A DNA stretch of 64,000 bases, from NCBI RefSeq assembly GCF_000615445.1, contig NZ_BALY01000003.1, forward strand, positions 1 through 64,000, in the 5' to 3' direction. Under the pieces are notes generated by a model. That model searched no databases. It was not told the origin of the DNA and saw nothing but the letters and a program-made list of their open reading frames with translations. The position numbers and the translations under genes are program-made. The stretch's first letter is position 1; each line of letters starts with the position of its first letter. This stretch comes from Lactobacillus hamsteri DSM 5661 = JCM 6256. GTDB lineage: Bacteria; Bacillota; Bacilli; Lactobacillales; Lactobacillaceae. Shown here piece by piece: positions 1 through 64,000 of this stretch.

Positions 1-1350
1 CTCACGACGGCGTTTGCGTTGACGTTTAGCCCTGCGAATTTCATGACGCTGTTCAATTTTGCGTTTTTGACGGTTGTCTTCTTGAATTGCTCGCTTAATC
101 TTCTTTTTATAGCCAGGCTTGCGCTTGCGTTTTTCTTTTTTAACGTAACCGACGATTTTTGTATCAAGCTTGCGGCCTTTAGCTTGGCGATTATCACGAC
201 TGCGGTAATGCTTACGAGGTACTAACTCGCCATTTTTGATTTCAACAAAGTCAAAATGAACACCCATTTTTTCAAGTTCTTCAATACGGTTCATTTCTTC
301 TTCACGAATCAAAGTAATTGCATGACCTGACAAACCATTACGGCCAGTACGGCCAATACGGTGAATTACAAATTCCAAATCACGCGGAACTTCGTAATTA
401 ATTACCAAACTAACGCCATCAATATCCAACCCACGTGCAGCCAAATCGCTAGCTACTACATATTGATACTGACCTTGTTCAACTTGACGCAAGGTTCTCT
501 TTCTTTCACGTTCAGTAATACCACCGTGAATTTTAGCTACCTTTAAGCCTTGATCTTGCAAGAAATGAGTTAATTCATCGACTTTTTGCTTAGTATTGGC
601 AAACACCAAAGCCAAATATGGTTGTCCCATAGTAAGCAACTTGTACAAAACATTTTTCTTGTCTTTTGAACCCACATCCAACAAATCATTTTTGATAGTT
701 GGCGCAATAATTGCCGGATTATCAATAACGATTTCATCAGGATGAGCCATATACTTGCGCAAGAAGTTAGAAAGCTTTACAGGAATCGTAGCAGAAAATG
801 CTGCAAATAAAACATCCTTTGGAAGCTTAGCCGCAACTTTATCAATATCAGCCAAAAAGCCCATATCCAAAGTCATATCGGCTTCATCGATAATAAAGTC
901 TTTTACAAGATCAACGGGGAAAACTTTCTTTTCTACAAAATCAAGAAGGCGTCCTGGAGTGGCAATGATTAATTGGGGTTTTTTATTTTGAATTTTTTCT
1001 AATTGACGTTCACGATCAGTACCACCGGCCAAATGTTCAATTGAAATATTTAAGCCAGAAGCTTTACGCAAGCTTTTAGCAACCTGATAAAGTTGATCAG
1101 CAAGTTCACGACTTGGAGCCGTGATAATTGCTTGTACATAATTAGAATTTTCGTCAATATCATTAAATACCGGAACCAAGTAAGAGTGAGTTTTTCCTGA
1201 ACCAGTTGCTGCTTGAACAACAACATTTACCTTAGAAAGCATAGCAGGAATAACCTTTTCTTGAACCTTAGTTGGTTCAGTAAAATGAATCTTTTTTAGA
1301 CCTTCTTGAAGTTCGGGTCTAATTCTTGAATCAGTAAAAGTATTATTCAT
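1..1350 (-). CDS. cshB: DEAD-box ATP-dependent RNA helicase, CshB-like (3' end off the window)
   Basis: An open frame of 450 codons runs from the ATG at 1350 to the left edge without a stop, so the C-terminus is missing. Helicase motifs are in order: Q-motif region (FTEPTKVQ), Walker A AATGSGKT (residues 47-54), DEAD (about 155-158), SAT (about 186-188) and HRIGRTGR (from about 330). After the core comes a very basic tail rich in KRKR and RRR, typical of RNA-binding extensions. The family unwinds short RNA duplexes in ribosome assembly and RNA decay, often in the cold. The start overlaps the nrnA stop by 8 bases, so the two are probably co-transcribed. Helicase identity is certain; the CshB subfamily rests on the nrnA neighbourhood and the basic tail. 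Confidence 0.9.
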   Translation of the reverse strand, partial: MNNTFTDSRIRPELQEGLKKIHFTEPTKVQEKVIPAMLSKVNVVVQAATGSGKTHSYLVPVFNDIDENSNYVQAIITAPSRELADQLYQVAKSLRKASGLNISIEHLAGGTDRERQLEKIQNKKPQLIIATPGRLLDFVEKKVFPVDLVKDFIIDEADMTLDMGFLADIDKVAAKLPKDVLFAAFSATIPVKLSNFLRKYMAHPDEIVIDNPAIIAPTIKNDLLDVGSKDKKNVLYKLLTMGQPYLALVFANTKQKVDELTHFLQDQGLKVAKIHGGITERERKRTLRQVEQGQYQYVVASDLAARGLDIDGVSLVINYEVPRDLEFVIHRIGRTGRNGLSGHAITLIREEEMNRIEELEKMGVHFDFVEIKNGELVPRKHYRSRDNRQAKGRKLDTKIVGYVKKEKRKRKPGYKKKIKRAIQEDNRQKRKIEQRHEIRRAKRQRKRRRE

Positions 1351-2305
1351 GTTCTTCATTGTATTTCTTTGTTACATCAACAACTTCGGCAAAAATTTGT
1401 TTTACTTCATCCATATCCTTGGCATTAGCACCTGAAGCAAGTGCGTGACCACCACCATCATGCTTTTCAGCCAAATGATTAATAACCGGACCCTTTGAAC
1501 GGTAATGAACGCGGTAAGTGCCATCTGGCTTTTCAACAAAGACGTTCCAAGCCTTAATATCCTTAATACGGCCTGGAGTTGAAACAGTTACTGAAGCTTG
1601 ATCATCAGTAATGCCTAAATCCTTCAAATCTTTTTGAGTCAAAACAGCATAAGCTGCGCCACAAGGATCAACAGTCATGTAATCAAGAACAGCTGCTTGA
1701 AGCTTAGCTTGAGCGAAAGTAACATCACTAATATTTCTAGCAATTTCTGAAATGTTAATGCCAGTTTCTGCTAATTGCTTAACAACTTCGAAAGTATGAG
1801 CAGTAGTTTCTGGATACATAAAACGACCAGTATCACCAACAATTCCTGCGTAAAGTGGGTAGGCAACATCCTTTGTAATTGGCAAGTTTTCTGCATTCAA
1901 GAAATCAACAATAATTTGTGAAGCAGCTGGAGCTTCTGGATCAACGTAGCTCATATCAGCATATGGATCTACATCTGGGTGGTGATCAATCTTAATTAAT
2001 AAATCACCTTTATCATAGTTTTTGTTGGAGATTCTTGGCGTATTAGCAGTATCAGTGGTAATTACCAAAGCACCTTTGTAATCATCAACGCTAACTTCAT
2101 CCATAGTGTTGATCCAAGCCAAATCGCCTTCATCATTTTCACCAGCACACAAAATCTTCTTGTCTGGGAACTTAGCTTTTAATGCACGTGAAAGTCCTGC
2201 TTGAGATCCAATGGCATCTGGATCTGGACTTGTATGACGGTGCAAGATAATAGTTGGATATTCTTTAATCTTTTCAAAAATTTCATCAAAAGTATTTTTA
2301 GTCAT
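1343..2305 (-). CDS. nrnA: Bifunctional oligoribonuclease / pAp phosphatase, DHH family
   Basis: The 320-residue protein has the DHH phosphoesterase layout: DPDAIGSQ near residues 28-35, DHH at 107-109, and a DHHA1 domain ending in GGGHALASGA (about residue 285). NrnA degrades 2-5 nt RNA and dephosphorylates 3'-phosphoadenosine 5'-phosphate with Mn2+ in the cytoplasm, replacing Orn in Firmicutes. The ATG follows GGAGAA at a good distance. The gene lies downstream of dinB and overlaps the helicase start. Length and motifs are normal for the family. Confidence 0.94.
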   Translation of the reverse strand: MTKNTFDEIFEKIKEYPTIILHRHTSPDPDAIGSQAGLSRALKAKFPDKKILCAGENDEGDLAWINTMDEVSVDDYKGALVITTDTANTPRISNKNYDKGDLLIKIDHHPDVDPYADMSYVDPEAPAASQIIVDFLNAENLPITKDVAYPLYAGIVGDTGRFMYPETTAHTFEVVKQLAETGINISEIARNISDVTFAQAKLQAAVLDYMTVDPCGAAYAVLTQKDLKDLGITDDQASVTVSTPGRIKDIKAWNVFVEKPDGTYRVHYRSKGPVINHLAEKHDGGGHALASGANAKDMDEVKQIFAEVVDVTKKYNEEHE

Positions 2306-2361
2306 ATATGTTCTCCTTCTTGTTTATCATATAGTTTACCAGAAAAATGATGTTAAAACCT

Positions 2362-3486
2362 CTATTCCAAGGTTGAAAAAAGATTAGTTTCTTGATACTT
2401 TTCTTGCTCTAAACTAGTTACGGATACGCCAAGCAACCGAATTCCCTTTTCAAGAAATTCTGGTAATTCTTCAAATAAATCCTTAGCCTCTTGATAAATT
2501 TCATGAGCATCCCGCGTTGAACTTTTTAACATGCGCCGACGAGTAACAGTATAAAAATCTGTATCGCGAATTTTCAATACAATACACTTAGTCTTTACAT
2601 TTTGCGTCATTAAAATATTGGCAATATCGCTACTATATCCTCTAAGCAAAGTTAAAGCTTTTTGCTCTTCAAAGACGCTAGGTTCAAAAGTTCTCTCCTT
2701 GCCAATTGATTTGCGTTGACGTTGCCATTCCACAGGACTTAAGTCAATCCCGCGCGAATGCATTGCCATTACATAGCCCATCTTTTTAAAGTGATCAATT
2801 AAATATTTTACGCTTTTAGCTTGTAAATCTGCTCCAGTATTGATCCCTAATTCCCGCAAAATAAGCTGCGTCTTTTTACCAACACCATGAAACTTGCTGA
2901 TATCTTGTCTTGCCAAAAAATCCTTGGCTTCTTCCGGCAAAATCAACGTTTTTCCAAACGGTTTAGCATATTCCGAACCCATTTTTGCCAAAAATTTATT
3001 GTAACTTGCACCATAAGAACAAGTTAATCCCGTTTCTTTATAAATTTTTTGCTGCATATAATTGCCTAGCTGAATTGTCGAATAATCACCCAGTTTATTT
3101 TGAGTAACATCCAAATAAGCTTCATCTAGTGAAACTGATTGAATTTTATCTGTCACTTCATGCATAATTTCATGAACTTGAGCAGAAACGCTTCGATATT
3201 TTTCAAAATCAGGCGGTAAAAACACCAATTTATCAGCTGGTACTTTTTGAACAGCCTTAATTGCTGGCATCGCACTACCCACGCCATATTTTCTCGCTAC
3301 ATAATTAGCAGTCGTAATCACGCCGTGCCCATTATGTTCCCGCGGATCATGAGCAATTACTAACGCCTTTTTTCTATATTCAGGATGATCTCGCATTTCA
3401 ACAGAAGCGTAAAAAGCATCCATATCCAGATGTATAATCCGGCGATGGATGTCGTTTTTAGGCAATAAATTATCGCTATTATTCAT
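2362..3486 (-). CDS. dinB: DNA polymerase IV (Y-family)
   Basis: The 374-residue protein starts at MNNSDNLL; a longer upstream reading is possible but would lie deep inside zwf. Catalytic motifs are DMDAFYASVE (about residues 21-30) and SLDEAYLD (about 118), carrying the metal-binding acidic residues, followed by thumb and little-finger regions. The family performs error-prone translesion synthesis. The start overlaps the zwf stop by 8 bases, so translation is probably coupled. No catalytic residue is missing. Confidence 0.94.
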   Translation of the reverse strand: MNNSDNLLPKNDIHRRIIHLDMDAFYASVEMRDHPEYRKKALVIAHDPREHNGHGVITTANYVARKYGVGSAMPAIKAVQKVPADKLVFLPPDFEKYRSVSAQVHEIMHEVTDKIQSVSLDEAYLDVTQNKLGDYSTIQLGNYMQQKIYKETGLTCSYGASYNKFLAKMGSEYAKPFGKTLILPEEAKDFLARQDISKFHGVGKKTQLILRELGINTGADLQAKSVKYLIDHFKKMGYVMAMHSRGIDLSPVEWQRQRKSIGKERTFEPSVFEEQKALTLLRGYSSDIANILMTQNVKTKCIVLKIRDTDFYTVTRRRMLKSSTRDAHEIYQEAKDLFEELPEFLEKGIRLLGVSVTSLEQEKYQETNLFSTLE

Positions 3487-4933
3487 AAATCCAGTGTTCA
3501 GTAGCACTTTCAAAAATATGGTTTGCTTCCTTAGGTCCCATGCGGTATGGCAAATATTGCGGAATATCAACATTACCGGATTCATTTTCTTGTTTCCAGG
3601 CATCTTCAATAGCGTCAATATATTCCCAATAGCGTTTTAATTCGCTCCAGTGAGTAAAGTTAGTTGAATCATTTACAAACACATCGTGAAGAAGTCTTTC
3701 ATAACCATCAGGCACTTGAGATAATTCTTCTTTTGAAAAAGTATATTCTAGATTTTCACGGCGAATACCTGGTTCACTAATTCGCTTGCCATTGATAGTA
3801 ATATAAATTTCACTCTTAGGATCGATTTCAATCGTAATATTGTTGGAATGTGCTCGGCCATAAGGATTATTAATATGCTTTAAAACAATATCAATTCTAT
3901 TTTTCTTTTCTTTAAATTCCTTACCAGTTCTGAAGTAAATTGGAACGCCAGCAATTGGTCCCTTAGTAAATTTAACTTCACCTGCAGCAAAAGTTTCAGT
4001 TGTTGAATTTTCATCAACATTAGGTTCTTGTTTATATGCAAAGGTGGTGTCACTACCGGCATATTGACCGCGAACAAAATGCTTTTTAATCTCTTCAGCA
4101 TCCGGAATAATCAAACTATCAAGCAATTCTTGTTTTGCTTTATGAATATTATCCGCAGAAATATTTTCCGGTTCAGGCATTGCAAGCAAAGTAATAATTT
4201 GGAAAATGTGATTTTGAACCATATCACGCAAAGCACCTGAAGTTTCGTAGTAACCACCACGAGCTTCAACACCTAAACGTTCAGCCAAAGTAACCTGAAT
4301 ATTTTTAATATTGTCACTATTCCAAATATTTTTAATTAATGGATTAGTAAAGCGAAGTGGCAAAATATTTTGAACCATTTCTTTACCTAAATAATGGTCA
4401 ATTCTAAAAATTTCATCTTCTTTAAAAGAAGCAGTAATTTGCTTATTTAATTCTTCGGCAGACGCCAAATCACGACCAAATGGTTTTTCAACTACGATAC
4501 GGTTAAAGCCTGAACCTGTTAAATGCTGATCATTAATGTGGGTAGCAATTGTGCCAAAGAATCTTGGTGCCATTGCCATGTAGAATAAACGATTGCCTTG
4601 AGCACAATAACGATCATCCAAATCTTGCGCTAATTCCTTCAAGGTTACATAGTGTTCAACATTAGTGACATCATGAGATTGATAATAAAAGTGACTGGCA
4701 AAATCTTTTACATCATTTTCATCTACTTCATCATGCGTCTCATGAATTGCATCACTAACTTGGCCACGCAAATATTCATGTGACCATGGGCGACGTGCAG
4801 TTCCAATTACTGCAAAATTATCGTGAATTAAACCTTGTTCATAAAGATTAAACAAAGCTGGATATAATTTTCTATGCGCTAGATCGCCACTACCACCAAA
4901 AATTATCATGACAACGGGAATGTTTTTCATCAT
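3479..4933 (-). CDS. zwf: Glucose-6-phosphate 1-dehydrogenase
   Basis: The 484-residue protein has the NADP-binding GGSGDLAHRK motif near its N-terminus, then EKPFGRD, and the active-site segment RIDHYLGKE with its catalytic His. It oxidises glucose 6-phosphate to 6-phosphogluconolactone, entering the pentose phosphate / phosphoketolase route. Two ATG codons stand in tandem after AGGAGGG; the second (4930) is better spaced, so the protein may be one residue shorter. It heads a minus-strand run zwf-dinB-nrnA-helicase. A gluconokinase gene at 44745 feeds the same intermediate. Confidence 0.96.
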   Translation of the reverse strand: MMKNIPVVMIIFGGSGDLAHRKLYPALFNLYEQGLIHDNFAVIGTARRPWSHEYLRGQVSDAIHETHDEVDENDVKDFASHFYYQSHDVTNVEHYVTLKELAQDLDDRYCAQGNRLFYMAMAPRFFGTIATHINDQHLTGSGFNRIVVEKPFGRDLASAEELNKQITASFKEDEIFRIDHYLGKEMVQNILPLRFTNPLIKNIWNSDNIKNIQVTLAERLGVEARGGYYETSGALRDMVQNHIFQIITLLAMPEPENISADNIHKAKQELLDSLIIPDAEEIKKHFVRGQYAGSDTTFAYKQEPNVDENSTTETFAAGEVKFTKGPIAGVPIYFRTGKEFKEKKNRIDIVLKHINNPYGRAHSNNITIEIDPKSEIYITINGKRISEPGIRRENLEYTFSKEELSQVPDGYERLLHDVFVNDSTNFTHWSELKRYWEYIDAIEDAWKQENESGNVDIPQYLPYRMGPKEANHIFESATEHWIYE

Positions 4934-4995
4934 GAGGCCCTCCTGAAACTAAAATTTACATCATTTCTATTTTACAACAAGATATTTTTGATCAA

Positions 4996-5021
4996 AACAA
5001 AAAGCGTCTATGTGACGCTTT
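4996..5021 (-). terminator. Intrinsic terminator after yajC
   Basis: An 8-bp stem (AAAGCGTC / GACGCTTT) with a short loop is followed on the minus strand by a T tract, 16 bases past the yajC stop. It separates the repair/yajC run from zwf. Confidence 0.8.
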
Positions 5022-5036
5022 CTATTTATAGATGAA

Positions 5037-5468
5037 TTATTTATTTACTTCATCATTTTCTGCAGCTTTTTCAGCTTCAACAGGCTTAGTTGGTTGAGAA
5101 GCTTCAGTAGCTTGTACTTGTGCTTCAGCTGGCTTTGCTGGTTCTGCACTTGCTGGAGTTGAAGGAACAATTTGACGAACAGCCATTCTGCTGAAAGTTA
5201 AGTAAATACCATCAGCATCAACAACAACAGTCTTGTCCTTATCATTGATTGAATCAATCTTAGCGTGCAAACCATCAACTAAAACAACGCGGTCACCCTT
5301 CTTTAATTGATTCATCATTTCCATTCTCTTTTGTTGTTGCTTCTTTTGTGGACGAATCATACCAAAATAGGTAATGGCAATTAAAACAACAAACAAACCA
5401 AGCATCATAAAGTTGTTACCACCTGCTGCAGGGGCATTTGCTAAAAATACAGTATTCAAAATTTCCAC
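5037..5468 (-). CDS. yajC: Preprotein translocase subunit YajC
   Basis: The 143-residue protein has one N-terminal membrane segment (FMMLGLFVVLIAITYF, about residues 20-36), then the basic RPQKKQQQKR stretch and the YajC core (LKKGDRVVLVDGLHAKI). It ends in a long Ala/Pro/Glu-rich tail that is probably disordered. YajC is an accessory membrane subunit of the Sec/YidC machinery. It is last in the mutS-mutL-ruvA-ruvB-yajC run, with its own terminator. Confidence 0.92.
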   Translation of the reverse strand: MEILNTVFLANAPAAGGNNFMMLGLFVVLIAITYFGMIRPQKKQQQKRMEMMNQLKKGDRVVLVDGLHAKIDSINDKDKTVVVDADGIYLTFSRMAVRQIVPSTPASAEPAKPAEAQVQATEASQPTKPVEAEKAAENDEVNK

Positions 5469-5529
5469 CTCATAATATTCTAAAATTAATACAATACTTT
5501 AATTATACAGAAAGCTAAACCATTTTACA

Positions 5530-6549
5530 TTAATCTTCGTTAGGAATTGGAAGACCTAATTGCAAATATGCTTTTTCAGTCGCCACTCTTCCTCGCGGAG
5601 TTAAAAGAATAAATCCATGTTGCAAAAGATACGGCTCATATAAAGCTTCGATAGTTTCCATATCTTCACCAACGTTAGCAGCTAAAGTTCTAATTCCAAC
5701 AGGACCTCCGCCATAGCTTTCAATCATTGTTCTTAAAATTTTACGGTCGGTTTGATCAAGGCCTTCATCATCAACTTGCAATTGCTTTAAAGCATGCGTT
5801 GTTGTTTCAAGGGAAATCATATCCTCACCTTTTACTTCCGCAAAATCACGCACACGCTTCAATAATCTATTAGCAACACGTGGCGTACCTCTTGAACGAC
5901 GAGCTAACTCAATTGCAGCTTCTGGCGCAATTGCAGTATGGAAAACTTCGCTTGAGCGTTCAATAATTTGTTCAAGTTCATCAATTGTATAGTATTGCAT
6001 GTGTTCAACAATACCAAAACGATCACGAAGCGGGGCAGAAAGCTGTCCTGCTAAAGTCGTAGCTCCAATTAAAGTAAATGGAGGCAAAGGAACATGAACA
6101 GCATGCGTTGTTTCACCTTCGCCAATCACAATATCCACGTAAAAGTCTTCCATCGCAGAATAAAGAACTTCTTCAATTGGCTTTGGCAAACGGTGAATTT
6201 CATCAATAAAAAGAACATCCCCCGGATCAAGATCTGAAAGAAGGGCAACTAAGTCTCCAGCCTTTTCAATTGCTGGTCCACTCGTACTCTTCAAATTAAC
6301 CCCGAGTTCATTGGCAATTACAAAAGCAAGCGTAGTTTTACCTAAACCAGGAGGACCATACAAAAGAACATGGTCTAAGGCCTCATCACGTTGTTTAGCT
6401 GCTTTAATGTATACAGCCATTTCCTTTTTCACACGCTTTTGGCCTAAATATTGATCTAAAGATTGTGGACGAAGCGACAATTCAACTTGTTCTTCATCTG
6501 TACCTTCAACTTCACCTGAAGTAACAGAATCTTCCTTTTCTACCACCAT
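5530..6549 (-). CDS. ruvB: Holliday junction branch-migration ATPase RuvB
   Basis: The AAA+ protein (339 residues from this start) carries GPPGLGKTT (Walker A), FIDEIHRL (Walker B), the sensor segment [18 protein letters not shown] and a C-terminal winged helix ending in [12 protein letters not shown]. RuvB hexamers drive branch migration with RuvA. A GTG two codons upstream (6555) is possible, but AAGGA is correctly spaced only for the ATG at 6549. It follows ruvA by 54 bases. Confidence 0.96.
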
Positions 6550-6603
6550 TTTCACTTCCTTACTTTGATAATAAAAACTATCTTCAATTATACCAGATCA
6601 ACT

Positions 6604-7203
6604 CTATTTCTTAAGCAAGAGTCCTAAGCCCTTTTTAATATATTGATCGGCTGTTTCCGCATCTTCTTTTTCAAGCTTAGGCGTAATGCGATCGACTTCT
6701 TTTTGCGTATAGCCAAGGGCAAGTAAGGCAAGTAAAGCATCATGAAGTTCAGGAGTAACAGAAGCGTCTTGCTCAAGAGTATCCTGACGATCCAAGCGGC
6801 CAACATAGGCGCCTAACTTTCCTTTTAAATCAAGGACAATTTGAGAAGCAGTCTTTTTCCCCACTCCTGGAAAGCGTGTTAAATATTTTACTTCACCTTG
6901 TTCAATGGCTTCAGCAAGAGAATTGCTATCTTCAGCAGCCATAATAGCAAGCGCCGATTTAGGTCCAATTCCACTAACACTAAGAAGCTTTAAGAATAAG
7001 CCTTTAGCATTTTGACTTTGGAAACCATATAAAGTAAAGCCGTTATTGTCACTAAAATTTTGTTCAATATAAACTTTTGCTTTTTGTCCCTCTTTATAAG
7101 CAAAAGGTGTAGGACTGTAGACCTTATAGCCTACTCCATTTACATTTACGACAATATAGCTAGGAGTTACTTCAGCAATAATTCCTTCAAAAAATTCGTA
7201 CAT
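6604..7203 (-). CDS. ruvA: Holliday junction DNA-binding protein RuvA
   Basis: The 199-residue protein has an OB-fold N-terminus ([19 protein letters not shown]), two helix-hairpin-helix motifs ([11 protein letters not shown] and FPGVGKKTA), and a C-terminal UBA-like domain that contacts RuvB ([15 protein letters not shown]). It starts 2 bases after the mutL stop, so the two are translationally linked. Size and motifs are typical. Confidence 0.95.
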
Positions 7204-7205
7204 AA

Positions 7206-9140
7206 TTATTCATCTTTCTTAAACATTTTTCGCAATTCATTTTGACTCATTCGAACTAAAACTAGCCGTCCGTCAGCATCATGATACGGATCAGCAGTTT
7301 GTCTTAAATTATTTAAAATCTCTATACATTCAGCTGCAGAAATTTTGATGCGCCCACTAATTTCTTTCTTAGCTTGACCAGCTGCAATTCGTGCAAATAG
7401 ATTAGTATTTTTGCTATGATCCAAATTTAAATAGCTATCTAAAATCCTGCGTAATGATTCTTCAATATCACCGTTTATCCATGTAGGATATGACCGCACA
7501 ATAAAACTATCTTGACCAAAATCTTCTAAATATATGCCAATATTTTTAATTTCATCAAGCTTATTTTTAATTTGCAAAAAATCCAAATTTCCAAATTCAA
7601 GAACAATTGGCGTAAGCAAGCCTTGTTGAACAATTTTTTTCGCATTCATTGCTTTGCGAATTTTTTCAAAAGCCAGTCGTCTTCTTGCTGCAACCTGATC
7701 TACTAAGAAAAGATCACCATCATTTTCTGCAATAATGTAGGCCGACATTTGCCCAACGTACTTTAAAGCTGGCAAATTATTGGCTAAAGTTTCATCCCCG
7801 GAAGAAATAACTTCTGAACTAGATTTTTCCGTATTAAATGGTGTTAATTGAGTCTGTTTTTCTACATTTTCTTGCCAAGTTGGCGTAATAACATATTTAT
7901 CATTTTCTTGCGGTTTATTTAAATCAATATATTTATGAACAGACTTTTTAATAGGTTCATGTTTTTGTTCACCGATCTCTTTGCTTTTTTTAGTTGCAGT
8001 TAGTGCAGTTACGTTATCTTCTTCATGAACTTCCGGAACTTCGTCTTTTTCTCTTTTAGTATTAACAACATCTCGATTCAAATTGAACTTTAATTGATCA
8101 ACCAAACTATCTTTGCGATTTGTTGTTAAATTTTCAAAAGCACTTGTTTGTTCAACATTATCAAGCAAAGCATCACTAATTGCACTCGTAATCAAGCGAC
8201 TTAATTCTTTTTCTTTAGACAGCCGAACTTCTTGCTTAGTTGGGTGAACATTTACATCAACAAGCAAGGGATCAACATGAATTGCTACAATCGCAATTGG
8301 ATAATGACGCGCTGTAAGCTTAGAACCATAACCATCCATAATTGCTGTTGCTAATTTAAAGTTGCGAATATACCGACCATTTAACAAAATCGATATATAA
8401 TTTCGCGTTGATCTAGTCAATTCTGGTTTGGACAAAAAACCACTAACCTTAAAATCACTATCTTCTTTTTCAAAAGACATCATTTTTTCAGCAATATGAC
8501 GACCATAAACATTAGCGACTGTCTGTTGCAACTTGCCATTGCCAGGCGTTCTTAACAAAACCTTTCCTGTATTTGATAAAGTAATTGCAATTTGTGGATA
8601 ACCTAAAGCAATTCGATTAACGATATCCACAATTTTCATCATTTCTGTACGCGGACTGCGCAAATACTTTAATCGAGCCGGCGTGTTAAAGAATAAGTCT
8701 TTAACTGTAATCTGCGTGCCCTTACGGGCTGCTGCATCTTCTTGTCCTTTTTTACTACCTCCGCTAAAGTCAGCTCTTGTTCCAATCTTACCTTCAACGC
8801 TTGTCAAAATTTCTACATGAGCTACCGCTGAAATGGATGCTAAAGCTTCTCCACGAAATCCTAAAGTCGAAACATTGAACAAATCACGTTCATTGTTAAT
8901 TTTGCTAGTCGCATGACGCGTAAAAGCTAAATCGACTTGATCACGCTCGATTCCAGAGCCGTTATCTTGAACAACAATCTGCTTTAATCCTGCATCAACA
9001 ACATCAATTCGAATTCTAGTCGCACCTGCATCAATTGAATTTTCAACTAATTCTTTTACTACACTTGCTGGACGTTCAATAACTTCCCCAGCTGCAATTT
9101 GATTAGTTAAATTTTCAGATAGTTCATGAATTTTTGCCAT
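7206..9140 (-). CDS. mutL: DNA mismatch repair protein MutL with degenerate endonuclease motifs
   Basis: The 644-residue protein has an intact GHKL ATPase: [11 protein letters not shown] (31-41), DNGSGI (59-64), GFRGEAL (94-100). A variable linker covers about 330-450, then the dimerisation domain. In MutH-less bacteria the C-terminus normally carries DQHA-x2-E-x4-E, an ACR motif and CPHGRP. Here the first reads DQVAARRR (481-488), the second AAG (586-588), and the third DADGRL (621-626). The metal-binding His, Glu and Cys positions are therefore gone, as seen directly. Loss of nicking activity is an inference. The frame is intact. It starts 2 bases after mutS ends. Confidence 0.93.
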
Positions 9141-9142
9141 GA

Positions 9143-11743
9143 TTACTTATCGTCATCCTTTAAATCATCTTGCCAGTTGGCAACTAATTGCATAACTTGA
9201 AGCGGAGTTTTATCAGCTAGATATAAATTAGAAATTTGATCCAAAATTTCTTTATCTGCATCGGACATTTCTGCTTTCGGTTCCGCCTTGTCTTCGGTTG
9301 GTTCATTCGGAACTTTAGCAAATAAATCAAGTTGTTCAGTTGCCGGTCCAAGCTCGCTAGCGCCTTGCGCTTCAAGACGCTTCAATAATTTAGTTGCCTC
9401 ACGTAAAACTTTATTTGGCAAACCTGCAAGTTGGGCAACGTGAATACCATAACTTTGATCAGCTGGTCCCGCTAAAATCTTATGCAAGAAAATCAATTTG
9501 CCATTTTCTTCCGTAGCCCCAACATGGATATTCTTTAAATGGTTCAAAGTTTTATCCATATCGGTTAATTCATGATAGTGAGTCGCAAATAAAGTTTTGG
9601 CTCCTACTTTATCATGCAAGTATTTTACAATTGCTCCTGCAAGAGCCATTCCGTCATATGTTGCCGTACCACGGCCAATTTCATCGAATAAAACCAAACT
9701 ACGTTTAGTCGCATACTGCAAAGCTTCATTAGCTTCACTCATTTCAACCATAAACGTACTTTGACCAGAAATAAGGTCATCAGCAGCTCCAATTCTCGTG
9801 AAAATTTGGTCAAATACTGGCAATTCAGCACTATCCGCAGGAACAAAACAGCCTACTTGAGCCATAATAGCAATTAAAGCCATTTGGCGCATATAAGTAC
9901 TTTTACCTGACATGTTAGGTCCAGTAATTAAGTAAACATCAGTATCTTCACCCATCTCAACATTATTTGGAATATAAGATCCTGCTGTCATTACTTTTTC
10001 CACAACTGGATGGCGTCCGTCAATTACATTAATGTCTTGATTATCTGTGTGAAAGACTGGACGACAATAATTATTTTGTTCAGCTACTGTCGCAAAACCT
10101 GTATAAACATCGAGTTCAGCTAATTGATTGCCAAGTTTTTGCAAGGCAGGAATATACTTTTTAGTTTCTTCACGAAGTTTGACAAAAATATCGTATTCTA
10201 AATCAGTAGAACGAGTTTGAGCCTCCATAATCAAGTTTTCATGCTCTTTAAGTTCAGGAGTAATGTAACGCTCTGAATTGGTTAAAGTCTGCTTGCGCGT
10301 ATAGCGATCAAGCGGAACCTTCTTTTTATTTCCGTTAGAAACTTGAATATAGTAACCGAAGACTTTATTGTAACCAACCTTTAAATTATCGATTCCAGTT
10401 TTTTGACGTTCTTCGGCTTCCATTTGAGCAAGCCATTGCTTACCATTATCCATGGCATCACGATATCGATCAAGCTGAGCGTCTACGCCTTCACGAATTA
10501 AGCCACCTTCAGTAGTCAAAACTGGCGGATCTTTAACAATCGTTGTTGAAATCAATTCCGCAACTCCTTGAAGCGGATCAATTTTAGCAGCAAAATCTTT
10601 TAAAACATCACTGTCAGATTGTTCTAAAGCATCCAAAATAACCGGAACAGCGTGAAGTGAACGTGAAAGTTGCAATAATTCACGGGCATTAACATTTCCA
10701 AACGCAATTCGTCCGGTTAAACGCTCCAAGTCATAAACACCTTTCAAAGCATCAACAACATTTTCACGCGTAAAGTAACCATCAAGAAGTGCTTGCACCA
10801 TCTCTTGACGATGGTTAATTTGATCAACTGACAATAATGGTCTTGATAGCCATTGCTTTAAAAGTCGTGCTCCCATTGCTGTATGAGTTTTATCAATTAC
10901 CCAAAATAGCGAACCCATCTTTTTGCCAGTTTTAGCAGACGAGATCAATTCCAAATTATTTTGCACAACATGGGACATCTGCAAATATTGGTTAACTTCG
11001 TAGCTTTTAGCAATCTGCAAGTGAGCTAAGCTACGCTTTTGAGTTGTTAACAAATAGCTGACTAATTGTTCTGCAGCTAATTTTTCAGCCTGATTATGCA
11101 AATTCTGTTCAACGTAAGAAATTTCCGCATGCTCACCTTCGAGAGGAGTTGGCGTTGAAACAGTAATATTTGCCTTATGCAAAAAATCCTTATTATCCTC
11201 TGTCAAAGTCCCATCATAAACAACTTCGCGAGTTCGAAGAGACAATAACTCATTAGAAACTGACGCAAAATCCTTTAAGTGCGTCGCATAAACTTCCCCA
11301 GTCGACAAGTCGCTGTAAGCTAGACCGAAACCTGATTTAGTGGTAACTACTGAAGTAAGATAATTAGATTCCTTAGCTTCATTTGGTCCTTCGGCCATCA
11401 TAGTACCTGGCGTTACTAGTTGAATAATGCCTCGCTTAACCATTCCTTTAGCTTTTTTAGGATCTTCAAGTTGTTCACAAAGGGCAACTTTATATCCTTT
11501 TTCAACTAAAGTATTTACATAATTATCAACTGCCATGTGTGGCACGCCTGCCATAGGAATTGGATTTTTAGTTTTATTAGAACGGTGCGTTAAAGTCAAT
11601 TCGAGGATTTGGGCTCCCTTAACCGCATCCTCTTCAAAAAGTTCATAAAAGTCTCCGACACGATAAAAAAGAAAGGCGTCAGGATATTGCTTTTTAATTT
11701 CATAATATTGCTCCATCATTGGAGTAGTGCTTGTATTAGCCAA
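9143..11743 (-). CDS. mutS: DNA mismatch recognition ATPase MutS
   Basis: The 866-residue protein shows the MutS1 order: mismatch-binding domain (DAFLFYRVGDFYELFEEDA), connector, core/clamp, then the ABC-type ATPase with ITGPNMSGKSTYMRQ (Walker A) and LVLFDEIGRGTATYDG (Walker B), and a helix-turn-helix tail. It recognises mispairs and recruits MutL. All catalytic elements look normal, unlike the adjacent MutL. It is first in the mutS-mutL-ruvA-ruvB-yajC run. Confidence 0.97.
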   Translation of the reverse strand: MANTSTTPMMEQYYEIKKQYPDAFLFYRVGDFYELFEEDAVKGAQILELTLTHRSNKTKNPIPMAGVPHMAVDNYVNTLVEKGYKVALCEQLEDPKKAKGMVKRGIIQLVTPGTMMAEGPNEAKESNYLTSVVTTKSGFGLAYSDLSTGEVYATHLKDFASVSNELLSLRTREVVYDGTLTEDNKDFLHKANITVSTPTPLEGEHAEISYVEQNLHNQAEKLAAEQLVSYLLTTQKRSLAHLQIAKSYEVNQYLQMSHVVQNNLELISSAKTGKKMGSLFWVIDKTHTAMGARLLKQWLSRPLLSVDQINHRQEMVQALLDGYFTRENVVDALKGVYDLERLTGRIAFGNVNARELLQLSRSLHAVPVILDALEQSDSDVLKDFAAKIDPLQGVAELISTTIVKDPPVLTTEGGLIREGVDAQLDRYRDAMDNGKQWLAQMEAEERQKTGIDNLKVGYNKVFGYYIQVSNGNKKKVPLDRYTRKQTLTNSERYITPELKEHENLIMEAQTRSTDLEYDIFVKLREETKKYIPALQKLGNQLAELDVYTGFATVAEQNNYCRPVFHTDNQDINVIDGRHPVVEKVMTAGSYIPNNVEMGEDTDVYLITGPNMSGKSTYMRQMALIAIMAQVGCFVPADSAELPVFDQIFTRIGAADDLISGQSTFMVEMSEANEALQYATKRSLVLFDEIGRGTATYDGMALAGAIVKYLHDKVGAKTLFATHYHELTDMDKTLNHLKNIHVGATEENGKLIFLHKILAGPADQSYGIHVAQLAGLPNKVLREATKLLKRLEAQGASELGPATEQLDLFAKVPNEPTEDKAEPKAEMSDADKEILDQISNLYLADKTPLQVMQLVANWQDDLKDDDK

Positions 11744-11811
11744 ATGAACTCCTCTTTCTTAAAATCTTTTAATAACTGATAACTATTATACGACAAAGAA
11801 TCAAACAAAAG

Positions 11812-11840
11812 AAAAAAGACCGCAACGCGGCCTTTTTTCT
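11812..11840 (-). terminator. Intrinsic terminator after groEL
   Basis: A GC-rich hairpin (AAAGACCGC / GCGGCCTTT, one G-U pair on the minus strand) is followed by a T-rich tract in minus orientation, about 50 bases past the groEL stop. Confidence 0.8.
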
Positions 11841-11888
11841 TTTTAAGTATATCTATAAAATTCAATATTATTAACTAATTTAGTTAAA

Positions 11889-13517
<1,629 letters not shown>

Positions 13518-13568
13518 TTATCTATGCTCCTTATTTCAAATTTATTTTTATTTATGTCTTTAAGTTTA

Positions 13569-13853
13569 TTACTTAACGATTGCTAAAATGTCTTTTTCAC
13601 GAAGGACTAAGTACTTTTCACCTTCATATTTAACATTAGTGCCAGAGTACTTATCGTATAAAACTACGTCGCCTTTCTTAACAGTCATAGGCAACTTTTC
13701 ACCGTTATCTGCGTAAGCACCATTACCTACTGCAACAACTTCACCTTCAGTTGGCTTTTCTTTAGCATTGGAAGCAAGGACGATACCTCCAACAGTCTTT
13801 TCTTCTTCTTCTTTAACTTTTACGATCACGCGATCACCGATTGGTTCTAACAC
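13569..13853 (-). CDS. groS: Co-chaperonin GroES
   Basis: The 94-residue protein has the GroES fold signature [17 protein letters not shown], the mobile loop ([15 protein letters not shown]) and [15 protein letters not shown]. The start codon is GTG, preceded by GGAGGG. It caps the GroEL ring. It is first in the groES-groEL operon. Confidence 0.97.
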
Positions 13854-13908
13854 GTTTGTCCCTCCTATTAATTATTTTCTTTTAAAAATTTATAATCATT
13901 ATTAATAA

Positions 13909-13935
13909 TTAGCACTCGTATTTCTTAAGTGCTAA
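13909..13935. promoter_or_regulatory. CIRCE operator 1 (HrcA site), downstream of the groES -10
   Basis: TTAGCACTC, nine bases, then AAGTGCTAA: the 27-bp CIRCE inverted repeat with one deviation in the right arm. It lies between the groES -10 box and the start codon, where HrcA would block transcription. Confidence 0.93.
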
Positions 13936-13947
13936 CTTACAAATATG

Positions 13948-13976
13948 ATAATAACTTGTTTTGTAAAAAAATGCAA
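13948..13976 (-). promoter_or_regulatory. groES-groEL promoter
   Basis: On the minus strand, TTGCAT (13976-13971) is followed after 17 bases by TATTAT (13953-13948). This vegetative sigma-A-type promoter sits between two CIRCE operators. Confidence 0.8.
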
Positions 13977-13984
13977 GAAAAAAT

Positions 13985-14011
13985 TAGCACTCTTTTATAA
14001 AAAGTGCTAAT
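13985..14011. promoter_or_regulatory. CIRCE operator 2, upstream of the groES -35
   Basis: A second TTAGCACTC-N9-AAGTGCTAA repeat lies just upstream of the -35 box. On the minus strand its right arm is followed by a T-rich stretch. It is also the only terminator-like hairpin between the scrA stop (14052) and groES. Confidence 0.9.
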
Positions 14012-14051
14012 TTCTTAATTTGTTTTGATTTTTGTCTAGAGAAGAATAAGT

Positions 14052-16004
14052 TTATTCGTGAGCTGTTACGGCAATTAACTTGTCACCGTGCTTGTCACCA
14101 GCATCACTAATACGTGATACATTTGCGTAGTTTGCAGTATTGGTAATCACAACCATCACAGTTGTATCGTAACCAGCCTTCTTAACAGCATCAAGATCAA
14201 CTGTGCCAAGCTTGTCGCCCTTGTTAACTCTTTGGCCTTGTTTTACAAAGCTTTCGAAGTGTTCACCTTTCAAGTTAACAGTATCAAGACCGATGTGAAT
14301 TAAAACTTCTGCACCTTCATCTGACTTAATACCATAAGCGTGCTTAGTTTCATAAGCAATTGTAACTGTACCAGTTACTGGTGAGTAGATTGTGCCATCG
14401 CTAGGAATAACAGCTGCACCATCACCCATTAATTTTGCTGAAAATACTTGGTCATTAACCTTAGTTAAGCTTTCAGGTTGACCATCAACTGGTGAAGCAA
14501 TAACTTCATCGTGCAAGCTTAATTGTTCTTTTGAAACTTGTTCAGCTCTTTGATTATTTTCAGCTTGAGTAGTTGCATCGTTAACTGGAACATCTTGACT
14601 AGCAACTTCTTCCTTCAAGTGACCTTTACCGTAAACATAAGTTAAGACAAAGGCAACTACGAAACTGATTATTACAGAAACAATCCACATAGGAATAGTC
14701 TTTGGATAAATTGAAAGGAATCCAAGGAAACCTGCTGAACCCAAAGCTGCGGCAGTAACATGCATAAGTCCTGCAAATGCTGCGGCAACACCTGAACCGA
14801 TCAAAGCACAGAAGAATGGGAATTTGTATTTCAAGTTAACACCGAAAAGTGCAGGTTCAGTAATACCAAGAAGTGCTGAAACACCAGCCGATGAAGAAAG
14901 ACCCTTCATCTTTTTGTTCTTAGTTAAGAAGTAAACTGCGAAAGTTGCAGCACCTTGAGCTACGTTAGCCATACATGCAGTAACGAAGATAAAGTCACCA
15001 GAACTTGCACCATGACTTTGAGCAAATTGTGCCAACAATTGTGTTTCAACAGCTGGGAAGCTTTGGTGAAGACCTGTTGTAACAATTGCTGAGTAAGTCA
15101 AACCAAAGATACCCATACCAAATGCGCCTGTTGTGTTGTAAAGCCATACAATAGCAGCAGTAATTGCATCTGATACCCCTTTGAATACAGGACCGATAAT
15201 CGTGTAAGTAAGGAAACCTGTAATCATAAGTGAAAGAAGAGGCGTAAATGTAAAGTCAACTGCAGATGGCAACCATTTATGGAATTTCTTTTCAAGAATT
15301 GAAAGAACCCAAACAGCAACTAAAACAGGAATAACTTGGTATTGGTAATTTGTTTGAGCAACATTCCAACCCCATAAATCCCAGAATTTAGCTGCGCCAC
15401 CTAAGTTTGGCGTGGTCATAATCATACCAACAGCTGCACCTAAGAATTGGTTAGCACCAAATCGCTTAGCTGCGGACATACCAACAAGAATTGGCATAAA
15501 GATAAATGGAGCTGCTGACATGATTTGAATCATGCTAGAAAGTCCAGCAATATTTGGAGCCATTTGAACAACTGACTTAGCACCGAAAAGTCCAGGTGAA
15601 GTCAAGAAGTTGTTCAAAGCCATAAGCAAACCACCAGCAACTAAGGCTGGAATGATTGGAACAAAGATATCAGACAAAAGTTTAATGAAGTCCATCACAG
15701 GATTCTTCTTTTGTCCTTCAGCTGCAACTTTCTTTAAATCATCAGTTGATAATTCTTTCAAACCAGTGATGTTAATAAATTCATCGTAAACATCATTAAC
15801 ATCCCCAGGTCCAATAATAACTTGATATTGACCATTGGTCTTAAATGTTCCCTTTACATCAGGATCATTATCTAAAGCTTTTTGGTCAACTTTTGAATCA
15901 TCCTTTAACACAAGACGTAAACGAGTAGCACAGTGCGCACCGGCGATAATGTTATCGCGACCAACTGCTTTGATTACTCGTTCAGCCACTTTTCTATGGT
16001 CCAT
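14052..16004 (-). CDS. scrA: Sucrose-specific PTS transporter EIIBCA
   Basis: The 650-residue protein has three fused PTS domains. EIIB comes first, with the phosphorylated Cys in [14 protein letters not shown] follows with about ten membrane segments and [11 protein letters not shown] / [15 protein letters not shown] is last, with the His in [13 protein letters not shown]. It imports sucrose as sucrose 6-phosphate. The start at 16004 follows AGGGAGG; an upstream in-frame start (16055) has no such site and overlaps the promoter. It is transcribed divergently from scrB, which hydrolyses its product. A cre-like site and a ScrR-type operator precede it. Confidence 0.94.
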
Positions 16005-16029
16005 ACGTATCCTCCCTCTAAGCATTTGT

Positions 16030-16043
16030 TGTAAACGCTTAAC
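16030..16043. promoter_or_regulatory. Candidate catabolite-responsive element (cre) in the scrA leader
   Basis: TGTAAACGCTTAAC matches the cre consensus TGWAANCGNTNWCA at 12 of 14 positions. It lies between the scrA -10 and start codon, a repressing position for CcpA. Confidence 0.6.
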
Positions 16044-16060
16044 TTCATTTCTCAATAACT

Positions 16061-16100
16061 ATGATAGCGTATTCTAAAAATATGTCAATCGATTAACATA
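16061..16100 (-). promoter_or_regulatory. scrA promoter with embedded ScrR operator
   Basis: A 20-bp near-palindrome, TATGTCAATCGATTAACATA (16081-16100), contains on the minus strand TTGACA (16088-16083), followed after 16 bases by TATCAT (16066-16061). A LacI-type repressor here would cover the -35 box. Confidence 0.75.
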
Positions 16101-16160
16101 TTTTTTCTTGTAATATTTTTAATAATTCGTTTTTATTGCTTGTATATCAGTTCTTGATAA

Positions 16161-16201
16161 TATGTTAATCGTTTGACATACTTATCATAATTCATTAGAA
16201 T
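16161..16201 (+). promoter_or_regulatory. scrB promoter with embedded ScrR operator
   Basis: The palindrome TATGTTAATCGTTTGACATA (16161-16180) resembles the scrA operator. TTGACA at 16173-16178 inside it is followed after 17 bases by TAGAAT (16196-16201), a near-consensus promoter for scrB-scrR. Confidence 0.8.
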
Positions 16202-16210
16202 AAAGAAAAT

Positions 16211-16224
16211 AGATAACGCTTACA
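16211..16224. promoter_or_regulatory. Candidate cre upstream of scrB
   Basis: AGATAACGCTTACA matches the cre consensus at 12 of 14 positions, just downstream of the scrB -10 and directly before the ribosome binding site. Confidence 0.55.
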
Positions 16225-16237
16225 TGGAGGCTATATT

Positions 16238-17695
16238 ATGGAATGGACACGAGAAAAAAGATACTTACCTTATAAGGATTGGTCTGCAGAAACCTTATTG
16301 CATTTACAAGCACAGGCAGCCAATTCTAAATATCAAATGCATTATCACTTACGCCCTATTTCTGGTTTGATTAATGATCCAAATGGTTTTTCTTACTTTA
16401 ATGGGGAATATCATGTTTTCTATCAATCATATCCATTTGGTGCTGTTCACGGACTTAAGTCTTGGGTACATTTCAAATCCAAAGATTTAGTTCACTGGCA
16501 AAACTTAGGATTAGCAGTTCAACCTGATTGCAAGGCTGATTCTCATGGTGCCTATTCTGGTAGTGCCAAAGAAATCAATGGCAAATTATTCTTAATGTAC
16601 ACTGGCAATCATCGTGATGAAAACTGGGTTCGTACACCATATCAAATTGGTGCTTGGATGGATAAAGATGGCAAAGTTAGTGATAAGACCATTTTATTTA
16701 AAAATCCTGACCACATTACTGAACATTTCCGTGATCCGCAAATTATTGAAAAAGACGGAATTTACTACGCTATTTTAGGTGCCCAAGATGAGGAAAATAA
16801 ACACGGTCACATCGATGTTTGGAAATCTGAAGATTTAAAAGATTGGCAAGAATTAGGTTTTCTTAAGTTCTCAGATCAAGATATGGGCTACATGATTGAA
16901 TGTCCTAACTTAGTAAATGTTAATGGACACTCTGTCATTATCTTTTGCCCACAAGGATTAGATAAATCAGTTGCTGACTACGATGATATTTATCCAAATA
17001 TGTACGTAATTGGGGACGAAGTCGATTTTGAAAATCATAAGGTTATCAATCCTTCAACTCTTCATAATCTTGATGAAGGATTTGATGTTTATGCCACTCA
17101 AGCATTCAACGCACCAGATGGCAAAGCTTATGAAATCAGCTGGGTAGGTCTTCCAGATACTACTTACCCTACTGATGATGAAGGCTGGGCAAATTGTTTA
17201 AGTCAAGTTAAGGAACTTGAAATTAAAGATGGTAAATTACTCCAAAAGCCTGTTGAAGCAATTAAGTCTCTTCGTCATGACGAAGAAAAGATTACTTCAC
17301 AATTAATTAAGGAAAACAGTGGCAATCAATACGAATTAGAACTTGAAATTGCTGCAGATCAAATTGGCAATTTACATTTGGCAGCTAACGATGACTTGAG
17401 TCAAAGTTTGCGCATTGCCTTTGATACTCAAAACGGCACCCTTACTTTAGATCGTTCTAAGAGCGGCAAGAAAGTAGCTATTGATCATGGCGAACAAAGA
17501 ACTGTTTCTCTTGCTAAAAACAGCAAACTTCGTTTAAATATTTTTATTGACCACTCATTAGCAGAAATTTTCGTTAATGATGGTGAACACGTATTGACTG
17601 GCAGATTTTTCGCTGATCCAAGTCACCAAAAGATTAGTTTTGATAAAGATATAGATTACAATGGTAAATTCTGGAAGATGGACACCATTTTATAA
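16238..17695 (+). CDS. scrB: Sucrose-6-phosphate hydrolase (GH32)
   Basis: The 485-residue protein has the three GH32 acidic motifs: NDPNG (46-50, nucleophile Asp), FRDPQ (about 165, transition-state stabiliser) and MIECPNL (about 225, acid/base Glu). A C-terminal beta-sandwich follows (SLRIAFDTQNGTLTLDRS). It cleaves sucrose 6-phosphate into glucose 6-phosphate and fructose. The ATG follows a GGAGG. scrR lies 20 bases downstream in the same operon. Confidence 0.95.
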   Translation: MEWTREKRYLPYKDWSAETLLHLQAQAANSKYQMHYHLRPISGLINDPNGFSYFNGEYHVFYQSYPFGAVHGLKSWVHFKSKDLVHWQNLGLAVQPDCKADSHGAYSGSAKEINGKLFLMYTGNHRDENWVRTPYQIGAWMDKDGKVSDKTILFKNPDHITEHFRDPQIIEKDGIYYAILGAQDEENKHGHIDVWKSEDLKDWQELGFLKFSDQDMGYMIECPNLVNVNGHSVIIFCPQGLDKSVADYDDIYPNMYVIGDEVDFENHKVINPSTLHNLDEGFDVYATQAFNAPDGKAYEISWVGLPDTTYPTDDEGWANCLSQVKELEIKDGKLLQKPVEAIKSLRHDEEKITSQLIKENSGNQYELELEIAADQIGNLHLAANDDLSQSLRIAFDTQNGTLTLDRSKSGKKVAIDHGEQRTVSLAKNSKLRLNIFIDHSLAEIFVNDGEHVLTGRFFADPSHQKISFDKDIDYNGKFWKMDTIL

Positions 17696-17715
17696 AAATA
17701 ATAAAGAGGGAAAGT

Positions 17716-18702
17716 ATGGCTGTTAAATTAACTGACGTTGCTAAAAAAGCTGGCGTTTCTGTAACTACCGTTTCGCGCGTAATTAATAATCACGGTTACC
17801 TTAGTGAAACTACCAAGCAAAAAGTTTTTGCGGCAATGAAAGAATTAAACTATCAACCAAATTCATTAGCTCGTTCTCTTCAAGGGAAAAAGATGAAGTT
17901 GATTGGCGTAATTTTTCCTAGTATTACCAATCCCCTATTTGCAGAATTAATTGAAGATATCGAAGCTTGCCTTTTTAAACAAGGCTACAAAATTATTATT
18001 TGCAATGCTGGAAAAGATAAGGAAAAAGAGCGCGAATATATCCGCATGCTTTTAGCCAATCAGGTTGATGGGATTATCGCTGGTGCTCATAACTTAGGAA
18101 TTCAAGAATACAAACAATTAGGTCTTCCAATTGTTTCTTTCGATCGCAGATTGTCTGATAATATTCCTATTGTAAGTTGCGATAATTACCAAGGGATTCA
18201 ATTAGCTGTCCATGATTTAATTCAAGCCGGCTGCAAAAATATTTACTTTTTAGGAAATAAAAAGAAAAAAGGCAATCCAACTGATGAACGCTTAAAGGCA
18301 TATGTTGATACTATCAAGTCTTTAAACTCTGAACCTCATATTTGTTCTGTTGCTTTCACTGATTCACCACTTCTTAAAAATATGACTATTCATAAAATGC
18401 TTGAAGAAGATCATCCTGATGGTGTTGTTTGTACCGATGATTTAACTGCAATTTTAGTTATGCAAGAAGCCAAGAAATTAGGGATTGATATTCCCAATGA
18501 TTTAAAAGTTATTGGCTTTGACGGGACTAAAGAAATTCAAACTTATCATTCTGAGCTTTCTACAATTGCTCAGCCAATCTCTGAAATGGCAGAATTATTG
18601 GTTAACTTGCTTTTAACAAGAATTGATAATCCTAATAAGCCATTGAAGCAAATGCACTATACTTTCCCAGTAAAATTAATCAAAAATTTAACAACCGCAT
18701 GA
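17716..18702 (+). CDS. scrR: Sucrose operon repressor, LacI family
   Basis: The 328-residue protein has an N-terminal LacI helix-turn-helix (VKLTDVAKKAGVSVTTVSRVINN) and hinge (NYQPNSLARSLQGKK), then a periplasmic-binding-protein-like effector domain. It probably binds the two operators between scrA and scrB and so regulates its own gene. The effector (fructose or a sugar phosphate) cannot be told from sequence. Confidence 0.92.
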   Translation: MAVKLTDVAKKAGVSVTTVSRVINNHGYLSETTKQKVFAAMKELNYQPNSLARSLQGKKMKLIGVIFPSITNPLFAELIEDIEACLFKQGYKIIICNAGKDKEKEREYIRMLLANQVDGIIAGAHNLGIQEYKQLGLPIVSFDRRLSDNIPIVSCDNYQGIQLAVHDLIQAGCKNIYFLGNKKKKGNPTDERLKAYVDTIKSLNSEPHICSVAFTDSPLLKNMTIHKMLEEDHPDGVVCTDDLTAILVMQEAKKLGIDIPNDLKVIGFDGTKEIQTYHSELSTIAQPISEMAELLVNLLLTRIDNPNKPLKQMHYTFPVKLIKNLTTA

Positions 18703-18706
18703 AACA

Positions 18707-18740
18707 CAAAAGCTAGTTCACTGTATGAACTAGCTTTTTT
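18707..18740. terminator. Bidirectional terminator between scrR and the helveticin-like gene
   Basis: A 12-bp stem AAGCTAGTTCA / TGAACTAGCTT is flanked by A-rich and T-rich tracts, so it can end transcription from both convergent genes. Confidence 0.88.
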
Positions 18741-18750
18741 CATCTTCAAA

Positions 18751-19734
18751 TTAATCGCCAAAGCCTTCTACTTTGTAAACACGATTCTTTAATGTAGTTA
18801 AATCACTCTTAGAATGGTAAGCAACTGTTAAGTAAATTTGGTTAGGATTAATAACTTGAACACTTTCGAATTCAGTTACATAGCCTAATGAATCAACTGT
18901 ATGATCGTGATCCAAATTTGCAACTTCCCACTTGTCAGGATCAGTGCATCCCCATGGGATTTTGACAATCTGACGTGGATGGCCTTCTTTAGCAAGACCT
19001 AAGAAATTAGTAGTAGGTCCTAACTGACAAGAAACATAAACATTGTTGTTTTTATCAATGTCATAACCCTGAATTGAAGGAATAGTTTGATTAAAGTTAG
19101 GAATATTAAATGCACCTAAACAATGCAAATTTTGAATATTTACATCTGAAGCATCGGCTTCTGCCGCATCAAGTGCTTCGTTAACTTCATTTAAATCATA
19201 AAGAGCAAAGTGACCAATATGATTTACATCAATACTTGCAATTAGCAAACGTTGATATGCAGGTGAAACAGCAGCTTCTAAACGTTCCAAGTCCTTGCCT
19301 GGGTAAGCGACACTGCCGTCGCCGTAACCATAACCTGCACGATTTAAGTAAGATAAACGTGGCATTTCAGTGTTGCTGTCGTATTGCAAAGTTCCGCTTT
19401 CTGGTAACTTAATTCTGGCAATTTGCGTATCCCAAAGAATGCTGCCATGCTTTTTAGGCTTAGTGCCGATAAACCAACGATCTTTTTCACCTGAATAAGT
19501 CCAAGTTTGCGTGTGACCGCCGGCCATGCCAGTTAAATAAACAATAGGATCATTTTCATCAAAAACAGCATGCTTGCTGCTGCCATCTGTTCTATAAACA
19601 ACAGTATCTGTTTGCTTATGCAAAAGCTGCAAAGCATAAACATATTTAGAACCTACATCAGAAGCTTGAACAACAACATGATGTAAATTTTCTAATTCAT
19701 ACATCAAACTTAATTTAACTTTTTTATCGATCAT
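18751..19734 (-). CDS. Helveticin J family protein (class III bacteriocin-like)
   Basis: The 327-residue protein shares many conserved segments with helveticin J as I recall it: VVQASDVGSKYVYALQL, GGHTQTW, RWFIGTKPK, PRLSYLNRAGYG, LEAAVSP, IQGYDID, RQIVKIPWG and YLTVAYHSKSD. There is no signal peptide or membrane segment, as usual for this family of large heat-labile bacteriocins and their homologues. Family membership is strong; killing activity is not shown, since many lactobacilli carry several divergent copies. The ribosome binding site is weak. It lies just downstream of a LiaF-like/LytTR operon but is separated by a terminator. No immunity gene is recognisable. Confidence 0.88.
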   Translation of the reverse strand: MIDKKVKLSLMYELENLHHVVVQASDVGSKYVYALQLLHKQTDTVVYRTDGSSKHAVFDENDPIVYLTGMAGGHTQTWTYSGEKDRWFIGTKPKKHGSILWDTQIARIKLPESGTLQYDSNTEMPRLSYLNRAGYGYGDGSVAYPGKDLERLEAAVSPAYQRLLIASIDVNHIGHFALYDLNEVNEALDAAEADASDVNIQNLHCLGAFNIPNFNQTIPSIQGYDIDKNNNVYVSCQLGPTTNFLGLAKEGHPRQIVKIPWGCTDPDKWEVANLDHDHTVDSLGYVTEFESVQVINPNQIYLTVAYHSKSDLTTLKNRVYKVEGFGD

Positions 19735-19803
19735 ACAGTTTGGCTCTTTCTATATCTAAAAATAATTATGTCTTTATTTTAATCCTATTTCTTCCAGAAT
19801 GAA

Positions 19804-19835
19804 AAAGTAAAGTTGTGCTAATACAACTTTACTTT
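19804..19835 (-). terminator. Intrinsic terminator after the LiaF-like gene
   Basis: A perfect 13-bp inverted repeat (AAAGTAAAGTTGT / ACAACTTTACTTT, 6-base loop) is followed on the minus strand by a T run. It begins 2 bases after the LiaF-like stop and upstream of the helveticin-like gene. Confidence 0.88.
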
Positions 19836-19837
19836 CC

Positions 19838-20578
19838 TTAAACATATTTAACATCAACATCACTCATGCTGGCACGGCCTTGAATAATCAAAGTTGGGCC
19901 ACCACCATTTGAAGTTCCTTCAATTTCTAAGCTACCAAAAGTTGGGCCTAAATTACTTTCAACTTGCCAAGACAGAGGCACATAAACATTTAGATCCGTC
20001 ATTGTGACATCTAAATTCATTACTACGGTATCACCAGCAGCTTGTGCATCATCTAAATAAATATTGATATCGCCCATTTTTCCTCTTACATCAATAGTTT
20101 CAAGTTCTTTAGAATGAATATAACGAGAGGTATCTGACATAGTTTGATCAATAACAACATGCGCACCATTTTCGTTGCTTACTGTATCAGTAAAGATATG
20201 ATCCGAAATACTTTCTCTTTTGTTCCTAAAGTCTTTAATTTTCTTATTTGCATACACAACCGTATGAAATCGATTGCGAAATATAATCCCCAATCCAATT
20301 GAAATAAGAACAGCCGCAAGTAAAATTGTCCACGGAACCAACTTAGTAATATGAAGCGGTTGAGCAAAAATCATTAATAAAAATGCAACGGAGAATACAC
20401 TTTCCGTAATCCGACGATTAATAAGCCCATCAATTAAACTTAAAGCAAAAATAATCGTTCCTATAATTGCCCAAAAGCCAAGTTTATAAGTTAAAATTCC
20501 CATTTGATTGACAACTACTAATGCAGCCGCAGCTAAAAAGAAAATCCCCCAAAAGGATCGCCAAAATCTGTTTTTCAT
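19838..20578 (-). CDS. LiaF-like membrane protein (cell-wall stress response domain)
   Basis: The 246-residue protein has about four N-terminal membrane segments (residues ~8-105) and a cytoplasmic C-terminal beta-strand domain with VRGKMGDINIYLDDA, VTMTDLNVYVPLSW and TFGSLEIEG. These are typical of the DUF2154/LiaF C-terminal family. LiaF proteins inhibit cell-envelope stress signalling. The start overlaps the LytTR stop (ATGA), so the pair is co-translated; no LiaRS two-component genes are adjacent. It may restrain the LytTR regulator, which is inference from context. Confidence 0.8.
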   Translation of the reverse strand: MKNRFWRSFWGIFFLAAAALVVVNQMGILTYKLGFWAIIGTIIFALSLIDGLINRRITESVFSVAFLLMIFAQPLHITKLVPWTILLAAVLISIGLGIIFRNRFHTVVYANKKIKDFRNKRESISDHIFTDTVSNENGAHVVIDQTMSDTSRYIHSKELETIDVRGKMGDINIYLDDAQAAGDTVVMNLDVTMTDLNVYVPLSWQVESNLGPTFGSLEIEGTSNGGGPTLIIQGRASMSDVDVKYV

Positions 20579-21033
20579 GATAATTGCCTTCTTTCATCTA
20601 AACGATTGCGTAAATCGCGATAATAATGTCTTGAAACGTAAACTGTCTTATAAGAATCTTGAAATTGAATTTGACAATTTGAAATTGATCTTGTGATAGC
20701 ATGAATTTGATCCAAATTAAGAATTGTGGACTTAGCCACACGCATAAAATTGCTGCCCAAAATATCTTCTAATTCATACAGTTTATATTTCACTTGATAA
20801 GCATTTTTGGCAGTATGAGCCATTACCACCTTGCTATCGGTTTCAAAAAAGAGGATTTCACTTAAATTCAAATAGTAAGAAACATTATCTTTAAATCCTT
20901 CAATTTGACTTAAATTTTTCTCACCATCCTGAAGCATTTTATATAGCTTTTCGATTTCAGCATCCATCTTAGCTGCAGAAATTGTGACTTCTGTTTCCTT
21001 GCAATCAGGATTTATTTCCAATTTAACTTTCAA
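20575..21033 (-). CDS. LytTR-family DNA-binding regulator without receiver domain
   Basis: The protein has an N-terminal helical part (about 50 residues) and a C-terminal LytTR domain: NVSYYLNLSEILFFET, KYKLYELEDILGSNFMRVAKSTILNL and a final SRHYYRDLRNRLD. No response-regulator receiver is present. I place the start at TTG (21033), because GGAGG lies 4 bases before it. An upstream in-frame ATG (21051) would put that ribosome binding site inside the coding sequence. The partner membrane protein follows with a 4-base overlap, like LytTR regulatory systems where a membrane protein antagonises the regulator. Confidence 0.82.
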   Translation of the reverse strand: MKVKLEINPDCKETEVTISAAKMDAEIEKLYKMLQDGEKNLSQIEGFKDNVSYYLNLSEILFFETDSKVVMAHTAKNAYQVKYKLYELEDILGSNFMRVAKSTILNLDQIHAITRSISNCQIQFQDSYKTVYVSRHYYRDLRNRLDERRQLS

Positions 21034-21132
21034 GTTTCCTCCCCCTTTCATCAGCTTAATAAGTATTAAAACAGGTTCTTTTCACAAAAACTAGCTAATT
21101 TAACTAAGTGGTAATTTTTTCATTCTAAGAGG

Positions 21133-21167
21133 TAAAAAAAGACCACTTTCTTACAAGCAGTCTTTTC
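21133..21167 (-). terminator. Intrinsic terminator after rex
   Basis: Hairpin AAAAGAC...GTCTTTT with a T-rich tail on the minus strand, starting about 9 bases past the rex stop. Confidence 0.7.
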
Positions 21168-21175
21168 CAAATTAA

Positions 21176-21823
21176 TTAAAATTCATTATCTTTTGCTTTA
21201 TCTGAATTCAAAAAGTAAATTAAAGTTTGAAGTTCAGTTGCCAAGTCAACGTTTTGAACACGAACACTAGCTGGAGCTGACAACCTAATAGGTGTAAAGT
21301 TCATAATCCCTTTAATTCCCGCTTCAACCATTTCATCAGTAGTATGTTGCGCCGCACTTGATGGAACAGTCAAAATTGCAATAGAAATTTGTTGATCACT
21401 TAATTGCTTTTTAAGATCATCCATATCATATACAGGAACTCCGCTAAGGATTCGACCTGTAATTTCCTTATTAATATCAAATGCACAAGAAATTCTAATA
21501 TTGTTGCTACGTTTAAAGTTGTAATTAAGGAGTGCTCGCCCTAAATTACCTACACCAACTAAAGCAACATTGGTTAAAGTATCTTGATTAAGGATTTTCT
21601 TGAAAAACATAAGCAGATTTTTAACATCATATCCATACCCACGTTTTCCCAATGCACCAAAATATGAAAAATCTCTTCTAATTGAAGCACTATCAACCTG
21701 AACTGCTTCTGAAAGTTCAGTAGAAGAAACCTTAGATTTTCCTTCTTCGCTTAAAATAAGCAAATAGCGATAGTATAAAGGCAATCTCTTTGCGGTTGCC
21801 TTAGGGATTTTAATCTTATCCAT
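21176..21823 (-). CDS. rex: Redox-sensing transcriptional repressor Rex
   Basis: The 215-residue protein has an N-terminal winged helix ([41 protein letters not shown]) and a Rossmann domain with GVGNLGRAL that binds NADH/NAD+. It represses fermentation genes when NADH is low. The start at 21823 has GGAGG nearby; an in-frame start at 21865 lacks one. Upstream DNA contains a TTCACAA half-site (21912-21918), a possible autoregulatory Rex site, but not a full palindrome. Confidence 0.93.
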
Positions 21824-22002
21824 AAATAAGCCTCCAAATATTGGATGTTTGTGAATCTTAAACAAGCATTTATATCATACCTATTTTATTAGGATATTTG
21901 CAAGGATATTTTTCACAATACTAATTATTTCTATAATTAGCCTAAATAAGAATATCCAAAGACTACAGGCAATATGTTAAAATATTTGCAGGTGAAAAAA
22001 TT

Positions 22003-23934
22003 ATGATTATTGCACAAGGGCACGATCTTGAACAACAATTTGGTGCCAATACTCTATTTAAAAATGTTAACTTTTCAATTGATTCCAATGCACGCATTGG
22101 TTTAGTTGGTCCTAACGGTGTCGGCAAAACCACTTTGCTTAAAATAATGACAGGTGAACAAGAGCCCACTCATGGTGAATTTACCGTTAATAAAGGAATC
22201 GAAGTCGGATATATTGCACAGGAAAATGCTTTAGATGAAGATAAAACGATTTGGGATGAAATGGAATCTGTTTTTGCACCTTTAATCAATAAAGGCAAAA
22301 AATTACAGCATATGCAAGAAAAAATTGCTGATCATCCTAAAGATGAAGCTCTTCTCAAACAATATGACCAGATGCAGTTCGATTTTGAACAACAAGGTGG
22401 ATATACTTATCAATCTGATATCAAGAGTATCTTAAATGGATTTAAATTTCCTGAAGATACTTGGCAAAAACAGATTGGTAGCTTATCCGGTGGTGAAAAG
22501 ACTCGGCTTGCTTTTGTTAAATTACTTTTGAGAAAGCCACCTCTTTTGCTTTTAGACGAACCTACCAACTATTTGGATATGGATACTTTAGACTGGCTTG
22601 AAAGTTTTTTGAAAAACTATTCAGGTGCAATCTTAGTTGTATCTCACGACCAATATTTCTTAGATCATCTGGCTACACAAATCTTCGAATTGCAATTTGG
22701 TAAACTTACTGCTTTCAAAGGCAACTATTCTCAATACCAAATGCAACGCGAAGAACGTGATAAACAGCAAGAAGCTGCTTATGAAAAGCAACAAGAAGAA
22801 ATTAAAAAAGATGAAGAATTTATCCATAAGAACTTGGTTCGCGCAACGACCACTAAACGTGCTCAAAGTAGACGTAAAAAATTAGAAAAAATTGAGCGTA
22901 TCAAGCCGCCAAAGCATAAGAATAAGGTTCGCATTCACTTTAAGAGTGAACGTCCATCTGGTAAAGAAGTTTTAATCTTAAGCGATTTAACTATTGGCTA
23001 TCCTGAAAAGACTATGGTTAAAGATATTTCTTTCCAAGTTAACAAAGGCGACCGTGTTGCCATCATTGGTCCAAACGGAATTGGTAAGTCAACGCTTCTT
23101 AAAACTATTATGAAGCAGCTCCAACCTAAAGATGGCTCAATCAAGTATGGTGCATCCCTTGATATCGGTTATTACGATCAAGAATTGCAAAGACTTGATC
23201 CAAGTAAAACCGTTCTTGATACCATCTGGGATCGTCATAAAACTATGCCCGAACGTGATGTTCGTTCAATTCTAGCAAGTTTTCTTTTTACTGCTAAAGA
23301 TATTGATAAAACGGTTGGGCAATTATCAGGTGGTCAAAAGGCTCGTTTGACTTTGACTGTTCTTTCACTCGAACACGACAATTTCTTATTAATGGACGAA
23401 CCTACTAACCACTTAGATATTGAAGCTAAAGAAGTTCTTGAAGGAGCTTTAAAAGATTACGATGGTACTTTGCTTTTCGTATCTCACGACCGTTACTTCA
23501 TCAACGAATTAGCTAACAAGATTGTTTCAGTCCGCGATGGTCACGCCAAGATTTATGAAGGAAACTATTCATATTATCTTGATGAAAAAGCTAAACAAGA
23601 AGCTGGCCTCACGCCTAGCCAACCGGGAGACACTGTTCAAGAAACTGAACCAGTTAAACAAGTTAGCGAACAAAAGCTTTCTTACCAGGAGCAAAAGCAA
23701 CGCGATTCTCAAAAGAGAAAATTGCAAAGAGCAGTCGATAACACGGAAAAACAAATTGAAGAATTGGAAAGCCAACAAGAAGAAATTCAAAATGAAATGG
23801 CTAATCCAGATATCGCTACTAACTTTGATAAGCTAGGACCTCTTCAAGAAAAACTTTCTGCGGTTCAAGAAAAACTTGATCAAGCAAATGACGCTTGGGA
23901 AAAGGCACTTACTGAACTAGACGAATTTGAATAA
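22003..23934 (+). CDS. ABC-F family ATPase (YdiF-like)
   Basis: The 643-residue soluble protein has two ABC domains and no membrane segments. Motifs: GPNGVGKTTLL (first Walker A), LSGGEKTRLAF, LLLDEPTNYLD; then GPNGIGKSTLL, LSGGQKARLTL, LLMDEPTNHLD. A charged linker joins them and a coiled-coil C-terminus follows (KRKLQRAVDNTEKQIEELES). ABC-F proteins act at the ribosome E site. Position between rex and tsaD matches ydiF of Bacillus, suggesting a housekeeping translation factor and not drug resistance. Confidence 0.9.
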   Translation: MIIAQGHDLEQQFGANTLFKNVNFSIDSNARIGLVGPNGVGKTTLLKIMTGEQEPTHGEFTVNKGIEVGYIAQENALDEDKTIWDEMESVFAPLINKGKKLQHMQEKIADHPKDEALLKQYDQMQFDFEQQGGYTYQSDIKSILNGFKFPEDTWQKQIGSLSGGEKTRLAFVKLLLRKPPLLLLDEPTNYLDMDTLDWLESFLKNYSGAILVVSHDQYFLDHLATQIFELQFGKLTAFKGNYSQYQMQREERDKQQEAAYEKQQEEIKKDEEFIHKNLVRATTTKRAQSRRKKLEKIERIKPPKHKNKVRIHFKSERPSGKEVLILSDLTIGYPEKTMVKDISFQVNKGDRVAIIGPNGIGKSTLLKTIMKQLQPKDGSIKYGASLDIGYYDQELQRLDPSKTVLDTIWDRHKTMPERDVRSILASFLFTAKDIDKTVGQLSGGQKARLTLTVLSLEHDNFLLMDEPTNHLDIEAKEVLEGALKDYDGTLLFVSHDRYFINELANKIVSVRDGHAKIYEGNYSYYLDEKAKQEAGLTPSQPGDTVQETEPVKQVSEQKLSYQEQKQRDSQKRKLQRAVDNTEKQIEELESQQEEIQNEMANPDIATNFDKLGPLQEKLSAVQEKLDQANDAWEKALTELDEFE

Positions 23935-23937
23935 AAA

Positions 23938-23976
23938 TAAAAAGAGCAGATTTCAAATAGAAACCTGCTCTTTTTG
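23938..23976. terminator. Bidirectional terminator between the ABC-F gene and tsaD
   Basis: AAAGAGCAG...CTGCTCTTT stem-loop flanked by A and T tracts in the convergent gap. Confidence 0.85.
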
Positions 23977-23988
23977 TTATATAAATTA

Positions 23989-25038
23989 CTAATTAAGCAT
24001 ATTATCTGCATATGGTAATTCAAGTGATGGATCCGCATTTAAAGTCAAATCTGCGAACTTACCAGCATTATATAAATTATATGCAGCAGCACCGATCATT
24101 GCAGCATTATCACCACAAAGTTTAATATCCGGCAAAATTACCTTTGGTTGGATATTCTTAGGCAACTTTTCAATTTCTGCGCTCATACGATCACGCAAAC
24201 CATGGTTAGCAGCAACGCCCCCACCCATGATAAATGTCTTAGGTTGATATTGCTTCAAAGCTCTAACAGTTTTATGAGCCAAAACATCAATAACAGCCGC
24301 TTGGAAACTGGCAGCTAAATCATATTTATTCAATTCTTCATGAATTTGATCAGCATGGTGACAAGTATTAATAAAGGCACTCTTAAGACCTGAGAATGAG
24401 AAGTCGTAATCATCATCTTCCATCATTGCTCTTGGGAAATTAAAAGTATCTTTTCCTTGATGAGCCCAAGAATCAATAGTTTTACCAGCAGGATAATTTA
24501 CACCAAGAACACGGCCGATTTTATCATATGCTTCACCTGCCGCATCATCACGTGTATCCCCAATAATTTCGAAATGAATTGGGTCTTTCATCAAAACAAT
24601 TTCAGTATGTCCACCTGAAACTTGCAAAGCCAAAGCTGGATATTCAATCTTATCTTTTAATTGGGCAGCCATAATATGACCCATAATATGATCAACGCCA
24701 ATTAAAGGAATACCTGTAGCCATTGAAGCTGCCTTAGCAGCGCTAACTCCGATCAAAAGAGCGCCAACAAGTCCTGGACCATAAGTTACGGCAATCGCAT
24801 CAATATCATCCCAAGTAGCATTCGCTTCATTCAACGCTTCTTTGGTAATTTGGCTAATAACTTCAATATGGTGACGACTAGCTACTTCTGGAACAACTCC
24901 ACCAAAACGTTGGTGACTCTTAATTTGAGTAGCAACAACTAAACTTTCAATATCTGTTCCGTTTTTAATTACGGCAGTTGAAGTTTCATCACATGAACTT
25001 TCATAAGCTAAAATTCGAACGTCTTTTTTCTCACTCAC
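23989..25038 (-). CDS. tsaD: tRNA N6-threonylcarbamoyladenosine transferase TsaD
   Basis: The 349-residue ASKHA-fold protein has YESSCDETS at its N-terminus, the metal-binding HIMGH (HxxxH) and [11 protein letters not shown]. It transfers threonylcarbamoyl to A37 of ANN-decoding tRNAs with TsaB. The start is GTG, overlapping the rimI stop (GTGA). It is last in tsaB-rimI-tsaD. Confidence 0.96.
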
Positions 25039-25607
25039 AGCGTAAACTTCTTTCCTTTATTTTGATTCTTCCTTAACCAAAGAATCATATTAATTGCATC
25101 AGTATGAGTATCTTGATAATAATTTTTTCTGATAAAAATTTCTTCAAATCCTAAAGAACGATAAAGTTTCTTGGCAATCTCATTGTCTATTCTAACTTCT
25201 AAACTTACACATTCATTATCATTTTCACGTGCTCGATCAATCATTAATTCCATTAATCTTTTTCCAATATGCTGTCCTTGAAATTGCGGAGCAACAGCAA
25301 TATTAGTGATATGAGTTTCGCGGGAATAAAAACGCGCACCGATAAAAGCGACTAACGTGGAAGCTTGGTAGACAACCAAATACAAGGAATTTTTTCTTTT
25401 TTTAAGCTCAGATTCAAATGAAAAACTACTCCATGGAGTTTGTCCTGAATAAACCTGTTTTTCTAAAATGAGCAAACCTGGAATATCATTATCCGTTGCT
25501 TGCATAACTTGCAAAACTTTACCATTTACCGTCATGATAAACGGTGAAAAATTTATATTTATTCTATTTTCAACAGGATGAAAAAAATCATTAAACTTCT
25601 TCAACAT
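25035..25607 (-). CDS. rimI: Ribosomal protein S18-alanine N-acetyltransferase (RimI, GNAT)
   Basis: The GNAT domain contains [20 protein letters not shown] (acetyl-CoA loop) and [21 protein letters not shown]. From the ATG at 25607 the protein has 190 residues, with about 40 before the GNAT fold, longer than typical RimI. No strong ribosome binding site marks the start and a nearer ATG is possible. It overlaps tsaB by 17 bases and tsaD by 4. The substrate (S18 or other) is inferred from the tsaB-rimI-tsaD context. Confidence 0.87.
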
Positions 25608-26331
25608 AATTACTATCTGGTTCAAATGGCTTGCCAGTCTTCTTATGCCAATCAACTTCGGCTTGAGTTCTGCGCAAGTAACGTGGCAACAATTTATCTG
25701 GATCAACTGGCTCAGCACTCACAGCTAACTTGCCAATCAAACCGGAATGAAGAACGTTTTGATCATCTGTTCCATAGCTATAATCAAAATCAGCTTCTTT
25801 AATCAAGTCATCTTGCTTTTCAAGGCCACTACCAACAAAAATAACTTTCTTAATGTCATTTTCAGCCAAATAATCTTTCACTGCATTAAGTAAAACGTCA
25901 ATATGATAGTGACCGTCCGGAATAACATTTTCTGGCATATTATTTTTATTTACATAGCCACCAGCAAAGTAATTATCATTACGAGCATCAAGACCAGCTA
26001 CGATCAAAGTATTTTCATCTTTTACTGATTCAGCTAAAGCCTGTAAAGTAGAAATACCCACGACTTCTTTATTTAAAATGCTGGCAAACATTTTTACTGT
26101 AGTAATTCCAATTCTTAATCCCGTATAAGAACCAGGTCCAATTGCTACTGCAAAACGATCGATATCTTTTAATTTCAAATTATTAGCCTTTAAAATTTCA
26201 TCAATCATTGGATCAAGATGTTCACTATGATTGCGCTCATCTTGTTCATTTTTTTCAACTATAATTTCTTCATCGTTATTCAAAGCTACGCTTAAATGAT
26301 TAGTAGCGGTTGAAACACTTAAGATTTTCAT
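25591..26331 (-). CDS. tsaB: tRNA threonylcarbamoyladenosine biosynthesis protein TsaB
   Basis: The 246-residue ASKHA-fold protein begins MKILSVSTATNHLSVAL and contains VAIGPGSYTGLRIGIT, the TsaB hallmark. It partners TsaD in t6A synthesis. The C-terminus overlaps the rimI start. Confidence 0.94.
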   Translation of the reverse strand: MKILSVSTATNHLSVALNNDEEIIVEKNEQDERNHSEHLDPMIDEILKANNLKLKDIDRFAVAIGPGSYTGLRIGITTVKMFASILNKEVVGISTLQALAESVKDENTLIVAGLDARNDNYFAGGYVNKNNMPENVIPDGHYHIDVLLNAVKDYLAENDIKKVIFVGSGLEKQDDLIKEADFDYSYGTDDQNVLHSGLIGKLAVSAEPVDPDKLLPRYLRRTQAEVDWHKKTGKPFEPDSNYVEEV

Positions 26332-26360
26332 ATTAGATTACTATTCCTTTATATTTAAAA

Positions 26361-26885
26361 TCACTTTTTTATTTTAACACGAGAAAGGGCTTGTAAGACA
26401 AAGTAGATTACAACCATTTGAATCCAAGGAACAATTGCTTCTTTGGGAATACGCTGAATCAAAGCTACTTTTAAATCTACGCCATATAAAAGACTGACCC
26501 ATAGCGTATTCATGGCTATATTAACGATAATAGTAACTAAAATTGTGGATACAATAATCCGCCAAATTTCCACGGGCTTTTTATAGAAAAATAAGCCATA
26601 AATAAGTGGCGCTGCCATTGCCGTTAAAGTAAAGCCAATAAAGAAGCCACCTTGATTGCCAAAAATTGCTGAAGAAATCAAATCACTAATTCCGCCACCA
26701 ACAGCTCCCCAAATAGGTCCGAATAAATAGCCAAGCATAACGCTCCCAATAAATCCCAATCCTACTTTAACCATTGCAGGTCCAAACGAAAATTGACTTA
26801 AAATTATTTTGATAGCAACGATTATTCCAAGCAAAACTAATTTACGCAATTCTTCACCGCGTATTTGTTTAGATTTTGAATTCAT
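26361..26885 (-). CDS. folT: Folate-specific ECF transporter S component
   Basis: The protein of about 174 residues has around six hydrophobic segments, GYLFGPIWGAVGGGISDLISS and a C-terminal basic segment (RIPKEAIVPWIQMVV) typical of FolT. It captures folates and works with the shared EcfA-A'-T module; an ecfT gene lies at the right edge. The start at 26885 follows GAGGGGGG; upstream in-frame starts include that site. A terminator-like hairpin ends only a few bases before the ribosome binding site. Confidence 0.86.
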   Translation of the reverse strand: MNSKSKQIRGEELRKLVLLGIIVAIKIILSQFSFGPAMVKVGLGFIGSVMLGYLFGPIWGAVGGGISDLISSAIFGNQGGFFIGFTLTAMAAPLIYGLFFYKKPVEIWRIIVSTILVTIIVNIAMNTLWVSLLYGVDLKVALIQRIPKEAIVPWIQMVVIYFVLQALSRVKIKK

Positions 26886-26901
26886 TCTATCCCCCCTCAA
26901 T

Positions 26902-26930
26902 AAAAAAAGCACGACCCGATGTCATGCTTT
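26902..26930 (-). terminator. Terminator hairpin directly upstream of the folT ribosome binding site
   Basis: On the minus strand, AAAGCATGAC and GTCGTGCTTT form a 10-bp stem with a 5-base loop, followed by seven Ts. The T tract ends 3 bases before GAGGGGGG of folT. It follows the thioesterase stop by 17 bases. It may end that transcript, attenuate folT, or both. Confidence 0.8.
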
Positions 26931-26947
26931 TATTAAATCATACTTTG

Positions 26948-27684
26948 CTATATCTTTCGCCATTTTAGTTTGCAAACAGTCTTTTCATTGCCTTCTTCAT
27001 CTTCAATTGCATGATAAGAAACAATTTCATTATTATCGTTTGTTAAAGTTAAACATGAATAAGGCATTTCTCCATACTGTACTTCACGGTCAAACTTAAT
27101 ATCAATGTTTTCCACCATATGATTCTTTAAAAAGTCTCTTCCCAACATATCAATAAACCAATTAAAGTAGTGACTATTGGTTAAATGGTGGTTAGTATCA
27201 AGATCATCATAGCGAACACGATACTGGCGTTTTTTATCATATGTTTTTTGTGCACGCAAACGAGGAAAACGAGGCATTTTTGCTAAAAGTGGAACATTAA
27301 ATTGCTTCATTAACTCTGGATCAGAAGGAACCATTTTACGTTTTTTCAAATCAAACAATACCCATTGACTAGTAACTTTAACGAGTTGATTGCCTTTTTC
27401 ATCTTCGATGCCGAAATCACGATATTCAAAGAATTTATTATAGCCACTAGCTTCTGTAGTCAAAGTAACTTTTTCAAGCGTCTTAGGCAATCTTTTAATA
27501 TCAAAATGATACTGCGTAACAACCCAACCTTGCCTTGAGCCATTAAATCATCAGTGCCTGCCCCGCCTTTATCCAATTGGTGTTCAGAAACCTGCATTAA
27601 TAAATCAACCATGGATGGCAATTTTAAATGTTGATTTTCATCGCATTCACTAAATTCTATTTGATGTTCTTCTCTATATTGCAT
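26948..27684 (-). pseudogene. Acyl-ACP thioesterase, broken by a 1-base deletion
   Basis: Two frames make one acyl-ACP thioesterase of about 245 residues. The first half (ATG at 27684) runs MQYREEHQIEFSECDENQHL to MAQGKV; the second, one frame over, continues with QYHFDIKRLPKTLEKVTL and HHLTNSHYFNWFID (second hot-dog domain). Adding one G to the GG at 27528-27529 (AAGGTTGGG to AAGGGTTGGG) gives an uninterrupted GKGWVVTQYHFDIKR. The enzyme releases fatty acids from acyl-ACP. Either a recent frameshift or a sequence error. Confidence 0.85.
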
Positions 27685-27686
27685 AA

Positions 27687-28540
27687 CTATCCTTGATGAT
27701 ATTCGTCATAAAGTTCATTTTTAGAAACGTTGTGTTCCTTAGCGACTTTCTTAATAGCATCTTTTTTGCTTTCACCTTGATCAACCAAATCATTTACCAA
27801 GGCAATTAATTCTTTCCAAGAAAGTTGCTTAGCTTCTTCAGTATTAGGCGAAATTAAAATTACGAATTCGCCACGAGGAGCATTCTCAGCAAAATAATCG
27901 CTAACTTCACTCACAGTCCCACGAACAAATTCTTCATGAATTTTTGTTAATTCACGCGCAGCTACCATTTGACGATCTGCCGGTAATACTGAAGCCAATG
28001 TCTTTAAAGTTTTTGCTAAACGATGAGGTGCTTCATAAAAAATTGATGTCCCACGAAAATCGCTCATTTGCTTAAAGTAAGGCTTTTGTTCTGAAGATTT
28101 TCTTGCAAAAAGCCATAGTAAGTAAACGGTTGTGCATCAAAACCTGATGCAATTAGCGCTGTCGCAAAAGCAGAAGGGCCAGGAAGTGGAACAACTGGAA
28201 TATTATTTTTTATACATTCTTGAACCAAAATATAGCCAGGATCAGAAATAACAGGCATCCCTGCATCACTAATTTCGGCAATTGTTGCTCCATCTTGCAT
28301 CAACTTGATTAATTCTGGAGCCCTTTCCTTAGAATTATACTTATGAAAAGAAATCATACGATTATGTACGCCAATTTTTTCGAGTAAAATCCCACTCGTT
28401 CTAGTATCTTCTGCCGCAATATAATCAGCATTTGTTAACACCTTTTTGGCTCTTATAGTAATATCTTCTAAGTTTCCAATTGGCGTTGGCACCAAATAAA
28501 GCTTACCTGAATCATCTTTATAACTACTTTGACGTTGCAT
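27687..28540 (-). pseudogene. rsmI: 16S rRNA 2'-O-ribose C1402 methyltransferase RsmI, broken by a 1-base deletion
   Basis: The first frame (ATG 28540) has GKLYLVPTPIGNLEDIT, AAEDTRTSG, ISDAGMPVISDPG and PLPGPSAFATAL; the second has TSIFYEAPHRLAKTLK. Restoring one C in the minus-strand TTGCAAG (near 28105) yields FLPRKSSEQKPYFKQMSDF and a normal protein of about 285 residues. RsmI methylates C1402 in the decoding centre. Every motif is present across the two frames, so this is a fresh break or an error. Confidence 0.87.
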
Positions 28541-28551
28541 ACTTTTCGTCC

Positions 28552-28887
28552 TTATCGTTTCTTCTTTTCACCAAAATTATCTAAAATATCCAAACAAAAC
28601 ATACAATCTGAGCTAGGATCACGGTGTGAACCGTAATACATATTGCAGATATGATATCCTGAGCTATAAATTTGGCGCAAAGATTCCAAACCACTTTGAA
28701 TTTTGGCAACTGGTTCGCCACGTTTGGCCGTCAATTTATCAAGTTTTTCACGCAAAAGCTGATTTTCAACCTTCAACTCAGTATTTTCTTTTAAAGTTTC
28801 GAGCATATCATTTTCCAAACTCTCAACTGTCTTAGTCATTTTTTCCATTGAATTATGAAGCTGTTGCAACTTGGAATATGGATCCAT
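28552..28887 (-). CDS. yabA: Replication initiation control protein YabA
   Basis: The 111-residue protein has an N-terminal leucine-zipper coiled coil (residues ~5-60) and a C-terminal zinc-binding module (GYHICNMYYGS...SDCMFC). YabA binds DnaA and DnaN and limits initiation. The place between rsmI and holB matches Bacillus. Confidence 0.92.
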   Translation of the reverse strand: MDPYSKLQQLHNSMEKMTKTVESLENDMLETLKENTELKVENQLLREKLDKLTAKRGEPVAKIQSGLESLRQIYSSGYHICNMYYGSHRDPSSDCMFCLDILDNFGEKKKR

Positions 28888-28897
28888 TAATCAACAC

Positions 28898-29758
28898 CTA
28901 CCGTTTCCACTGTAAAGCAAGATAATCTAATAAATTTCGAAAGTTAACATTGCTAAAACGCATCTTATCTATTTCTATCAAACATTCTAGCATATGCATC
29001 CCTGCTAACCGTCTATTTTCGTCTTTTAACTCTTTTTGTGCAAACAATTTTAAACTAAGCAAAATATAATTTTGCAACGTACTTATTTTTGCATTATCGG
29101 ATAACTTATGTGCACTAACAAAAGAAAGGCTATTCTTTTCAAGGAGTTCTTGATAAAAATACTTGATTTCTTGATCAATTTTCTTTGTATCTTTTAACTC
29201 TTCAATTTCTTCACTTGAAAAGCCATTTTCGATCAAGATCGCTTCTCTGCCATCCTTTTTTTCACCACTATCGAATTTGAGAATCTGAGTTCTAGATCGA
29301 ATAGTAGGCAAAATTTGATCGGCATTATTAGTAATTAAAATCGAGACAACTGGCGCAATTGGTTCTTCAAGAAGATTAAGCAAAGCATTAGCAGCTGGCA
29401 TTGTTAGTTTTTGTGCCTCATTAATCATAAAGAATCTTCTACTGCTTTCAACTGGACTTTTTGCTAACTCTTCCTTTAAGGGACGAATTTGATCAATTCC
29501 TACAGTCTGTTTTCCTTCGGTTTTTACCAACAAAACATCAGGATGATTGCCAGACAAAATTTGCCGGCAATTAGCACACGTACCATCCGGCTTATCCTTA
29601 CCTGTACAATTGAACAAACATGCTAACCAATAAGCTGTATTTAAAGCACGCTTTTCATCATTATCCACAAATAGATAACTATGAGCTAATTGCTTTTTTT
29701 CATAAGCTCTTTTTAAAAAATCAGCCTGCTTACGGCTGATATCTGTAATATTTATCAT
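28898..29758 (-). CDS. holB: DNA polymerase III delta' subunit
   Basis: The 286-residue AAA+ clamp-loader subunit has a zinc-binding cysteine cluster (CLFNCTG...CANC), MINEAQKLTMPAANALLNLLEEP and IRSRTQI. It pairs with DnaX, which lies in the same conserved cluster. The start overlaps the darA stop. Confidence 0.9.
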   Translation of the reverse strand: MINITDISRKQADFLKRAYEKKQLAHSYLFVDNDEKRALNTAYWLACLFNCTGKDKPDGTCANCRQILSGNHPDVLLVKTEGKQTVGIDQIRPLKEELAKSPVESSRRFFMINEAQKLTMPAANALLNLLEEPIAPVVSILITNNADQILPTIRSRTQILKFDSGEKKDGREAILIENGFSSEEIEELKDTKKIDQEIKYFYQELLEKNSLSFVSAHKLSDNAKISTLQNYILLSLKLFAQKELKDENRRLAGMHMLECLIEIDKMRFSNVNFRNLLDYLALQWKR

Positions 29759-30078
29759 TAGAATCGTTTAAACTCATCTACAGAAACAACAAAACAAGTT
29801 GCCCCACCAATAGTTACCTTAACTGGTTGATTCATTTCAAGGCCGGTTGAAAGAGGATTAGGTTGAATAAAGCCTTCACGTGCTTCAGACTTTTCTTTAA
29901 TAATATCAAGTACATCTTGAACTTTTTCATCTTCAATCCCAATTAAAAAAGTAGTATTTCCTTCGCTTAAAAAGCCCCCGGTTGTTGACAACTTAGTTGC
30001 TCGTACATTATTTTCAATAAAAGCACGTTGCAATCTATTAGAATCATCTTTTTGAACAATGGCAATAACTAATTTCAT
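29758..30078 (-). CDS. darA: Cyclic-di-AMP receptor DarA (PII-like, YaaQ)
   Basis: The 106-residue protein matches YaaQ/DarA: MKLVIAIVQKDDSNRLQ, NVRATKLSTTGGFLSEGNTTFLIGIE and a C-terminal VTIGGATCFVVSVDEF. This trimeric PII-like protein binds c-di-AMP. The synteny tmk-darA-holB is conserved. It has no link to the phosphate PstA despite an old shared name. Confidence 0.9.
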   Translation of the reverse strand: MKLVIAIVQKDDSNRLQRAFIENNVRATKLSTTGGFLSEGNTTFLIGIEDEKVQDVLDIIKEKSEAREGFIQPNPLSTGLEMNQPVKVTIGGATCFVVSVDEFKRF

Positions 30079-30090
30079 TTAATCACCCTT

Positions 30091-30729
30091 TTAAAAAAGC
30101 TCTGGCAAACGTTTTTGAATTGTTGAAATCGTTGTTTCAACCACTTCTTCAAATGGTTTGCTTGCATCAATTATAGCAATGCGATCAGAATATAATTTAT
30201 TTACTTCCTGATATCCTTCATATACTTTTTCATGAAAGGCCAACTTTTCTTGTTCTAGACGGTCTTCATGACCAGGACGTAACTTTTCAATTCTAGCTAA
30301 GCCAATTTTAGGATCTAAATCAAAGAATAAAGTCAAATCTGGTTCAAGTCCACCAGTTGCAAAGTCATTAATTTCTTTAACTTCTTTAATTCCTAAATTG
30401 CGTCCTGCTCCTTGATAAGCTAAAGAACTATCCACAAAACGATCAGAAATAACTATTTTTCCTTCATTTAAAGCTGGCTTAATAATTTCTTCGACATGTT
30501 GACTTCTAGCAGCAGCATAAAGCAATGCTTCAGTACGATCAGACATTTTGACGTTTTCTGGATCTAAAATTATCTTTCTGATCTTTTCTGCAATTTTTGA
30601 TCCGCCCGGTTCACGAGTCACAAGATATTGTGCTTTGAGCTTAGGACCTATTTGCTTTAAAACTTCTGCTAAAACTGTACTTTTACCTGCCCCATCAGGA
30701 CCTTCAAAACTAATAAAAAAACCTCTCAT
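30091..30729 (-). CDS. tmk: Thymidylate kinase
   Basis: The 212-residue protein has the P-loop [11 protein letters not shown], the TREPGG segment, [12 protein letters not shown] and a LID-region arginine. It phosphorylates dTMP to dTDP. The ATG at 30729 follows GGAGG; an ATG four codons upstream lies before that site and is unlikely. Confidence 0.95.
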
Positions 30730-30798
30730 AGAATCCTCCATATCTTTATTCTACAGAAGTTTACCATACTTTAACAGTCCTAAAATTTTCAAAAATAA

Positions 30799-30826
30799 AA
30801 AGCCCGCCTCAGCGAGCTTTTTTATT
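30799..30826 (-). terminator. Terminator overlapping the yaaL stop codon
   Basis: AAGCTCGC / GCGGGCTT stem with T runs. The yaaL TAA (30824-30822) lies in the 5' A-run of the hairpin, so coding sequence runs right into the terminator. tmk beyond it needs readthrough or a promoter in 30730-30798. Confidence 0.78.
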
Positions 30827-31061
30827 GCGTAATTGCGTTAGTGATACCACTAAATCTTGTATGACGATAACGAGCTTCATTATATAAAAAACTATATTTT
30901 GCTTGTAAAATTTTGCTAGCAACAACGTTATCATCTGACATATCCAATGTAGTTTGATCTAGATCTTGTTGAAGAGCAATTTGATTCTGCAATTTTTCAA
31001 CCAAGGCAATCAGCTTTTGATCGCCCTCTTCTTTGATCTTATCTCTCTTTTTTCTTGCCAT
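30822..31061 (-). CDS. YaaL-like protein of unknown function (DUF2508)
   Basis: A 79-residue, charged, mostly helical protein (EEGDQKLIALVEKLQNQIAL; C-terminal YNEARYRHTRFSGI). The spot directly after recR and the size match yaaL. No function is assigned to the family. Confidence 0.8.
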   Translation of the reverse strand: MARKKRDKIKEEGDQKLIALVEKLQNQIALQQDLDQTTLDMSDDNVVASKILQAKYSFLYNEARYRHTRFSGITNAITQ

Positions 31062-31660
31062 TATAAAGACGTTCTCCCTTGCACTGCACGCTTCAAGGTA
31101 ATTGAATTTGCATATTCAATATCGCTTCCGACAGCAAGTCCCGCAGCCAAACGCGTAACTTTAATTCCTGCTGGCTTAATCAATTTGCTAATATACATCG
31201 CCGTTGATTCACCCTCAGGGGTTGAATTTAAAGCTAAAATTACTTCTTTGACTTGATCTTGCTTTTGCAAACGAGTAATTAAAGACTTAATGTTGATTTC
31301 TTCAGGTCCTACGCCATCCATTGGAGATAAAACACCGTGAAGAACATGATAAAGTCCATCATACTCTCCCATTTCTTCAAAGGCCATGACATCTTTTGGC
31401 TGTTCAACAACCATAATCGTTGCTTGATCACGATTAGGATTAGAACAAATATCACACGGATCCTTTTCAGTGATGTTACCACAAATTGAACATTGGTGAA
31501 GATTCTTTTTCACATCATTCAAAGATTTGGCAAAATCCTGCACATCCTGTTCAGGCATATCCAAAGTATAAAAAGCCAATCTAGTTGCAGTTTTTTCACC
31601 AATTCCTGGCAACCTCATGTAAGATTCAATAAGTCGTGCAATAGGTAATGGATATTGCAA
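31061..31660 (-). CDS. recR: Recombination protein RecR
   Basis: The 199-residue protein has a helix-hairpin-helix ([15 protein letters not shown]), a C4 zinc finger ([16 protein letters not shown]) and a Toprim domain ([25 protein letters not shown]). It loads RecA with RecFO. The start codon is TTG, directly after the ybaB TAA, giving the usual [13 protein letters not shown]-terminus. Confidence 0.95.
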
Positions 31661-31990
31661 TTACATCAAGCCTTTCGTGTATTTGCCTAAACTTGCTTGG
31701 GTAGCTTCATCAATTGAAGAAATTCCCTTGTTAACAGCATCAATAATTAAATCTTGAAGCATGTCTGGATCATCTGGATCGATTGCTTCTTTGTTAATCT
31801 TCAAATCTTTAAGCTTACGGTCACCGGTAAAGGTAGCTACAACTAAGTCATCTGCTGATTTTCCGGTGAATTCTTGAGCAGTAATATTTTCTTGTTCTTC
31901 TTGCATTTGTTGTTGAAGCTTCTTAGCTTGCTTCATCATTTGTTGCATATTCATACCGCCCATACCGCCAAAATTAGGTCTTCTACTCAT
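31661..31990 (-). CDS. Nucleoid-associated protein YbaB/EbfC family
   Basis: A 109-residue protein with the typical Met/Gln-rich start ([21 protein letters not shown]), the coiled coil, and [20 protein letters not shown]. It binds DNA as a dimer. It sits between dnaX and recR as in most Firmicutes. Confidence 0.93.
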
Positions 31991-32009
31991 TTTAAATCTC
32001 CTTTAAAAA

Positions 32010-33845
32010 CTAATCTTTAATATTTACTGTATCACCAAATAAAGCCTTTGCTTTATTAATTACTTCAGGATCATCTTTTGGTTCTTCTGATTCTGTTTTT
32101 TCTTCTTGAATTGCTTCAATCTTTTGCTTCTTTTTAGCTAAAAGTTCCGCTTTATGACTTTGAACAAATTCATTTCTAACAGCCATCCAGTCATTATCAG
32201 GTACCAAAACAATATCATAAGAATGTTTAGTAAATTTTTCAATATAACCTGTTAGTTTCGCCAACAAATCACTATCTGAACTTGCTTTTTCAAACCATAA
32301 TGTATATTTGCATTTCATTACAACTTGATCAGGACTTGCCGCAACAGGTTCAAGCACATCGAGAAGTGCTTTTTCAGAAACTTCTAAAACAGACTTCAAA
32401 TCTGGCCAAACATCTTTAATAGCTACTAAATCCTGCTTAGTTGCATTTTCCAGTACATGATAAACCTGCTTACGATTTTGTTCAGTTGTTTTCTTAACTT
32501 TTTTAACTGTTTTCCTTGGTTCAGGCTGAATAATCTTAGTTTGCTTACGAGCGGGTGCCTTCTTTTCTTCATTATCCATATGAAAAATCATATTAGGTTG
32601 TGAAGAATGACTTACAGGTCGACTAGATAAACTAGAAACTTGTCTTGTTAAATCAATAACTTGTTTTTTCAGAGCAGCGACTTCGGCTTGCAAATCAGTG
32701 TTTGCACTTGCAGATACTGGTTGAACTTCCGGAGCTTTTACAGTTTTTGAAATTTCATTCGAATTATTAACTTTTTGACTAGCTGCCACCAAAAATACTT
32801 CCAATGGAATTTGTTGTTGATTAGTGTAACGCAAATCATTCAAAGCATTATTAGCTAATTTTATTAAATTAAAATAGCGTTCACTTGGAACTTCTTTGAT
32901 TTTTTCCGCAAAATCTTTAGTTAAAAAGCTACTGCTGTTTTCACGATCATTTGCTTTATTAACCATTAAGGCATTAGTTGCTAAATCAATTAATTCATCC
33001 AAAATGTTTTTAGAACTAGCACCATCGGCTAAAGCAGACTGAGTTTGTATTAAAGCATTTCCTGCATCTTCGTTCAATAAGGATAATAAAATTGTTTCAA
33101 TTTTTTCTCGTGCCGCAAAGCCAGTAATTTGCAAAGCATCATCATAATTAATGTTGCCTTTTTCATAACTCAGCAATTGATCAAGAATACTTAAAGCATC
33201 ACGCATCCCGCCATCGGCAACTTGCGCAATAACCGCTAAAGCCTTATCTTCATAAGCAATCTTTTCTTGATCAAGAATGTACTCCATTCTCTTTTCAAGA
33301 TCAGACTTAGATATGCGTTTAAAATTATATCTTTGCGTTCTTGAAATAATAGTTGCTGGAACTTTTTGTAGTTCAGTTGTGGCCAGAATAAATACAACAT
33401 GCTCAGGTGGCTCTTCCAAAGTTTTAAGTAAAGCATTAAAAGCTCCTATCGAAAGCATATGAACTTCGTCGATAATATAAACTTTGTACTTTCCTTGCGT
33501 AGGAGCGTATTTTACCTTATCACGAATATCACGAATTTCATCAACGCCATTATTTGAAGCTGCATCGATTTCCATGATATCAGGCATTGAACCAGCATCA
33601 GCTGCAAGACAATTCTCACATTCATTGCATGGTTCGCCATCTTGCAAATTAGTACAATTTAATGCCTTAGCAAAAATTTTGGCACAAGAAGTCTTACCTG
33701 TCCCACGCGGACCAGCAAACAAAAAAGCATGTGAAATAGTACCACGTTTTATAGCATTTTTAAGAGTGTCGGTAATGGCTTCCTGTCCGACAACACTATC
33801 AAAAGTGCGAGGTCGCCATTTACGATATAGCGCTTGATAAGCCAT
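32010..33845 (-). CDS. dnaX: DNA polymerase III subunit gamma/tau
   Basis: The 611-residue protein begins YQALYRKWRPRTFDSVVGQE and has Walker A GPRGTGKTSCAKI, a zinc-binding Cys cluster (CTNLQDGEPCNECENC) and DEVHMLSIGAFNALLKTLEEPP. A long charged tau-like C-terminus follows, including a short coiled coil near residues 385-405. It organises the clamp loader at the fork. Confidence 0.96.
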   Translation of the reverse strand: MAYQALYRKWRPRTFDSVVGQEAITDTLKNAIKRGTISHAFLFAGPRGTGKTSCAKIFAKALNCTNLQDGEPCNECENCLAADAGSMPDIMEIDAASNNGVDEIRDIRDKVKYAPTQGKYKVYIIDEVHMLSIGAFNALLKTLEEPPEHVVFILATTELQKVPATIISRTQRYNFKRISKSDLEKRMEYILDQEKIAYEDKALAVIAQVADGGMRDALSILDQLLSYEKGNINYDDALQITGFAAREKIETILLSLLNEDAGNALIQTQSALADGASSKNILDELIDLATNALMVNKANDRENSSSFLTKDFAEKIKEVPSERYFNLIKLANNALNDLRYTNQQQIPLEVFLVAASQKVNNSNEISKTVKAPEVQPVSASANTDLQAEVAALKKQVIDLTRQVSSLSSRPVSHSSQPNMIFHMDNEEKKAPARKQTKIIQPEPRKTVKKVKKTTEQNRKQVYHVLENATKQDLVAIKDVWPDLKSVLEVSEKALLDVLEPVAASPDQVVMKCKYTLWFEKASSDSDLLAKLTGYIEKFTKHSYDIVLVPDNDWMAVRNEFVQSHKAELLAKKKQKIEAIQEEKTESEEPKDDPEVINKAKALFGDTVNIKD

Positions 33846-33863
33846 GAATTCTCTTTCCCTAGT

Positions 33864-33899
33864 AAAAAACTCTTAACTCTTTGAAAGAGTTAAGAGTTT
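33864..33899 (-). terminator. Intrinsic terminator after the SRP RNA
   Basis: A near-perfect long stem (AAACTCTTAACTCTTT with its complement) followed by a run of Ts on the minus strand, 3' of the SRP RNA and upstream of dnaX. Confidence 0.85.
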
Positions 33900-33914
33900 G
33901 TAATTGTCTAATAA

Positions 33915-33988
33915 AAGGCACATGCCTGAACAACCTTAGTGCTGCTACCTTCCGGTCCTGACACAATTCAGAAGCCAAACATTGCCCA
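33915..33988 (-). ncRNA. ffs: Signal recognition particle RNA (small bacterial type)
   Basis: The minus strand carries the conserved apical loop GTCAGGACCGGAAGG then AGCAGCA, flanked by arms that close the helix (GGGCAATG... and ...CATGTGCC). This is the 4.5S-like domain that binds Ffh. Exact ends are estimated from the terminal pairing. It lies between tadA and dnaX, its usual place in Firmicutes. Confidence 0.92.
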
Positions 33989-34030
33989 ACAAATATAATA
34001 ACGTATTTTGAAAAATATTTCTACTATTAG

Positions 34031-34543
34031 CTAATTTTCTTCTAAATTATTTTTAGCAGCTTTTTTAGCTTCTTTCTGCTTTTTGCGAATTGCCCTAAAA
34101 AAGTTAGTCAACATCTGGCCACATTCTTCTTGATTCAATCCAGCTATTACGTTAGGATGATGATTAAATTTTTCTACAGCAAATAAATCAACTACGCTTC
34201 CTGCAGCCCCCGCTTTAGGATCCATAGCACCAAAAAAGATATTTTTTATACGCGAATTAATGATAGCTCCTGCGCACATTGGGCAAGGTTCTAATGTTAC
34301 AAATAAGCTGCAATCAATTAAGCGCCAAAAACCAATATTTTTGCAAGCTTCACGAATCGCAATCATTTCCGCATGCTGGGTAGCATCTTGATCTAGTTCA
34401 CGGCGATTATATCCTTTTCCTACAACTTCACCATTAGGATCAACTACAATTGCGCCAATCGGCACTTCATCTTGTGCCTCAGCTTTTTTAGCCTCTTCTA
34501 CGGCCAATTGCATATATTTTTCTTTATCTTCGTCTGTGAACAT
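34031..34543 (-). CDS. tadA: tRNA-specific adenosine deaminase TadA
   Basis: The 170-residue deaminase has HAEMIAIREA (zinc His and catalytic Glu) and PCPMCAGAI (zinc cysteines). It converts A34 to inosine in tRNA-Arg(ACG). The C-terminus is a lysine-rich helix. Upstream of the SRP RNA. Confidence 0.94.
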   Translation of the reverse strand: MFTDEDKEKYMQLAVEEAKKAEAQDEVPIGAIVVDPNGEVVGKGYNRRELDQDATQHAEMIAIREACKNIGFWRLIDCSLFVTLEPCPMCAGAIINSRIKNIFFGAMDPKAGAAGSVVDLFAVEKFNHHPNVIAGLNQEECGQMLTNFFRAIRKKQKEAKKAAKNNLEEN

Positions 34544-34564
34544 ATATTAGCTACCTCAATGTTT

Positions 34565-35185
34565 TTAATTTTTTACGGCCTTTAAAATGTAATAGCCTTT
34601 ATCCCTATCCAAAATTTCACAATTGCCATAAGTTTCTTTAAGCAACTTACGTGCACTTGGCTCACCTTGTTTTTTCTGAATAACTACTAATAAAACACCA
34701 TTATTTACAAGATAATCTTTCGCATCTGCTAAAATCGCAGAAACAACTTTTTTGCCCGCTCTAATTGGGGGATTGGTCAAAATCATGCCAAACTTTTTAG
34801 TTTTATCAACTTGCGAATAAACATCTGATGAGTAAATATTCACGTTGCCAACATGATTAAGCTCCGCATTTCTTTTTGCTAAAGCTAATCCACGTTCATT
34901 GACATCGACCATATCAACAGTTTGATTAGGCCAAAATTTTGCAGCAAATAATCCAATTGGGCCATAACCTGTCCCAACATCAAGAATATTATTTTCAGGA
35001 AATTTCACGTTTTCCATCGCTTTAATTAAGACACCAGAACCATAATCAACACGCATTTTTGAGAAAACTCCAGCATCGGTATTAAACTTTAAATCAACGC
35101 CGCCAACATGATAATCTACAACATGTTCATCATGTGCGGCATCAGGATTTTCTGCAAAATACATTTGATTTTTATTATTTGCCAT
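34565..35185 (-). CDS. Class I SAM-dependent methyltransferase, RsmC/YbxB-like
   Basis: The protein (about 206 residues) has the SAM-binding ILDVGTGYGPIGLFAAKF, VDVNERGLALAKRNAELN and the catalytic-type NPPIRAG motif of rRNA guanine-N2 methyltransferases. It matches the C-terminal half of RsmC, like YbxB near rplJL in Bacillus. Two in-frame ATGs exist; 35185 is better spaced from GAGG than 35191. It overlaps the channel gene. Confidence 0.85.
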   Translation of the reverse strand: MANNKNQMYFAENPDAAHDEHVVDYHVGGVDLKFNTDAGVFSKMRVDYGSGVLIKAMENVKFPENNILDVGTGYGPIGLFAAKFWPNQTVDMVDVNERGLALAKRNAELNHVGNVNIYSSDVYSQVDKTKKFGMILTNPPIRAGKKVVSAILADAKDYLVNNGVLLVVIQKKQGEPSARKLLKETYGNCEILDRDKGYYILKAVKN

Positions 35186-36029
35186 TTTCATCCTCGCTCT
35201 TCTTTTTTGAAATCCAACCTTTTAAACGGCGCCATTCCGTAGAATTTTGTTCTTTACGCAACTCTTCAATTTGAGCCTGCATTTTTTTATTGGCATCAGC
35301 TAAATCTTGATTTTGCTTTTCAAGATTATCAAGCTTTTTTAAAATAAGCTGCATATTACTTTGGTTTTGACTAGTATTAATAGCCGAATTTTTCTTCATA
35401 AAATAAGTCGTAAGTGAACTTGTAACCATACCCATGATTCCTACACCAATTAAAATCATTACTAAGATTACAAATTTTCCCATTAAAGTTTTTGGTGAGA
35501 TGGTATAGGTAGAAATATCACCATAACCCACAGTACTTGCAGTTGTAATAGCCCACCAAAACGCTCGATCTAAAGAAACGTGTTCAGTAATTGAAATCGC
35601 AACAGATCCTAACATTAAAAAGGCAATACTAAAGTAAATCATATAAAGAATGCCATTAGTATGCAAAATTTTACGTAATTTACCAACCAATCCAGCTAAT
35701 CGAATCAGCCGTAGCAATCGGAAATATAAAACAATATTCCCCATCTGTGCCATTTCCATCCAGTTAAAAGCAATACCTACTGGAATAATGGCTAATAAAT
35801 CATAAATATTATTTTTTACAAACAGGCGCTTATCATCTGACTTATAAAGTCTTACAAAATAATCGATTGCAAAAATAATCAAAATAATGTTATTTACCCA
35901 AAACCAACGTGAGTAACGCCCATTAATATCAATTACTGCAGCAAAATCCATGACAATCAAAACAATTGCGATAATTGCTAGAATTGCCATTGTCCATTTA
36001 TAAATATTTTTCTTAAGTGTTGTATCCAT
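35175..36029 (-). CDS. Six-transmembrane voltage-gated-type potassium channel
   Basis: The 284-residue protein has about six membrane segments in residues ~12-205. The S4-like segment YFRLLRLIRLAGLVGKLRKIL has spaced arginines, and the pore carries the K+ selectivity filter TVGYGD. A cytoplasmic coiled coil follows (LKKLDNLEKQNQDLADANKK), probably for tetramer assembly; no RCK domain is present. The end overlaps the methyltransferase start by 11 bases. Confidence 0.9.
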   Translation of the reverse strand: MDTTLKKNIYKWTMAILAIIAIVLIVMDFAAVIDINGRYSRWFWVNNIILIIFAIDYFVRLYKSDDKRLFVKNNIYDLLAIIPVGIAFNWMEMAQMGNIVLYFRLLRLIRLAGLVGKLRKILHTNGILYMIYFSIAFLMLGSVAISITEHVSLDRAFWWAITTASTVGYGDISTYTISPKTLMGKFVILVMILIGVGIMGMVTSSLTTYFMKKNSAINTSQNQSNMQLILKKLDNLEKQNQDLADANKKMQAQIEELRKEQNSTEWRRLKGWISKKKSEDENGK

Positions 36030-36042
36030 ATCTATATTTTAC

Positions 36043-36085
36043 GAAAAAAAAGAGGACCCTGCCAAGTGGCAAAATCCTCTTTTTA
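36043..36085. terminator. Terminator between rplL and the channel gene
   Basis: AAAGAGGA...TCCTCTTT with an inner GCCA/TGGC pair, flanked by T and A runs; it ends the rplJ-rplL transcript on the minus strand. A second small hairpin, GCCCAGTTGGGC, lies at 36095-36106. Confidence 0.85.
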
Positions 36086-36111
36086 TAAATAGTCGCCCAG
36101 TTGGGCAGTAA

Positions 36112-36474
36112 CTATTTAAGGGTTACAGTAGCACCAACTTCTTCAAGCTTAGCCTTGATGTCGTTAGCTTCGTCTTCTGAAACGCCTTCCTTAACGTTCT
36201 TAGGAGCACCATCAACAAGGTCCTTTGAGTCCTTAAGGCCAAGACCAGTAATGTCACGAACAACCTTAATAACCTTAACCTTTTCTTGACCTGCTTCAGT
36301 CAATTCAACGTCGAATTCTGACTTAGCTTCTGCAGCACCTGCAGCACCTGCAGCTGCAACTGGAGCAGCAGCAGTAACGTCAAATTCTTCTTCAATAGCC
36401 TTTACAAGGTCGTTCAATTCAAGGATGGTAGCACCCTTCAAATCTTCAATAATCTTTTCAGTATCTAAAGCCAT
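36112..36474 (-). CDS. rplL: Ribosomal protein L7/L12
   Basis: The 120-residue protein has the N-terminal dimerisation helix ([20 protein letters not shown]), an Ala-rich hinge ([12 protein letters not shown]) and the C-terminal factor-binding domain ([22 protein letters not shown]). It forms the ribosomal stalk on L10. Confidence 0.98.
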
Positions 36475-36534
36475 TTATATATCCTCCGAAAATTTAGAAT
36501 TTAGATAATAGCTATGATAATTTCTTATCAACAA

Positions 36535-37044
36535 TTATTCAGCTGATTCGTCCTTTGATTCAGCAACAGCTTTAACAGCATATGCGAAGTCGCGTACTGG
36601 AGCTTGCAATACAGATACAAGCATTGACAACAAACCTTCGCGACCTGGGATAGCAGCAAGTTCCTTGATTTCTTCTTTTGAAGTCAACTTACCTTCAAGC
36701 ATACCACCCTTGATTTCGATAACGTCAAAGTCATCTTCGTACTTAGAAACAATACGAGCAGGTTCAGTAACGTCGTCAGCGTTATCAGTGTAGACAACAG
36801 CAGTTGGGCCAACAAAAGTATCGTCAAGACCTTCAATACCAGCCTTAGCAGCAGCGCGTCTTAAGTAGGTGTTCTTGATAACCTTCATCTTAACATCGTT
36901 ATCACGAAGTTCCTTACGCATGTTAGTAACTTCTTCAACAGTCAAACCTAAGTAGTTAATTACCAAGATAGCCTTTGCACTCTTAAGTTCTTCAGCAAAT
37001 GCATCAACGAGCTTTTCTTTTTCAGCAATAGCAGCTTTACTCAA
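36535..37044 (-). CDS. rplJ: Ribosomal protein L10
   Basis: The 169-residue protein shows the L10 pattern: AKAILVINYLGLTVEEVTNMRKEL, MKVIKNTYLRRAA and FVGPTAVVYT. It anchors L7/L12. The start codon is TTG, preceded by GGAGGTG. Upstream lies an L10 leader, through which L10(L12) probably represses its own operon. Confidence 0.97.
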   Translation of the reverse strand: MSKAAIAEKEKLVDAFAEELKSAKAILVINYLGLTVEEVTNMRKELRDNDVKMKVIKNTYLRRAAAKAGIEGLDDTFVGPTAVVYTDNADDVTEPARIVSKYEDDFDVIEIKGGMLEGKLTSKEEIKELAAIPGREGLLSMLVSVLQAPVRDFAYAVKAVAESKDESAE

Positions 37045-37087
37045 TCGATTTCACCTCCATAATTACTCTGATAAATTCTATAAGGCC

Positions 37088-37200
37088 TTTTTATATAAAA
37101 ACTCCATGCCGAAAGACATGGAGCGTAAAAATCTTCATTATCTTCTGGCCTCGGCGGGATATTAAGGCGTCATGCCACCCGAGTCTTAGGTAGAATTTAC
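37088..37200 (-). ncRNA. Ribosomal protein L10 leader with attenuator hairpin
   Basis: The leader upstream of rplJ has paired segments (GACTCGGGTGGCATGACGCC and further GC-rich arms) and ends in a strong hairpin, CTCCATGTC-TTTC-GGCATGGAG (37123-37102), with a U-rich tail about 45 bases before the rplJ start. Placement and structure fit the L10 leader class of Firmicutes; ends are approximate. Confidence 0.85.
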
Positions 37201-37245
37201 AATTACATAGTATAGCAGGACATATGATTTAGCGCAAGGAAAAAA

Positions 37246-37923
37246 TTAAATAGTTTTTCCTTCAGTTGGATTCGACAACTCTTCAAGCTCACCTGTAGTT
37301 TTGTAAACAACCCACATTGCCAAATTAACGATGTGATCGCCAATTCTTTCTAATAATCTAGTAACTACAAAGTAGCTTGATGAAGCTACGGCTACGCTTG
37401 GATCATTTTCAATTCCATCAATAATCAACTTTCGAGCCTTAACATAATCTTCATCAATTTCAGTATCATGCGCTGCAACAGATTTAGCCATTTTACCGTC
37501 ATCTTGAACATAAGCAGTCAAAACTTGAATCAACATGTGGCGTACATTATGAGTCATGCGAGAAATAATTTCTTCTACTTCTGGAATTCGAGGATTTCCC
37601 TTTACACGAATTGTTTCCAAAGCAATACTAATTGCATTTTCACCAATTCTTTCCAAATCAGTTGTTGCCTTCAAAATACTGATTACCACTCTAAAATCAG
37701 TCGCAACTGGCTGTTGTAAAGCCATTAATTTCAAGGCTTTCTTTTGAATGTCTAAAGATTCATGTGGAATCTTTTCTTCATCATCAACCATAGCTTGTGC
37801 TCTTTTTTTATCATGATCAACAAAAGCTCTTGTAGCATGATCAATTTCATCATTTACAAAAACACCCATTTCCATAAATTGGGTATTCAATTTTTTCAAT
37901 TCATCTAAAAATATTTCGTGCAT
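37246..37923 (-). CDS. phoU: Phosphate transport system regulator PhoU
   Basis: The 225-residue all-helical protein has two PhoU repeats with metal-binding-type motifs (TTDLERIGENAISIA and VTRLLERIGDHIVNLAMW). It links the Pst transporter to phosphate signalling. It is last in pstS-pstC-pstA-pstB-pstB-phoU. No PhoR/PhoB-type genes are in the window. Confidence 0.95.
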   Translation of the reverse strand: MHEIFLDELKKLNTQFMEMGVFVNDEIDHATRAFVDHDKKRAQAMVDDEEKIPHESLDIQKKALKLMALQQPVATDFRVVISILKATTDLERIGENAISIALETIRVKGNPRIPEVEEIISRMTHNVRHMLIQVLTAYVQDDGKMAKSVAAHDTEIDEDYVKARKLIIDGIENDPSVAVASSSYFVVTRLLERIGDHIVNLAMWVVYKTTGELEELSNPTEGKTI

Positions 37924-37939
37924 CTTTTACCTCAATACT

Positions 37940-38695
37940 CTAACCAAAACGACCGTTAAGGTAATCACTTGTAATTTGTTTTTCAGGTGCAATAAACATC
38001 TGCTCTGTTGGACCAGCTTCAATCAAATTGCCATTCATTAAAAATGCTGTTTGATCAGAAATTCGCCCTGCCTGTTGCAAGTTGTGCGTAACCATAATGA
38101 AAGTATATTTGTGTTTTAATTCCATTAAAGTTTCTTCAATTTCTGAACTTGAAATTGGATCCAATGCACTTGTTGGTTCATCAAGCAAAACAACTTTTGG
38201 TCTAACCGCTAAGGCTCTTGCAATACAAATTCGTTGTTGTTGTCCGCCTGAAAAAGCCTGAGCGTTTCTATTTAAATTATCCTTAGTTTCCTTCCAAATT
38301 GCAGCTTGCTTTAAGCTTTCCTCGACTCTTTGGTCAATTAATTCTTTATCTTTAACACCGGCTAAACGCAAACCATAAGCAATATTGTTATACACAGAAA
38401 AAGGAAAGGGTGTTGGCTGCTGGAAAACCATACCAACTTCTTTTCTTAATTCAACCAAATCAGTTTTTGGACTATAAATATCTTTTCCATCGAATAAAAT
38501 TTCACCAGTAATACGAATATTTTCAATATCATCATTCATTCGATTTAAGCAACGCAAAAAAGTTGACTTACCACAACCTGAAGGACCAATTAATGCCGTT
38601 AATTCTTTTTCATGAAAGTTCAGACTAATTCCATGCAAAGCTTCAAAATTGCCATAGTTTAACTTAACGTTCTTTGCAGTTATAACTTCTTTCAT
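37940..38695 (-). CDS. pstB: Phosphate ABC transporter ATP-binding protein (second PstB)
   Basis: The 251-residue ATPase has [28 protein letters not shown] and [13 protein letters not shown]. The start at 38695 follows AAAGGA; a longer frame runs into the other pstB and is a shadow. Having two PstB subunits is common in lactic acid bacteria. Confidence 0.94.
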
Positions 38696-38705
38696 TTCTT
38701 TTCCT

Positions 38706-39503
38706 TTAACCAAAACTACCTTGAATATAATCTTCCGTAATCTTGCCCTTAGGATTAGTAAAGATTTCGGCTGTTGTATTATATTCAATTACATGTCCAA
38801 GATGGAAAAATGCAGTATAATCACTGATTCTAGATGCTTGCTGCATATTATGCGTAACCATAATCATGGTATATTTGCTGCGAAGCTGTTTTAAAGTATC
38901 TTCAAGCTTAGACGTTGAAACAGGATCAAGGGCACTAGCGGGTTCATCCAAAAGTAAAATTTCTGGTTTAACTGCTAAGGCACGTGCTATACAAAGTCTT
39001 TGCTGCTGACCACCTGAAAGAGCCAAAGCACTTTTATCAAGTTTGTCCTTAACTTCATCCCACAAAGCAGCCGCACGTAAACTTTCTTCAACAATTTGAT
39101 CTAATTCATTTTTATCATTCATGCCATTAGCTTTTAAAGCATAAACAATATTTTCACGAATTGATTTTGGAAAAGGATTGGGACGTTGAAAGACCATACC
39201 AATATTTTTACGCAATTCATAAACATTAATATTTGACTTATTAACGTCTAATCCATGAAAAATAATTTCGCCATTAATCGTTGCTACTCGGTCATTCATT
39301 CTATTTAAAGATCGTAAAAAGGTTGATTTACCAGAACCTGAAGCACCAATTAATGCTGTAATCGTATTTTTCTTGAATTGCAAACTCGCATCAAATAGCT
39401 TTTGAACTGTACCGCCATATAAAACACTTAAATCTTTAGTCGACAAAGCTATCTCATCTGAATCAAACGTCTTGATATAGCTTGGTTTGTTAATTACTTC
39501 CAT
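38706..39503 (-). CDS. pstB: Phosphate ABC transporter ATP-binding protein (first PstB)
   Basis: The 265-residue ATPase has [28 protein letters not shown] and [13 protein letters not shown]. It has a slightly longer N-terminus than the downstream copy. The two are clearly paralogous but diverged, arguing for an old duplication. Between pstA and the second pstB. Confidence 0.94.
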
Positions 39504-39512
39504 TTTTCACCT

Positions 39513-40400
39513 TTATTTTGCTGCCGTTAATTTTTGATAAAGCTTATTGCCTAAATAGCGAGCACCTAAGTTAAACAAGATAACCACAATAACCAACAAG
39601 GCTGAAGTTGCCGCAGAAACAATGGTAGCATCTGAAATAATTCCTTCTGTGTTCACTTTCCAAATATGAACGGCCAAAGTTTCAGCAGGACGCATAACAT
39701 TCAAAAAACTCGTTGGACTGAATGGATTCCAGTTTGAATAATCTACAGTTGAGCCACTTTGCCCTGCGGTATAAATCAAGGCTGCAGCTTCCCCAAAAAT
39801 TCTTCCAGCACTCAAAATAAGTCCTGTTAAAATTCCTGGTAATGCCGCTGGTAACACAATTCCGCGAATGGTTTTCCAATTAGAAAGACCTAAAGCAAGA
39901 CCAGCTTCACGTTGAGCCTGGGGAACGCCCTGAATTGCTTGTTCAATATTACTGGTAAGAATTGGCAAGTTAAAGAATGTCAAAGCTAAAGCACCAGAAA
40001 TAATTGAAAAACCAAAACCGAATTGAACAACAAATAATAAATAGCCAAATAAACCTACAACAATTGAAGGAAGCGAGCTTAAAATTTCAATTGTCGTTCT
40101 AATCAAACTAGTAATCCAATTATCTTTAGCATATTCAGAAAGATAAATCGCTGCTCCCAAAGCAATTGGCAAAGAGATAATTGTTGTTAAAACAAGCAAA
40201 TAAAGCGAATTAAACAATTGATCTCGAACACCGCCCCCTGCTTTATATGATGAAGCTTCAGAGGTTAAGAAATGCCACGATAAATGAGGGACACCAGTAA
40301 TTAAAATATTGCCTAAAATACCAGCTAAAATTAAAACAACGATTGCAACCAAAATATGAATAATAATCGTTGCTAATTTATCTCTGCTTTTCGCATTCAT
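39513..40400 (-). CDS. pstA: Phosphate ABC transporter permease PstA
   Basis: The 295-residue protein has six membrane segments and the permease loop EAGLALGLSNWKTIRGIVLPAALPG that contacts PstB. The start overlaps the pstC stop by one base (TAATG), so translation is coupled. Confidence 0.94.
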   Translation of the reverse strand: MNAKSRDKLATIIIHILVAIVVLILAGILGNILITGVPHLSWHFLTSEASSYKAGGGVRDQLFNSLYLLVLTTIISLPIALGAAIYLSEYAKDNWITSLIRTTIEILSSLPSIVVGLFGYLLFVVQFGFGFSIISGALALTFFNLPILTSNIEQAIQGVPQAQREAGLALGLSNWKTIRGIVLPAALPGILTGLILSAGRIFGEAAALIYTAGQSGSTVDYSNWNPFSPTSFLNVMRPAETLAVHIWKVNTEGIISDATIVSAATSALLVIVVILFNLGARYLGNKLYQKLTAAK

Positions 40401-41398
40401 TACTTTTGTCCCTTCTTTCCTACTAATCTAACTAAGAAGTTAAATACCAATGACATAATCAAAAGCAAAAGCGCTAATGACCATAATGCATTATTTGGTA
40501 AAGTTCCCATAACCGTATTACCCATTTGGCTAGTTAATTGACTAGTTAAGGTTGCCGATGGACTTACCAAGTTGTAAGGCATAAGAACTGCGTTACCAAT
40601 AACCATTTGAACAGCTAAGGCTTCACCAAAGGCACGTGCCATACCAAAAATAATCGCAGTTAAAATTCTTGGTGTTGCTACACGTAAAACAACTTTATAA
40701 ATAGTTTGCCAATGCGTTGCTCCTAAAGCTGCAGAAGCTTGTCTAAAATGTTTAGGAACCGCCTTTAATGCATCAACAGTTAGTGAAGTAATTGTTGGTA
40801 AAACCATAACAAATAAAACTAAAGTTGCCGCTAAAATACCAAAGCCAGTTCCGCCAAAAATATTTCTGATAACTGGAACAATAACAGTTAAGCCTAAGAA
40901 ACCATAAACTACGGATGGAATTCCTACTAATAACTCCATTACGGATTGCAAAAATTGCGCATCTTTTTTAGAAGTATATTCCGTCATAAAGAGCGCTACG
41001 GCAATTGCAAATGGGGTGGCCACCAAGGCAGCTAATAAAGTAACAGAGAAAGAAGTTACAATCATAGCAGCTGCCCCAACATGATTTTTACCATCACCTG
41101 GATCCCAATCTGTAGAAGTTAAAAAGTGGAAGATATTGACATGATCATTGAAAAAGGTAGCTAAACCATGTGCACCTACAAAGCCAATAATTGAAACAAC
41201 TAAAACGATAATCAATCCAATGGCAAAATAAGTTAAACCTTTACCCCAATATTCTTGACGTGTTTCTTTAGATGGCTTAGTTAATTTATCAACATCAACA
41301 TCATTAGGTCCCATCTTCTTCAGCTTAACATGAGGGACTTTCTGTTCGGCAATTGCTTGATCAACTACCTGTTTTAAATCTTCTGTATTTTTACTCAT
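40400..41398 (-). CDS. pstC: Phosphate ABC transporter permease PstC
   Basis: The 332-residue protein has a cytoplasmic N-terminal extension of about 50 residues, then six membrane segments and the coupling loop RQASAALGATHWQTIYKVVLRVATP. It forms the channel with PstA. Confidence 0.94.
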   Translation of the reverse strand: MSKNTEDLKQVVDQAIAEQKVPHVKLKKMGPNDVDVDKLTKPSKETRQEYWGKGLTYFAIGLIIVLVVSIIGFVGAHGLATFFNDHVNIFHFLTSTDWDPGDGKNHVGAAAMIVTSFSVTLLAALVATPFAIAVALFMTEYTSKKDAQFLQSVMELLVGIPSVVYGFLGLTVIVPVIRNIFGGTGFGILAATLVLFVMVLPTITSLTVDALKAVPKHFRQASAALGATHWQTIYKVVLRVATPRILTAIIFGMARAFGEALAVQMVIGNAVLMPYNLVSPSATLTSQLTSQMGNTVMGTLPNNALWSLALLLLIMSLVFNFLVRLVGKKGQK

Positions 41399-41402
41399 TC
41401 AT

Positions 41403-42266
41403 TTACCCAATCTTTGTAACTTTATTGTTACTATCACGCATTACCTTCATATCGTTAATGCTTAAGTAACCAATTTCAGGAATCAAATCTTTCTGTACTT
41501 TCTTTCCCAACATATAGTTAATAAAGGCTGCAACCTTTTTAGTCGGTTTACCTTTGGTATACATATGTTCATAAGACCATAATTTCCACTTATTAGTTGT
41601 AATATTTTTATTAGTTGGTTTAACATGGTCAATATCTAATTTTTGAATATGCTTGTCATTAGCATATGGGAATGAAATATAGCTAATTGTACCTGGGGTT
41701 GAATTAACAATTTTCTTAACTGCTCCGTTAGAATCTTGTTCTTGAGAACGAATTGGTTTTTGTCCCTTTAAAACAATATCTTCAAATGAAGTTCTCGTAC
41801 CACTACCTTTTGAACGATTAATAACGGTAATTGGTTCGTCTTTTCCACCAACCTGTTTCCAATTAGTAATTTTTCCTGTAAAAATCTTCTTTAATTGTTC
41901 AGTAGATAAGTTTTTAATACCAACATTTTTATTAACAATCGGTACAATACCAACTACTGCAATTAAGTGATTTTTCAACTTTTTAGCATTAATTCCTTTT
42001 TGTGTTTCTGCAAAGACATCGGAAGTCCCAATTTCTACCGCTCCGGCTTGAACCTGACTTAGTCCCGTACCAGATCCTCCACCTTGCACAACAATATTGC
42101 TTGATGGATGAGCTAAACGATAATCATTTCCTGCTTGTTCAGCAAGAAGTTGCATGGCACTAGAACCGACAACAGTAATTTTAGAATTGTTGTTTTTGCA
42201 GCCTGTTAAAAAAAATACGGCTAAAAATAAAATACCAACAATCTTTACTCCAAGATGTTTATGCAT
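41403..42266 (-). CDS. pstS: Phosphate-binding lipoprotein PstS
   Basis: The 287-residue protein has a lipoprotein signal (hydrophobic stretch then LTGC lipobox, Cys about 23) and phosphate-binding segments GSSAMQLLAEQAG, GGGSGTGLSQVQAGAVEIGTSD and RSKGSGTRTSF. It captures phosphate outside the membrane. First gene of the pst operon; a terminator for rplA lies just upstream. Confidence 0.95.
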   Translation of the reverse strand: MHKHLGVKIVGILFLAVFFLTGCKNNNSKITVVGSSAMQLLAEQAGNDYRLAHPSSNIVVQGGGSGTGLSQVQAGAVEIGTSDVFAETQKGINAKKLKNHLIAVVGIVPIVNKNVGIKNLSTEQLKKIFTGKITNWKQVGGKDEPITVINRSKGSGTRTSFEDIVLKGQKPIRSQEQDSNGAVKKIVNSTPGTISYISFPYANDKHIQKLDIDHVKPTNKNITTNKWKLWSYEHMYTKGKPTKKVAAFINYMLGKKVQKDLIPEIGYLSINDMKVMRDSNNKVTKIG

Positions 42267-42311
42267 GAAATACTCCTTTTATCGTGCGTGAAATCAACTA
42301 ATGATACCATA

Positions 42312-42346
42312 TAAAAAAAGCGTCCCGCAATAGTGCGAAACGCTTT
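42312..42346 (-). terminator. Intrinsic terminator after rplA
   Basis: A hairpin (AAAGCGT...CGCA / TGCG...ACGCTTT) with a T run on the minus strand, separating rplK-rplA from the pst operon. Confidence 0.85.
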
Positions 42347-42373
42347 ATAATCATTATTTATATTTTATAACGA

Positions 42374-43065
42374 TTAGTTCAAGTTCAATGGATCAAGCTT
42401 GATACCAGGGCCAAAGGTTGCAGCAACTGCAACACTCTTGATGTATTGACCCTTAGCTGATGCAGGACGAGCACGTAAAATTACGTCACGTAATGCGTCA
42501 AAGTTTTCAACTAATTGATCTTCAGTGAATGATACCTTACCGATAGCAGCGTGGATAGATGCTTGACGGTCTACACGGTATTCAACTTGACCAGCCTTAA
42601 CGTTCTTAACAGCCTTTTCGATGTCCATGGTTACAGTACCAGTCTTAGGGTTTGGCATTAAGCCTTAGGTCCAAGGATACGACCCAAACGACCTACCTTA
42701 GCCATCATCATAGGGGTTGCAACAACAACGTCAAAGTCCAAGTAACCGTTTTGAACTTTTTCTACTAATTCGTCAGAACCAACTTCGTCGGCACCTGCAG
42801 CCTTAGCTTGTTCAGCTTGTGGGCCTTCAGCAAATACGATAACCTTTTGAGTCTTACCAGTACCGTTAGGCAAAACAAGTGAACCACGAATTTGTTGGTC
42901 AGCTTGCTTAGGGTCAACACTCAAGTTGTAAGAAACTTCAACAGATGCGTCAAAGTTTGCGTATGAGGTTTCCTTAACAAGCTTCATAGCTTCTTCAATT
43001 GAGTAAAACTTGTTTGAATCTACTTTCTTAGCAGCTTCTAAATATTTCTTACCATGCTTTGGCAT
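42374..43065 (-). pseudogene. rplA: Ribosomal protein L1, interrupted by a 1-base deletion
   Basis: The first frame (ATG 43065) gives L1 residues 1-135 up to [12 protein letters not shown]; the next frame resumes at [19 protein letters not shown] and reaches the normal C-terminus. One more G in the GG at 42663-42664 (minus strand AAGGCTTA to AAGGGCTTA) gives the family's invariant [15 protein letters not shown] and a full 230-residue protein. L1 binds 23S rRNA and its own mRNA. A true break in such a gene is unlikely, so I read this as a sequencing error over a functional gene. Confidence 0.92.
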
Positions 43066-43143
43066 GTGATTTCCTCCTTGTATATGTGGTCAATCGAGCT
43101 TTCTCTGAGCTCTCCCACCTAATATGTTACCTAAATAACAGGA

Positions 43144-43569
43144 TTAGTCTTCGACTTCGATACCCATACTTCTAGCGGTACCTTCAACCATGCGCATAGC
43201 AGCTTCAATATCAGCAGCGTTAAGGTCTTTCATCTTAGTCTCGGCAATTTCCTTGACTTGGTCCTTAGTTACCTTACCAACCTTCTTGGTATTAGGTTCA
43301 CCAGAAGCCTTTTGGATCTTAGCAGCTTGCTTAAGCAAAATAGCTGCTGGTGGAGTCTTAGTAATGAATTCGAATGAACGATCTTCATATACTGTAATAA
43401 CTACAGGGATAATCATGCCCTTTTGGTCAGCAGTTCTAGCATTGAAGTCCTTAGTGAAACCTACAATGTTAATACCAGCTTGACCCAAAGCAGGACCAAC
43501 TGGAGGTGCAGGTGTTGCAGCACCAGCTGGGATTTGTAACTTAACTACGTTAATAACTTTCTTTGCCAC
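43144..43569 (-). CDS. rplK: Ribosomal protein L11
   Basis: From the GTG at 43569 the protein has 141 residues, the usual L11 length: [31 protein letters not shown] and a C-terminal rRNA-binding domain. The GTG lies 8 bases after AGGAGG. A TTG two codons upstream (43575) is in frame but too close to that site. Forms the GTPase-associated centre. Confidence 0.96.
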
Positions 43570-43701
43570 GGTCAAAACCTCCTTGATTCCGTGATGCGGT
43601 TAAAATGGAGAATTTACCTACTTCTCCTCCCACAATAATAAACGTACTTTACGTATGTTACCATCGTTTAACCGCAAATACAATACTAAATGATGAATTA
43701 A

Positions 43702-44253
43702 TTATTCGTCCAACTTCTTAACTTGATCGTATTCAAGTTCAGCAGTTGTGGCACGACCAAACATATCAACAGAAACATAAACTTTGTATTTATCGGGTTG
43801 AATATCAGTGATCTTACCTACCATACCATTAAAGGCACCTTCAGTAATAGTAACTTGTTCACCAATTTCGAAGTCAATAGTTGGTTCCTTAGCAGGTGCG
43901 CCTTGCTTGTTGAGAAGACGTTTAATTTCTTCATCAAGAAGTGGTGAAGGCTTAGAACCACCACCATGTGAACCTACAAATCCAGTTACGTTAGGAGTGT
44001 TTCTTACAACAAACCAACTTTCGTCAGTCATTACCATTTCCACTAAAACGTAACCTGGAAATACTTTTTCTTCAACTTCTTGTTTCTTACCGCGAACAGT
44101 TTCAACTTTTTCTTCTTCAGGTACCATTACACGGAAAATGTAATCTTGCATCCCCATGCTTTGAGCACGTGATAACAAATCTGACTTAACTTTGTCTTCG
44201 TAACCAGAATAAGTATGCAAAACATACCATTTCTTTTCAGCTGTTTCGACCAT
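43702..44253 (-). CDS. nusG: Transcription elongation/antitermination factor NusG
   Basis: The 183-residue protein has the NGN domain (KWYVLHTYSGYEDKVK, VFPGYVLVEMVM) and a C-terminal KOW domain (VTITEGAFNGMVGKITDI). It contacts RNA polymerase. It is separated from secE by a hairpin and precedes rplK. Confidence 0.96.
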   Translation of the reverse strand: MVETAEKKWYVLHTYSGYEDKVKSDLLSRAQSMGMQDYIFRVMVPEEEKVETVRGKKQEVEEKVFPGYVLVEMVMTDESWFVVRNTPNVTGFVGSHGGGSKPSPLLDEEIKRLLNKQGAPAKEPTIDFEIGEQVTITEGAFNGMVGKITDIQPDKYKVYVSVDMFGRATTAELEYDQVKKLDE

Positions 44254-44279
44254 TTCTTTTCTCCTTAATTTTCGGCAAA

Positions 44280-44306
44280 CAAAAAAACCTCCACATAGAG
44301 GCCCTT
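44280..44306 (-). terminator. Terminator or attenuator between secE and nusG
   Basis: A CCTC-rich hairpin (CCTC...GAGG) followed by seven Ts on the minus strand, ending about 27 bases before the nusG start. Either the secE terminator or a nusG attenuator. Confidence 0.65.
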
Positions 44307-44360
44307 TTCTTTTTCAATATTATACCACGTAGCAATATTATTTACTATGTTTAAGTTGCA

Positions 44361-44531
44361 TTACATAATAGCTTGGGTCAAGGCACTGAATGCCCAATCT
44401 AAAGCACCCAAGTATGCAGCAAACAAGATTGAAGTTACAATAACAGTCACAGTATCGTGGCGATTTTGTTTATAAGTTGGCCAAGTGACTAACTTCATTT
44501 CGTGTCCAACGCTCTTAAAGAACTTGATCAT
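44361..44531 (-). CDS. secE: Preprotein translocase subunit SecE
   Basis: A 56-residue protein: MIKFFKSVGHEMKLVTWPTY, then one membrane helix (VTVIVTSILFAAYLGALDWAF). The WPT motif and size are diagnostic for short Gram-positive SecE. The ATG follows GAGG. It lies between rpmG and nusG. Confidence 0.94.
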   Translation of the reverse strand: MIKFFKSVGHEMKLVTWPTYKQNRHDTVTVIVTSILFAAYLGALDWAFSALTQAIM

Positions 44532-44538
44532 CTACTTC

Positions 44539-44688
44539 TTACCTCGTTTCCTTATGTAATGTCATTTTACCGCAATGCTTACAGAACTTTTTTAATTCAA
44601 GTCGCTGAGTGCGATTCTTACTTGCGGTGATTGAGTAGTTACGCGACCCGCAAACGCTGCAGGCTAATGCTGCTTTTTTCACTGCCAT
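44539..44688 (-). CDS. rpmG: Ribosomal protein L33
   Basis: A 49-residue protein with two zinc-type CxxC pairs ([10 protein letters not shown] and KFCKHCGK) and the L33 core [12 protein letters not shown]. It ends 7 bases before secE. The cysteine form (C+) fits a zinc-binding L33. Confidence 0.94.
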
Positions 44689-44744
44689 AATCTCACTTCC
44701 AAACTTCCGCTATTGTAACAGAAATAGCCTAAGGATGCAATCTA

Positions 44745-46256
44745 TTACGCCTTAAATAGATCAGGATGCCTATTTTGAAAAGCTGTTATCTTTTCATAGC
44801 TTTGATTAATTTCGTGTTCAATTTCCTGATAAATCGGAATAATTTCTTGATAAATCTTTACTTCTTTAGAATCAGGAAAATAAACTTTTTCTTCCGTAAT
44901 AAAATTATTTATTTCCGATAGTTCTTTATTCATCCCTAATGCTAAACGTGCTAAAAACATGGCCGCTAATGTTCCACTTTGACTATTTTTCATAGCAACC
45001 ATAGGTATATTAAATACATTAGCAAGCATTTGGCGAACAAACTCACTTCTTATAAAACCACCTGTAACTTTAATTGCTCGCGGTCTGCCAATATTTTCTG
45101 TTATCGCATGCGATGCTTCAAAAAGATTGAATACTATTCCCTCAAGCACACTACGAGCCATTTGAGGCTTAGTATGATTACGCGTCAGGCCAATAAAAGA
45201 TGCTTTTGAATTTGCATTCCAAATTGGTGCCCTTTCTCCACCCAAGTAGGGATGAAAAATAAGTCCGCCACTTCCTGCCGGAACGCTTTGAGCAATATTT
45301 AAAAAATCTTCTGCAGTTTCATCCGCATCAAAAATTGTTTTACGCGCCCATTCAAAAGCAATCCCACCATTATTCACAGGACCGCCAACTAAATATGATT
45401 TTTTATCTGCTGGATAACAGAAATAACGCGCCTTTTTATCAATAATAGGTTGCGTAACCAAAGTTCGAACTGCACCTGATGTACCAACGTTAAGTGCAAA
45501 ATCACTTTTACTTAAAACACCAACGCCAATTGTAGATAAATAGCCATCACTTGCGCCAATTACAATAAGCGTATTAGAAGACAGGTTTAATTTACGTCGA
45601 TATTCATCACTCAAGTTTGAAATAATCTCAGTCGGCTTAGTCAATTTAGGCAATTGATCTATGCTTAACTCTAATTTATTCAAAATCTGGTTATCCCAAG
45701 TTAAGGTCTTTAAATCAAGCATTCCACTACCAGCAGCCATTGGAATATCCATCCAAAGCTCTCCGGTTAATCGATAAATTAAATATTCTTTTATTCCGAT
45801 CCAATATTTCACTTGTTTATAAAGCTGGGCATTCTTTTCTTTAAGCCACATCAACTTATATACAGGCGCCATGGGATGAATTGGCATACCCGTATTTTGA
45901 TAAATTATTTTTCCTAGCCCACTTTCTTTAGCTCCAGCAACTATTTCTTCAGCACGATTATCTGCCCAAGTAATACTATTAGTTAATAAGTTTTTATTTT
46001 CATCTAATCCAATCAATGAATGCATCTGGCTAGACCAAGAAATTGCCATTATTTTTCCGTCTGCGTTTTTGGACAGTTTATAAATTATCTGCTGAACAGC
46101 ATCAAAGATAACTTCCGGATCTTCTTCCGCTTGTCCAACTTTAGTTTGAATCAAAGGATATGGAACCCCTATTTCAAAAATCTGCTTGCCATTTTCATCA
46201 TAAAGAACGCCCTTACTTGCTGTCGTTCCCACATCTATGCCAATTATATATTTCAT
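44745..46256 (-). CDS. gntK: Gluconokinase, FGGY family
   Basis: The 503-residue carbohydrate kinase has GIDVGTTASKGVLYDENGK, SWSSQMHSLIG, WADNRA, NTGMPIHPMAPVYKLMWLK and a C-terminal FGGY-family segment (IKVTGGFIRSEFVRQMLAN). The PIHPMAP pattern favours gluconate over xylulose as substrate. It makes 6-phosphogluconate, also supplied by Zwf. No gluconate permease is adjacent. It is divergent from an AraC-type regulator. Confidence 0.82.
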   Translation of the reverse strand: MKYIIGIDVGTTASKGVLYDENGKQIFEIGVPYPLIQTKVGQAEEDPEVIFDAVQQIIYKLSKNADGKIMAISWSSQMHSLIGLDENKNLLTNSITWADNRAEEIVAGAKESGLGKIIYQNTGMPIHPMAPVYKLMWLKEKNAQLYKQVKYWIGIKEYLIYRLTGELWMDIPMAAGSGMLDLKTLTWDNQILNKLELSIDQLPKLTKPTEIISNLSDEYRRKLNLSSNTLIVIGASDGYLSTIGVGVLSKSDFALNVGTSGAVRTLVTQPIIDKKARYFCYPADKKSYLVGGPVNNGGIAFEWARKTIFDADETAEDFLNIAQSVPAGSGGLIFHPYLGGERAPIWNANSKASFIGLTRNHTKPQMARSVLEGIVFNLFEASHAITENIGRPRAIKVTGGFIRSEFVRQMLANVFNIPMVAMKNSQSGTLAAMFLARLALGMNKELSEINNFITEEKVYFPDSKEVKIYQEIIPIYQEIEHEINQSYEKITAFQNRHPDLFKA

Positions 46257-46359
46257 ATTATTTTCTTTCTCTGTTTAAATCACACAGTTTAATATAGCAA
46301 AAAAAGTCGAGCCTTTCTTTCAATGTTTTTTATATACTACATCATGTAAGGAGTAAATA

Positions 46360-47237
46360 ATGTTAGAAAAAATTGAAGCCGTTCAACGCATGCAAGATTA
46401 TATTAAAAAACATTTATTTGAGAATATTACTCTTGCAGATCTATCAAAAGTTTCATTATATTCACCATGGTATTCATATCGTTTATTCATAGATCAAATT
46501 GGTATGACTCCAGCCAGATACATTCGTCGTTTGCGACTATCTCAGTCCGCATTAAGATTGCGTGACGACAAATGTAAAATTATAAATGTAGCCTTTGATA
46601 TGGGATTTAAAAGTGTAGATGGCTATCAACGAGCATTCAAAAGCGAATTTAACTGCAATCCGAGTGATTATGTAGCTAATCCACGCCCGATTTACTTATT
46701 CTATCCTTACGGCGTAAAATTCAAGCCTACCGAAAGGAGACAAAAAATCATGAACAACATAAGAGATATTTTCATTCAACAAATTAACAAACCTAAGCGC
46801 AAAGTTATCATCAAAAGAGGAATTAAAGCTACCGACTATTTAGATTATTGTGACGAAGTGGGTTGCGATGTATGGGGATTATTGAAAAGTATAAAATCAA
46901 TTAGTGGCGAACCTGTATGCCTTTGGCTCCCTCCTAAATACCGCAAGCCTAAAACTTCTGAATACGTTCAAGGCGTAGAAGTTTCTTCTGACTACAACGG
47001 CGAAATCCCAGAAGGATTTGATGTAATTGAACTTCCTGAAGCAAAATATTTAATGTTCCAAGGCGAACCATTCAAAGAAGAAGATCATGGCATAGCATTA
47101 AAGAAATTCGAGCTGCAATCAAAAAATATAATCCTGAAATTATTGGCTATGTATGGGATAAATCTAATCCAAGAATTCAGTTGGAACCAATTGGATCACG
47201 AGGATACATTGAAATGGTCCCAGTCAATGAAAAATAA
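46360..47237 (+). pseudogene. AraC-family regulator with C-terminal effector domain, frameshifted
   Basis: The frame from ATG 46360 (AGGAG before it) has an N-terminal AraC double helix-turn-helix (residues ~10-110: ENITLADLSKVSLYSPWYSYRLF, AFDMGFKSVDGYQRAFKSEF). It continues into a GyrI-like effector domain (residues ~145-240). After about residue 247 the reading is out of frame. One more A at 47100-47102 gives IRAAIKKYNPEIIGYVWDKS and RIQLEPIGSRGYIEMVPVNEK, ending at 47237. It probably controls gntK, with which it is divergent. Break or sequence error. Confidence 0.8.
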
Positions 47238-47242
47238 TATTT

Positions 47243-47271
47243 AAAAGGCATTTTTGAAAAATGCCTTTTTC
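47243..47271 (+). terminator. Terminator after the AraC-type gene
   Basis: AAAAGGCATTTTT-GA-AAAAATGCCTTTT stem followed by Ts on the plus strand. Confidence 0.85.
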
Positions 47272-47278
47272 ATTTGCA

Positions 47279-47310
47279 CAAAAAAACAGTTGCCGGAGAA
47301 GGCAACTGTT
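47279..47310 (-). terminator. Terminator after the 72-residue gene
   Basis: AACAGTTGCC / GGCAACTGTT, a perfect 10-bp stem with a 6-base loop, followed by Ts on the minus strand. Confidence 0.87.
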
Positions 47311-47365
47311 AATGGTGATCAAACAAAGCGTGATCACTGTGCGTAGAACATTGTTTTTAGTCGGA

Positions 47366-47584
47366 TTACTTCTTAAGATTTTCGTTGACGAAGGCTTCAA
47401 CTTTATCGTCAGAGTCTTTCAAAAATGGAAGCATATCTTCCTCCGTCTTCATGGTATCTCTACCATTCTTTTCCATGAAATAGTCCCAAAGGGCATCTCT
47501 AACTGGACGATCTGAATCACTCCAGTCAAAAACTTCACTCATGTGACGGTCTAACAATGCAGTCTTAATAATTTCGTCTGTCAT
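47366..47584 (-). CDS. Small acidic protein of unknown function
   Basis: A 72-residue, acidic, probably helical protein beginning [20 protein letters not shown] and ending FVNENLKK. No membrane segment, cysteine or known motif is visible. A good ribosome binding site (AGGAGGTAATTTAAG) precedes the ATG, and a strong terminator follows, so it looks like a real single-gene transcript. I do not recognise it. Confidence 0.75.
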
Positions 47585-47635
47585 CTTAAATTACCTCCTA
47601 AAATATTCTACAGACCATATTATAACGCAACTTTT

Positions 47636-48183
47636 TTAAAATAGAAGATTATTAAATTTATTACGAATCCGGCTCTTGGCCCTACCTAATTGTTTATCAT
47701 CTAGCTGCCATTCTTCAATTATTTCCCTATCATCTGCCAATCCCATAATTGATAAAAAGGCTAATAATTCTAATTCGGATAAATTTTCAAAAAATTCATG
47801 ACCAAACTCATTAATCGAACTTTGGATAATAATATGTTCTTCTTTTTGAACTAATTCACTGCACATTTCTTGTAACCATTCTAACGAGACACTCTGCATA
47901 TACCCTTTACGGCGTTCAGCATATAGAATCTCACTAATGTCATCATTCTATTTTTTAATCGACTTCTAAAATATACGCTAAATTTTCCTTTGTCACTGGT
48001 ATATTCACGTGCTGCTTCATAGCAAACAATTAATGCTTCTTGATTCCAATCATTAGAATCAAAATCACGTAAATAATATGTTTTTCTTAAACCAGAAATC
48101 ATAGGATTATATAACTCAACTAATTTTTTCAAAGCCGTTCCATCTTTTTTTGCAGCTTTTTTAATAAGATCCTTTTCATTCAT
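47636..48183 (-). pseudogene. Sigma-70-family (SigH/ComX-like) factor, frameshifted
   Basis: The first frame (ATG 48183) has a sigma region 2 pattern: LVELYNPMISGLRKTYYLRD, DWNQEALIVCYEAAREYT and FSVYFRSRLKNRMMTL. It then leaves frame. One extra A near 47928-47930 (minus AGATTC to AGAATTC) gives ILYAERRKGYMQSVSLEW and reads on through LSELELLAFLSIMGL and WQLDDKQLGRAKSRIRNKF (region 4-like) to 47636, about 182 residues. The place before rpmG and after rlmB matches sigH/comX in other Firmicutes. Competence or another regulon cannot be told. Confidence 0.78.
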
Positions 48184-48273
48184 ATCTCAACTTCCGCCTT
48201 TCGGATTTAAATTTGAGTAAAATGATATAAGACCTTCTGAGTAAAAAATAGTTCAAATCAACCACTTATATAC

Positions 48274-48320
48274 AAAACACCCCTTTTTGTATGAAATCTT
48301 CATATAAAAAGAGGTGTTTT
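48274..48320. terminator. Terminator between rlmB and the sigma factor gene
   Basis: A long hairpin, AAAACACC...TTTTTGTATGAA and its complement ending GGTGTTTT, with A/T flanks; on the minus strand it follows rlmB's upstream neighbour region and ends the rlmB-side transcript. Confidence 0.75.
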
Positions 48321-48334
48321 ATATTTAAAAAATT

Positions 48335-49090
48335 CTATTTTAAAGGATGACGACTATTTAACATTTGGTAAAGCATAATACCAGTCGCTACACCAGCATT
48401 CAAAGACTGAACGTGACCAACCATTGGCAAGGTCAAAGTTTGATCCATTTGCTTTTTAAGGAGTGGAGAAATACCTTTACCTTCATTACCAATAACTAAC
48501 ACCGTTTTACCATTGGCATTCCATTCACGATAATCTGTCCCCTTCATGTCTGTACCGAAAATCCAATAGCCTCGCTTTTTTAAAGTTTTAGTTGTTTGAA
48601 CCAAATTGTTAACGCGGGACACAGGAACATAATCAATAGCGCCAGTTGAAGTTTTAGCTACAATTGAAGTAAGCCCAGAAGCGTGGCGCTTAGGAATGAT
48701 AATTGCATCAACGCCTGTCGCATCAGCAGAACGCAAAATTGAGCCCAAATTATGTGGATCCTCAATTGAATCAAGCATAAGCAAAAATGGTTCTTTACCT
48801 TCTGCATCAAATTTATCAAGCAATTTATCCAAATCAGCATACTCAAAACTGGAAACCGCTAAAACCAACCCTTGGTGGTTTCCACCAGCTACCAAACGAT
48901 CAAGCTTGTTTTTGGGAACGCTTTGAACTACCAAACGTTTCTTTTTAGCTAAAGCATAAACTTGATTGGCAAAATCTTCTTGAATACCATGTTGTAAAAA
49001 TACTTTATTAATCTTGCTCGCATCTTGCGTTTTTAAAAAATCAAGTCCGGCATGACGACCGAAAACAAAATCCTTATTAATTGAAGTCAT
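48335..49090 (-). CDS. rlmB: 23S rRNA 2'-O-ribose G2251 methyltransferase RlmB (SpoU family)
   Basis: The 251-residue protein has an N-terminal substrate-binding domain ([14 protein letters not shown]) and the SPOUT knot: [39 protein letters not shown] and [19 protein letters not shown]. The start overlaps the mrnC stop. Typical cysS-mrnC-rlmB cluster. Confidence 0.94.
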
Positions 49091-49520
49091 AATCTTCTAG
49101 ACCGCCTTCCTCAACAGTTTTAATACACCAAAGACTTACTTCATCTACACGATCATGTTGACCAGCCAAATCAAGGTAGCCAATGACAGCTTCAAAACCA
49201 GTTGAAAGTTGATAAGTCTTTAAGCTTGTATGTTTTGCTTTAGTATGACTTTTTGCATTGCGTCCACGGTGAAAAGCTGCTAATTCTGCTTCAGACAACA
49301 TATTTTCATCCTGCATTTTTGCAATTAAGCCCGCTTGTGCCTTAGCCGAAACATAATGGGTTGCTTCTCTTTGCAAAACTTGTGGTTTCACAATACCACC
49401 TTTAATCAAATGGCGACGAATATAAATTTCATAAACAGCATCACCCAAATATGCCAAAGTTTGGCCACTCAAAGTATCTGGATTTATATCTTTTTCAGTT
49501 AATTTTTTTACTTTAATCAC
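49077..49520 (-). CDS. mrnC: Mini-ribonuclease 3 (MrnC)
   Basis: The 147-residue protein is an RNase III catalytic domain without a dsRNA-binding domain: [33 protein letters not shown] and [11 protein letters not shown]. It matures 23S rRNA ends. The start codon is GTG, overlapping the cysS stop by 8 bases. Confidence 0.94.
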
Positions 49521-50938
49521 GAGTCCACCTTGTCCCTTGAGGAGTATCCTGAATAGTTACGCCCAATTCTTTTAATTGATCACGAATTTGATCACTGACG
49601 GCCCAGTCCTTATTTTTGCGTGCTTCGTCACGTTTTTTAACTAATTCGTCAATTTCCGCATCATCTGAACTGGCAACACTCGCTGTTAGCTTTTCGCAGT
49701 CAATTCCAAAGATGCTTAGCCATGAACTAAGAAGAGTCTTGAATTTCTTGAGTTCATCTTTATCAACGTTAGAAAGATTAGTATTAGCATTTACTACTGG
49801 TAAAACTTCATAAATAGCAGTCAAAGCATTTTGAACATTGAAATCATCATCCATTGCTGCTTCAAAGTTTTCCTTAGTTTTAGCAATTGCACTACGTAAA
49901 GAATCAGATACTTTAGATTCAGTATCATCTTCTAAACGATAGTCAATATTTTTAAGCGCATTCTTAAAGCGCTCCAAGATAGTTTCAGCCTGTTTTAAAT
50001 TATCTTCTGAATAATTGATTTGTCGACGGTATTGAACGCTAGCCATGAAGAAACGCAAAACTTGTGGATCAACTTCCTTCAAAATATCATGAACAGTCAC
50101 AAAATTATGAAGCGATTTTGACATCTTTTCTTGATCTTTACCGACAGTCACAAAACCATTATGCATCCAGTAATTGACAAATTTCTTTCCAGTTTTGGCT
50201 TCACTTTGAGCAATTTCATTTTCATGGTGTGGAAATTCCAAATCTTGGCCACCACCGTGAATATCAATTGTATCGCCTAAATACTTAGTCGACATAACTG
50301 AACATTCAATATGCCAACCTGGACGCCCCTTGCCCCATGGCGAATCCCACGCAATTTCGTCAGATTCTTTTTGTGCTTTCCAAAGAGCAAAATCAATTGG
50401 ATCTTCTTTACGATTTTGTTCTTCATCATTAACATGCTCAGAAGCGCCTTCTTCAAGCTGTTCAATATTTTGATCGCTTAATTCGCCATAATCCATAAAT
50501 TTTTTAGCACGATAATAAACATCCCCATCAACTTCATAAGCGTAACCCTTGGCAATTAAATCTTGAACAAAGGCAATAATTTCTTTAATTTCATGAGTAG
50601 CACGCGGATGAACTGTAGCTGGCTCAACATTTAAAGCATTAGTATCTTCTAAATAAGCATTAATATAACGTTCGGCAAGTTCCGGTACGGTGATCTCTTC
50701 TTTTCTTGCTTCATTGATCATCTTATCGTCTACATCTGTAAAGTTAGAAACATACTTTACTTTATAGCCTTTATATTCAAAATAACGTCTGATTGTATCA
50801 AAGGCAATTGCACTACGGGCATTACCAATGTGAATATAGTTGTAAACTGTTGGTCCACAGACATACATGCTAATTTGTCCTGGAACTAAAGGTTTGAATT
50901 CTTCTTTTTTTTCGCGTTAGCGTATTAAAAATTTTCAC
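49513..50938 (-). pseudogene. cysS: Cysteinyl-tRNA synthetase, N-terminus shifted by a 1-base insertion
   Basis: The open frame from 50868 starts at [20 protein letters not shown], lacking about 23 N-terminal residues. These lie upstream in another frame: a GTG at 50938 reads [10 protein letters not shown], and removing one A from the run of eight (50905-50912) joins it to [16 protein letters not shown]. The rest is normal: zinc Cys residues, HIGN, and KMSKSLHN (KMSKS). Translation from the internal ATG is conceivable, but more likely the run is miscalled. Essential enzyme charging tRNA-Cys. Confidence 0.9.
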
Positions 50939-50989
50939 GGCTAATACTTGTCCTTTCTAAAACAGCTATTTTCATTTTACCAGACTATC

Positions 50990-51019
50990 AAAAAAGCTGC
51001 GTTTCCACGCAGCTTTTAT
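50990..51019 (-). terminator. Intrinsic terminator after gltX / before cysS
   Basis: AAAAGCTGCGT-TTCC-ACGCAGCTTTT, an 11-bp perfect stem with T tail on the minus strand, 17 bases past the gltX stop. Confidence 0.88.
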
Positions 51020-51036
51020 TTTTATTAATTTAGCTA

Positions 51037-52536
51037 TTAGAGACCATTTTCTTCCATTTGCTTCAAGGTTAAGTCAAGGTGGTTCATAACTCTTTCCTTA
51101 CCTAAAAGTTCCATAGCTTCGCCGATACCAGGTCCAACCATTGATCTGGTTGCAGCAATTCTAATTGGCATGAAGAGCTTTCTACCTTTAATGCCAGTTT
51201 CACGACGAGTAGCTTGAATAGCACCCATGATTTGAACTGCAGTAAAACGAGGAATTAAATCAAGTTGCTTCTTGAATTCTTCAATTACTGGACGAGCATC
51301 ATCATTCTTGATCTCTTCAAGTTCTTCATCACTCAAGTTCTTAGCATCTTCAAAGAAGATCTTAGCCATATCAACAATTTGGTTAGTGTATGACATTTGA
51401 ACTGAGTAAATGTTAACCAATTGACGAACCCATTCCATCTTTTCTGGAGTTGGATTCTTTTCAATAAGACCTGCTTCTTGCAAGTTGTTCAAAGCAAGAT
51501 CAAGCAAAGTATCACGATCAGCCTTCTTGATGTATTGGTTGTTTACCCATTCAAGCTTCTTTTGATCAAAGGCAGCTGGTGACTTAGACAAACGCTTAGG
51601 ATCAAATTGCTTGATAAATTCACGTTGACTAAAGATTTCATTTTCACCAACAGGTGACCAACCAAGAAGAGTAATGAAGTTAAACATTGCATCTGGAAGG
51701 TAACCAAGGTCACGGTATTGTTCAATAAATTGAAGAACTGATTCATCACGCTTAGAAAGCTTCTTACCAGTTGCGGCGTTAATGATCAAAGTCATGTGGC
51801 CGAACTTAGGTGGTTCCCAGCCAAGTGCTTCATAAACAACTAATTGCTTAGGAGTATTTGAAACGTGGTCATCACCACGAAGTACGTGAGTAATTTCCAT
51901 TAAGTGGTCATCAACTACAACGGCAAAGTTGTAAGTTGGCATACCATCACGCTTTTGAATAACGAAGTCACCACCAATGGTGTCTGATTCAAAGCTTAAG
52001 TGACCCTTAACCATATCATCCCATTCGTAAGTTTCCATTTCTGGAATGTGAATACGAACAACTGGCTTCAAGCCTTTTGCTTGTGCTTCTTCTTGTGCCT
52101 TCTTAATTTCGTCAGCAGTCATGCCTTCATATTCGTAAGTGTAGTGAGGAGCAATACCCATAGCACGTTGTTCTTCACGTTGTGCTTCAAGTTCTTCCTC
52201 AGTCTTGTATGAGTAATATGCCTTGCCTTCATCAATCAATTGCTTGATGTATTTGTTGTAAATATCTTTTCTTTCTGATTGACGGTATGGACCGTAGTCT
52301 CCACCCTTATCAGGACCTTCATCCCAGTCAATGCCTAACCAGTGAAGGTTTTCCATTTGAGATTCTGATCCACCTTTAACATTACGCTTTTGGTCAGTAT
52401 CTTCGATTCTTAAAACGAAAGTACCTTTGTTGTGACGAGCGAATAAATAGTTAAAAAGTGCAGTACGTGCGTTACCAATGTGTAAGTGACCAGTTGGACT
52501 TGGTGCATATCTTACACGGATTTTTTGTTTAGCCAA
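51037..52536 (-). CDS. gltX: Glutamyl-tRNA synthetase
   Basis: The 499-residue class I synthetase has [20 protein letters not shown] (HIGH motif as HIGN) and KLSKRD (KMSKS loop). In bacteria without GlnRS it often also charges tRNA-Gln. Normal length; ends with a helical anticodon-binding domain. Confidence 0.97.
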
Positions 52537-52610
52537 AATTCATGCCTCTTTCAAAAATAGTATATTTAAACAATCCTAGTTTACGCGTAATATGGAAAAA
52601 GTTCAATTCC

Positions 52611-53987
52611 TTAACCAAAAACTAATTTTAAAGCTTGAGGAATGCTAGAAACTGGAATAACCTCAATGCCTAAATCTTTTAGCCCATTATGCATATTATG
52701 CTTAGGAACAAAAATACGCTTAAAACCAACTTTAGCTGCTTCTTTAATTCTTGCTTCAATTTTATCAACACGGCGTACCTCGCCGGTCAAGCCGACTTCC
52801 CCTACAAAGCAATCTGTGGCAGAAATTTCTTTATCTGTATAACTAGAAGCTACAGACATAGCCACGGCTAAATCAATTGCTGGTTCATTTAATCGAATTC
52901 CGCCAGTTGCTGTTAAATAGACATCTTGATTTTGCAACATCAAATTACCGCGTTTTTCAAGAACAGCTAATAAAAGTGCCGCACGATTATAGTCAATTCC
53001 TGATGTCGTTCTCTTAGCATAGCCAAAAGCCGTCGGCGTTACTAAAGCTTGAATTTCTGCTAAAAGTGGCCGTGTTCCTTCCAAAGAAACCACAACAGCT
53101 GACCCCGTTGATTTAGGCAAACGCTGATCAAGAAAAATTGAGGAAGGATTGGTTACCTCTCGTAAACCTTCATTAATCATTTCGAACATGCCAATTTCAT
53201 TAGCAGCCCCAAAACGATTCTTTACTGAATGCAAAATACGATATGAATGGTGCTCATCACCCTCAAAATAAAGAACTGTGTCTACCATATGTTCCATTAT
53301 TTTTGGACCGGCAATTGCACCTTCTTTAGTAACATGTCCGATTACAAAAATTGTAATTGCATCCATTTTTGCAATTTTCATCAATTCACTAGTTACTTCT
53401 CGAACCTGTGAAGCCGATCCTGTCATTGAATCTATGCTTGGTTCATTCATTGTCTGAATTGAATCAATAACTACGAAATCTGGCTTAACGTCATTAATTT
53501 GTTCACGAATATCATGCATGTCCGTTTCAGGGTAAAGAAGCATGTTGCTCTGCCCTACTCCCAAACGGTCAGCTCGCAATTTAATCTGATTGGCGGATTC
53601 TTCTCCAGATACATAAAGGACTTTATATTTTTCAGATAAGTCGCTCATGATTTGAAGCATCAAGGTTGATTTACCAATTCCAGGATCTCCACCAATTAAA
53701 ACAAGTGATCCTGGAACAATTCCGCCACCTAAAACACGATTTAATTCTTCAGATTTAGTTGGAATTCTTTCTTCTTTTTCGGCCTTAACTTTTTCAAGCT
53801 TTACCGGTTCATTGATTCCTGTTTTTTGAATCAATTGACTGGCAGTTGCCTTGGTCGAACGTTTTTGCACTTCCTGCGTTTCTTTTTCAAATTGATTCCA
53901 AGCTCCGCAATTTGGACAACGACCTAAATAACTTGCCGAAATATAGCCACAAGACCGGCATTTATATTGCGTCTTTACTCTTGCCAT
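52611..53987 (-). CDS. radA: DNA repair protein RadA
   Basis: The 458-residue protein has a C4 zinc finger ([20 protein letters not shown]), Walker [15 protein letters not shown], the KNRFG motif and a C-terminal Lon-protease-like domain ([16 protein letters not shown]). It is a branch-migration helicase in recombination. It follows dut by 3 bases. Confidence 0.96.
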
Positions 53988-53990
53988 TAA

Positions 53991-54542
53991 CTAACCTTCT
54001 TTTTCATTAGTTGAACCAAACCCACTAATCCGTTCACGACTAATCGGATTATCATCATCCGTTTTTAAATACTTCATAAATATGCCTTGAGCAATACGTT
54101 CTCCTTTATGAATATGAAGAGGACGCACTCCGTAATTAAGCATTTGTACAAAAAGTTCCCCTTCATTATTAGGGTTATTGTAGTAATCTGCATCAATTAC
54201 GCCAATTCCATTTGGCAAAGATAAATTCTTCTTAAAAGTATTTGATGAACGATTAGCCAAAATTAAAACTTCATCTTCTGGCATATATACTTTTAATCCC
54301 GTTGGTACCAAAATTGGCTTTAATATCTCTTCAGCCATTTCATAATCACGTTCATTCAATTCATGACCATTTCTGATCAATCTAAAAATACGTACGAAAT
54401 TTAACCGCCAAATACTTGGAATAGTAATATCTTCGGCAGCTTCAATATCATAGCCAGCACTAGCCAAAGTTTGGCGTCTTGGCAAATTAATATTTTTGTC
54501 TTTATATTTAGTAACTACTTCAAATCCACGTGTTTTCATCAT
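53991..54542 (-). CDS. dut: dUTP diphosphatase, trimeric type with an insertion
   Basis: The 183-residue protein has the dUTPase motifs: ASAGYDIEAAEDI (I), NRSSN (II), NGIGVIDADYYNN (III), GERIAQGIF (IV) and GFGSTN (V). Between I and II lie about 40 extra residues (IWRLNFVRIFRLIRNGHELN onwards), making it longer than the usual 145-150. It hydrolyses dUTP to dUMP. First gene of dut-radA. Confidence 0.92.
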   Translation of the reverse strand: MMKTRGFEVVTKYKDKNINLPRRQTLASAGYDIEAAEDITIPSIWRLNFVRIFRLIRNGHELNERDYEMAEEILKPILVPTGLKVYMPEDEVLILANRSSNTFKKNLSLPNGIGVIDADYYNNPNNEGELFVQMLNYGVRPLHIHKGERIAQGIFMKYLKTDDDNPISRERISGFGSTNEKEG

Positions 54543-54677
54543 TGAGTAAACTCCATTTAATCTTTTCTTTTGCTAGGTATCTATTTTACAATGTTTTTTA
54601 GTAAAGCAAAAAGGATTTAGTCCTTCATATATAAATACGCAAAAAAATCAGATATTACCGAAATAAAAGGAAAAATT

Positions 54678-54974
54678 ATGACTGAAGAAATCAAAAAATT
54701 TTTTACATTAAAAAATGACGACGATATTATTACTTCACGAACAGATCTAGATTTAATTAACCGCCCCGATCAAAAAGTTTGGGTAATGAATCATATTTTT
54801 ATAAATCCGGATAATCACAATGAACACGAGATCAGTATTTTAATGGAAAAAGTGGTGAAGTTTGTCAAAGATTCAAATAAACAAGTTTGGCCTCTCGATC
54901 CTATTGCAATCAAATATTTTAAAAAGCATCCCGAATTTAAGAATATTTGGTACCATAAACCATTTAATTTTTAA
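54678..54974 (+). CDS. Small protein, possibly a minimal GNAT-like acetyltransferase
   Basis: A 98-residue protein: MTEEIKKFFTLKNDDDIITS, then MEKVVKFVKDSNKQVWPLDP and IAIKYFKKHPEFKNIWYHKP. The C-terminal pattern (helix, VxPLxPxxxxYFxKHPEF) recalls the small Gcn5-related YjdJ-type family. The acetyl-CoA loop (GxGxxG) is not visible, so activity is doubtful. AAAGGA before the ATG. Confidence 0.6.
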   Translation: MTEEIKKFFTLKNDDDIITSRTDLDLINRPDQKVWVMNHIFINPDNHNEHEISILMEKVVKFVKDSNKQVWPLDPIAIKYFKKHPEFKNIWYHKPFNF

Positions 54975-55058
54975 GCGCCTGCATAGACGATTCTTTTTTT
55001 ATGGGCTAAAATAGAATTTGATTAAATGATTATTAAATATCACTAAGGAGGAATTTTA

Positions 55059-56405
55059 ATGTCAAAAGAAATCTCAAACGATACTATTGATAAGTTTGAA
55101 AAAGATTTAAACAATCATCCTATTTTCAACGTTGCCAGCCATGCCGCTCAAGAAAATGGCATCTTCAAGGCTAGTCAAAACTTGCAAACTAAAATTGATT
55201 TAGATCCTACTTTTTCAATTGAAATCGAAACTGGTAAGCCAGCTGATCAAAAGCAATCTGGTCGTTGCTGGATGTTTAGTGCATTAAACACTATGCGTCA
55301 CCCACTTCAAAAGAAATTTAGCTTAAAAGATTTTGAATTATCACAAAATTACACCAACTTCTGGGATAAGTTTGAAAAGTCTAACTGGTTCTTTGAAAAC
55401 GTAATTGCTACTGCTGATAAAGATCTTGGCGACCGTAAAGTTGCATTCTTGTTCACCACTCCTCAACAAGATGGTGGTCAATGGGATATGCTTTGCGGAA
55501 TTATTGAAAAATATGGTATTGTTCCTAAGAGCGTTTATCCAGAAACCGCAAATGCTACCAATTCAAGTGCATTAAACGACACTTTGAACACTTTGCTTCG
55601 TAAAGATGGTCTCGAACTTCGCAAGTTGGTTAACGACGGCAAGTCAGAAGATGAAGTCCAAGCTCGCAAGGAAGAAATGCTTAACGATGTCTTCCGCGTA
55701 TTAGCCATTTCATTGGGCGTTCCACCAAAGAAGTTTAACTTTGAATACACTGACGATGACCACAATTACCATATTGATAAGGACATTACTCCTAAGGAAT
55801 TCTTTGACAAGTACGTTGGCATGAATCTTGAAGACCATATCTCAACCATCAATGCTCCAACTGCTGATAAACCTTTCCACAAGGTATTCTCTGTTGAATA
55901 CTTAGGTAACGTTGAAGGCGGTCGTCAAGTTCGTCACTTAAACTTAAAGGTTGATGAAATGAAAGACTTAATCATCAAGCAATTAAAGAGTGGCGAAGTT
56001 GTATGGTTTGGTTCAAATGTTGTGAAGGATTCTGAACGCCGTGCTGGTCTTCTTGATACTAACCTTTACAGACGCGATCAATTATTTGATGTTGATTTCA
56101 CTATGTCTAAAGCAGATATGCTTGATTCCGGCGAAAGTATGATGGACCATGCGATGGTTATCACTGGTGTTGACATTGTTGATGGCAAGCCAACTAGGTG
56201 GAAGATCGAAAACTCATGGGGTGAAAAACCTGGCTTTAAAGGCTACTTCGTAATGAGCGATAAATGGTTTGATTCATTTGTTTACCAAGCAGTTATCAAC
56301 AAGAAGTTCTTGCCAGATGACCTAAAGAAGGCTTACGACGAAGGTAAAGAAGACCCAATTCAATTATTGCCATGGGATCCAATGGGTGCTTTAGCCTTTG
56401 AATAA
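55059..56405 (+). CDS. pepC: C1-family aminopeptidase, PepC-like
   Basis: The 448-residue papain-like (bleomycin hydrolase type) cytosolic peptidase has the catalytic Cys in QKQSGRCWMFSALN, His in MDHAMVITGV and Asn in KIENSWG. The C-terminus ends in WDPMGALAFE. It frees N-terminal residues from peptides. PepC versus PepE/PepG endopeptidase is not resolved by motifs alone. Strong AAGGAGG before the ATG. Confidence 0.87.
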   Translation: MSKEISNDTIDKFEKDLNNHPIFNVASHAAQENGIFKASQNLQTKIDLDPTFSIEIETGKPADQKQSGRCWMFSALNTMRHPLQKKFSLKDFELSQNYTNFWDKFEKSNWFFENVIATADKDLGDRKVAFLFTTPQQDGGQWDMLCGIIEKYGIVPKSVYPETANATNSSALNDTLNTLLRKDGLELRKLVNDGKSEDEVQARKEEMLNDVFRVLAISLGVPPKKFNFEYTDDDHNYHIDKDITPKEFFDKYVGMNLEDHISTINAPTADKPFHKVFSVEYLGNVEGGRQVRHLNLKVDEMKDLIIKQLKSGEVVWFGSNVVKDSERRAGLLDTNLYRRDQLFDVDFTMSKADMLDSGESMMDHAMVITGVDIVDGKPTRWKIENSWGEKPGFKGYFVMSDKWFDSFVYQAVINKKFLPDDLKKAYDEGKEDPIQLLPWDPMGALAFE

Positions 56406-56422
56406 AAAATAATTTAAGAATC

Positions 56423-56459
56423 AAAAAAGAGTTACCACAATCGTGTAACTCTTTTTTTC
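56423..56459. terminator. Bidirectional terminator after pepC
   Basis: AGAGTTAC / GTAACTCT stem with A run before and T run after; it touches the stop codon of the convergent kinase gene. Confidence 0.87.
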
Positions 56460-57394
56460 TACCAAATGTGAAGCAAACGTGTTGGATCAAGCTTGCTTAA
56501 GTTGAATTGATGAACGTGTTGTTGTTCATTTTCTGGAAATTCTTTAAGGTAATCAGCCACATTGAATAATCCTGTTGAATATGACCAAACCCCATGAACT
56601 TTTCTAACCGGATCAATCATTTCATTTCTTATTGGATAAGTTGATATCAAGAAATGTTTATGATGGAATTTAAAAACAAAATATGGCAACTTAAATTCTT
56701 CCACAGCCTCTTCTGCCGTTTTGGCAATTGTTACCACATTACGGTAAGTTCCATACTTTTCCGTAAACTTATCATTAAATGAAAAGTAGAAATTAGAAAT
56801 ATGCACATGTGGAAAATCTTCCTCTGCCACTTTATCTGGAACAGCAATCACATGAGAATATTTATCTAAATTGCTTTCCCGTTGAGAAAGAGCTTTTTCC
56901 ATTTGATTAGGAACAATACCGTGGGCCCACTCAGGAACTTCTGGATGAGCTTTGTAAGAATGATACATTTGCTTAACTACTTCAGGTTTTACCCAGTCGT
57001 AATGCATTCTGGTCTGATTACGCTTGAGTAAATTATCCAAAGTATTATGTTGCATCAAATCAACTACAAATAATTCATAATGGTATTTATCTACCCATGG
57101 CTTAAAATGTTCAATTGCACTTGGAACAACGTGAGTTCCATCAACAATTACCGTTTCACCATGAGACATCTTATGTTCTACAAGATTATCTACCATTTTT
57201 TGTGTTTGAACAGTTACATGACGCGGAATTACCTGATGTAAATAATCGGCTTCTTCTTGATAATAAACTGTTAAATCCGCCAATAATAACCGAATTTGAT
57301 CACGACTAATCGCATACGGTTGTAAGTGATGACGCGCAATAAAAGAAGATTTACCGGAGCCAGGTGCGCCACGTAATAAAAATATCTTACGCAT
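56459..57394 (-). CDS. P-loop (polynucleotide-kinase-like) kinase with an uncharacterised C-terminal domain
   Basis: The 311-residue protein begins with a kinase P-loop, KIFLLRGAPGSGKSSFI, and a T4 PNK-like SRDQIRLLLAD (Ser, Arg, Asp in the substrate loop). TVIVDGTHVVPSAI follows. Residues 1-170 fit a Pnk/AAA_33-type kinase. The rest (about 200-311), with VVTIAKTAEEAVEEFKLPYF and RNEMIDPVRKVHGVWSYSTG, matches nothing I know. Substrate unknown. Single gene between terminators. Confidence 0.75.
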   Translation of the reverse strand: MRKIFLLRGAPGSGKSSFIARHHLQPYAISRDQIRLLLADLTVYYQEEADYLHQVIPRHVTVQTQKMVDNLVEHKMSHGETVIVDGTHVVPSAIEHFKPWVDKYHYELFVVDLMQHNTLDNLLKRNQTRMHYDWVKPEVVKQMYHSYKAHPEVPEWAHGIVPNQMEKALSQRESNLDKYSHVIAVPDKVAEEDFPHVHISNFYFSFNDKFTEKYGTYRNVVTIAKTAEEAVEEFKLPYFVFKFHHKHFLISTYPIRNEMIDPVRKVHGVWSYSTGLFNVADYLKEFPENEQQHVHQFNLSKLDPTRLLHIW

Positions 57395-57474
57395 GCCAAA
57401 TACTCCAAACTAGAAAATAAATATTGTATATCGTATAAATTTTACCATAATTGTAGCCAATTCATTATTATGAG

Positions 57475-57502
57475 TATTAAAAAAGTGTACTTTCGTACAC
57501 TT
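57475..57502 (-). terminator. Terminator after the phosphoglycerate mutase gene
   Basis: AAGTGTAC / GTACACTT perfect 8-bp stem with a 4-base loop and T tail on the minus strand; overlaps the stop codon. Confidence 0.82.
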
Positions 57503-58178
57503 ACTTTAAAATTTCTTTGTTTATTATATTAAGATGATCATCCATTGTATAAATAATTGGCTGTGCATTAGGAACTTCTAGCTTCACAATATCGTGATCA
57601 CTAGTATTTTCAATTTTTTTAATTAATGCTCTTAAACTTGAACCATGAGCAACAATTAATTGATCTTCCCCCATCAACATACGGCTGGCTACTTCATCAT
57701 AATAATATGGCATTAACCGAAGTTGAGTTTGATGCAAACTCTCTGCACGTGGCATTAAATGTTGATCACAAAATCTATAGCGCCGATCAATAATTGGCGA
57801 ACCTTGCTTAGGCGGAACAGAATCAAAGCCCCGGCGCCATTCTAATACTTGTTCTGCACCAAAGACTTTCCTTGAAATATTCTTATTAAGGCCTCTAAGA
57901 GCACCATAGTGCCGTTCATTGAGTCGCCATGTCTTAGTGATTGGTAGATATAAAAAATCGCAGACATCAGCTACAATATTGGCTGTCGTGATAGCACGTG
58001 ATAAAACTGAAGTATGAATATGAGTAGGATTGAAATTGGAAATTTTATTAATTAATTTTCCTGCATTTCTGGCCTGCTCTTCTCCTTTTTCAGTTAAAGG
58101 AACATCATTCCAGCCTGTATAAACGTTAGCTGCGTTAGCTACACTTTCCCCATGTCTGACTAAAACTAATTTAACCAT
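57501..58178 (-). CDS. 2,3-bisphosphoglycerate-dependent phosphoglycerate mutase family protein
   Basis: The 225-residue histidine phosphatase has LVLVRHGESVANAANVYTGW (phospho-His), LTEKGEEQA, ERHYGALRGLN and VAHGSSLRAL. Length and ERHYGAL support a dPGM. Sequence after residue 115 (RRYRFCDQHLMPRAESLHQT) departs from the usual GpmA form, so it may be a paralogue and not the main glycolytic enzyme. Confidence 0.8.
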   Translation of the reverse strand: MVKLVLVRHGESVANAANVYTGWNDVPLTEKGEEQARNAGKLINKISNFNPTHIHTSVLSRAITTANIVADVCDFLYLPITKTWRLNERHYGALRGLNKNISRKVFGAEQVLEWRRGFDSVPPKQGSPIIDRRYRFCDQHLMPRAESLHQTQLRLMPYYYDEVASRMLMGEDQLIVAHGSSLRALIKKIENTSDHDIVKLEVPNAQPIIYTMDDHLNIINKEILK

Positions 58179-58183
58179 TATAG

Positions 58184-58378
58184 TTACAGCCCCTTATTCA
58201 TCAAGCACATGATTAATAGAATAATTCCACTAATAGTGAAAATCATCCCCAATACTGCAAAAGCTTTAATCCCTTTTTTATTATTTGGCTGTCTTCTTCG
58301 ATTAAAAGCATAGGATAGATCATAAATTCCTACGATAATAACGATAATTGCTGTAAAAATATTAACTTGAAAATTCAT
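58184..58378 (-). CDS. Small membrane protein of unknown function
   Basis: A 64-residue protein with two hydrophobic helices (IFTAIIVIIVGIYDLSYAF and AVLGMIFTISGIILLIMCLM) joined by a basic turn (NRRRQPNNKKG). It lies 8 bases after the cation exporter and 5 before the mutase gene, so it is co-transcribed. Function not recognisable. Confidence 0.72.
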   Translation of the reverse strand: MNFQVNIFTAIIVIIVGIYDLSYAFNRRRQPNNKKGIKAFAVLGMIFTISGIILLIMCLMNKGL

Positions 58379-58386
58379 AACTTCTC

Positions 58387-59280
58387 CTAATTTTCATGTC
58401 CTCGTTCAACAATCATTTGATCATTACGGCCACGTTCACATTCTGCTTGCAGATTAATATGATTTACCCCTAATTCATCTTTTAGTTTTTTGCCAATTTT
58501 TTGACAAAGATCTTCAAATTGACCAGCTGTTAGGTCTTTATCCACATTTAAGTGTGCATCAAGCATAATGTAATCATCACTATAGCGCCAAACATGAACG
58601 TGGTGGATATTTTTCACTTCTGGAAAACTCAATGCAATTTGATTTACTTTTTCCAAATCAATATCAGGATTAGATTCCATCAAAACATTGGCAGCTTTCA
58701 TCGTAATTTCATAGGCTTCATGAAGAACAAACAATGAAACCAAAATAGTTAAAACAGGATCAAGCCAAGTCACATTCCAAAAGTAAATGAAAATCGCACC
58801 AATTACCACAGCCACACTTGATAAGGCATCGCTCATCATGTGAACAAAAGTTGAACGAACGTTTAAATTTTTCTTGGCATCATGATGCATGGCAAACATA
58901 GAAATAAAGTTTGCTAAAAGTCCGATAATAGAAACAATCAACATTATTCCGCCCTTAATATGTTCAGGCTCCCAAAAACGTTGAATTGCTTCGACAAACA
59001 GCACTAAACTAATGACAATTAAAATTACTCCATTAGTAAATGCTGCCAAGGTTTCGGCTCGCTGATATCCAAAAGTTTTATTTTTATTGCGATTGCGCTG
59101 ACTGATTAAGTGGGCCAAAAACGACAACACAATTGCGCCCACATCACTTAAGTTATGCACAGCATCTGAAAGCAAGGCTAAAGATCCTGAAATTATCCCA
59201 CCAAAGAATTCAGCCACTGTAATCACAACATTTAATAATGTTATAAATATATAGCGTTTAGTTGTATGATCTTTTTTCAT
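58387..59280 (-). CDS. Cation diffusion facilitator (CzcD/ZitB-like)
   Basis: The 297-residue protein has six membrane segments, paired metal sites in SLALLSDAVHNLSDVG and HMMSDALSSVAV (HxxxD type, fitting Zn2+), and a cytoplasmic C-terminal domain (NIHHVHVWRYSDDYIMLDAH). It exports Zn2+ or similar cations in exchange for protons. Metal choice is inferred. Confidence 0.88.
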   Translation of the reverse strand: MKKDHTTKRYIFITLLNVVITVAEFFGGIISGSLALLSDAVHNLSDVGAIVLSFLAHLISQRNRNKNKTFGYQRAETLAAFTNGVILIVISLVLFVEAIQRFWEPEHIKGGIMLIVSIIGLLANFISMFAMHHDAKKNLNVRSTFVHMMSDALSSVAVVIGAIFIYFWNVTWLDPVLTILVSLFVLHEAYEITMKAANVLMESNPDIDLEKVNQIALSFPEVKNIHHVHVWRYSDDYIMLDAHLNVDKDLTAGQFEDLCQKIGKKLKDELGVNHINLQAECERGRNDQMIVERGHEN

Positions 59281-59311
59281 ATCGACTTTCCTTTCGCTTC
59301 TTCAGTGTACC

Positions 59312-59343
59312 AAAAAAAGTCTCACTTAGGCAGTGAGACTTCT
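59312..59343 (-). terminator. Terminator after the histidine phosphatase gene
   Basis: AAGTCTCAC / GTGAGACTT stem with T run on the minus strand, between the phosphatase stop and the cation exporter start. Confidence 0.85.
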
Positions 59344-59347
59344 TACT

Positions 59348-60031
59348 TTATAAATCTTCAGCATCCTTATTGTAATCAACGATTTCAAAACGACCATCAT
59401 CATGCAAAATACCACGAGTAACGCTACCGTTATTAGGAAATTGAATATCATGATGACCATCGCTATTATTCCAATATTTAATAGCTAATGTCTTAATAAA
59501 ATCACCATGGGATACAACTAAAACTCTTTTTTCGTTTTTGGTTAATTCATGTAAATTTCTAATTGCACGAATCATTCTTTCATCTAGCTCTTCCTTATTT
59601 TCAGCTAAATGACGTGGATCAGCTTTTTTTGTTGCTTCACGAAATTCTTCAATTCCGATCTGATTGATTATTTTTTGTACATTAGTTTCGTGACCAATTC
59701 CCGCTGCTTGAGCAATTTTATCCCAAGTTTGATCAATATCGTCACCTTCAAAACTGCCAAAAAATACTTCACGAAATTCAGGTAATTTCTTAATTTTCCC
59801 AATTTCCGAAACAATATTGGCATCTTTCATCAAATGAACTGTGTCAATCGCTCTTTTTAAATCTGAAGAATACATATTATCAAAGTGAACTTGCGCTAAA
59901 GCATTAGCTGTACGCTTTAAATCATCGATTCCTTTGACCGTCAGAGGAGAATCACACCAACCCTGAACCTTATTCAGTTGATTAAACATGGTCTCTCCGT
60001 GACGAACCAAATAAACTTCTGTTGCCAACAC
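59348..60031 (-). CDS. Histidine phosphatase family protein
   Basis: The protein of about 227 residues has EVYLVRHGETMFNQLNKVQGW (phospho-His), SSDLKRAIDT, EFREVFFGSFEG and VVSHGDFIKTLA. Substrate unknown; small phosphatases of this family act on sugar phosphates or nucleotides. Start: GGGGAG precedes adjacent GTG (60031) and TTG (60028) codons; the upstream ATG (60058) would swallow that site. Confidence 0.84.
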   Translation of the reverse strand: MLATEVYLVRHGETMFNQLNKVQGWCDSPLTVKGIDDLKRTANALAQVHFDNMYSSDLKRAIDTVHLMKDANIVSEIGKIKKLPEFREVFFGSFEGDDIDQTWDKIAQAAGIGHETNVQKIINQIGIEEFREATKKADPRHLAENKEELDERMIRAIRNLHELTKNEKRVLVVSHGDFIKTLAIKYWNNSDGHHDIQFPNNGSVTRGILHDDGRFEIVDYNKDAEDL

Positions 60032-60184
60032 AAATCTCCCCTTTCTCACTAACATCATTTTAACAAATTTATTGTAAGTACGCTTTATAGATCTACTAAA
60101 TTCACATATCGATAACAGAGCATATTAATCTTTTATATTACTTTTTTCCTTAAATTAATTATAGAATGAAATTGGGGTGATAAT

Positions 60185-60838
60185 GTGGATACTTTTGAAA
60201 CGCTAATCTTTGTTCCTGAAGGAACACTTTTAAATGAAAAACTTGCTGAACGAACAGCCTTAAGGCAAACCTTGAAATATTTTAATCATGATTTCGGTCC
60301 GGCTGAACGATTAAAATATACTGACTTATCTAACAACTTCAAGTTATTAACATCAGAGCAAAGAATTGCATTGCTTGTGCAAAACTTTTTACCTAATGAA
60401 CCTACTGCCGAAAGCTATTTTTATGAACAGCTTTCTAAGCAGAATCGTTTAATCAAAGGCAGCCTTGATTTTTTAGATACTATTAAAGGAAAAATTACTC
60501 TAACCCTATACGGAAAAGAAAATAAAGCAGACCTTTTACCACGTTTAAAAAACGCAGGCATTGGAGATAAATTTGAAGCTCTATTTTTCGCTGACGATTT
60601 TTCAGCCAAATTACCTGATAAGAAAATCTTTACTACAATCGTTCAACAATTAGATTGTGATCCCGATACCACTTTAGTCGTTGGCGCAACTTTAAGTGAT
60701 GAAATTCAGGGAGCAGAAAATGCTAATTTAAAATCCTTGTGGATTGCTCCTAAACGCGAAAAAATTCCAATTACGCCTCATCCAACATTACATTTATCAA
60801 GGCTAACAGATTTACTATTTTACTTAAATATTGAATAA
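60185..60838 (+). CDS. HAD-superfamily protein lacking the nucleophile Asp (probable pseudoenzyme)
   Basis: The 217-residue protein follows the HAD fold of YjjG/YfnB-type phosphatases (cap helices; KLPDKKIFTTIVQQL; TLVVGATLSDEIQGAENANLKSLW). Motif I, normally DxDGT, reads VPEGT (residues 10-14), so both Asp residues are absent. Motif II Thr is replaced, and motif IV has GA for GD. Motif III Lys (about 142) remains. The start codon is GTG after GGGGTGA. Catalysis is unlikely; a regulatory or binding role is inference. Confidence 0.82.
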   Translation: MDTFETLIFVPEGTLLNEKLAERTALRQTLKYFNHDFGPAERLKYTDLSNNFKLLTSEQRIALLVQNFLPNEPTAESYFYEQLSKQNRLIKGSLDFLDTIKGKITLTLYGKENKADLLPRLKNAGIGDKFEALFFADDFSAKLPDKKIFTTIVQQLDCDPDTTLVVGATLSDEIQGAENANLKSLWIAPKREKIPITPHPTLHLSRLTDLLFYLNIE

Positions 60839-60885
60839 TTAAGTATGATATAAAAATAATTATCAATTAGAAAGGAAGTTTTTCT

Positions 60886-61470
60886 ATGACAAAAGTTGCT
60901 GTTGTTTTTGCTGACGGCTGTGAAGAAGTAGAAGGCTTAAGCGTTGTCGATGTTCTTCGTCGATTAAATATTGAAACTGACATGGTGGGGTTAACCAGCA
61001 AGGACGTAATGGGTGATCACAAGATTAAATTAACCTGCGATAAAGTTGTTAATGACAGTTTATTAGATTATGACTTAGTTGCTTTCCCAGGCGGAATGGA
61101 TGGTTCTGCTAACTTACGTGATGACGAAAAACTGCGTAAGTTAATGGTTCAACGTCATGAAGAAGGCAAGTGGGATGCTGCAATGTGTGCCGCACCTCGT
61201 GCATTGGCCCGTTATGGAATTTTAGCTGATGCAGATTACACTTGTTATCCTGGTATTGAAGAACAAACCGAAGAAGATGCCCCAACCGGTCACTTCAAAG
61301 AAGATATTACTGTTACTGATAAGGAACATAAAATTTTAACCAGCCGTGGTCCAGCGACTGCTTGGGCTTTTGCTTACGCAATCGCTGAAGCACTTGGTGT
61401 TGATACTAAAGATTTAAAGCATGGTATGCTTTATGATTACTTAGCTGACAATATTCAAGACAGTTTATAA
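60886..61470 (+). CDS. DJ-1/PfpI family protein (YajL-like)
   Basis: The 194-residue protein has VVFADGCEEVEGLSVVDVLRR (conserved Glu), AFPGGMDGSANL and the nucleophile-elbow Cys in DAAMCAAPRALARYGIL, then TSRGPATAWAFAYA. This is the DJ-1/YajL pattern, linked to oxidative and carbonyl stress. It follows the HAD gene by 47 bases with its own AGGAAG site. Confidence 0.9.
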   Translation: MTKVAVVFADGCEEVEGLSVVDVLRRLNIETDMVGLTSKDVMGDHKIKLTCDKVVNDSLLDYDLVAFPGGMDGSANLRDDEKLRKLMVQRHEEGKWDAAMCAAPRALARYGILADADYTCYPGIEEQTEEDAPTGHFKEDITVTDKEHKILTSRGPATAWAFAYAIAEALGVDTKDLKHGMLYDYLADNIQDSL

Positions 61471-61480
61471 TTTAAATACA

Positions 61481-61510
61481 AAAAAGGCTCTCGAATGAGA
61501 GTCTTTTATT
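61481..61510. terminator. Bidirectional terminator between the DJ-1 and GNAT genes
   Basis: AAAGGCTCTC-GAAT-GAGAGTCTTT stem flanked by A and T runs in a convergent gap. Confidence 0.87.
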
Positions 61511-61515
61511 TTGGG

Positions 61516-61962
61516 CTAATATTTCATTAAATCAACTTCAACTTGGAATTTTTCGTTTCCCGGCATCTGTCCTTTTTCATGTCTAATAACTTTAAACCCT
61601 TTTTTTAAATATAGGTTCTTAGCGGGATTTCCTTTTAATACTTCAAGATATATTGGTTTATATGGACTAGAAACAACAAAATCAATTAATTTACTGCCAA
61701 TGCCTTGGTGCTGAAAAACTGGATCCACATATAGCCAGCCTAATTCTTCTTTGTTAAAAGCGACAAAACCGACCACATTATCTTCCTTAATTGCGACATA
61801 AACTTGATAATCCCTAAAAAGTCCTTCTTTTTTAGACGCAGTTTTCAATGGAATAAATGCTTCTTCTAGATTAGCTGATTTCAATTCTTGCTTTCTAGCC
61901 TGATCATGAATTTCACAAAGACGTAAAAAATCATTTTCTTGATATTTTCTAATTGAGATCAT
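61516..61962 (-). CDS. GNAT family N-acetyltransferase
   Basis: From the ATG at 61962 (AAAAGGA before it) the protein has 148 residues: ISIRKYQENDFLRLCEIHDQ, GWLYVDPVFQHQGIGSKLIDF (acetyl-CoA loop) and EVLKGNPAKNLYLKKGFKVI. Substrate unknown. An in-frame start at 62001 overlaps the rpsI terminator and is unlikely. Confidence 0.86.
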   Translation of the reverse strand: MISIRKYQENDFLRLCEIHDQARKQELKSANLEEAFIPLKTASKKEGLFRDYQVYVAIKEDNVVGFVAFNKEELGWLYVDPVFQHQGIGSKLIDFVVSSPYKPIYLEVLKGNPAKNLYLKKGFKVIRHEKGQMPGNEKFQVEVDLMKY

Positions 61963-61985
61963 TATTTTCCTTTTATTTAAGCAAC

Positions 61986-62016
61986 AAAAAAACATCCCCA
62001 ACTTGGAGATGCTTTT
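61986..62016 (-). terminator. Intrinsic terminator after rpsI
   Basis: AGCATCTCC-AAG-TTGGGGATGTT stem followed by a T run on the minus strand. Confidence 0.84.
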
Positions 62017-62042
62017 CTGTATATAAACGTAAAATCCAAAGA

Positions 62043-62438
62043 TTAACGCTTTGAGAATTGTGAAGCTTTACGGGCCTTCTTCAAACCTGGCTTCTTTCTT
62101 TCCTTCATTCTTGGGTCACGAGTTAAGAAACCGGCCTTCTTCAATGGTGAACGGAAATCTGGGTCCACATCAAGAAGAGCACGAGCGATACCAAGACGGA
62201 TAGCTCCAGCTTGACCTGAGAAGCCACCACCGTTTACGTTAACATGGATATCGTATTGACCGTCAGTTTCAGTCAAAGTCAATGGTTGCTTTAAGTCCTT
62301 AACTAAGTTAGGGAATGGGATGTATTCATTAACTTCTTTACCGTTAACAGTGATAGCACCGTTACCTGGTACTAAACGAACACGTGCAACTGAGTCCTTA
62401 CGACGACCAGTACCAATGTATGCAGCTTGTTGTGCCAT
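62043..62438 (-). CDS. rpsI: Ribosomal protein S9
   Basis: The 131-residue protein has [38 protein letters not shown] and the basic C-terminal [12 protein letters not shown] that reaches the P site. It follows rplM by 11 bases with AGGAGG before its ATG. Confidence 0.98.
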
Positions 62439-62449
62439 TGTATAACCTC

Positions 62450-62893
62450 CTAGATTAATTTGTTAATATCTAACTTTTCAGGCTTTTGTGCTTCATGCTT
62501 GTGATCTTCACCAGCATAAACGTGCATCTTCATGAATTCTTGGTGACCAAGAGTATTCTTTGGAAGCATGCCCTTAACTGAGATTTCAACCATCTTAACT
62601 GGGTTATTAGCAAGCAACTCGCCGTATGAAACAGCCTTGATGCCGCCACGCCATCCTGAGTGGTGGTAGTAGAACTTGTCTGAAGCCTTTTTACCAGTCA
62701 ACTTAATCTTTGATGCGTTGATAATAATAACATTATCACCGGTATCAACGTTAGGTGTGTATTGAGGCTTGTTCTTACCTCTCAAAATAGTGGCAACAGC
62801 AGCAGAAAGACGACCAAGAGATACGTCAGTTGCATCAATAATGTACCACTTACGTTCAATTTCACTAGATTTTGCTAATGGTGTAGTACGCAA
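62450..62893 (-). CDS. rplM: Ribosomal protein L13
   Basis: The 147-residue protein has [44 protein letters not shown] and [11 protein letters not shown]. The start codon is TTG, 8 bases after GGAGG. First gene of rplM-rpsI. Confidence 0.97.
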
Positions 62894-62968
62894 TTTAAAT
62901 TCCTCCGTTTATTTGCAGTTTGAAAACAATAAGTTTCCGGGGCCTATCGTGGACAAACATACTATACT

Positions 62969-62997
62969 AGAGTACGTCCTTTTGTCCTAAAAGTCAA
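62969..62997 (-). promoter_or_regulatory. Probable rplM-rpsI promoter
   Basis: On the minus strand TTGACT (62997-62992) is followed after 17 bases by TACTCT (62974-62969). The 75-base leader to rplM has small pairings that may form an L13-type leader; I cannot confirm it. Confidence 0.5.
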
Positions 62998-63000
62998 TTA

Positions 63001-63786
63001 TTATTCAAGATCTTGGCGATATTTCTTGGGAAGCTCATCATAAAATACATGATATAGATATAGTCCACTAGCCTGCGCAGTTTCGCGAACTTCTTGTCTA
63101 TCTTTTGCTTTTATAATTCTTGGAAAATCATTTACTGGACGTTTTCCATTGCCAATTTCAAGAAGTGTCGCCACTAAGATCCGAACCATATTATACAAGA
63201 ATCCTGAGCAAATGAAATCAAAAACAATTTCGTTTTCTTTTTCATCTTTCTCAACATTCACATAATACATCGTTCTTACTTTGTTAATGATTTGTCCACC
63301 ACTAGCTGCGAAACTAGTAAAATCATGTGTTCCTAATAAATCCTTAGCCGCTTCTTGCATTTTTTGAATATCAATCGGATATGGATAATGACCTGTATAG
63401 AAACGTTTAAACGGATTAACAAAATGATCCAGACTAACTCGATAACGATACCATTTTCCCTTTATACTGTATCGAGCATGAAAGTCTTCATTAACAATTT
63501 CACAATCATTAAAAATAATATCCATTGGCATCATAGAATTCAAAGCTAAGATCATTTTATTAGCAGGAATTTGATTACCTGGATAATCAAAATGAATCAC
63601 TTGACCAATTGCATGTACTCCTGAATCTGTTCTCCCTGAGCCTTCTACAATCACTCTCTTGCCCTTTGTCATTTTTATCAGAGCCTGCTCAACAGTACCT
63701 TGAACAGTTCTTTGATTTGGCTGCATTTGGAAGCCATGAAAAAGATGTCCATCATATGCCATCGTCATTTTGTATCTTGTTGTCAT
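63001..63786 (-). CDS. truA: tRNA pseudouridine(38-40) synthase TruA
   Basis: The 261-residue protein has [22 protein letters not shown], the catalytic Asp in [12 protein letters not shown] and [13 protein letters not shown]. It begins directly after the ecfT stop (TAAATG). Conserved ecfT-truA-rplM-rpsI order. Confidence 0.96.
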
Positions 63787-64000
63787 TTAATGAGTCCTAA
63801 AAATCAATAATAATACTGTCAATATTACAAAATATCCTAAATTATATAAATCGTATTTTGACCAATTTAAAACACGATATCGAGTTCTCCCTTCACTTCC
63901 GCGATATCCTCTTGCTTCCATTGCCGTAGATAAATCTACAGCTGTTTGCAAAGAATTAATAAATAATGGTACCAGTAATGGTGCAATTGCTTTTGCTCTT
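63787..64000 (-). CDS. ecfT: ECF transporter transmembrane protein EcfT (5' part off the window)
   Basis: The frame running in from the right edge ends at TAA 63789-63787. It gives about 70 residues: [20 protein letters not shown], then [18 protein letters not shown] with the AxxARGY coupling motif of EcfT, and a last membrane helix. It couples EcfA ATPases to S components such as FolT (26361). Confidence 0.9.

Follow-up and report, generated by a model that had tools for sequence, protein, structure and literature searches.

The locus examined here raises the question of how a bacterium might start mismatch repair (MMR) with a MutL that has lost its endonuclease site. It lies in a window of 64,000 nucleotides from Lactobacillus hamsteri DSM 5661 = JCM 6256 (contig NZ_BALY01000003.1, positions 1 to 64,000). 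All features described below are on the minus strand. The mutL gene (7206..9140) is an open frame of 644 residues directly downstream of mutS (9143..11743). The mutS gene is intact, with MutS domains I-V and a TIGR01070 mutS1 score of 1084 bits for a cut-off of 642. The Pfam profiles DNA_mis_repair (125.5 bits), HATPase and MutL_C (96.3 bits) all exceed their cut-offs, which places the product in the MutL family. Among the NCBIfam models, TIGR00585 is above its cut-off and NF000950 below (682.8 vs 756). The NCBIfam name 'DNA mismatch repair endonuclease MutL' misfits the lost active site described below and is probably functionally wrong here.

The N-terminal GHKL ATPase domain (residues 1-325, 8166..9140) is intact and is matched by phmmer to the N-terminal domain (NTD) of Bacillus subtilis MutL (9n2k, E 1.8e-106). 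Several stretches of this domain, which we take to be the ATPase motifs, are invariant across 23 aligned Lactobacillus MutLs. Two motifs of the C-terminal domain (CTD) are also kept. Motif III, the β-clamp motif QxLLxP, reads QGLLTP (residues 506-511, 7608..7625), and its Q, L, L and P are invariant in 69/69 distinct sequences of the genus. Motif VI (FKK, residues 640-642, 7215..7223) is kept as FK(K/R), with F in 69/69, K in 68/69 and K or R at the third position in 67/69.

The endonuclease site has fared differently. The nearest solved structure by sequence is the B. subtilis MutL CTD (phmmer E 2.3e-25 to 3gab), whose zinc ligands are reported to be H464, E468, C573, C604 and H606 (PMC2965676). 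At these columns the window MutL carries V483 for H464, R487 for E468, a gap next to A590 for C573, D621 for C604 and D623 for H606. Motif II is degenerate: the 12 residues 481-492 (7665..7700), which stand for DQHAx2Ex4E, lack the H464 histidine and are basic at E468. Motif V is degenerate as well (residues 617-626, 7263..7292, standing for NPFxCPHGRP). For motif IV (ACR/SCK, residues 586-591, 7368..7385), the 138-row MAFFT alignment places the Cys column at a one-residue gap beside A590, in 69/69 sequences. The initial annotation had called the endonuclease motifs lost and the ATPase and MutS intact, and both statements hold. Its interval 7263-7700 does correspond to residues 481-626, with motif II starting at 481, AAG at 586-588 and DADGRL at 621-626. 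The aligned Cys column lies off the AAG triplet, and there is no Cys either way.

The loss of the metal site extends across the entire genus Lactobacillus and is not a chance event. Our sample comprised 75 genomes, of which 71 have a MutL match, including 60/60 high-quality genomes (completeness of at least 90%, contamination of at most 5%). The four genomes without a match (G031, G057, G066, G070), all of them incomplete or contaminated, also lack MutL_C. Each of the 71 matching genomes has one MutL, which in G035 and G047 appears as two pieces of one open frame. Full copies from 70 genomes gave 69 distinct sequences, and all five ligand columns are changed in 69/69: the ligand residues His (H464), Glu (E468), Cys (C573, C604) and His (H606) each occur in 0/69. 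The partial MutL of G040 (L178), in which a stop lies inside the match, is also changed. The E468 column holds R in 66 sequences, K in 2 and H in 1, the C604 column is D in 69/69, the H464 column is mostly hydrophobic and the H606 column varies between sequences. As for the catalytic Arg of CPHGRP, the window MutL has it as R625, yet just 14/69 sequences of the genus have Arg there. Because E468 has turned into R or K while C604 has turned into D, these letters suggest that a salt bridge, R487-D621 in the window MutL, may have replaced the metal.

The wider family places the change on the tree. Among 251 Lactobacillaceae genomes of 38 genera, 246 have a MutL match, and the five without one all belong to genus g29 (G102, G135, G163, G187, G210; each at least 98% complete). 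G102, the g29 genome checked, also has no MutL_C match. Outside Lactobacillus, 234 genomes have a match; at least one copy was read from every matching genus, covering 53 genomes of 34 genera plus single genomes of g8 and g27. The five ligands are kept in 53/53 distinct MutLs from the 34 genera, as well as in 10/10 other Bacilli that had been chosen for a missing DQHAxxER pattern. The g8 MutL (L125, G081) keeps motif II; its frame stops early in the CTD with the remainder matching as a separate piece, and it was excluded from the count of ligand-keeping sequences. Genus g27, represented by one genome (L103), lacks the metal site but with letters different from those of Lactobacillus, namely A and S at the E468 and C604 columns. 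A tree was built from the NTD only (98 rows, made up of L103, 35 of the 69 sequences from Lactobacillus, 53 from other Lactobacillaceae and 9 from other Bacilli; rows L125, L143, L146, L147, L171 and L178 omitted). The 36 rows that have lost the site fall on one side of one branch with SH-aLRT 99 in this tree, which was made by a quick method with no bootstrap and has a long L103 branch. The initial annotation had proposed aligning MutL across Lactobacillaceae and mapping the loss on the tree; the mapping requires one change. The loss is a single ancestral event common to Lactobacillus and its sister genus g27, and its genus-wide, ancient nature goes beyond what that annotation had described.

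Similar losses were sought at higher ranks. In the class Bacilli, a DNA pattern for DQHAxxER is present in 285/299 genomes. The 14 misses are 3 Lactobacillus and 11 others; of these 11, 10 carry DQHAAHEK in their MutL_C and keep the remaining ligands, and 1 has no MutL_C match. In the phylum Bacillota, a slightly wider pattern, which allows R, K or a few polar residues after DQHAxxE, is present in 255/299 genomes. Apart from the window itself, 43 of the 44 misses are other genomes, 39 with MutL_C and 4 without. Motif II is readable in 38 of these 39 copies and keeps His and Glu in 38/38; motif V is likewise readable in 38 and keeps Cys and His in 38/38. The Bacillota genomes G384, G726, G748, G883 and G890 have no MutL_C match. 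No further lineage with the same loss was thus found among the pattern misses followed up in the two samples. These samples overlap and pattern-positive genomes were taken as normal, some of their matches perhaps lying outside mutL, which makes this a survey and not a proof of uniqueness. A literature search, mostly without subscription journals, found no report of MutL endonuclease loss in Lactobacillus. A survey of MutL motifs is said to have been made by Banasik and Sachadyn in 2014.

The altered protein is still under selection. One-ratio codon models, applied to trees several of which are so long that synonymous sites may be saturated, gave dN/dS values of 0.016-0.038 for the NTD and 0.038-0.088 for the CTD in four Lactobacillus groups. 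For comparison, four groups whose site is normal gave 0.013-0.038 and 0.010-0.057, respectively. The Lactobacillus CTD is somewhat relaxed, its constraint being about twofold weaker than that of the NTD, but it is clearly selected and not decaying. Neither a broken frame nor a dN/dS near 1, as expected of a pseudogene, was seen, in agreement with the initial reading of an open frame without a break. At NTD identities of 0.60-0.70, CTD identity is 0.40-0.43 in Lactobacillus vs 0.62-0.66 elsewhere, and linker identity is 0.32-0.38 vs 0.17-0.21. Linker positions with at least 80% identity number 31/126 in Lactobacillus vs 3/120 in other genera, as counted in separate alignments of 28 and 31 selected sequences.

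Two blocks of the linker stand out as conserved within the genus. The first (residues 347-363, 8052..8102) appears in the conservation track as 17 residues with invariant columns. The second (residues 404-435, 7836..7931) is a candidate docking module, as judged from linker conservation and AlphaFold2 confidence: block means of pLDDT are 65-78 over residues 400-429, where the model has a helix, and the chain beyond is disordered. Some genera outside Lactobacillus carry weaker versions of parts of this linker (DQLxFNLN, xPF). At its end the conserved stretch reads QxxLxPF (residues 429-435, 7836-7856), which, in our estimation, loosely resembles a clamp-binding peptide and might provide a second clamp contact.

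The full-length AlphaFold2 model has a mean pLDDT of 57. Confidence in its NTD is poor and therefore only the CTD was used, where 10-residue blocks mostly reach 85-94. The CTD model (residues 453-641) superimposes on the zinc-bound B. subtilis CTD (3kdk_A) with a Z score of 20.1 and an rmsd of 1.9 over 184 aligned residues. The clamp-motif subdomain matches the B. subtilis clamp-MutL structure 6e8d with a Z score of 12.4 and an rmsd of 1.1 across 77 residues. The Z score of the CTD against 1x9z, which we take to be the Escherichia coli MutL CTD, is 13.7.

Whether such a protein supports repair can be judged from the mutation accumulation experiments of Hale, Yin and Behringer in L. crispatus and L. 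acidophilus (PMC12691593). L. crispatus ATCC 33820, with an intact mutS, shows 9.01e-10 substitutions per site per generation, a Ts/Tv of 1.50 and small indels at 4.57e-10. L. acidophilus ATCC 4356, with a frameshifted mutS, shows 1.97e-8, 30.02 and 6.82e-9, respectively, and its indels are short (mean insertion 1.0 nt, mean deletion 1.5 nt). The corresponding rates for Lc. lactis are 8.36e-10 for substitutions and 1.48e-10 for indels. The authors, whose main text does not mention MutL by name, state that the L. acidophilus type strain is devoid of functional MMR. Strains of this species have also lost adaB, alkD and mfd. By our own arithmetic on these figures, L. acidophilus exceeds L. crispatus 22-fold in substitutions and 15-fold in indels, or about 35-fold in transitions and about 1.8-fold in transversions if Ts/Tv is taken as a ratio of counts. 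The L. crispatus substitution rate is similar to that of Lc. lactis and its indel rate is three times higher. In B. subtilis, the proportion of transitions is likewise reported to rise about tenfold upon MMR loss (PMC11890065).

The genomes in our sample can be set beside these strains. The L. crispatus MutL (L010, G010) has a degenerate 12-residue motif II and a motif V that reads DADGRI, and the metal site is absent. In the same genome MutS matches in one frame, and MutH, NucS and the endonuclease pattern have no match. In the L. acidophilus genome G003 (L215, G003:C1:1419500-1439499), mutS lies in two frames split near codon 81 and mutL is open, in line with the mutS frameshift reported for the type strain. 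L. crispatus, which bears a MutL without the site, looks MMR-proficient in this comparison, which is made across species and not between isogenic strains. No mutL mutant in the genus Lactobacillus was found in the literature searched.

A substitute nuclease was looked for in the genomes. MutH (PF02976) was found in 0/75 Lactobacillus genomes and, among 14 controls, in E. coli alone. NucS (PF01939) was found in 0/58 Lactobacillus genomes at least 95% complete and in 7/14 controls. The canonical MutL endonuclease pattern (DQHAxxE plus a basic or polar residue) was found anywhere in the genome in 0/75. MutH, NucS and a second canonical MutL nuclease were accordingly rejected as substitutes, within a search that reaches paralogues close enough for these models. 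A neighbour of mutSL was rejected too. Among frames of 70 or more residues in the first 27 kb of the window, none was present in all ten Lactobacillus loci and g27 yet absent from the nine others, in a local test on loci of about 20 kb each.

We consider it probable that the Lactobacillus protein works in MMR although its endonuclease is dead, and that the strand break comes from outside MutL. Several points count against this: no replacement nuclease turned up in these searches, the mutation rates compared are those of different species, the L. crispatus indel rate exceeds that of Lc. lactis and the CTD is less constrained than the NTD. MutS would bind the mismatch, and MutL would then load in an ATP-driven manner and be tethered to the sliding clamp through the intact QxLLxP. 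MutL would act as a matchmaker as in E. coli, minus MutH, and the strand break that starts excision would be supplied by something other than MutL. The initial annotation had left a choice between impaired repair and the use of another nuclease. The first part finds no support in the dN/dS values and the L. crispatus data; another nuclease, or pre-existing nicks, is the option that remains. What we infer is that MutL takes part in L. crispatus repair, that the same holds for Lactobacillus as a whole, and where the break arises.

The break could be made by a nuclease that MutL recruits, perhaps via the conserved linker. We hold this source, tentatively, to be likelier than the second choice, ends left by replication. 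In that second case there would be no dedicated incision: breaks behind the fork (Okazaki ends, the leading-strand 3′ end, ribonucleotide nicks) would direct repair, and MutL would only license the helicase and exonuclease near the clamp. This variant of the same explanation is a possibility we take seriously without giving it even odds. It agrees with the failure to find MutH, NucS or a second canonical MutL motif in the genomes searched, with the invariant clamp motif and with the lack of a genus-specific gene beside mutSL in the loci compared. However, E. coli mutH mutants are strong mutators, and pre-existing breaks leave the linker conservation without a reason. Moreover, the R500T change in Thermus thermophilus MutL, which affects one catalytic Arg of CPHGRP, abolishes MMR in vivo (PMC10366529). 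From that result, replication nicks alone are not enough in T. thermophilus, and an uncompensated loss of the site would be expected to kill repair, which also counts against a working MutL without the site. It is because of the T. thermophilus result and the conserved linker that we lean slightly towards a recruited nuclease.

If MMR were impaired throughout the genus, the main reason for retaining MutS and MutL would be to prevent recombination with divergent DNA. The loss of all five metal ligands fits this alternative, and so does the scarcity of homopolymers, as stronger selection against slippage might cause it. Coding homopolymers of at least 8 nucleotides, compared with the numbers expected from codon shuffles, are observed 1 time vs 14.6 expected in the window (1-64000), 0 vs 11.3 in 29 loci (L003-L031) and 1 vs 7.2 in 9 Lactobacillus loci. 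Summed over four Lactobacillus groups the figures are 5 vs 54, the Lactobacillus sets overlapping. Outside the genus the counts vary: two sets give 8 vs 11.8 and 3 vs 7.0, other Bacilli give 2 vs 4.2, and single genera range from 1 vs 3.6 to 3 vs 2.8 apart from one with 0 vs 4.4. The depletion is stronger in Lactobacillus than in most other genera tested. Yet the MutL-less g29 shows no clear depletion (13 observed vs 18 expected), so that the sign is unspecific. The depletion does not sort with MMR loss, and it is therefore kept as an observation alone.

The mutation spectrum was examined as the transition bias at fourfold sites around mutL or ruvB in close species pairs (HKY kappa). Among less diverged pairs, kappa was 5.3 and 6.0 in g29 (divergence 0.06 and 0.39). 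Four Lactobacillus pairs (divergence 0.07-0.23) gave 3.0-6.7, and five pairs from genera whose MutL is normal (divergence 0.13-0.31) gave 3.2-5.1; more diverged pairs were near saturation. Since the MutL-less control g29 is not distinct, the test has no power and nothing was drawn from it. The published mutation data count against genus-wide impairment: a Ts/Tv of 1.50 and an Lc. lactis-like rate in L. crispatus, and a Ts/Tv of 30 with short indels where L. acidophilus has lost mutS (PMC12691593). We regard it as improbable.

A rebuilt active site is very unlikely in our judgement. Here D617 and D621 together with D481 would hold a metal and MutL would still nick DNA. These aspartates are indeed conserved: beside the invariant D of the C604 column, D is found at 617 in 67/69 and at 481 in 68/69. 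Moreover, the 2011 study by Correa on Pseudomonas aeruginosa MutL reportedly found some motif residues dispensable for nicking in vitro; this too counts against an endonuclease-dead MutL. However, the E468 column is basic (R/K in 68/69, H in 1), the H464 column is mostly hydrophobic, the H606 column varies and most sequences of the genus have lost the catalytic Arg. Finally, decay or a sequencing artefact of one genome can be dismissed, as the same state occurs in 70/70 Lactobacillus genomes that have a complete MutL and in the partial L178, in an open frame with a dN/dS far below 1.

The endonuclease-dead, working MutL that we favour bears on a working rule, namely that MutH-less bacteria rely on the MutL endonuclease. 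The well-studied genus Lactobacillus breaks this rule, and on published data one of its species seems still to repair mismatches. The origin of the nick and of the strand signal in methylation-independent repair is described as unresolved in a review (PMC8744996), and Lactobacillus offers a natural setting in which to ask about it. Mutator behaviour in Lactobacillus should also be read in the light of a MutL without the site. We tentatively propose a third type of bacterial MutS/MutL repair, with neither MutH nor a MutL endonuclease; as a whole this scenario is possible rather than probable. The nuclease would have been dropped in the ancestor of Lactobacillus and its sister genus, and Lactobacillus would then have gained the R487-D621 salt bridge in place of the metal, as well as a linker docking site for the nuclease that cuts.

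Comparison with known systems sets this MutL apart from each of them. It shares its domain order, CTD fold, motif III and motif VI with the MutH-less, endonuclease-bearing MutL of B. subtilis (3gab, 3kdk, 6e8d); unlike that protein, it has all five zinc ligands changed, and its linker is more conserved than in the family members that keep the site. Like E. coli MutL, it lacks the endonuclease motif and keeps the clamp motif and the CTD fold, and it would share the ATP-driven matchmaker role. Unlike in E. coli, no MutH is found in the 75 Lactobacillus genomes, and the protein derives from an endonuclease MutL by loss inside Lactobacillaceae; its C-terminus still aligns with that of B. subtilis (DPYxDxxG, MFK). 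EndoMS/NucS repair in Actinobacteria and Archaea likewise does without MutH and a MutL endonuclease, but Lactobacillus has MutS and MutL and, in the 58 genomes searched, no NucS. In eukaryotes, MLH1 and human PMS1/yeast Mlh2 are MutL subunits without the metal motif that act alongside a nuclease paralogue, whereas Lactobacillus has a single MutL per genome. A MutL without endonuclease is already known in company with MutH, as in E. coli, or as a eukaryotic partner subunit.
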